Assembly (NCBI GenBank): GCA_002712305.1
Contig: PATE01000031.1
Location: forward strand, 13,688 to 47,724
DNA: 34,037 bases
Direction of reading: 5' to 3'
From: Gemmatimonadota bacterium
Lineage (GTDB): Bacteria; Latescibacterota; UBA2968; UBA8231
Every line of letters starts with the position of its first letter. The stretch's first letter is position 1. The notes under the pieces were generated by a model that was given only the letters and a program-made list of their open reading frames with translations, searched no databases and was not told the DNA's origin. Positions 1 through 34,037 of this stretch are shown in pieces. The position numbers and the translations under genes were made by a program.

Positions 1-2
1 TG

Positions 3-800
3 CGTCAATGCGCCGAGGCATCACTGATCTTCCACGGCAACGTCGTCGATATCGGCAAAAGCGCCGATCGCAGCTTGACGGGGAAGAAGGCGCAGACCGC
101 CTCGGCGGCACTCACCGTCCTCGATGGGGCCTTTCAGGATCTGATCCTCGGAGCCGTGTACGCCCGGTTTCCGCACCTGCGCTGTATCGCGGAAGAGAAG
201 ACCGCCATGCGTCAGGCCTTTGCTGGCAACGAAGGTGATGATGTCGTAATCCTTGACCCCATCGACGGTACACTGCATTTCCAGAAGGGCGACGCCCCCT
301 ACCACATCAGCATCGGGCTGTGCCGTCGAGGACAAATGATCGCTGCCGCCGTCGCTCGTCCGACGGAGGACAAACTCTTCACAGCCATTCGTGGCCGGGG
401 TGCCTGGAGGCAAATAGGTACATCAAAAGAACGACAGCTTCGTGTGCCTCGAAAGCCACGGACACGAAAGGCCTTCATCTCCTCGAAGGCCCGTCCCTTC
501 CAGAAGCCGGCATGTGAGCGCCTGGATCCACAGGAGTATCCCATCGGCGCCGCTCTCGTGCTCACTCAACTGGCAGAGGGCGACCTTGCAGCCTACCTCA
601 CGCGACAGGTGGAGACCTACGATGTGGGCCCTCCTTCGTTGATCGCTGAGGAAGCGGGCGTTCGCTGCATGCTCGGAGATGGACGCCCACCCCAGTACGA
701 TCGCCGACAGAAGTTTCCCTACTACTTGGCTGCTGCGAGCCCCGAGTTGTGTGCGTTTTTACTCAGCGTGCGTCGCAAGGCAGCAGGAGAAGCATCTTGA
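3..800 (+). CDS. Inositol monophosphatase-family phosphatase (5' end truncated by window start)
   Basis: Frame is open from the window edge through the listed ORF. Contains IAEEK and DPIDGT metal-binding motifs and YDVGPPSLIAEEAGV in place of the usual WD..A motif. Confidence 0.85.
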   Translation, partial: RQCAEASLIFHGNVVDIGKSADRSLTGKKAQTASAALTVLDGAFQDLILGAVYARFPHLRCIAEEKTAMRQAFAGNEGDDVVILDPIDGTLHFQKGDAPYHISIGLCRRGQMIAAAVARPTEDKLFTAIRGRGAWRQIGTSKERQLRVPRKPRTRKAFISSKARPFQKPACERLDPQEYPIGAALVLTQLAEGDLAAYLTRQVETYDVGPPSLIAEEAGVRCMLGDGRPPQYDRRQKFPYYLAAASPELCAFLLSVRRKAAGEAS

Positions 801-1711
801 CCGACCTGAGTCAGATTCGGGGTATTCTCCCCGTCGTTCATATGCCGTACCACGCCGACGGCCAGATCGATTTCGTCACGTTACAGAAAGAGGTGGACTA
901 TCTGTTCGATACCGGGGCCCATGGCCTGTGCCTGGCCCTCGTGTCGGACACCTTGAGATTGACTGCGCAGGAGCGCCTTGAGATGCCGGCGCACCTGGTG
1001 CGCTTCGCCGACGGACGGGGCCCGGTCACGATCAGTGTGGGCGCCGAAAGTACGATTCAATCCCGTGCCTTTGCACGGGCCGCCGAGGACGCAGGTGCGG
1101 CGGCGGTAATGGCCATCCCACCTCTGTCACAGGGCCTGGCAGAGGCTCAGTTGCGCGAATACTTCGAGGAACTGCTCGACGAAATCGAGATCGGTGTCTT
1201 TGTGCAGGACGCCAGTTCGTACGTAGGCGAGGCGATGAGCCTCGAATTCCAGGCGAACCTGTTCCGCAAGCATGGACCTCGTGTGCTGTTCAAACCCGAG
1301 GCATCACCACTGGGTCCGTGCATCAGTGGATTGCATGAACTCACCAACGGCGAGGCATCGATCTTCGAAGGCAGCGGCGGCCAGCTGCTCATCGACTCCC
1401 ATCGGCGTGGTGTGAAGGGCACCATCCCAGGGGTCGAGATGCTGGATGGCCTCGTGGCCCTTTGGAATGCTTGCGAGGCGGGCGACTGGGACCGCGCCTA
1501 CGAGGTCTACTATCCCGTCTGTGCCATTGCGACGCTGCAGATTCAGGGTGGTCTCGACGGCTTCATTGTCTCAGAGCGCTACATGCTCCACAGACAGGGG
1601 TTGTTTCCCAACCAGGTGCACCGCGGCCCACTGGCCTTCCATCTTGATGAAGGAACGCGACAGGAGATCGATCGACTCTACGACCGGCTCCAGGCGGTGC
1701 TGGCTGCATGA
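797..1711 (+). CDS. Dihydrodipicolinate synthase / N-acetylneuraminate lyase family protein (not canonical DapA)
   Basis: TIM-barrel aldolase pattern (GILPVVHMPY.., VLFKPEA Schiff-base Lys region). TTG start overlaps the previous stop (TTGA). Confidence 0.8.
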   Translation: MTDLSQIRGILPVVHMPYHADGQIDFVTLQKEVDYLFDTGAHGLCLALVSDTLRLTAQERLEMPAHLVRFADGRGPVTISVGAESTIQSRAFARAAEDAGAAAVMAIPPLSQGLAEAQLREYFEELLDEIEIGVFVQDASSYVGEAMSLEFQANLFRKHGPRVLFKPEASPLGPCISGLHELTNGEASIFEGSGGQLLIDSHRRGVKGTIPGVEMLDGLVALWNACEAGDWDRAYEVYYPVCAIATLQIQGGLDGFIVSERYMLHRQGLFPNQVHRGPLAFHLDEGTRQEIDRLYDRLQAVLAA

Positions 1712-2883
1712 CGGAAGCGATGGCCGGCTCCGCTCGAATGCAGGCCGTCCAGGCGCCGGTCATCCCAGATGTGGCGGCCCTGCTGAGAGAGTGTCCTGAG
1801 GCGATCTCCTTGGGCCAGGGTGTCGTCCACTATCCTCCGCCGCCTCAGGTGTTCGACGCCGTGAGACAGTTCGGGGGACAGGCCGACGACCATCACTACC
1901 GGGAAGCGGCAGGGATTGCGCCTCTGTGTGACGGTCTCCGACAGAAGTTGTCGGCCGACAATGGCATCGTTCTGGATGAGGCAACACAGGATGTGTTCGT
2001 CACGGCCGGCAGCAACATGGCCTTCTACCACATCGTGTTGTGTCTGTGTGATCCCGGTGACGAGGTCGTGGTCATGTCGCCGTTCTATTTCAATCATGAA
2101 ATGGCCATCGCCATGGCCAATGCCAAGGCCGTTGTCGCTGAGACGGATGCCCGGTACGGTCTTCAGCCCGATGCGGTTCGTGACGTCATCACTCCCAGAA
2201 CGCGAGCCGTCGTCACCATCTCACCCAACAATCCCTCTGGTGCGGTATACGACGAGGACGCGCTGCGACAGGTTAACGAACTGTGTTGCGAGAAGGGCAT
2301 CGTCCATATTAGCGACGAGGCCTACGAATACTTCACGTATGACGGGGTAAGGCATCACTCGCCGGCGACCTTTTCCGACAGTGCCGATCACACAGTATCT
2401 CTGTTTTCCTTTTCGAAGTCCTACGCCTTGGCCAATTGGCGGGTTGGCTACATGGTTGCGCCCCGATGGCTCTTACGGGGCCTGCAGAAAAGCCAGGACA
2501 CAATCCTGATCTGCCCTCCCGTGGTTTCGCAGCACGCTGCCCTGGGGGCGTTGCAGGCGGGACGCAGCTATTGTGACGCCTATATCGAAGGGTTGGAGAG
2601 GGTGCGTTCCATGGCCCTCGATCACCTGTCGGTACTCGGCGATCGATGCACGGTGCCTACGTCGGACGGTGCCTTTTATCTGTTGGCTCGTCTGTCGTCG
2701 CAACTCGAACCGATGCAGGTGGTGGAACGGCTCGTTCGCGAGCATGGCGTGGCTGCCATTCCGGGCAGCGGTTTCGGCCTCCAGGACTGCTACTTACGAA
2801 TCGCCTATGGTGCCCTCGACGGTGAAACGGTTGCTCTTGGAATGGACCGACTGGTCCAGGGACTGCGCAGAATCCTCGACTGA
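1708..2883 (+). CDS. PLP-dependent class I/II aminotransferase
   Basis: ISPNNPSGAVY, SDEAYEYF and SFSKSYALANWRVGY (PLP-Lys) motifs. ATGA overlap with the upstream gene. Confidence 0.92.
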   Translation: MTEAMAGSARMQAVQAPVIPDVAALLRECPEAISLGQGVVHYPPPPQVFDAVRQFGGQADDHHYREAAGIAPLCDGLRQKLSADNGIVLDEATQDVFVTAGSNMAFYHIVLCLCDPGDEVVVMSPFYFNHEMAIAMANAKAVVAETDARYGLQPDAVRDVITPRTRAVVTISPNNPSGAVYDEDALRQVNELCCEKGIVHISDEAYEYFTYDGVRHHSPATFSDSADHTVSLFSFSKSYALANWRVGYMVAPRWLLRGLQKSQDTILICPPVVSQHAALGALQAGRSYCDAYIEGLERVRSMALDHLSVLGDRCTVPTSDGAFYLLARLSSQLEPMQVVERLVREHGVAAIPGSGFGLQDCYLRIAYGALDGETVALGMDRLVQGLRRILD

Positions 2884-2918
2884 CAGGAACCTGATCATTC
2901 TCGGGTCGTCACATCATC

Positions 2919-2947
2919 TTGACACTCCTAAAACACACGGCTATCTT
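2919..2947 (+). promoter_or_regulatory. Sigma70-type promoter upstream of the 940-aa ASH-repeat gene
   Basis: TTGACA - 17 nt - TATCTT. Confidence 0.6.
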
Positions 2948-3066
2948 GCGTACTGAGAGTGACCTGAATTCACGAACAGTCTGCCCTTTCGGAAGTTTTC
3001 CACTCATAGATGTGGAACTTCGACAATGTTTTACCGGCATTCTGGTGAGTTGGTCGCTCTTTTTTT

Positions 3067-5889
3067 ATGCCCACGCTCAAGCATACACACAGGTTCAGTC
3101 TCCATCTGTCGAACGACGACCGACCCCCGTCGGCCAGACCGTCGAACGAACCCTTGAATCCCACTATCCTGCGCCCTTGGCGTCATCTTCGACGCCTGCT
3201 GCTGTTCCTCGCGATCCTCGGCCAGAGCCAGGCCCAGGGACAGAATCTGCAGGCAACTCCAGACCCGGTGGACTTCGGCGCCATCCGTCCGGGTGAGTCC
3301 GCCCGTGAGTCGGTACGACTGACCAACAGTGGCTCTGATCGTGTCGAGGTGCATGTGGAGACGTCCGGCCCCTTCGCCGCGGCGAAGGGTACCCTCTTCG
3401 TAGACGCGAACGCCCACACAGATCTCGAACTGACATTCAACGCCGGCGATCCGGGGACATACGATGGTGCCCTCGAGCTGGCGATGCCGAAGCTCTTTGG
3501 CTCTGACAAACTCCATGTCACGCTGACGGCCCGCGTGGAGACACCCGTTCTGCTCGTGAATCCAGTGCGTGTCGCCTTCAATGATGTCGTCGTCGGGGCC
3601 ACGTCCGCCCTGTCGGTGGAACTGGCCAATCCGACCGACGTGGGTATCGTGATCGATGCGTTGAGAGTCGAACCGGCTGACGCCTCTTTCCGGCTGGAAG
3701 AGGATAGAGGCGGGGAGTTGGCGGCGGGTGCCAAGCGTCACCTGACCGTGACCTTTGCCCCTGATTCCGGCGGTCCCCACACGGGCCACATACGAGTGCG
3801 TTCAGTGCACTTACCCGACGGCAGCGTGACCATTGGCCTGCAGGGATCGGGGCTGGCACCCGAGTTGGCCACCTCGCCCCTGCCGCAGGTTGGTTTTCGA
3901 CTTGGCCCCCACGACGTAGGCACCACGAGTCAGCGATATCTGACGCTGCTGAATCAGGGCCTCGCAGATCTCTCGATCTCTTCGATACGCACCATCGGTG
4001 GGGGTCTCAGTGTCAGCGACTCGAGTCTCTCCATCGCCCCTGGTGAACGAGAGGATATCACCCTCTCCTACGCACCTCGATATGAAGGCCCCCTGCAGGG
4101 ACAGATTGTTCTTCTTACCGATGACCCGCAACGAGGCGAGGTCGTGATCCCCGTGTCCGGGTCGGCCCAGGTTGGCCCCCCTCTGGTGGAGATCCTCAAC
4201 CGATCCACGATTCACTTCGGCGCCGTGCCCCTCGGACGACTGGCTCGCCAACAGGTACTTCTGTGGAATCGAGGCGGATCCCCGTTCACGGCACAACTCG
4301 AACTCGAGGGCGGCGTACACCCCGAATTCGAACTGGAGACGGGTGCCGCGCTGCTGCAGCCGGGTGAAAGCGTCAAAGTGGAGATCCTCTTTCGACCGAA
4401 GGAGATAGGTGATCGACGAGTCGGTCTATCGGTGCAGACCGAAACGGGAACTCATCGCTTTGAGCTGACCGGTACGGGCAAGTTCTTGCAGTTGAGTCCC
4501 ACGACCTACGACTTCGACCGGGTCCCCGTGGGTGAATCGGTCAGTGCCGTCATCGATCTGGCCAACATCGGAAACTCAGACTTCACCATCAGCAGGTTGC
4601 AGTCGACGAGCGACGACTTCACCCTGTATACGCAGGCGTCTCAGGACAACAAATTCCTCCTTCCCGCCAACAGCCTGCGGACGTTGCCTCTGAATGTCAC
4701 CTTCGCGCCCAGCACTCGAGGGTTGAGCAGCGGCACCATGCGTATCGAAGGCTTCTGGGAGGAAGGAACCGAGACACTGGAGATGCTGCTCAATGGAACC
4801 GGCGTTGCCGCCGAGATTGAGCTTCATCCATCAGGCCCTCTCGACATGGGGTATGTCGTTCTGGGCGAGGTCGAAACACGCTCCATCGTCGCCACCAACA
4901 CGGGAGATACGGCGCTGCGTGTGGCCGCCAACTCCCTGACCCAGGAAGTGCGTCTCGAACCCGACGCCTTCGCTCTGCAGCCAGGTGAGTCGACGACGCT
5001 GAAATTACACTTCTCCCCCGATGCACTGGGAGAGCGCTTCGCCCAGATCCTGCTGGTGAGCAACGACGTTCACGACAAGGCTCAGCCGATCAAAGTGCGG
5101 GGAATTGGCGCCCTGGAGACCATCGACCTGACGCAGATCACACGCGTCATGGCGTCCCGCAAGACACCACCTGAACCCACCTCGGCCAGTTGGAACAACA
5201 CACCCCTCGTCTTGTTGGATGAAACGAAGGTAGATATCTCCTTCACCATCCCAGACTCCCTTCGACAGGCTCTCATAGGACGTCGGATCGATATCGAGTG
5301 GGTGCAGTTGGACGAGAACTACGATCCAAAGGGAAGCGCTCGGCAGGCGACCGTCCATATCTACGAAGATGCAGAGGGACACGTGCTGGCCGAAGACCTC
5401 AACCTTCGGCTCACGGAAGACGGCAACAAACGTGTCCGCATGCGTCTGACGACACGATCCTACCCGGACGCTCCGCCCCAGACCATCTCGCAGATCTTCG
5501 AGGCGGGCGGATGGAAGTTCGAGTTCGAGGCCAAACCTCTCGTCTCGTTTCTCACAATTCGCCCCGGTCGGGATTACACCGACAAGGATGGCAATCGGGT
5601 CAAAGGTGAGACTGAGCGACTCATCGGGTTGCCGGGGATCGCCTTCGCCGGCTGGCACAATGCCGAGAATCCGTCGATATCAGGTGTCCACCTGACGGCG
5701 ACGGGCAATGTTCTGGAGGCGCTGTCGACCAACAATGCGATCGCCGTGTCTCTTGGTGTCGCCGTCTCCCTGTACAAGGACCGGCTGCTGTTTGGCTTCG
5801 GTTACGACATCTACGATTCGCGCCCCCGAGCCAAACGCAAAGGCACCCAGGACTACATCTTTACGTTCAAATACTCTGCCCTTTTCTGA
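3067..5889 (+). CDS. Secreted ASH/HYDIN-type (choice-of-anchor D) Ig-like repeat protein with a beta-rich C-terminal domain
   Basis: Repeated 'v.FG.V.vG......v.l.N.G...l.i..i' units. Signal-like RRLLLFLAILGQSQAQ internal to the N-terminus, so the start may lie further downstream. C-terminus ends LLFGFGYDIYD...DYIFTFKYSALF. Confidence 0.8.
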   Translation: MPTLKHTHRFSLHLSNDDRPPSARPSNEPLNPTILRPWRHLRRLLLFLAILGQSQAQGQNLQATPDPVDFGAIRPGESARESVRLTNSGSDRVEVHVETSGPFAAAKGTLFVDANAHTDLELTFNAGDPGTYDGALELAMPKLFGSDKLHVTLTARVETPVLLVNPVRVAFNDVVVGATSALSVELANPTDVGIVIDALRVEPADASFRLEEDRGGELAAGAKRHLTVTFAPDSGGPHTGHIRVRSVHLPDGSVTIGLQGSGLAPELATSPLPQVGFRLGPHDVGTTSQRYLTLLNQGLADLSISSIRTIGGGLSVSDSSLSIAPGEREDITLSYAPRYEGPLQGQIVLLTDDPQRGEVVIPVSGSAQVGPPLVEILNRSTIHFGAVPLGRLARQQVLLWNRGGSPFTAQLELEGGVHPEFELETGAALLQPGESVKVEILFRPKEIGDRRVGLSVQTETGTHRFELTGTGKFLQLSPTTYDFDRVPVGESVSAVIDLANIGNSDFTISRLQSTSDDFTLYTQASQDNKFLLPANSLRTLPLNVTFAPSTRGLSSGTMRIEGFWEEGTETLEMLLNGTGVAAEIELHPSGPLDMGYVVLGEVETRSIVATNTGDTALRVAANSLTQEVRLEPDAFALQPGESTTLKLHFSPDALGERFAQILLVSNDVHDKAQPIKVRGIGALETIDLTQITRVMASRKTPPEPTSASWNNTPLVLLDETKVDISFTIPDSLRQALIGRRIDIEWVQLDENYDPKGSARQATVHIYEDAEGHVLAEDLNLRLTEDGNKRVRMRLTTRSYPDAPPQTISQIFEAGGWKFEFEAKPLVSFLTIRPGRDYTDKDGNRVKGETERLIGLPGIAFAGWHNAENPSISGVHLTATGNVLEALSTNNAIAVSLGVAVSLYKDRLLFGFGYDIYDSRPRAKRKGTQDYIFTFKYSALF

Positions 5890-5925
5890 TCGTTCAGCCG
5901 AAACACGTAGGCTTCAACTACTGCA

Positions 5926-5971
5926 CAATGCCATATCTTGGGGCAGAGGCGCCAGGAGATACTGGCCATTG
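5926..5971 (+). other. Long imperfect hairpin just downstream of the ASH-repeat gene (3'UTR structure or weak terminator)
   Basis: CAATG/CATTG, CCA/TGG, TATCT/AGATA and TGG/CCA pair in nested order with 1-2 nt bulges. No clear T tract follows. Confidence 0.45.
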
Positions 5972-6000
5972 TGTGTCGTTTGATGTAAGCAATTTCCCAC

Positions 6001-6029
6001 TTGACACCTGCTATGATGTGCACTATGAT
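6001..6029 (+). promoter_or_regulatory. Near-consensus sigma70 promoter
   Basis: TTGACA - 17 nt - TATGAT, inside the long intergenic region. Confidence 0.75.
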
Positions 6030-6080
6030 ACGCGTGTTCACTGATCTCCTGTTCACTATAAAGATCGTTGCATTTCGGCG

Positions 6081-6212
6081 ATGGAATCGATGGAGGCAGC
6101 ACACGTGCTTACTCAGAGCCCTGATACCGGCGATCGCCTTGCCCGAATCCTGACTCTCCTCGGTTCGGCCTATCTCGTGGTCCGCATCGGTGTTGATCTG
6201 CTGCCCGCCTAG
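6081..6212 (+). CDS. Putative small protein (43 aa from ATG; 35 aa if GTG at 6105 is used)
   Basis: MESMEAAHVLTQSPDTGDRLARILTLLGSAYLVVRIGVDLLPA*. GGAGG lies 8 nt before the in-frame GTG at 6105; sits about 50-75 nt downstream of the TTGACA-N17-TATGAT promoter. Confidence 0.4.
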   Translation: MESMEAAHVLTQSPDTGDRLARILTLLGSAYLVVRIGVDLLPA

Positions 6213-6627
6213 TGGTGCTCGCGATATCGATCCCCGCTTCCTGAGACGTTCCTGATCCTGCCGGTTGCTCAGCCGGTCCTGACCCGTTTCCTAGCCTGAT
6301 TCGCTCCAGGCTGATTCTCTCTGGGCTTCTTGCCCATCTTCTGAGACGGCCTGTCCTCCCCATTCCGCGCAACCAGGTATAGTCCATGGCAAGCGCGCGC
6401 CGAGCGAATTGACCCGATGTCAGTCTCCTATCCCGCACGGCCTACCCTCGTAGTACATTCATAGGTATTGATTGACTGGAGGTGGCCTCCACGGCCATCT
6501 TTGGAGTTCTGGAATTCGAGTTAACTCCGAACGCTGAGCCGTTCGGCCACAACCATTTGCGGCGACGCTCACTCCGACTCGTCGACCTCTTCAGGCGCCT
6601 TGGTGCGCATCGAGTGATACATCGGTC

Positions 6628-7068
6628 TTGCTGGAACGACTGCTCTGGCTCACTGCGAGCGTTGCTGGAGTCGGCCTGCTCATCGTCGTGGCGCGCCCGC
6701 TGCTCGATGTGGCAGCATCGACATCAACGCCAGACGCTGAACACGTCGTACTGAGCGAAGGACTGCGAGTCGCCGTCCTCAACGGTGCGGGTGAGCCCCA
6801 GTTGGCAGCTCGTATGACACGCCATGCTCGATCGCTGGGACTGGATGTGATCCGCGAAGGCAATGCGAGCAGTTTTGGCTATATAGAGTCCGTCGTCGTC
6901 GATCGGGTTGGCGACATGACGCAGGCGCGAGCCGTGGCGGTGTTGCTCGGAATTCCACATACGATTCAGCAGATCGACGATGATGCCTACCGACTCGAAG
7001 ACGTCGAGGTCATCATTGGACACGACCATCGGCGACTGCGACTACTTGACCACCATGAAGGGAGATAG
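6628..7068 (+). CDS. LytR C-terminal (LytR_C) domain protein with N-terminal TM segment
   Basis: LLWLTASVAGVGLLIVVARPLL TM segment, then LRVAVLNGAGEPQLAARMTRHARSLGLDVI...; lies immediately upstream of rsfS. Confidence 0.75.
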   Translation: MLERLLWLTASVAGVGLLIVVARPLLDVAASTSTPDAEHVVLSEGLRVAVLNGAGEPQLAARMTRHARSLGLDVIREGNASSFGYIESVVVDRVGDMTQARAVAVLLGIPHTIQQIDDDAYRLEDVEVIIGHDHRRLRLLDHHEGR

Positions 7069-7495
7069 CGTCATCTCGACAGAAGAATTCCTCGCCCGCG
7101 ACGAAAGGCTGAAGCTGATCGTCGAAACACTGCAGGACAAGAAGGCCCTCGATGTTGTTGGCCTTGATCTTCGCGGCAAGAGTGACAGTGCCGATTTCTT
7201 CGTCATCTGCACGGGCACGTCAGACCCCCATGTGAAGTCCATGGGTAGCGATGTTATGGATGCACTACGTAGTGCAGGCCACCGCCCCTGGCACGTGGAG
7301 GGTCTCGATTCGCTGCGGTGGGTGCTGGTAGACCTTGTCGATGTGGTCATTCACATCTTTCGTCACGAGGCTCGGGACTTCTATGCCCTCGAGCGGCTCT
7401 GGGGTGATGCCGAATCGGTGGAATTCGAAGATCAATGGGACACGGCTGAAGCGACACCGTCCGTACAGCCTGGTTGGTTTCTCAAAAATGACTGA
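7055..7495 (+). CDS. rsfS: Ribosome silencing factor RsfS
   Basis: DKKALDVVGLDLRGKSDSADFFVICTGTSDPHVKSM...WVLVDLVDVVIHIFRHEARDFYALERLWGDA. ATG at 7055 gives the usual N-terminus. Confidence 0.93.
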   Translation: MKGDSVISTEEFLARDERLKLIVETLQDKKALDVVGLDLRGKSDSADFFVICTGTSDPHVKSMGSDVMDALRSAGHRPWHVEGLDSLRWVLVDLVDVVIHIFRHEARDFYALERLWGDAESVEFEDQWDTAEATPSVQPGWFLKND

Positions 7496-8558
7496 TACCC
7501 ACACCTTACGATGGTGTGATGAAGACGGCGGTTGGCTCGAGCTTCTCGACCAGACCTTGCTGCCCCAACAGATCCAGTTTATCGAGTGTCGCGACGTCGA
7601 GACCGTTGCCGAGGCCATAGAGATGCTGCGTGTACGCGGCGCTCCTGCCATCGGCGTGGCCGCCGCCTATGGCGTTGTCGTCAGTGCACGGCGCGCCCTG
7701 TCCCAGTCAGCGATTGAGTTTCGCCAGAGCATCGAGCGAGACATTGAGCGACTCGCCGCAACCCGACCTACAGCGGTCAATCTATTCTGGGCCCTTGAGC
7801 AGATGCGTTCAGCTCTCGATCACGTGAGTGGTGACAATCAAGCCGTGAGCGATCAACTCCTGGCCGCCGCTCACGGGGTGTGTGAGGATGACAAAAACCT
7901 GTGTCAGCGCATGGGAATGCACGGTGCGGACCTGATCAGGGATGGATCGACGATCCTCACACACTGCAACGCAGGGGCTCTGGCGACGGCCGGATGGGGT
8001 ACCGCCCTCGGTGTGATATATGCCGCCGCGGGGCAGGGCAAGACGCTCCGAGTGTATGCAGATGAGACCCGCCCCCTGCTGCAGGGCGCGCGCCTGACTG
8101 CGTGGGAGTTGTCGCAGGCCAATGTAGATGTCACCGTTCTGTGCGATGGAGCCGCAGCGAGTTTGTTTGCCGCTGGCGAGATCGACGCTGTCATCGTCGG
8201 TTCGGACCGCATCGCCGCCAATGGCGACGTGGCCAACAAGATTGGCACGCTGGGTGTGGCCATCCTCGCTCAACAATTCGACGTGGCCTTCTACGTCGCA
8301 GCCCCTACGTCGACCGTTGACCTCGAGTTGGCCTCAGGCGACCTGATCCCGATCGAGCAGCGCGCAGCCTCCGAGGTAACAGAAGGATTTGGACGACGAA
8401 CCGTGCCAGATGGCGTGCAGGTCTACAATCCAGCCTTCGATGTGACCCCCCATCGGTGGGTTTCGGCCATCATCACCGAACACGGTGTAGCCCGTGCCCC
8501 CTTCGAACCGACCTTGCGCGAGTGGGGGACGGCCATTCCCGCAGGCACACAGGCTTGA
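7488..8558 (+). CDS. mtnA: S-methyl-5-thioribose-1-phosphate isomerase
   Basis: LLDQTLLPQQ, MLRVRGAPAIGVAAAYG, THCNAGALATAGWGTALGV, YADETRPLLQGARLTAWEL, VGSDRIAANGDVANKIGT. ATG at 7488 overlaps the rsfS stop. Confidence 0.93.
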   Translation: MTDTHTLRWCDEDGGWLELLDQTLLPQQIQFIECRDVETVAEAIEMLRVRGAPAIGVAAAYGVVVSARRALSQSAIEFRQSIERDIERLAATRPTAVNLFWALEQMRSALDHVSGDNQAVSDQLLAAAHGVCEDDKNLCQRMGMHGADLIRDGSTILTHCNAGALATAGWGTALGVIYAAAGQGKTLRVYADETRPLLQGARLTAWELSQANVDVTVLCDGAAASLFAAGEIDAVIVGSDRIAANGDVANKIGTLGVAILAQQFDVAFYVAAPTSTVDLELASGDLIPIEQRAASEVTEGFGRRTVPDGVQVYNPAFDVTPHRWVSAIITEHGVARAPFEPTLREWGTAIPAGTQA

Positions 8559-8563
8559 TACGG

Positions 8564-9385
8564 ATGACTCGCCGCTTCCTCCTATCGACAGCCGCGCTGC
8601 TGTGTTGTCTGACAGGTGCTGTGTCTGCCCAGAATGACGGTGACGGACGCGACTTTGTGGTGATCGAAGAATCATTCGATCCAGCTCGGTTTCGCGACGA
8701 CCTGCTATTGATCGAACCCGTCTTCGCGCCGCCTGTCGTGCAAACTGCACCGATAACCCCCCCCGTGGAAGCGGATACATTTTCGCTCATCGTTCATCGT
8801 GTCCAGGTCATCGCCCTGAGCCGTGTCGATGGAGCCCGGGAAGTAGCTCAGCAACTTTCGCGACGACTGAACGTCCCAGTGGACGTCGTTCCTCAGGGAG
8901 ACCTGCACGCGGTTCGAGCGGGGCTCTTCCGTGAGGCCGAACAAGCGGGCCTGCTGCGCGGACGAATTGCCCTGCTCAGCGACGACTATGCGGGGGCGTA
9001 CGTGATGACGGACAGCCTGACGGCTGCGGCCACCGATCGTCCTGGATTTGATATGTTGCCTCCTGCCGAGATCCCCGTCTCACGGGCTCCGGAGAAAGAG
9101 GAACTACCCGTCGAATTGGTGCGAACCTTCGGGTGGAGAGTGCTTCTCGGACAATTCCGCGATCACGGCGAAGCGGTCAGTTTCCAACGCTCCGCCATGC
9201 GTCGTCTTCGCCGCGAAGATGTGGACATCCAGTTCCAGGCACCCTGGTACAAAGTCCTGGTTGGCAATTTCCGCCAGGAAACCGACTCACAGCGACTCGT
9301 CGAGCGCGTTCGAGCTCACTACCGCAATGCCACCAAGACGCGGGGTGAGGTGTTCTTGCCGAAAGAAGAGGTCAACAGCTTTTGA
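8564..9385 (+). CDS. Secreted SPOR-domain protein (two SPOR-like repeats)
   Basis: Signal peptide FLLSTAALLCCLTGAVSAQ; repeats FSLIVHRVQVIALSRVDGAREVAQQLSRRL... and GWRVLLGQFRDHGEAVSFQ...WYKVLVGNFRQETDSQRLVERVR. Confidence 0.75.
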   Translation: MTRRFLLSTAALLCCLTGAVSAQNDGDGRDFVVIEESFDPARFRDDLLLIEPVFAPPVVQTAPITPPVEADTFSLIVHRVQVIALSRVDGAREVAQQLSRRLNVPVDVVPQGDLHAVRAGLFREAEQAGLLRGRIALLSDDYAGAYVMTDSLTAAATDRPGFDMLPPAEIPVSRAPEKEELPVELVRTFGWRVLLGQFRDHGEAVSFQRSAMRRLRREDVDIQFQAPWYKVLVGNFRQETDSQRLVERVRAHYRNATKTRGEVFLPKEEVNSF

Positions 9386-11319
9386 AGCACCTTCTCTGTT
9401 GTCTCGTCGCGGTACAACTGGCGGCCTGTGCCCCCATGATGTCACTGCGCTCGGGGGCTGTGCCATCTCCGAGTGTGGCTGATACACTCCTTGTCGTCGA
9501 TCTCGAGGCAGAGCGGGCCCTGGACGATGCCGTGCTGGCCGCCCGCTGGCGTCTGCTGCGAGCCCTCGACGAGCAGGCCATGGGTCGCTTCGATCCCGCC
9601 CGCCTCGAACTCGATGGTGCATACCATTTGCTGGCGGCAATGGACGACGCACCATCTCTCGACGAGAGTCGCGCAGAATTGCGCCAGGCCGAGGCCGACG
9701 CGGTGGCAGATGCGGTAGAACGGGCCTACATGTCGGTACTACCCCATATCGAGCGACTGTCACCGGACAGCCCACTGACTCTTCTGCTGCGTGAACTCGG
9801 CGAGGAGCATCTCGATCAGCTGCCGCAGGACAAGGTGCCCCTGGTGCGCATTCACCAGGTGTCCCCCGGGTGTGACCTGCCCATCGATGCCAATGAGCGA
9901 GTTGCTGCCAGCATCCATTTCTTCCAGACTCGCGGTCGCGAGACCTGGACAGCCTGGATGCGTCGCTCAGGTCGGTATCGCAATATCATCCTGCCTGTCT
10001 TGCGAGAGGAGAAACTACCAGAGGATCTTCTCTTCCTGTCGATGATCGAGAGTGGATTCAACCCGCGCGCCTACTCTCGTGCCCGGGCAGTCGGTCTGTG
10101 GCAATTCATGGCGTCGACAGGACGACTCGAGGGACTGACCATCGACCACTGGATCGACGAGCGCCGTGATCCGGTGAAGTCGACCCGGGCAGCAGCGCGT
10201 CATCTGCGCCGGCTGTACAAACGGTTCGGCGACTGGCGCCTCGCCGCAGCCGCCTACAACAGCGGCCCTGGGCGAGTGCAGCGTGCCATCGACAAGGCCG
10301 GATCCCGAGATTTCTGGGACCTTGACCTGCCGCGCGAGACACGTAACTACGTCCCCCTTCTCATGGCAGCCGCCGTAATCGCCCAGTCGCCGGAGACCTT
10401 CGGTTTCACCCTACCCGAGCCCGAGGCACCGATCCTGTGGGAGGAAGTGCATCTCAAGCGATTTGTGCACCTGGAAACGGCATCGCGACTGGTCGGACCT
10501 GGTACCGACTTGAAGCATCTGAATCCGGAGTTGAGACGCCCCATCACCCCACCCATGGCAAAGTCGTACCGGCTCAAAGTGCCTCCAGGCACCGGTCGGG
10601 ACCTGCTGGCGAGCTTGGCCGAACTGCCGGCATCAGACCAGCCGGGCGTCTACGAATATTCGGTTCAGCGCGGAGACAATCTGTGGACCATCGGCCGTGC
10701 CTTCGGGGTCTCTTCGACGATGATCGCCGAGGCCAATGGCGTGCGCAACGGACTGATTCGACCTGGACAGACGCTGTTTATCCCCGTGCAGGGTGGCCGG
10801 CCTCCAGCGGACGGTCTCGTACATACCGTGCGCAACGGCGAGTCCTTGTGGACCATCGCGCGACGTTTTGGTACGAGTGTGGCAGACCTGAAGCGCTGGA
10901 ATGGGTTGACCCAGAGCATCATCCGGCCGGATCAGAAGCTGACCGTAGGCAGTCGCCCCACCCAATTGGTCACAGCCAATCGGCGAGTGACGACGACGGA
11001 CAGCCAGGGCCGCATGACTCACGTCGTGCGTGGCGGAGAATCTCTGTGGACCATCTCCCGGCAGTATGAAGTGAAGCTCGATGATCTGCGAGTCTGGAAC
11101 GGGCTGGCCAACGACCTGATCAAGCCGGGCCAGCAGCTCATCGTCAGTGGTGTGGATGAGTCGATCTCGATCTATACCGTCGTTCGTGGTGATACGCTCT
11201 ACAGTATCGCCCGCAAGTTCGGCCTCGACGCCAATGACATTGCGCGCCAGAACAACATGAGTCTCACCTCAACGTTGCTGACGGGCATGGAGTTGCGCAT
11301 CCGTACGGCCATCGAGTGA
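9382..11319 (+). CDS. Lipoprotein lytic transglycosylase (MltD-like), SLT domain plus four LysM repeats
   Basis: Lipobox LAAC; LFLSMIESGFNPRAYSRARAVGLWQFM...AAAYNSGPGRV; four LysM units with pattern V..GD.LW.IAR.F....D...WN.....I.PGQ.L. Confidence 0.92.
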   Translation: MKHLLCCLVAVQLAACAPMMSLRSGAVPSPSVADTLLVVDLEAERALDDAVLAARWRLLRALDEQAMGRFDPARLELDGAYHLLAAMDDAPSLDESRAELRQAEADAVADAVERAYMSVLPHIERLSPDSPLTLLLRELGEEHLDQLPQDKVPLVRIHQVSPGCDLPIDANERVAASIHFFQTRGRETWTAWMRRSGRYRNIILPVLREEKLPEDLLFLSMIESGFNPRAYSRARAVGLWQFMASTGRLEGLTIDHWIDERRDPVKSTRAAARHLRRLYKRFGDWRLAAAAYNSGPGRVQRAIDKAGSRDFWDLDLPRETRNYVPLLMAAAVIAQSPETFGFTLPEPEAPILWEEVHLKRFVHLETASRLVGPGTDLKHLNPELRRPITPPMAKSYRLKVPPGTGRDLLASLAELPASDQPGVYEYSVQRGDNLWTIGRAFGVSSTMIAEANGVRNGLIRPGQTLFIPVQGGRPPADGLVHTVRNGESLWTIARRFGTSVADLKRWNGLTQSIIRPDQKLTVGSRPTQLVTANRRVTTTDSQGRMTHVVRGGESLWTISRQYEVKLDDLRVWNGLANDLIKPGQQLIVSGVDESISIYTVVRGDTLYSIARKFGLDANDIARQNNMSLTSTLLTGMELRIRTAIE

Positions 11320-11377
11320 TGGCGTATCGTAGACGAGTGCGGATGACCGGGTCAGTCCATCTGGGGAGGCCTTCCTT

Positions 11378-11863
11378 GTGCTGAGCGCCGTTCGGCATGC
11401 ATTGCTACTGTGCCTGGCCTTCGTGTTGCAGACGACCTGGATCCCCCACATTCAGATCGCAGGTATCGTCCCCGATCTGGTGCTGTTGCTCGTCGTCTTT
11501 ATCGCCCTCACCAGTGGCCACCTGCAGGCGACGATCTTCGGCTTCGCCATCGGTCTTTGCCAGGACACCTTTGCCCCCACCGAACTTGGACTCAACGCCC
11601 TGATCAATGCAGTCGCCGGATTTGGTGTGGGTGTGACACGCGGGAGATTCGTGGCTGATGCCATCCAGGTCCGATTGACGATCCTCACCGTGGCAGTCCT
11701 CGTCCACGATCTGGGCTACTATGTCCTGCACAGCAACTTCCCCATCCTCGATGTTCCCTATCTGATGTTTCGATTCGGCCTTGGCCATGCTGCGTATACG
11801 GCTGCTTTCGGCTTCGTCGTGGCAGGCTTCCTGCGACTGCGACGCGAATTGATTCCTGTCTGA
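11378..11863 (+). CDS. mreD: Rod shape-determining protein MreD
   Basis: 161-aa multi-TM protein, PDLVLLLVVFIALTSGHLQATIFGFAIGLCQDTFAPTELGLNALINAVAGF; directly upstream of PBP2/RodA. Confidence 0.85.
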   Translation: MLSAVRHALLLCLAFVLQTTWIPHIQIAGIVPDLVLLLVVFIALTSGHLQATIFGFAIGLCQDTFAPTELGLNALINAVAGFGVGVTRGRFVADAIQVRLTILTVAVLVHDLGYYVLHSNFPILDVPYLMFRFGLGHAAYTAAFGFVVAGFLRLRRELIPV

Positions 11864-11873
11864 GGTCGATCGA

Positions 11874-13643
11874 GTGGATCCGGAAATTCTCGAAGATTGG
11901 GACCGGCGTCTACGCGGATTGCTGGTCGCTGTCTGTTTGCTCTTCGCCGTTCTGTTTCTGCGTCTCTTCCACCTGCAGATTACCACCGCCGCCGACTATG
12001 CCAAGGAGTCGGAGGACAATCGCATCGCTCAGCGGCGCGTCAAGGCACCGAGGGGTCTGATTGTCGATCGCGATGACGAAGTGCTGGCACGCAACCGTGC
12101 GTCCTACAGCATCAGTCTGATCCGCGGCAGCACCGAGGATGATGCGCGCTCTGTGGCCGCATTGGAAGAAGCCATTGGCGAACCCGTCAGCTACAGCCGC
12201 CGCAGTGCCAGCGTGCGCCTGAAACGGGATGTCGACTTTCAGACCGTCGCCCTGGTAGAGGAGCGTCTGCGCGGCGATGGATTCCCACTGCACGTAGACA
12301 TCGAGCCTCAACGGGACTATCCCTATGGAGAGTTGACGGCCCATATCATCGGCTACATGGGGGAGTTGCGCGAAGAGGAAGCCGCGTCGGCGACCGGCCG
12401 TTATCTGCTCGGGGACTATGTTGGAAAGACGGGGCTCGAGAAGGTCTACGAGGATTCCCTTCGCGGAGTTGACGGTGTGAGTTATGTGGAGATGGATGCT
12501 CGCCTGCGGATCAAGGACGAACACCCCTTCCCCGACCGTGAACAGGCGCCGATACCAGGCCACGACCTGCGCCTGACGCTCGATCTGGATATCCAACGCG
12601 CTGCGGCGCAAGCCATGCCGGACACACTTGCCGGCTCGGTTGTTGCCATCGATGCGCGCACGGGGGCCGTGCTCGCCATGGTCTCACACCCCTCATTCGA
12701 TCCGAATGTGTTCGTCAGTTACCGCGCTCAGGATGAACGACGCCAGATCGTGCAGGACTCCCATCGGCCCCTTCTGAATCGAGCCGTCTCTGGTCTGTAT
12801 CCACCGGGATCTACTCTGAAGCTTGTCGGTGCCGTTGCAGCGCTGGAAGCGGGGATCACGGACACACTTTCGACGTTTGAGGCCTGCGCCGGGTCTCTCC
12901 AGGTGGGGGATGTCGTATTCCGCTGCAACAATCGTGACGGCCATGGTGAACTGAATCTGCTCGACGCGACCGCTTCGAGCTGCAATATCTACTTCAACCA
13001 CCTTGCCTTGATCCTCGGCATTGAGACGTGGCACGAGTATGGCCGTCGTTTTGGGTTTGGGATCTCCACTGGAATCGACCTGGATCCCGAAGAGCAGCCG
13101 GGACTGCTGCCCGATCGACAATATCATATCGAACGCGAGGGCTGGGTGACGGGACACCTGATGAACCTCGTGATCGGTCAGGGATACATGCTCGTGACAC
13201 CGCTGCAGGTGGCCCGCTACGCGGCGGCCCTGGGCAATGGTGGTGTACTGGTGACCCCCCATTTCTATGGTGAAGCGCCACCGACGCAGCAGATTGAAGG
13301 TGTGTCGCCAGAGACCTGGGAAACGGTCAGACTGGGAATGCACCGCGTCGTCTATGGAGAGAATGGCACGGGTCGGCGAGCACGGGTGGCCGGCATCGAA
13401 GTGGCCGGCAAGTCAGGCACGGCCCAAGGGCCGAGAACCAACGACGACGCCTGGTTCGTCGCCTTTGCCCCCTATGATGACCCCCAGATCGCCGTCGCCG
13501 TCGTCGTCGAGGATGGGGGCGGAGGTGGTGCGACGGCTGCGCCGGTGGCGGGAGCGGTCATTCGGGCGTATCTGGAAGATCAAGCACGTCGGCAGCAGGC
13601 GGTCTCCGCCGAAACGCTACAGACACCGGAGCCAGGCTCATGA
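11874..13643 (+). CDS. mrdA: Penicillin-binding protein 2 (elongation transpeptidase)
   Basis: RGLIVDRDDEVLARN, GKTGLEKVYE, PPGSTLK (SxxK), SSCN, KSGTAQ motifs. Confidence 0.95.
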   Translation: MDPEILEDWDRRLRGLLVAVCLLFAVLFLRLFHLQITTAADYAKESEDNRIAQRRVKAPRGLIVDRDDEVLARNRASYSISLIRGSTEDDARSVAALEEAIGEPVSYSRRSASVRLKRDVDFQTVALVEERLRGDGFPLHVDIEPQRDYPYGELTAHIIGYMGELREEEAASATGRYLLGDYVGKTGLEKVYEDSLRGVDGVSYVEMDARLRIKDEHPFPDREQAPIPGHDLRLTLDLDIQRAAAQAMPDTLAGSVVAIDARTGAVLAMVSHPSFDPNVFVSYRAQDERRQIVQDSHRPLLNRAVSGLYPPGSTLKLVGAVAALEAGITDTLSTFEACAGSLQVGDVVFRCNNRDGHGELNLLDATASSCNIYFNHLALILGIETWHEYGRRFGFGISTGIDLDPEEQPGLLPDRQYHIEREGWVTGHLMNLVIGQGYMLVTPLQVARYAAALGNGGVLVTPHFYGEAPPTQQIEGVSPETWETVRLGMHRVVYGENGTGRRARVAGIEVAGKSGTAQGPRTNDDAWFVAFAPYDDPQIAVAVVVEDGGGGGATAAPVAGAVIRAYLEDQARRQQAVSAETLQTPEPGS

Positions 13644-14863
13644 AACGAGAGCTGGACCTGAGCCTGCTCGTGGCGGTGGGCATGACGATCATCTTCGGGA
13701 TCACGATGATCTATTCGGCAGCCAGCGGCTCTACGCTCTGGCGATCGCAGGCGATCTACGCCTTTCTCGCCGTCGCCGCCGCCGTGGCGATCGTCTACGT
13801 CCCCGACAAGCTGTTCTACGACCTCACCTACGCGCTCTACGCCTTCGGGTTGTTGACGCTGCTGGCAGTCCTGGCCTTCGGCACGGGCGAACCAGCGCGC
13901 TGGTTGAGTCTGACGCCCGGAGGATCGCTTCGCATTCAGCCATCGGAGTTCGCCAAGATCACGACGGTGATGGCCCTGGCGCGTTTTCTGGGTGATCGGA
14001 GCTCCGAGCAGGTCGTGTCGCCTCGTGCGATCATCGGCGCTGTCGTCATTTCTATGATCCCCATCGCACTCGTGTCGCGGCAGCCAGATCTGGGCACGGC
14101 GGTCTCCTTTGGTGCTCCCTTGATTCCCATGCTCTACTGGGCGGGAATGCGCCCACTTCACATTTTCTTCCTCGTGGCACCCCTGTTGAGCGTCGTCTGC
14201 TCCTTCGAACCGCTGTGGCAGGATCAGGCACCCATCGTTTTTGCCTTGTATATCATCGTCAGTTCCGTGGTCATTCAACTGCTGCTTGCCCGGCTCTGGG
14301 TTACCCTTTCCATGCTGGCAGTGAATCTGTCCGCCGGTCTGGTGACCGTGTATCTGTGGGCCAATTTCCTGCTTGCTTACCAGAAGGCACGTGTACTGAC
14401 CCTGCTCGACCCGGAGCGCGATCCTCTTGGGACAGGGTGGAACATCATCCAGTCGAGAATCGCCATCGGCTCAGGTGGCCCCACGGGCAAAGGGTTCCTG
14501 CAAGGCACACAGACGAAGTATGAGTTCCTTCCGGCGGCTCATACGGACTTCATCTTTTCGGTCATCGGTGAGGAACTCGGCTTCATGGGCGCCGTCTTTG
14601 TATTGGCATTGTTCCTCTTCCTGATCTGGCGCGCTCTCTATATCGGCACGATGGCCAATTCGCGTTTCGCCAGTCTGCTCGCCGTCGGACTTGGATCGAT
14701 CCTTACATTCCATGTCTTCGTCAACGTGGGTATGACCATCGGTGTCATGCCGGTCACGGGCCTGCCTCTCCCATTCCTCAGCTATGGCGGATCATCACTG
14801 ATGACCAACGCTCTCGCCGTCGGGCTGCTGCTTCACATTTACGCCCATCGTCACGAATACTGA
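13640..14863 (+). CDS. rodA: Rod shape-determining protein RodA (SEDS glycosyltransferase)
   Basis: RWLSLTPGGSLRIQPSEFAKI, RQPDLGTA, GSGGPTGKGFLQGTQTKYEFLPAAHTDFIFSVIGEELGF, GLPLPFLSYGGSS. ATGA overlap with PBP2. Confidence 0.96.
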   Translation: MKRELDLSLLVAVGMTIIFGITMIYSAASGSTLWRSQAIYAFLAVAAAVAIVYVPDKLFYDLTYALYAFGLLTLLAVLAFGTGEPARWLSLTPGGSLRIQPSEFAKITTVMALARFLGDRSSEQVVSPRAIIGAVVISMIPIALVSRQPDLGTAVSFGAPLIPMLYWAGMRPLHIFFLVAPLLSVVCSFEPLWQDQAPIVFALYIIVSSVVIQLLLARLWVTLSMLAVNLSAGLVTVYLWANFLLAYQKARVLTLLDPERDPLGTGWNIIQSRIAIGSGGPTGKGFLQGTQTKYEFLPAAHTDFIFSVIGEELGFMGAVFVLALFLFLIWRALYIGTMANSRFASLLAVGLGSILTFHVFVNVGMTIGVMPVTGLPLPFLSYGGSSLMTNALAVGLLLHIYAHRHEY

Positions 14864-15957
14864 TGCGACTGCTCATCCGCCTTCGCCGTCAGCAGTGGCT
14901 CCTTGCCGTTTTGGGTGTGTTCGTTGTGCAGAATCACTGTGGAGTGCCGGGCGTCAAGCATGACCAACTCGCCGTGCATCTGCTGGAGAGAGGTCAGTTT
15001 GAGCGCGCTCGCCGCGAAGCGGATCGTGCCCTGCGCGAGGATCCGGATGATGCGGACATGCGTGTCATCGCCGCCCTCGCGGAGGCGAGCCTCGGCAAAT
15101 TCGATGAGAGCGTGGACGCCCTCTCAGATGCACTCCGGCGCAACCCTGCAGATCCTCGGCTGTATGCTGCCCTCCGATCCTTCTGCGACCAACCCGAATG
15201 CGCAGGCCTGGCTGTCACTGCCCTCCAGAGTCTCCAACAGGAGTTGGAGGACAACTGGTATGTGAATGCGAACCTCGGCTGGGCCCTCGCCGCCGCTGGA
15301 GACACGGAGCGCGCTCTGAATCAGCTAGAGGAGGCCGTAGCGAATCTGTCAGCGGATGTGGACGAAACGGAGCAGATCGTCGCCCACCACCAGCTTTCGC
15401 GCCTGTATCTGGACGGTAGCAGGTATGCCGATGCGGCGCGGGTGCTGGAAGGGGCCCTCATCCTTCGTCCTCAGGACCCGCGACTGCTGATCGGGATCGG
15501 TGAATGCCAGCTGCGCCAGGGAGACGAAGAGGGCGCCGAACCCTACTTCAAGCGCGCCCTCGACGCAGCCCCGAATCGGGTGGAAGCAGCTTCCCTCATC
15601 GCTCAGGTTCACTATGCTTCCGGCTTGCCTCGAGGCGCCATCGACTACTACGAAGTGGCCGCCCACGAGCCGACGGTCACGCCGCTGGTGCTCAACAACC
15701 TCGCGTGGACGTACGCCGAGGAGAGCATCGAGCTCGACCGCGCCGAGAGTCTGTCTCTACGCGCGGTGAAGGCGGACGTGGACAATGTCGTTTACCTCGA
15801 CACCTATGCCGAGGTCCTGTTTCGACAGGGCCGGACAGAACGTGCCGTTGCCCTGATGAAACGCGCCATCGAGTTGGAGCCGGAAGGGGGCGAGCACTAC
15901 GAATACCTGCGAGGCCAGCTCGTTCGGTTCGAGGCCAGGATCGCCAGCCTGCCCTAG
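14863..15957 (+). CDS. Tetratricopeptide repeat protein (exported or lipoprotein)
   Basis: Several TPR units (GQFERARREADRALREDPDDADMRVIAALAEASLGKFDES...; LNNLAWTYAEESIELDRAESLSLRAV). TGATG overlap with rodA. Confidence 0.85.
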   Translation: MRLLIRLRRQQWLLAVLGVFVVQNHCGVPGVKHDQLAVHLLERGQFERARREADRALREDPDDADMRVIAALAEASLGKFDESVDALSDALRRNPADPRLYAALRSFCDQPECAGLAVTALQSLQQELEDNWYVNANLGWALAAAGDTERALNQLEEAVANLSADVDETEQIVAHHQLSRLYLDGSRYADAARVLEGALILRPQDPRLLIGIGECQLRQGDEEGAEPYFKRALDAAPNRVEAASLIAQVHYASGLPRGAIDYYEVAAHEPTVTPLVLNNLAWTYAEESIELDRAESLSLRAVKADVDNVVYLDTYAEVLFRQGRTERAVALMKRAIELEPEGGEHYEYLRGQLVRFEARIASLP

Positions 15958-16021
15958 ATCGATCGCGTGCTGCGGTATCCTCATCCTGGCGGAGCGGTTT
16001 CTCCACCGATATCGCATCGAC

Positions 16022-16369
16022 ATGCAACGCTTGCATCTCTGTGGTTTTACGCCCGAAGCGCGCAGTTGGCTTCGGCGCCAGGACTGGCGAGGCAACAATG
16101 TGCGGGAGCTCGACGTGATCGTGAAGCGAGTGGTGCTTCAGTGTGATGACGAGTGGGTGGGCGTCGATGATCTTCGCCGTGCGACGGGTGAATCACTACC
16201 GGTAGGCTCCCACGTGGAAGAGCGGGTCCGCATGGAGGAAGCACTGCACCGTTGCTCTGGCAACATTGCCGCCACCGCTCGCGAACTCGGCCTTAAGCGT
16301 TCGACGCTCTTCGATCGGCTGCGACGTCATCAGATTGATCTGCCTCGGACCTCCGGCAAAGACCCATGA
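16022..16369 (+). CDS. Stand-alone Fis-type HTH protein, C-terminal remnant of a sigma54 (NtrC-family) activator
   Basis: W.GNNVRELDVIVKRVVL matches the C-terminal lid of sigma54 AAA+ domains; MEEALHRCSGNIAATARELGLKRSTLFDRLRRHQI is a Fis HTH. ATGA overlap with the downstream gene. Confidence 0.7.
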   Translation: MQRLHLCGFTPEARSWLRRQDWRGNNVRELDVIVKRVVLQCDDEWVGVDDLRRATGESLPVGSHVEERVRMEEALHRCSGNIAATARELGLKRSTLFDRLRRHQIDLPRTSGKDP

Positions 16370-17286
16370 GTGAACTGCCTGCTGATTGGCAGTCCGCCCT
16401 GCGCCGTCGTCAAGCCCTGCTCACCGACGAGCGTTGCCTCCGATTGCTGCATCGGGAAGTCCCGTCTCTTCGATGTGATCGGTTTGATACCGTCTGCTGG
16501 GCCTATTGGTACTCGGAAGCCGATCCCTCCGACGAGATTCGTTCACATCTGGATGCACTGTGCGAGGCGGTGGGCGTGCACCACTGGCACCTGCACGGCA
16601 TGAGCGATCGTGGCAAGGATCCACAGCGCCGTCGACATTGGTCGTCTTCAGAAGCACCCGTGGAATGGCGGGCCACGGAGGCAGATCTGTGTTTCGTCAT
16701 GCGTGCCGATCGTGGCCAGTCACCTGGTCTCTTCCTGGACCAGCGGATCCACCGGCGCTGGGTTCGCGAGCATGCGTCGGGTCGGCGGGTGGCCAATCTG
16801 TTCTCCTACACTGGAGCATTTGGCCTCGCAGCGGCCTCAGGTGGCGCGACGCAGGTCGAGCAGATCGATGTGAGTCGGTCCTACCTGGACTGGAGTGCAG
16901 AGAATGCCCAGTTGAATGAGCTCAGCGGACAGACTACCGAGGCAAGGGTCGATGCAGGGCTGTTCTTGCAGGGATGCCGGAAGCGAAATCGCCAGTTTGA
17001 TGCCATCATCTGCGATCCCCCGTCCTTTGCCAGAGCGTCACGCCGGGGAACTGCCACGTGGAGAGTTGTCGACGATCTTCCACGACTCGTTGAGATGGCG
17101 CTGGAGAGCCTGACGGAGGGGGGCTGGATGCTGGTGACCAGCAACCATGAAGGCTGGTCTCAGACGCAGATGGCAGACGGTCTGGCCAAGGTGGGTGCGC
17201 GAGTCGAACCGGCTGCGGGACCGGGGGGAGATTTCGAGACCGCAGAAGATGAATCACTCCTGAAAGGATTCATCCTCTGGCGGTAG
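16366..17286 (+). CDS. SAM-dependent rRNA methyltransferase, RlmI/RlmK-like
   Basis: GLFLDQR, VANLFSYTGAFGLAAASGGA, DAIICDPPSFAR motifs. Confidence 0.85.
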   Translation: MSELPADWQSALRRRQALLTDERCLRLLHREVPSLRCDRFDTVCWAYWYSEADPSDEIRSHLDALCEAVGVHHWHLHGMSDRGKDPQRRRHWSSSEAPVEWRATEADLCFVMRADRGQSPGLFLDQRIHRRWVREHASGRRVANLFSYTGAFGLAAASGGATQVEQIDVSRSYLDWSAENAQLNELSGQTTEARVDAGLFLQGCRKRNRQFDAIICDPPSFARASRRGTATWRVVDDLPRLVEMALESLTEGGWMLVTSNHEGWSQTQMADGLAKVGARVEPAAGPGGDFETAEDESLLKGFILWR

Positions 17287-17334
17287 AGTCGGTATGCCAC
17301 CAGGTGTTCCCGGTTGGCGCCGAAGAGGGCTCCC

Positions 17335-18093
17335 CTAGTCGTCGAACCAGACGCGACGGGCCGTATCACCAAAGATCGCCGACTGTTCCGTTTCGGAGAG
17401 GTCGGAGAAATACTCTCGGGGAATCTGCAGCGAATTGGCGTACCCTTCTCGACTGCTGACCGGCGGGTAGTCGCTGCCCCACATCAACCGGTCCGCCCCG
17501 AAAGCCTCCAGCGCCATTGTCGGGAGTGGCGAGATCGGGTCGAAGGGCATCGGCACGGGGCAGATTTCGCCAAATCCAGGCATTTTCATGGTCAGGTTAT
17601 CAAACCTGGACAGTTCGAGTGCCTTCACGAACACGTCATATGGCGGCTGCGCCTTGTCACCTACTCCTCCGAGATGCTCGAGCACGATCGACAGATCGGG
17701 AAAGTGCTCGATCACTTCGGCGAAGGCGCCGCCAACGATCAGTTCTGGTTTGCAGGGGGCGCTCACGACCAGACCACACTCGTGAGCGGCGCGCCAGATG
17801 GCCAACGGGTCGGTCGATGTCGAACGAGCATCGACCCGCAGGCGAATCCCCCTGATCCCAGCATCCGCCCATCTGCGCACGGCGGTTCCGTCATCGGATG
17901 GATCCACGATCATCGCCGCAGCCAGACGCCCCGCGTGCCGCTCGAGACAATCGATCAGATACGTGTTGTCGCTGTTGCCAGCATACTGGATGAGCACGGC
18001 CCGATCGACACCGTTTTGATCCATGTGATACAGCAGGGACTTCACTGGCTCGTATTTGAGCAGGCCAGCGTGGCAGTGCGTGTCGATGATCAT
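17335..18093 (-). CDS. Amidohydrolase family (TIM-barrel metal-dependent hydrolase)
   Basis: N-terminal MIIDTHCHAGL; LEHLGG and MWGSDYP motifs. Confidence 0.88.
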   Translation of the reverse strand: MIIDTHCHAGLLKYEPVKSLLYHMDQNGVDRAVLIQYAGNSDNTYLIDCLERHAGRLAAAMIVDPSDDGTAVRRWADAGIRGIRLRVDARSTSTDPLAIWRAAHECGLVVSAPCKPELIVGGAFAEVIEHFPDLSIVLEHLGGVGDKAQPPYDVFVKALELSRFDNLTMKMPGFGEICPVPMPFDPISPLPTMALEAFGADRLMWGSDYPPVSSREGYANSLQIPREYFSDLSETEQSAIFGDTARRVWFDD

Positions 18094-18108
18094 GGATGAT
18101 CGGTCGGT

Positions 18109-18885
18109 TCAGGCGACGGCGGCGTCGAGGGTTTCGCCTAGTTCTCGAGCCAGAGAACGATAGTTCTCGGCGCCCGTCGAGCGTGGCTCGTAGAAGATGA
18201 CGGGTTTGCCGAAACTCGGCGCCGCCGCAAGGGTGACATTCCGCTTGATGAGCGTGTCGTACACCTTCTCGTTGAAATACGACTTCACCTCAGCCGCGAC
18301 GCGCTTCGACAACTGCAGGCGCTCGTCATACATCGTCAACAGCACTCCCTCGATCTGCAGATCCGGGTTCAGATACCGTTGTACGAGTTGAATCGAGTTG
18401 AGCAGTTTGCTCAGCCCTTCCAGCGCGTAGTATTCGCATTGGACGGGGATCAACACCGAGTCCGCCGCGGTCAGGGCGTTGACGGTCAGCAACCCCAAAG
18501 AAGGGGGGCAGTCGACGATGATGAACTCGTAATCGTCGCGGACCGATTCGAGCGACTCGGACAGTCGCTGCTCTCGCCCGAGGACGGCGGCCATTTCAAC
18601 TTCGGCGCCGGCAAGCGAAATGTGTGAGGGAGCGACGTCGAGACCCGGCGTCTCCACGGTACAGATCACGGCTTCGAGGGGGGCCTGCCCGAGGATCACA
18701 TCGTACACGGAGCCGTCAGAGCGGCTCATCCCTGCCTCGCAGCCGCTGGTGGCGTTGGCCTGTGGGTCAAGATCGATCAGTAGCGTGCGATGCCCCTCCG
18801 TCGCCAGACATGCTGACAGATTGACGGCGGTGGTGGTCTTGCCGACCCCACCCTTCTGATTGGCAATCGCGATGACTCGACCCAC
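18109..18885 (-). CDS. parA: ParA/Soj-family chromosome partitioning ATPase
   Basis: Deviant Walker [49 protein letters not shown]. Confidence 0.93.
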
Positions 18886-18909
18886 TGTCAGCCCCTCTTT
18901 GGCGCGGAC

Positions 18910-18943
18910 AAAAAAAGCACGGCTGCATTGGGTGACAGCCGTG
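18910..18943 (-). terminator. Rho-independent terminator (minus strand)
   Basis: Perfect 8-bp stem CACGGCTG/CAGCCGTG with 10-nt loop; on the minus strand the stem is followed by TTTTTTT. Confidence 0.75.
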
Positions 18944-19165
18944 TGACGGGGAGCGCAATATAGCCTGTCGCTGCAAGAGGCGTCAAGGCACGGAACAGGT
19001 CTCGTACTGCTCTTGCTGTTCGACGGGATGTTTAGCCGCGGCGCCTGGCTCAGAAGCTGGCAACGATCACGCCGGGCAGCCCACTTGGAGGCATGCTCAG
19101 CGCGTTCGGCGAAAGAAAAGTGTTAGACGGTAGATCTGTTTCGGTTGAGGCGAGGTCCGCCGACG

Positions 19166-19297
19166 TCAACCGGACACGCCGGCGAGCGCCGCCAGCAGTG
19201 CGCCGAGAAACAGACCGGTCGATACGAAGAAGAAGGCGCCAAGACGCATCATGACGGTGCCCTTGGAAACTCGACTTCTCGGGGTTACGCTCTCCAT
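19166..19297 (-). CDS. Putative small single-pass membrane protein (43 aa), absent from the supplied ORF track
   Basis: MESVTPRSRVSKGTVMMRLGAFFFVSTGLFLGALLAALAGVSG*. AGGAGG 9 nt upstream of ATG; basic N-terminus then about 22 hydrophobic residues. Confidence 0.6.
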   Translation of the reverse strand: MESVTPRSRVSKGTVMMRLGAFFFVSTGLFLGALLAALAGVSG

Positions 19298-19363
19298 TGC
19301 TCGATTCCTCCTCGGGGGGTCTGCTTTTAGTATCGGCAGCCCACGTGTTCCCTTTAGCCATCA

Positions 19364-19448
19364 GTGGGAATCCGTTTCCCACCTGGGGTTCTCTGAGACG
19401 GGCAGATCCTGCCGGTGGCAGCCCGCCAGCCTCAGAGAGACGCCAGGT
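19364..19448 (-). ncRNA. Putative structured RNA element between the sigma factor gene and the 43-aa membrane ORF
   Basis: Nested perfect pairings ACCTGG/CCAGGT, TCTCTGAG/CTCAGAGA, CGGGC/GCCCG and TGCC/GGCA, then adjacent hairpin GTGGGAA-ACGGA-TTCCCAC. Confidence 0.45.
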
Positions 19449-19485
19449 AGTGAGCAATGGTTGTGCCTGTCCTTGCGGCTGGGTC

Positions 19486-20364
19486 CTAGTTCTCGGCGTA
19501 GGCGCGCAGGCGCCGGTGGAATCTCGGATGACGTAACTTGCCGAGAGCCAGTTCCTTGATCTGCCGCACTCGCTCGCGTGTCAGCCGAAAACGACGACCG
19601 ATCTCATCCAACGTCATCGAGCGATCCTGGTCCAACCCGTAGTAGAGGCGCAGCACTTCGGCCTCGCGGGCCGGCAGCTTGTCCAGAGCCTCCTGCACAT
19701 CGGCACCGCGACTGAAACTGAGGAAGGTATCCTCGGCGCTGGGCTGTTGATCTGAAAGGCAGTCGAGGAGATTGAACACCCCGTCTCCCTCGGAGCCCTC
19801 GAAGGGGGCATCGAGAGATCGGACAGCGTGACTGACGGCCAGGGCCTGTTCGACCTCTTCCACGCGACAATCAAGCTTCTCGGCCACGCGCACAATCGAA
19901 GGGGGTTCACCCGCCTGTTGCAGTTCGGCCAGGGTACGAGAGACCTTGGAGAGCATGTCCACCCGGCTCAAAGGCACTCGAACCGTGGACTGCTCCTTGA
20001 GCGATTTCATGATCCCCTGTCGAACCCACCAGACCGCGTAGGAGATGAACTTGAACCCACGCTTCTCATCGAATCGTTCTGCCGCAGTGATGAGTCCCAC
20101 GTTTCCGGCACTAATCAACTCCGCCAACGTCAGACCCCGCCCCTGATACTGCTTGGAGACGGCGACGACGAAGCGCAGGTTCGCCTCAACGAGACGATTC
20201 CGCGCTTCCTCGTTACCCCGACGAATGCGGCGTGCAAGATCAGCTTCCTGTGGAGATGATAGTGGTGTCGACTCGGAGATGTCCTGCAGATAACTCGCCA
20301 AAAGGTTGTCACCTTCGGCCGACCGCGGCTCGACGGTGGCGGGAGGGCCTTTCGCTGTCGCCAT
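19486..20364 (-). CDS. rpoD: RNA polymerase sigma factor, sigma70 family (short RpoD/SigA type)
   Basis: LLASYLQDISE, NLRFVVAVSKQYQGRGLTLAELISAGNVGLITAAERFDEKRGFKFISYAVWWVRQGI, LTLDEIG-like HTH with RERVRQIKELALGKLRHP. ATG at 20364 is preceded by AAGGAGA. Confidence 0.9.
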   Translation of the reverse strand: MATAKGPPATVEPRSAEGDNLLASYLQDISESTPLSSPQEADLARRIRRGNEEARNRLVEANLRFVVAVSKQYQGRGLTLAELISAGNVGLITAAERFDEKRGFKFISYAVWWVRQGIMKSLKEQSTVRVPLSRVDMLSKVSRTLAELQQAGEPPSIVRVAEKLDCRVEEVEQALAVSHAVRSLDAPFEGSEGDGVFNLLDCLSDQQPSAEDTFLSFSRGADVQEALDKLPAREAEVLRLYYGLDQDRSMTLDEIGRRFRLTRERVRQIKELALGKLRHPRFHRRLRAYAEN

Positions 20365-20520
20365 GTCTTGTCTCCTTTTTCGTGTTCGTGACCCGATGCG
20401 GAATCGGTTTTGCATGATCGTCTGCTAGCTGATCAACGGTCCTTCTGTTCCTCGTACAACCTATGAGGACGCGGCAGGTTCCCGAAGGTTACCAACAGTG
20501 GAGTACGAATCGAATTCATG

Positions 20521-20556
20521 TGGTGAGATGAATCACAACGTGAGCCAGATCACACT
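20521..20556. promoter_or_regulatory. Two tandem CRP/FNR-family-like palindromes in a divergent intergenic region
   Basis: GGTGA-GATGAA-TCACA and CGTGA-GCCAGA-TCACA, centres 17 bp apart. Confidence 0.5.
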
Positions 20557-20700
20557 TGCACCACCCAGAGAATGAGGCGTGTCTATCCAATCGGACCGGC
20601 GGTGAACCAACTTTAGTTCTGCTTCGAAATAGGTGTTTGACCGCTACCCTCCGCAGACCCATTCTCTGTTCGTGCAGCACCCACCGGGATAAACACGCCA

Positions 20701-21093
20701 ATGCATGAGAATGACAGATCGACTCACGTCGCCGAGCTCACCAGTTGGGTACGTCAGTTCGTTGAGGAGCGCGACTGGGATCAGTTTCACACACCGAAGG
20801 ATCTGGCGATCGGCCTTTCCATCGAGGCCAGTGAACTGCTCGAACACTTTCGCTTCTTGAGCGATGACCGTGTGGCAGAATTGCTGGGCGACGAAGAGGC
20901 ACGGCAAGGTGTCGCTCATGAGTTGGCGGACGTGTTGTATTTCGTCCTGCTCATGTGTAGCAATCTGGGCCTCGATACGACGACGATCCTGCGTGAAAAA
21001 CTCAACCTGTCAGCCGAGAGATACCCCATCGAGAAGGCGCGGGGTCGCAACGTGAAATACACCGAACTCGACTCTTCACCCTCTCAGGAGTAG
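20701..21093 (+). CDS. MazG-like / dCTP pyrophosphatase-like nucleotide pyrophosphohydrolase
   Basis: WDQFHTPKDLAIGLSIEASELLEHF...HELADVLYFVLLMCSNLGLD all-alpha NTP-PPase pattern (EExxE, ExxD). Confidence 0.88.
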   Translation: MHENDRSTHVAELTSWVRQFVEERDWDQFHTPKDLAIGLSIEASELLEHFRFLSDDRVAELLGDEEARQGVAHELADVLYFVLLMCSNLGLDTTTILREKLNLSAERYPIEKARGRNVKYTELDSSPSQE

Positions 21094-21096
21094 CCC

Positions 21097-21918
21097 GTGT
21101 CCTCACATCCCCCCTTTGCGGAACTGGTCAGTGTCATGGCGAAGCTGCGAGCTCCGGACGGCTGTCCGTGGGATCGCGAGCAGACACATCAGACTCTCAA
21201 GCCGTACCTGCTAGAAGAAGCATATGAAGTGCTGGAGGCGATTGACGACGACCGGAGCTCAGATCTGTGTTCGGAGCTGGGCGATGTCCTGCTGCAGGTC
21301 GTTTTTCACGCCCAGGTTGCGTCAGAGGATGAACGATTCAGTATCGACGATGTGTGTCAGGCCATCGTCGACAAGCTGATTCGCCGTCATCCACATGTTT
21401 TTGGTGACACCGCCGTGGACGGCAGTGATGAGGTGGTCACCAACTGGGAGGCAATCAAGAAAGCCGAGCGTCAGAGTGCGCAAGAGACAGACCCCTCGGC
21501 CCTCGATGGCGTTCCACGTCAGCTCCCGGCCCTGCTGCGGGCACAGAGGGTGCAGGAGAAGGCTCGCCGTTCTGGTTTCGATTGGCAGAATATCGAAGGT
21601 CCCCTCGAAAAGATGTCGGAAGAGTTCGCCGAACTCAAAGAGGCGTGGCAGCGGCAGACGTCTTCTCAGGATCATGTGATCGAAGAGTTTGGCGATCTGT
21701 TGTTTGCACTGGTGAATGTGGGACGTTTCTTGCCCGTTGTGGCCGAGGATGCTCTTCGCCAGGCGGTGGACAAATTCGACGGGCGGTTTCGAGCGATGGA
21801 GCGAATCGTGCAGGAACGTGGCCAACAGTTGGCAGATCTCGACCTGGAAGCGATGGACGCAGTCTGGGACGAGGTGAAGGGCGGTCCTTCCGAGCCTGCA
21901 ACGCCGAGCGGCGGTTAG
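21097..21918 (+). CDS. mazG: Nucleoside triphosphate pyrophosphohydrolase MazG
   Basis: LRAPDGCPWDREQTHQTLKPYLLEEAYEVLEAI, SELGDVLLQVVFHAQVA, IRRHPHVFGD, second EEFGDLLFALVNVGRFL domain. GTG start. Confidence 0.94.
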   Translation: MSSHPPFAELVSVMAKLRAPDGCPWDREQTHQTLKPYLLEEAYEVLEAIDDDRSSDLCSELGDVLLQVVFHAQVASEDERFSIDDVCQAIVDKLIRRHPHVFGDTAVDGSDEVVTNWEAIKKAERQSAQETDPSALDGVPRQLPALLRAQRVQEKARRSGFDWQNIEGPLEKMSEEFAELKEAWQRQTSSQDHVIEEFGDLLFALVNVGRFLPVVAEDALRQAVDKFDGRFRAMERIVQERGQQLADLDLEAMDAVWDEVKGGPSEPATPSGG

Positions 21919-23726
21919 TTGAGCGCCCTGCTGTGGATCTCTTCGTCGGAGAAGAAGTACGCTGAGGGAGGTGTCTTGACAGTTACAGCGACCGATCGCT
22001 GTCCAAATCGAACTTCTGTTCCCCCGTAGATCTCGGTCGTAATCTCGATCACACTGGCCTTCACTTGTTCATCGATCTGGCTCTGCACCTGCTCGTGCTC
22101 GGCAGCTACGGTCGCTCGTTCGGCCAACAGCGTCTGCAGACGTTTGACGAACGCGATGATGCTCGCCCTCTTGCTGGGCGGTGTCGCCTTGATAAGGCGC
22201 GTCATGGCATCGGCATCGATTTGAGTGATCCCCAGCGTGCGCAGCAGGCGTCGAACCTTGCCATCTACCTCTTTCAGTTGCACGCGCAGTTGATTCGCTT
22301 TCACCGTGTCTGCAGGGGTCCCATCGACGCCGATCACGGTCTTGTCTCCACTGCGCGCCCCCACATAGCAGGCATCGATCCCCCCGGCGGCCAGAACCCG
22401 TCCGCCGGCGATCGTCCCGCTGCGTCCCCCACCCGCATCGGACACCGTCACATGCCCGCCGCAGCGGATATCGGCATTTAAGAGATAGTTACCGATGATG
22501 ACGTCGTCACCAACCACGGCGTGAGCGTTCTGTACATAACGTGCCGTCATGCTGCCAACCGCCGCGATCTGCGTGTCCTCGCCAAGGATTGCTTGAGCTA
22601 CGATGATGTCTCCACGGGCGGTAAGTGAAACCCCATTCTCCACGGTCCCCCCTACCGTGATGTCGCCGCCCGCTTTGACGCTGAATCCGGCCAGCACCGT
22701 CCCACTGATCTCGACGTCCCCCTCCACCTCGACGTTGCCCACCTCGTAGGTCAGATCTCCATCCACGCAAAACACGGGGGAGACCTCAACCTGTCCATTC
22801 TTGATGTGCACGTTGCCAGCGATCTGGCTGGTGAATGTGACGGCTCCGCCGTCACCGCTTCCGGCGGTCACATTAGCTCCGACCGTGATCTCCACAGGAG
22901 TTCCGTCCTCCGCCGAGACATCCTCGCCGCGCACATTGCGTCCCCCGGTACCCTCCGTGGACGGGTAGATGGTGGCCAACTGCTGCCCCTCGACGACGCC
23001 GATGGCAGAATTGCGCTCACGCAGATCGATGGAGCCATCGTCCTGTAGGGTGCCACTTCGCACTTCGGAATCGAAACTGTAGTCGATCCGGCCATCCTCG
23101 CCCGCTTGTGCAGGCTCGCCGTTCATCAGCGTGATCGTCTGCATCTCAACCAGTGGAATGCCCGCGAGCAGGTGCTCTACAGCTTCAGGGTCGGGATCGG
23201 CTACGGCACCCACTTCACCCAGCATCTGCTGGAGCGCGCCTCCATCTACATTCGCCGGTGCTCGCAGCTGACGGAAGTGAACGAAGCGGACCTCCATTCC
23301 ATCCGGTGAAACCCATAGAGGGGACAGGACCTGCAGTTCCTTGCCCGTGTCATAGATGTAGCCATAGCGATCGGCCACGAGGCGTGCCTGCTCCTCGCGG
23401 ACGCCATCTCCGGCAGCCAGCAGCTCCGGTGGAGCTGCATTCTCGCCCTCGTCGCCATCTGCTGGCGGTGCAGGCTGCGGCGGCAGCATCATGAGTTCCT
23501 CCCCGGGAGCCACGAGTTGTCCGTGGGGATTGGCTGCCAATGCCTCGTCGAGATCTGCCGCCTCCAGTGCTTGTCTCACGACCTCATAGTCAGGCGTACG
23601 ACTTGCTGAAGACAGACAGGTCATCACGGGGCCCTGTGGCTTCCCATCCCCAGTGGCCTCATCCGATGCCGCCGAATAAGCTTCGTCCGCCTTGGGGCGA
23701 CGACGCGGTGGTGGTGGTGGTGTCAC
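21915..23726 (-). CDS. FapA-family (DUF342) protein with polymer-like beta-helix
   Basis: VSPVFCVDGDLTYEVGNVEVEGDVEISGTVLAGFSVKAGGDITVGGTVENGVSLTARGDIIVAQAILGEDTQIAAVGSMTARYVQNAHAVVGDDVIIGNYLLNADIRCGGHV is the characteristic repetitive FapA pattern. Confidence 0.88.
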   Translation of the reverse strand: MTPPPPPRRRPKADEAYSAASDEATGDGKPQGPVMTCLSSASRTPDYEVVRQALEAADLDEALAANPHGQLVAPGEELMMLPPQPAPPADGDEGENAAPPELLAAGDGVREEQARLVADRYGYIYDTGKELQVLSPLWVSPDGMEVRFVHFRQLRAPANVDGGALQQMLGEVGAVADPDPEAVEHLLAGIPLVEMQTITLMNGEPAQAGEDGRIDYSFDSEVRSGTLQDDGSIDLRERNSAIGVVEGQQLATIYPSTEGTGGRNVRGEDVSAEDGTPVEITVGANVTAGSGDGGAVTFTSQIAGNVHIKNGQVEVSPVFCVDGDLTYEVGNVEVEGDVEISGTVLAGFSVKAGGDITVGGTVENGVSLTARGDIIVAQAILGEDTQIAAVGSMTARYVQNAHAVVGDDVIIGNYLLNADIRCGGHVTVSDAGGGRSGTIAGGRVLAAGGIDACYVGARSGDKTVIGVDGTPADTVKANQLRVQLKEVDGKVRRLLRTLGITQIDADAMTRLIKATPPSKRASIIAFVKRLQTLLAERATVAAEHEQVQSQIDEQVKASVIEITTEIYGGTEVRFGQRSVAVTVKTPPSAYFFSDEEIHSRALN

Positions 23727-23734
23727 GTTGCCTA

Positions 23735-24736
23735 TCAGTCGACCAGATCGTCGACGCGACTTAGCGCTTCATCGAGGGCGTCCCGCCACCCTCCGACATC
23801 GTAGCCCTCACGAGCCTCGTGAATAGCCACTGCCGCTGCCAACGCCAGACCAGACAGGATCTTCCCATCCTCGTGGGCGTGGTCGACGTTGCCCCGGCCC
23901 GACAGAATGATGACGGCCAGGGTCTCATCGTCTCGCACGATGGATGCGGCACACAGGAAGGTATTGTCGATATGGGAGACCGCTGTCTTGCCGTCGGCGC
24001 GGGCACGGCTCAGTAGCTCCGTCGTCGCTTCCTGATCGAAAGGGACGGCGTGAGCGGGCCAGGTGACCCGTCCGGGCGAGGTCCCCGTGTCGGTCAGGTG
24101 GATTTCGACTTGATCAGCCTCGAGAGCTTCACCGACCACGCTCAGCACGTGGTCCAGGGTCTCTTCCAGGGAGTGGATCGTCATCATGAAGCGTGCGAGT
24201 CGATCGCGCCCTTCCAATTCACGCACTCGGTAAAACAGCTCCTCCGACCGCTCCGCGACGAGCATCTCGAGATCTTCGTTGAAGCGTTCGAGCTGTTCGT
24301 TCTTTTCCTTCAATTGGGCGAGTGCGGCATCCGTCTCCAATTGCGCCGTATAGGTGCGCAGATGTTCCGAAACGGTCATGCGAAGCTGGTGATCGTCCCA
24401 GGGCTTGGTCAGATATCGGTGGATGCCACCTTCATTGATGGCTTGAATCGCCGTTTCCACATCTGTGTGCCCCGTGAGCATGATGCGAATCGCATCGGGC
24501 TCAACCTGCCTCGATTCCTCCAGGAAACGCGTCCCCACCATCCCGGGCATGGTCTGGTTTGAGATGATCAGCGCTACATGGTGCTTCGCCAGCAACTCGA
24601 GCCCCTGTTGCCCGCTTGTGGCCAGCAGAATGTCGTGGCCATCGCGTCGCAGTAGTTGCTGCAATTGCCGGAGAATATCCTCATCGTCATCAACGCAGAG
24701 GATCGTTCGTCGCTGGATCGGATCGTGTTCAAGCAT
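23735..24736 (-). CDS. Receiver (REC)-like domain, coiled coil and GAF domain protein; phospho-acceptor Asp replaced by Asn
   Basis: ILCVDDDEDIL, LIISNQTMPGMVG (Asn at the usual Asp), MLTGHTD, YLTKPW; C-terminal GAF-like LEETLDHVLSVVGEAL...LAVIILSGRG. Confidence 0.85.
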   Translation of the reverse strand: MLEHDPIQRRTILCVDDDEDILRQLQQLLRRDGHDILLATSGQQGLELLAKHHVALIISNQTMPGMVGTRFLEESRQVEPDAIRIMLTGHTDVETAIQAINEGGIHRYLTKPWDDHQLRMTVSEHLRTYTAQLETDAALAQLKEKNEQLERFNEDLEMLVAERSEELFYRVRELEGRDRLARFMMTIHSLEETLDHVLSVVGEALEADQVEIHLTDTGTSPGRVTWPAHAVPFDQEATTELLSRARADGKTAVSHIDNTFLCAASIVRDDETLAVIILSGRGNVDHAHEDGKILSGLALAAAVAIHEAREGYDVGGWRDALDEALSRVDDLVD

Positions 24737-24866
24737 AGGGGCATCCGTCGGAGTCGTGGCCGGCGGGCGGTCGCACTCGCCGGCGATGGGGTTGTTGTTA
24801 CCAAATTGACGTTTTCCGTCGCCCTTGGCGAGAAAAAACGTGATGCTCGCCTGTAGATCTCATCTT

Positions 24867-24893
24867 GGGTAGGTTGCTGGTGAGTTCCTACCC
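24867..24893. promoter_or_regulatory. Inverted repeat upstream of the DUF4091 gene
   Basis: GGGTAGG - 13 nt - CCTACCC, perfect 7-bp arms. Confidence 0.35.
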
Positions 24894-24922
24894 TTCGCGC
24901 CCTGGACCGGGAGAGAGCACCC

Positions 24923-26566
24923 ATGCCGCCGACGGATTTCCAGATCCGCGTACTCCCTTCCCTGACGAAGGTCTTCGGCGACGAGCCACTGACCGACGTC
25001 GGATCACGAAATGGCACGGCACTGCGGGGAGAAGTCTACTCTTTTCAAGTGGCGTATCGATCCGAATCTCTTCGCAAGCAGATCGACGTGGAAGTCGACT
25101 CCGATCTGGCCAAATACATCCAGATTCGTGAGGTGGCATTGGTGCCGAGCGACCTGCCGGGGATACGTTTCGATCGCCACGTCCTGCGCACGACGCCGGG
25201 TATGTATCCTGACCTTCTGCAACCGATCGAAGAAGGGCTCACGGCCCCTCCGGGCCAGTGGCGGGCTGTATGGGTCACCCTCCGCATTCCACATCGGACC
25301 GTGAGCGGAAAGCACCGAATCGAACTGCAGTTTCGTGAGAGTCGGCGACTGCTCGGTACTGCCCGATTTACCATCGACATCGTTGACGCCCTGCTGCCGA
25401 GGCAGAAACTTATCCACACCAGCTGGTTCCATACCGACTGCATCGCGACGCACTATGGTGACCCTGTCTGGTCGCCGAATCACTGGCGCCGCGTGGAATC
25501 CTTCGTGGCCAGCGCCGTCGACCACGGCATCAATCTTCTACTGACGCCGTTGTTCACGCCCCCTCTGGATACGGCGGTTGGCGGCGAGAGGCCGACGGTG
25601 CAACTAGTCGACGTGACTCGTCAAGGACGCGGCGGGTCAGCGGACTACGTTTTCAACTTCGCTCGTCTGGATCGATGGGTGCGCATGGCGGATCGGTGCG
25701 GCGTCCGTTTTTTCGAAATGTCCCATCTGTTCACCCAGTGGGGTGCCAAACACTGTCCTAAGATCGAAGACACAGAAGGACGAAAGCTCTTCGGTTGGCA
25801 GAGCCGGGCCACAGGGGTGGCCTATCGCCGATTCCTCGATCAGTTCCTGCCAGCGCTGGTGCGCTACATCGACCGCCGAAGGCTTCGCAAGCGATGCTAT
25901 TTCCACGTCTCTGACGAACCCTCCATCGCGCACCTCGACAACTTCACCGCTGCGGCGCAGATGGTGCAGAATCACCTGCGTGGATTCCCCTTCATCGACG
26001 CCCTGTCGAACCTCGAGTTCTACGACCGGGGTCTCGTGCAGCGCCCCATTCCTTCAAGCGACCATATCGAGCCCTTCGTCAAACGCGACATCAAAGGGCT
26101 CTGGACCTACTACTGTGTGTCTCAATCGCAGGAGGTCTCGAATCGGTTCTTCTGCATGCCTTCAGCTCGAAACCGGATTCTGGGGAGCCAGCTGTATCGC
26201 TACGATCTGGCCGGCTTTCTTCATTGGGGTTTCAACTTCTACTACACACAGTTTTCCCGCCGGCCTGTGGATCCCTTCCGCGAAACCGACGCGGGCAAAG
26301 CCTTCCCCTCGGGTGATGCCTATCTGGTCTATCCGGGAGACGATGGCCCCCTCGATTCCATTCGCAGCGAAGTCTTCAGAGAAGCGCTTCAGGACCAGCG
26401 AGCACTGCAGTTGCTCGAGAATCTCCAGGGTCGCGACAAGACGCTGGCCCTGTTGGAGAAAGGGCTGGCACGGCCGATCACCATGAAGCGTTATCCCCGT
26501 GACGCACAGTGGCTGTTGCAGATGCGCCAACGGTGTAACCGCAGGATCGCAGCACTGTCGGGATAG
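24923..26566 (+). CDS. DUF4091 / glycoside-hydrolase-like protein
   Basis: HVSDEPS, WTYYCVSQSQEVSNRFFCMPSARNRILGSQLYRYDLAGFLHWGFNFYYT, and C-terminal YPGDDGPLDSIRSEVFREALQDQRALQLLE pattern. Confidence 0.8.
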   Translation: MPPTDFQIRVLPSLTKVFGDEPLTDVGSRNGTALRGEVYSFQVAYRSESLRKQIDVEVDSDLAKYIQIREVALVPSDLPGIRFDRHVLRTTPGMYPDLLQPIEEGLTAPPGQWRAVWVTLRIPHRTVSGKHRIELQFRESRRLLGTARFTIDIVDALLPRQKLIHTSWFHTDCIATHYGDPVWSPNHWRRVESFVASAVDHGINLLLTPLFTPPLDTAVGGERPTVQLVDVTRQGRGGSADYVFNFARLDRWVRMADRCGVRFFEMSHLFTQWGAKHCPKIEDTEGRKLFGWQSRATGVAYRRFLDQFLPALVRYIDRRRLRKRCYFHVSDEPSIAHLDNFTAAAQMVQNHLRGFPFIDALSNLEFYDRGLVQRPIPSSDHIEPFVKRDIKGLWTYYCVSQSQEVSNRFFCMPSARNRILGSQLYRYDLAGFLHWGFNFYYTQFSRRPVDPFRETDAGKAFPSGDAYLVYPGDDGPLDSIRSEVFREALQDQRALQLLENLQGRDKTLALLEKGLARPITMKRYPRDAQWLLQMRQRCNRRIAALSG

Positions 26567-26576
26567 GGATAAAATA

Positions 26577-26609
26577 ATGCGGCGTCACCCTCAAGGGGTG
26601 GCGCCGCAT
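26577..26609 (-). terminator. Strong hairpin between convergent genes, probable minus-strand terminator
   Basis: 14-bp stem ATGCGGCGTCACCC/GGGTGGCGCCGCAT (one G-T pair), 5-nt loop. Minus strand continues TATTTTATCC. Confidence 0.65.
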
Positions 26610-26634
26610 GGATGTGTCCAACGGTTCTACGGGT

Positions 26635-27191
26635 TCAGCCGAAGGACCGGTCGTACAATGCGCGAATGGCCTGCGCTCCGGCATCGGTGAGATTCCGACT
26701 GCCTGTTCCCGTAAAATGGATGTGCTCGATACACGGTTCTTCGCTTCCCCCGACCTTCTCCCACGCCGTGCCCGTCCATCGGTGCCAGGCCTGACTCGCT
26801 TGGTCGAACACATGCAGGGGCTTGTTGCAGATCTCGCAAACTCAGCACCCCACCTCGTGCCGCCCTTGACCGTGCCGTCATCGAGAATCTCACCGATGAC
26901 GAAGATCTCCTGGCCATGGTTGATCTGGTGCCAGATCGTCTGCAGCACCTTGCGAAAAGCGGGGCCCTCGCTGTAACGACGATTCATCAGCTTCGATACA
27001 TAGGCAAGGCTGACATCGCCGCTGAGCAACTCTTCGTGGTTGAGAATACGTAGACCCCGCTCACGAACGTGGTTGTGTCCCTCAAAGGAGAAGTTCACCT
27101 CCTCGAGGCCAAGACGTTCGGCATCGGCCCCGAACTCGGCTTCCGCGCCGCCTGCGCCGCCACTGAACAGAATACACTCCTCCACCTTCAT
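26635..27191 (-). pseudogene. Conserved hypothetical 'SGGAxGAE' protein with a single-base frameshift near 26838-26840
   Basis: Frame 1: MKVEECILFSGGAGGAEAEFG...DDGTVKGGTRWGAEF. After the shift: CEICNKPLHVFDQASQAWHRWTGTAWEKVGGSEEPCIEHIHFTGTGSRNLTDAGAQAIRALYDRSFG*. Total length 557 nt is not a multiple of 3. Confidence 0.7.
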
Positions 27192-27216
27192 ACCGATCTA
27201 CTTTTCGCTGCGCGAA

Positions 27217-28734
27217 CTAGCGCGCAAGAGCCATTCGTTTTGACACCGACAGCAGCCGTTGGTCGTCGGTGGTAAAGTCCATCCTTAGAAAATAGACACC
27301 CGAGGCCACATCCGTGCCCCCGTCGTCCAATCCATTCCATGCCAACTGGTATCTCCCACCGACCGAATGCTCGATGGACCAGGAGCGCACACGCTGCCCA
27401 AGCACGTCCGACAGGATCCCCTCGAGTTGGCCCGCCCCGGGCAGATGATAGGTGATCACCGTGGATGCGTTGAATGGATTGGGATAGTTGTCCTCCACGA
27501 CAAAGCCTTGCGGCACAGTCGATTCACGCAACACAGCGGTGGGCACGCGCCTGCCGATCGTCTGCTCTAGCAGGCTCCACGGCTCGGCGCGGTCGGCCTC
27601 ATAACCGAGAGCCCACATGCCGATGCCACGCAGGCCATGCGACAGGGCCAGATCGAACTTTTTCTGTAGACTACCGGCATCGTCGAACCACACCTGGATC
27701 CACCGACCCGTCTCGAAGTATCGATACCAGGATGTCTGTGACACAGGATCCCACCGGCGACCATGAATCGGTGCGGTTTGCAGCGTTACGCCCAGGTAGG
27801 GATATCCGCCAAACTCGGTCGTCGACGCCCCGGGTTGATCGCCCATCGTCGTCCAGCGGCAACCGTAATACGGCACACCCAGGATGAGTTTGCTCGGGTC
27901 GTCACGGGTGACCTCTCCGTAGTCGCGAGTGTCGGTGATGGTGGTTGTGATATTTCGACTCCCACCGGACAGAGGTGCCGTAGGCCCACTGGTACCACTC
28001 CAGCTGCCGGAAAAGGCATATCCCATGACAAACAGGTAGTCACAACTGGCAGCGACGTCGACGAAGTCCCATCGCGCACTCCAATCGACGGCAGGGCTCG
28101 CGAAACTGACTTCGCTCCCGGGGAGTTCCTGATGCAGATAGTCGGTAAGTTCCCTCAAGAAATCGGCGACCAGACTCGGCCAACCATTTGAGCCGGGACC
28201 CTCGAAGTCGATATTGACGCCATCGGCATTTCCCTCGCGAATCTTGTCGCGAATTGCCCGGTAGAAACGCTGCCGATTCGAAGAACTCTCAAGCAAGGTC
28301 TTCACATCCGCATCACCGAACAGCGTAGCCGTGAGGATGACGCGCACGCCGCTGTTGTGGGCATCGTTGATGAGCGCCGTCCAGGGCCATCCATGATCAT
28401 TCCCCAGACTGCCGTTGGGGTTCACTTCGACAGAAAAGGCGGCGATGTGGGTAAGGAGGCTGAAGTCGATGTGCTCGTAGTAGTCAGAGTTGATCCAATA
28501 GGGTAGAAACCCGAAGACGACCCTTCCCCCCCTCTGGGTGGGACGCGCTGCGGATCCTCGCAACGCCAGGGGCATCCCCCCACCACCGATCAGAGCAGGT
28601 GATGTCGATCGGTCCTGGTTTCGAATCAGATCGGCCTGATGGGGGCTCACAGGTTGGGCGCCTGCGACACGAAGACTCAGCAGCGCGAGGCAGGTTATCC
28701 CGACTCTGGTACGTGACATTCGTAGGACATTCAT
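27217..28734 (-). CDS. Secreted glycoside hydrolase family 18 protein with T9SS/FlgD-like C-terminal domain
   Basis: Signal peptide RVGITCLALLSLRVAGAQ; catalytic DGVNIDFEG; C-terminal NYPNPFNASTVITYHLPGAGQLEGILSDVLGQRVRSW...LAWNGLDDGGTDVASGVYFLRM. Confidence 0.9.
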   Translation of the reverse strand: MNVLRMSRTRVGITCLALLSLRVAGAQPVSPHQADLIRNQDRSTSPALIGGGGMPLALRGSAARPTQRGGRVVFGFLPYWINSDYYEHIDFSLLTHIAAFSVEVNPNGSLGNDHGWPWTALINDAHNSGVRVILTATLFGDADVKTLLESSSNRQRFYRAIRDKIREGNADGVNIDFEGPGSNGWPSLVADFLRELTDYLHQELPGSEVSFASPAVDWSARWDFVDVAASCDYLFVMGYAFSGSWSGTSGPTAPLSGGSRNITTTITDTRDYGEVTRDDPSKLILGVPYYGCRWTTMGDQPGASTTEFGGYPYLGVTLQTAPIHGRRWDPVSQTSWYRYFETGRWIQVWFDDAGSLQKKFDLALSHGLRGIGMWALGYEADRAEPWSLLEQTIGRRVPTAVLRESTVPQGFVVEDNYPNPFNASTVITYHLPGAGQLEGILSDVLGQRVRSWSIEHSVGGRYQLAWNGLDDGGTDVASGVYFLRMDFTTDDQRLLSVSKRMALAR

Positions 28735-28973
28735 GTCCTGCCAATGTACGGCATTCTGAGATGGCGATGCCCTCTCCGACCAGATCTCCCGACATCGGGC
28801 AACCATGCCGGCAGACTGGATTGGACACATGGAGAAAATCGTCTCTCCCTCGGCTGCAGGGATGTGTATCTTTTAGGAAGCCCATAGGGGGCAGGTTCCA
28901 TCTGTCGTCATTGAGATTCATCGCTCGAGAATTATCGTTTCTGCACCCTCTTCACCACTTTTGATCCACCTCA

Positions 28974-29636
28974 TGAGTCGTCGCTCCCACCTTGCTCGCT
29001 GTTGTTAGTCGTGGCTCTGATGGTGTTGGCGATGGTGACCTCGTTACAGGCGGCCTTCAAGCCACCTGTGATTGTGCGTGTCGTTCTCTCGGAGCAGGGC
29101 CGTATCTATTTCATCGACCGTGGACTCGATGCAAACATCAAAGTGGGGGACGTCCTGAATGTCTTCAGGCAACAGACCCGTGCGGGTTCACCTGCTGACC
29201 GGATCCTGATGGGTACCATGGAGATCACCGCCTCTGAGGAAGGCGTTCCCCTTGGTCGCTTCACGGTAGATGCGTCGATCCAGGGCAATCTTCTGATCCA
29301 CATGAAGCTGCCGGTGAAGAACGACCTCGTGCTGCCGAAGCTGAAGATCGACTCCAGTGTCTTGTTCGACCCGGGCGCGGCGACCTTGCTGCTACAGGTT
29401 GTACAGGAAGAGTTGGACAAGGTAGTGCAGTTCGTTCGCGCCTTCAGTCCGTCGAAACTGAGCATCGAGGGTCACACAGACTCCAATGGCGACAACAACG
29501 CCATATGCCCAGAAAAACAGGGACTTCGTCCTATGCCGCCCGTCGCTCTCGTGCACAACCTTCTCACGACTCGGGGCTCTTGGACGGCCTGCAGCACGAC
29601 GTGCCCGCTGAGGTGGCCGTCCTGAGGCCGGTGTGA
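28974..29636 (+). pseudogene. OmpA-like domain envelope protein, apparently multiply frameshifted
   Basis: Longest frame 29002-29625 holds SSVLFDPGAA...LSIEGHTDSNGDNN and then loses OmpA similarity. Residual coding in other frames ends LLDGLQHDVPAEVAVLRPV* with a TGA overlapping the next gene's GTG. Confidence 0.65.
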
Positions 29637-31891
29637 CCAACTTGGTCCGGCCAGTTCCTTCCGACCTACTCCCTGCACAACGCATCTTTTTGCTTGCGGT
29701 CCTACTCCTCTCAGGATTCGCGAACGCCCAGTCGCCACCAAGTGACTGGTCGGCCATCTCGAGCATGGGTGTCATCAATGAGATCGTGCGAATCCAAGAC
29801 ATCGTGTGGGCGGCCACAGATGGCGGAGTGCTACGTTATGACGTGACCAAGCGTAGCTACACTCGTTTCACCCGTGCTGACGGACTGCCGGGCAACGAGG
29901 TCCTCAGTGCCGTATCCGACGCAGATGGCAATCTCTGGTTCGGCACCAACGGCGACGGGTTGAGCAAGTTCGTCGTCTCTGCCAACCGGTTTGAATCGTT
30001 CAGCACATTCCGCGAGTTGGAGCTCAACGACCTTGTCGCTGACGGCGACCATCTCTACGTAGCCAACAACGTCGGTATCAGCCTCTTCCTAATGGACGTG
30101 GAGAGAGTCGCGGAGAACTATCGCCAGTTCGGCTCCCTGCCCCGCGACAGTGCGGTGGCCGCCGTCGCCGTCTTCGGTGGCAGGGTATGGGTGGGCACAG
30201 ACGGTGGTCTGGCTTGGGCCAATCTCGCGGAATCCAACCTGCAGGATCCACAAGCGTGGTCGACGGCTGAACGTGTTGGTAACGTCACCAGTCTGCTGGT
30301 GGCCAGTGACACTCTGTTTGCCGCTGCCGATCGCAGCATATTGCGCTGGGACACGACCCTGAAAAGGTGGCTAACCGAGGTCCCCCTCGGCACCGTCACT
30401 TCCCTGGGAATGTATGACGGCAGCGTGGTAGCGCTCAGGAAGGAGGGCATCTCTCATCGCCTGAGTCGTGGGAACTGGACGACCATACCCTTCTCCGGCA
30501 ACGTGCGCACCCTCTCGCGCGATGGCTCGGCGCTTTGGATCGGGACCTACGAGGGCCTTACCGTTCTCGGCGACGATCAGCCGCCGCCGCTGGGGGACAC
30601 TCCTGCGAATCACTTCTATCAGATGACGCTGTCGGGTGACGGCGATCTATGGGTCGCCAGCATGCCGAACGACCAGACCGTGCCACCCAAGGGTGTCTTT
30701 CAGTTCGACAGGACGCGGTGGTGGGTACATGACCGCACGACGGGCACTCCCTCCGACTTGGCCGTGGCAGTCGAAACGGACCGGTTTGACCAGCTCTGGG
30801 TCGGCACCTGGGCTCACGGCGTGGCCGTCCTCGACACCCAGCGACGGTGGCACCACCTGAACCAATCCAACTCAGTATTGAGGGGCATCACTCAGCCGGA
30901 TGCGCCCACCTTCGTCGTCGTAAGCGATATCGAACGGGACAGACACGGCAACCTGTGGCTCGCCAATGTCCAGGCCGGCCTGGTCGTCATGGATGGATTC
31001 CCGCCCGTGTTGAGCTACCTCAACACACAGCAGATTATCGGCCTTGCACCGGGCCGGGACATGAGCAGACTCGCCATCGGGCCCGATGATCTGAAGTGGA
31101 TCGGCACGCCACAGGACGGCCTCATCATGTTCGATGATGGTGGCACTCCCTTCGAGGGTGGGGATGAGCGTGCCGTGGTCTTGAACACCGGATTCGATCC
31201 GCGCCTCGGCAGTAATCGTGTTACGGCGGTCTACTCCAACGAGGCCGGCGTCGTCTGGATCGGCACCGATAACGGGCTGAACCGGGTCCGTTATCGGTAC
31301 GACAGACTCACAGGGAACTTCGAGATCTCCTCCTGGCGCGAGTATCGACTCCAACATGGGTTGCTCTCGCCTGTGATCACGGACATCGAAGGCGACACGG
31401 AGGGCAACATCTGGGCCGCCACCAAGGGCGGCCTGACCCAGTTGAAGGCGAACGGACTCCTCGTCCTCACTTACACCACGGCCAACAGCCCCCTGATCGA
31501 CAACCGCATCGAATCACTGTTGTACGATAGGGATGAGGGCGAACTGTGGGTCGGTACCTTTGACGGCCTTGCTCGGATCCAGATCAGCGGGGGATCGATA
31601 AAGGCCGCAGCTCCGAATGCATCGGCGTATCCGAATCCTCTGCGTCTCTCGCCCGCCGCCAGCACTCGACTCACCATCAGCGGAATCCCCGAAGGCTCGT
31701 CTGTGAGCATCTTTTCTGTCGACGGGCACCTCGTCCGTCAGCTTGAAGCGTTCTATCGCGAGAACTCAGTGACGTGGGATGGGACGAACGAGGACGGCCG
31801 TGTTGTGAGTTCCGGCGTCTTCTATTACGTCGCCACCGATCTTCAGGGAAGTTCGACTCGCGGGAAATTCGCTGTCATCAGAGATCGATAG
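29633..31891 (+). CDS. Secreted two-component-regulator-type beta-propeller protein with T9SS/FlgD-like C-terminal domain
   Basis: Signal peptide IFLLAVLLLSGFANAQ; repeats such as DADGNLWFGTNGDGLSKF and EAGVVWIGTDNGLNRV; C-terminal AYPNPLRLSP...ISIFSVDGHLVRQL-type...WDGTNEDGRVVSSGVFYYVA. Confidence 0.85.
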   Translation: MTNLVRPVPSDLLPAQRIFLLAVLLLSGFANAQSPPSDWSAISSMGVINEIVRIQDIVWAATDGGVLRYDVTKRSYTRFTRADGLPGNEVLSAVSDADGNLWFGTNGDGLSKFVVSANRFESFSTFRELELNDLVADGDHLYVANNVGISLFLMDVERVAENYRQFGSLPRDSAVAAVAVFGGRVWVGTDGGLAWANLAESNLQDPQAWSTAERVGNVTSLLVASDTLFAAADRSILRWDTTLKRWLTEVPLGTVTSLGMYDGSVVALRKEGISHRLSRGNWTTIPFSGNVRTLSRDGSALWIGTYEGLTVLGDDQPPPLGDTPANHFYQMTLSGDGDLWVASMPNDQTVPPKGVFQFDRTRWWVHDRTTGTPSDLAVAVETDRFDQLWVGTWAHGVAVLDTQRRWHHLNQSNSVLRGITQPDAPTFVVVSDIERDRHGNLWLANVQAGLVVMDGFPPVLSYLNTQQIIGLAPGRDMSRLAIGPDDLKWIGTPQDGLIMFDDGGTPFEGGDERAVVLNTGFDPRLGSNRVTAVYSNEAGVVWIGTDNGLNRVRYRYDRLTGNFEISSWREYRLQHGLLSPVITDIEGDTEGNIWAATKGGLTQLKANGLLVLTYTTANSPLIDNRIESLLYDRDEGELWVGTFDGLARIQISGGSIKAAAPNASAYPNPLRLSPAASTRLTISGIPEGSSVSIFSVDGHLVRQLEAFYRENSVTWDGTNEDGRVVSSGVFYYVATDLQGSSTRGKFAVIRDR

Positions 31892-31908
31892 AGAGCGCGT
31901 ACTTGAGG

Positions 31909-34037
31909 GTGAACCTGAATAGCGTCTTTTTCGCCAGCCTGCTGGCAACCACCCTGTTGTCGACAGCGATGGCAGACGTACGCCTGCTTCGCCAGGAGCC
32001 CGGCATGCTGCGGCTCGCGTATACGGCGGATCGTGCAGAAACGTTGGGTTGCGATCACAAGGTACTCATTGGGATTCCACTGCAGGGAGATGTGTCGCTG
32101 TCCGTCGTCCGAACCACGGTCTCCCCCACCGTGACCGCGGGGCCAGCAGAGGCGCCCTGCCAACAGTCATCACACCCCTCACCGGCATACTTGGGAGCGA
32201 TTGGCTTCCTGCGCGAGCAGCGGGTCGTGGAGGTCTGGTTTTCGCGTGCCGGCCATCACGACCAGACCTTCGAAGAAATTGTCGTCGATCTGAACCTGCC
32301 CACGAGTACGAGCGGCACGCCCGCCCCGCGTCTCGAATCCTTCGCAGAGGAATTGTATTCCGGTGCCATGGTGAACTATGAACAGGCCCGCAGATGGCGC
32401 CGCAGCCAGTATCACGGACGACTCAAACCCGTCACACAGGCCCACGGGCGGCGGCTGAAGCTCAGCCTGAGCCGGACGGGGATCTACAGAATCACAGGAG
32501 AGGATCTGCAGCGGGTGGGAGTAGACCTCAGCCTCATCTCTCCGCCTGAGATCGCGCTTCACTACGGGGGCGGGAGGGCTTTGGCCGCAGCGGTAGGCGC
32601 CTCCTCTGATCACCAGTTGCAGGAGATCGAGATTCTTGTCACCGATGGCGGTGATGGCCGGTTCGACCCGCACGACTCCATCCTCTTCTACGGGGAGTCC
32701 CTTGCTCGCTGGGTCGGCGATCCCAGCACCGGCTTCCAGCATATCCGGCATCCATACTCGGACACCAACGTCTATTGGCTGTCCCTGGGCGCGGGCCAGG
32801 GAGCTGCGCGCGGCCACGTGCAGCCCCCCGTGTCTGGGACACCGTCGATCACGCGGGAAACCCATCGAGTGCGCCTCCACCAGGAGGTGGAGACATCGAC
32901 GACCTATTTCGCTCAGGGCAATATTCAATCAGGTCTGGAGTGGTACTGGAAGGATCTCCGAGCGGGCGACTCGGAGTCCTTCGCACTGTGGATCAGCCGA
33001 CCCGTGTCAGGTCCGACGACCATTCGACTCCGCTTCGTCGCGCGCACCGAGTCCAGTCGACTGTTCAGTGTGAACTGGAACGGCCGGCGCGTCGGCACGG
33101 CAACCTTCGAGGCAGAGGGGCCTCACCTCTTCGAGTTTGCGACTGACCGCGCGCCATTGGATGGGTCAAACGAGCTGACCCTCACAAACAACTCGGGCAG
33201 TCTGAGTCTCTTCGATTGGTATGAGCTCGAGTTCGACCGCCAACTCGAGGCCGAGGACGACGCGCTTTTCTTCCATGCCACAGACACGTCTGGGATCGTC
33301 GAGTATCGACTGAGCGGCTTCAGTGAGCAGCCGCGTCTGTTCGAGGTGTCTGACGGCCTCAAGGAAATCGTCGCCATCACGCACGATCTGACGTCAGGTG
33401 CGGTCGTGTTCCAGGATAGCGCAGGCCCGGCGCGATCATATGTGGCACTCACGCCAGAGAGAATGAGGAATCTGAGTAGAATCGAGACGGTAGACTGGCA
33501 CGATCTCAAACAAGGAGAGGTCTCTGGCGCAGACTACCTGATCATCTCACATGCCGATTTCCTGGATCAAGCTGAGCGGCTGGCTGCGTGGCGCAAGTCG
33601 GACGACCGCTTTGGCCCACCCGTGTCGGCGGCCGTCGTCGATGTACAGGACATCTACAACAGCTTCTCCGGAGGCCTGCTCGATCCAACGGCGATCCGCG
33701 ACTTCGTGAGCCACACGACCTCGAACTGGGATCCGGTGCCGTTCTTCGTGCTGCTTCTTGGCGATGGCAGCTACGATTACAAGAACAACTCGGGCACATC
33801 TACGGGCAATTGGATTCCTCCTTATGAAGACAGGGATCTCACCTACGACGACTGGTACGTTTGTGTCGTGGGCGAGGACGCACTGCCCGACATGGCCATC
33901 GGACGGTTACCTGTGCAGACGGCGACCGACGCTCGAACGATCGTGGACAAGCTGATCGACTACGATTCGAATCTGGAGTTTGGTGACTGGCATGCCCGGG
34001 CACTGATCGTGGCGGATGATACGTACAACGCCGATGA
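31909..34037 (+). CDS. PorU/gingipain-like peptidase C25 family protein (3' end beyond window)
   Basis: Frame open from GTG 31909 (alternative TTG 31903) to the window end, hence missing from the ORF track. Signal peptide VFFASLLATTLLSTAMA; KLSLSRTGIYRITGEDLQRVGVDL; ADYLIISHADFLDQAERLAAWR; FFVLLLGDGSYDYKNN; IPPYEDRDLTYDDWYVCVVGEDALPDMAIGRLPVQTATDARTIVDKLIDYD. Confidence 0.85.
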   Translation, partial: MNLNSVFFASLLATTLLSTAMADVRLLRQEPGMLRLAYTADRAETLGCDHKVLIGIPLQGDVSLSVVRTTVSPTVTAGPAEAPCQQSSHPSPAYLGAIGFLREQRVVEVWFSRAGHHDQTFEEIVVDLNLPTSTSGTPAPRLESFAEELYSGAMVNYEQARRWRRSQYHGRLKPVTQAHGRRLKLSLSRTGIYRITGEDLQRVGVDLSLISPPEIALHYGGGRALAAAVGASSDHQLQEIEILVTDGGDGRFDPHDSILFYGESLARWVGDPSTGFQHIRHPYSDTNVYWLSLGAGQGAARGHVQPPVSGTPSITRETHRVRLHQEVETSTTYFAQGNIQSGLEWYWKDLRAGDSESFALWISRPVSGPTTIRLRFVARTESSRLFSVNWNGRRVGTATFEAEGPHLFEFATDRAPLDGSNELTLTNNSGSLSLFDWYELEFDRQLEAEDDALFFHATDTSGIVEYRLSGFSEQPRLFEVSDGLKEIVAITHDLTSGAVVFQDSAGPARSYVALTPERMRNLSRIETVDWHDLKQGEVSGADYLIISHADFLDQAERLAAWRKSDDRFGPPVSAAVVDVQDIYNSFSGGLLDPTAIRDFVSHTTSNWDPVPFFVLLLGDGSYDYKNNSGTSTGNWIPPYEDRDLTYDDWYVCVVGEDALPDMAIGRLPVQTATDARTIVDKLIDYDSNLEFGDWHARALIVADDTYNAD

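Follow-up and report, generated by a model that had tools for sequence, protein, structure and literature searches.

Does the structured RNA encoded upstream of an unannotated 43-codon open reading frame (ORF) belong to that ORF as a regulatory leader, or to the sigma factor gene that precedes it? A preliminary description of the locus had left both options standing. In the window, by which we mean the whole 34,037-nt stretch of DNA analyzed, the minus strand carries in order a sigma-70 family gene, a hairpin about 35 nt after its stop codon, an overlapping dyad, a promoter, AGGAGG, the 43-codon ORF (MESVTPRSRVSKGTVMMRLGAFFFVSTGLFLGALLAALAGVSG), a separate parA promoter, and parA (Table 1). 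The sequence, the helices, the AGGAGG-N9-ATG arrangement, and the ORF all lie where the preliminary description had placed them. The sigma gene has RpoD/RpoS-like NCBIfam scores that fall far under the equivalog cut-offs. The source genome (G000, 4.77 Mb) represents genus g1 of family f1, and G001 is a second g1 genome. We consider it very probable that the locus consists of two adjacent units, a hairpin at the 3′ end of the sigma mRNA and an independent, monocistronic small gene with a FliA promoter.

Table 1. Features of the locus, with positions counted from the first letter of the window.
Feature	Position	Strand	Basis
Group-2 type sigma-70 family factor gene (regions 1.2, 2, 3, 4), upstream neighbour	19486..20415	-	Pfam
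Long near-perfect hairpin, inferred 3′ end of the sigma-gene transcript	19378..19450	-	Fold of -49.5 kcal/mol
Dyad GTGGGAA-N5-TTCCCAC, just 5′ of the -35 element	19364..19382	.	Arms identical in G001
-35 element TAAA, sigma-28 type promoter	19353..19356	-	Pattern search
-10 element GCCGATAC, sigma-28 type promoter	19330..19337	-	Pattern search and relatives
Shine-Dalgarno AGGAGG	19307..19312	-	Similar purine-rich site in relatives
43-codon gene, small protein with basic N-terminus and single transmembrane (TM) helix	19166..19297	-	Coding selection, homologues
Sigma-70 type parA promoter TTGACG...TATATT, separating parA from the small gene	18957..18986	-	
ParA-family ATPase gene, downstream neighbour	18109..18885	-	Profile match

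A consensus sigma-28 promoter, missed in the preliminary description, lies between the hairpin and the ORF. It reads TAAAGGGA-N11-GCCGATAC (19356-19330, minus strand) and can be written as TAAA-N15-GCCGATAC, with 15 nt between the -35 and -10 elements; the sigma-28 consensus is TAAAGTTT-n11-GCCGATAA (PMC2859248). When one mismatch to the consensus was allowed, the site before the ORF was the sole match in the window, with 0.10 expected. Exact copies of TAAA-N14-16-GCCGATA occur four times in the 4.77-Mb genome and once in the reversed control. One of the four is the site before the small ORF and another precedes a gene downstream of fliD/fliS, which was assigned as FlgM-like by eye from the translations. 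This FlgM-like gene (L018, positions ~1630-2060, on G000:C121) has two apparently repeated segments.

The source genome encodes FliA (TIGR02479, 274.9 bits against a cut-off of 189.6) and has eight flagellin loci. Of 28 flagellin genes collected across the class, 18 have the motif TAAA-N14-17-NYCGAT(A/T) in their upstream region, compared to a mean of 0.17 and a maximum of 2 in mononucleotide shuffles, the 28 being slightly inflated as two regions were taken twice from neighbouring loci. Because the motif is found upstream of 18 of these 28 genes, the class's own flagellin promoters share the form of the small-ORF promoter.

We also compared the promoter between relatives. The -10 sequence CTGCCGATA is found 36-45 nt 5′ of the start codon in every homologue for which upstream sequence was available (genera g1, g3, g4, g5, and g7). 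The -35 element varies more: only the window genome and G012 have an exact TAAA, TCAA replaces it in G001, G005, and G009, and in g4, g7, and g3 it is unrecognizable, with only the -10 conserved there. TAAA and TCAA are thus confined to g1 and g5. In the small-gene loci of g4 and g7 (L031-L038, L063), the CGATA -10 has an A-tract, GGAAAAAA, some 23-29 nt on its upstream side, and the same tract is present before two flagellins with a weak -35 (loci L023 and L024). It may be an UP element that stands in for TAAA.

The degenerate -35 in these three genera, together with at least 10 full-length sigma-70 relatives in the genome, would fit a GCCGATA promoter recognized not by FliA but by a different sigma factor, for instance another sigma-70 paralogue, leaving only an indirect link to flagella. 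We regard this as unlikely, as the same -35/-10 pair stands before flagellin genes of the class and the FlgM-like gene, and the small gene disappears along with flagella (see below). Under the FliA reading, the small gene would be transcribed late in flagellar assembly, alongside the flagellins and flgM. Its transcript would start downstream of both hairpins and have a 5′ UTR of about 30 nt containing AGGAGG. This Shine-Dalgarno region is conserved, as the relatives have a similar purine-rich site.

The long hairpin after the sigma gene is about 73-75 nt, near-perfect, and GC-rich, with no T-run. The 121-nt element that contains it folds at -60.2 kcal/mol (z of -4.9), and none of 200 shuffles folded as well, so the structure noted in the preliminary description is real and exceeds chance. 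The hairpin alone is more stable than the best 75-nt segment (-45.3 kcal/mol) when segments were taken every 15 nt on both strands of the window. The preliminary description had four nested helices followed by a separate hairpin, GTGGGAA-ACGGA-TTCCCAC. Both structures are present, but they share sequence: the second hairpin's 5′ arm overlaps CCAGGTGGG, the 3′ arm of the long one, and the two therefore cannot both be complete at once.

The position after the sigma gene was also inspected in relatives. G007, G019, and G013, g7 relatives among them, have a canonical terminator there, with T6-T8 directly after a long GC-rich hairpin. G005, G009, and G011 have a long hairpin with perfect pairing and no T-run, and G001 has the same hairpin as the window with substitutions and likewise no T-run. 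No strong hairpin immediately follows the sigma stop codon in three g4 relatives. Between genera the hairpins share no sequence homology, as would be expected of terminators.

Since the promoter sits between the hairpin and the ORF, we read the hairpin as the 3′ end of the sigma gene and not as a leader of the small gene. The best reading, already among the options of the preliminary description as a sigma mRNA 3′ UTR, is that the hairpin forms the end of the sigma transcript, as either a U-less terminator or an mRNA-stabilizing hairpin. Such a stable hairpin just past the stop codon would end or protect the sigma mRNA.

The other option, favoured by the very stable fold, is a cis-regulatory RNA: the hairpins would form a riboswitch or attenuator in the leader of the ORF, with TTCCCAC switching between its upstream partner and GGGAA or GTGGG downstream. 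In their minimum free energy folds, the window and G001 do both pair TTCCC/GGGA with the downstream side. GGGAA and GTGGG, the proposed downstream partners, however, belong to the promoter, which places the switch strand inside the promoter and the element outside the predicted ORF transcript unless there is read-through from the sigma gene. In G001, GTGGG is changed to GCGGG and GGGAA to GGGAT. The hairpin sequence is also missing in other genera while the promoter and ORF persist, in G003 even without the sigma gene.

Covariation in relatives, raised in the preliminary description, did not emerge for the element. Of 31 pairs compared between the two g1 sequences, one changed on both sides, four changed on one side, and three were broken, which is not above shuffles for these two sequences. 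Rfam searches of the window, of the element at relaxed thresholds, and of 11 related loci returned only chance microRNA/sRNA matches below gathering scores, in agreement with the earlier failure to match the element to a known RNA class. A switch in a small-protein leader is accordingly very unlikely. A search for tRNA/tmRNA found none. A repeat family was also considered and rejected, as the 331-base query matched its own genome only once.

We return to the dyad, which can be viewed apart from RNA folding. Its center is 36 nt upstream of the -10 element, or at about -50 relative to a start predicted 6-7 nt after the -10. The arms are unchanged in G001 whereas the -35 drifts from TAAA to TCAA; in the two g1 sequences all seven pairs are standard, with no variation, and the dyad sequence is known only in g1. 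CRP centered at -49.5 activates sigma-28 RNA polymerase at the aer promoter of E. coli (PMC2859248). Like that CRP site, the dyad is placed about 50 bp 5′ of the predicted start, and by analogy it may be an activator site, although GTGGGAA-N5-TTCCCAC is no CRP site.

The ORF itself is a real gene, given the excess of synonymous changes and homologues in five genera with CTGCCGATA upstream. The unannotated 43-aa membrane protein of the preliminary description was thus well called. Homologues of 36-43 aa are encoded in g1, g3, g4, g5, and g7, all in family f1. Codon changes are 18 synonymous versus 2 nonsynonymous within g1, and 17 versus 3 within g4. Within genera, dN/dS is about 0.03-0.17. As E. 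coli has sigma-28-dependent small RNAs, the transcript might be imagined as a small RNA in which the ORF is incidental. This is extremely unlikely, with changes gathered at codon position 3, the amino acids under strong purifying selection, and the reading frame retained in five genera.

Each homologue has a basic N-terminus and one hydrophobic stretch with a mean hydropathy above 2.1. Invariant residues in the alignment include G20, F24, V25, T27, L29, G32, L35, A36, and L38. The TM helix is glycine/alanine-rich with a small-residue face, GLFLGALLA. Pfam and NCBIfam searches with the small protein gave nothing significant, a weak NCBIfam match (E of 0.034) being discounted. A phylum-wide search outside family f1 found no homologue, and a literature search on sigma-28-controlled small membrane proteins found nothing matching. 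Judged by its sequence, the protein is a new family, unmatched in Pfam and NCBIfam, under a kind of regulation that is already known.

To follow the small gene across the family, flagellin and FliA were scored in 25 f1 genomes. The ORF and its -10 element are present in 13 of the 13 flagellin-bearing genomes with an assembled locus (G000, G001, G003, G004, G005, G007, G008, G009, G011, G013, G014, G017, and G019), the G014 copy being frameshifted. The ORF is missing from each of the nine flagellin-free genomes that have the locus (G002, G015, G016, G018, and G020-G024). G006, where the locus is unassembled, and G010, where it meets a contig end, were left out as uninformative. In G012, outside the 13, the ORF is disrupted and the flagellin matches are fragmentary too. 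A split of 13/13 versus 0/9 has a probability of about 2e-6 (1 in 497,420) with kinship ignored; the counts are not independent, and the nine absences may amount to about three loss events. G005 encodes flagellins but no FliA above the cut-off, in a MAG that is 87% complete.

Two genomes separate the ORF from the sigma gene. G002, with no flagellin, keeps the sigma gene and has neither promoter nor ORF, while the flagellated G003 keeps promoter and ORF and is missing the sigma gene at the locus. The association with flagella is therefore tighter for the ORF than for the sigma gene. In g7 genomes lacking a flagellum, the sigma gene and the ORF are both gone and a mazG-like gene adjoins parA. 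Given this joint loss in g7, the sigma gene itself may be linked to motility, although the flagellum-less G002 retains it and the flagellated G003 has none at the locus.

A short, hydrophobic protein with one TM helix could also be a type-I-toxin-like peptide under the control of RNA structure. This is highly improbable for a gene that is single-copy, at a fixed locus, and lost in step with flagella; the hairpins lie upstream of its promoter, and a simple scan found no opposing sigma-70 promoter. We favour instead a protein predicted to assist the flagellar or chemotaxis machinery from the inner membrane. The peptide would insert N-in, with its basic N-terminus in the cytoplasm, into the inner membrane, where its helix could pack via the small-residue face against a larger flagellar or chemotaxis membrane protein and act as an accessory or modulator.

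Six flagellated genomes from other families of the class have no detectable homologue, so the small protein is a lineage-specific accessory and not a universal flagellar part. More tentatively, as one possibility that we hold with less than even confidence, the 36-43-aa protein may be a so far unrecognized, lineage-specific part of the chemoreceptor complex or flagellar motor in this Latescibacterota family, or a regulator of either, produced only while FliA is active and kept by every f1 member that has flagella.

Downstream, the parA leader (18986-18886, minus strand) has features of its own. No more than 15 nt separate the promoter TTGACG-N18-TATATT from a hairpin with T7 (18943-18918), which precedes a GTG start, an arrangement kept in G001. 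The hairpin looks like an attenuator or the end of a very short terminated RNA. Near the predicted parA transcript start, the motif AGGCGGTGATTAGGGYCTTCTGTA is nearly invariant in all g7 genomes, flagellated or not (L061-L065, L076, L077, and L079-L082). The observation also covers the parA leaders of L055-L060, and a shorter AGGCGGT form occurs in g4. The motif has no Rfam match and is possibly a conserved 5′-UTR element of parA. In two g7 loci, L037 and L038, the gene after parA resembles a sigma-54-dependent activator (GESGTGKE motif).

Annotation routinely overlooks small membrane proteins. For the one described here, a clear regulatory signal and coding selection are joined by a presence and absence that follow flagella in an uncultured phylum, which together give a testable functional hypothesis. 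The locus also illustrates how a stable 3′-end hairpin beside an unrecognized alternative-sigma promoter can mimic a riboswitch leader.

Compared to FliA (sigma-28) class-3 flagellar promoters, TAAA-N15-GCCGATA fits the consensus (PMC2859248) and recurs before flagellins and the FlgM-like gene; here, however, it serves a lone small gene of no known family, and its -35 is weak in several relatives. Like intrinsic (rho-independent) terminators, the hairpin is stable, GC-rich, and 3′ of a stop codon, at the place where relatives have a hairpin with T6-T8, but a T-run is lacking in the window and G001. A stable multi-helix hairpin 5′ of a Shine-Dalgarno sequence is shared with riboswitches and other Rfam leaders. 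Unlike them, the element is upstream of the promoter, has no family match, and is unconserved outside the genus. Bacterial single-TM small membrane proteins are, as a class, under 50 aa, with a basic N-terminus and one TM helix with a small-residue face. While the protein described here matches no sequence family and, unlike the class, is tied to flagella, it resembles them in all of these features.
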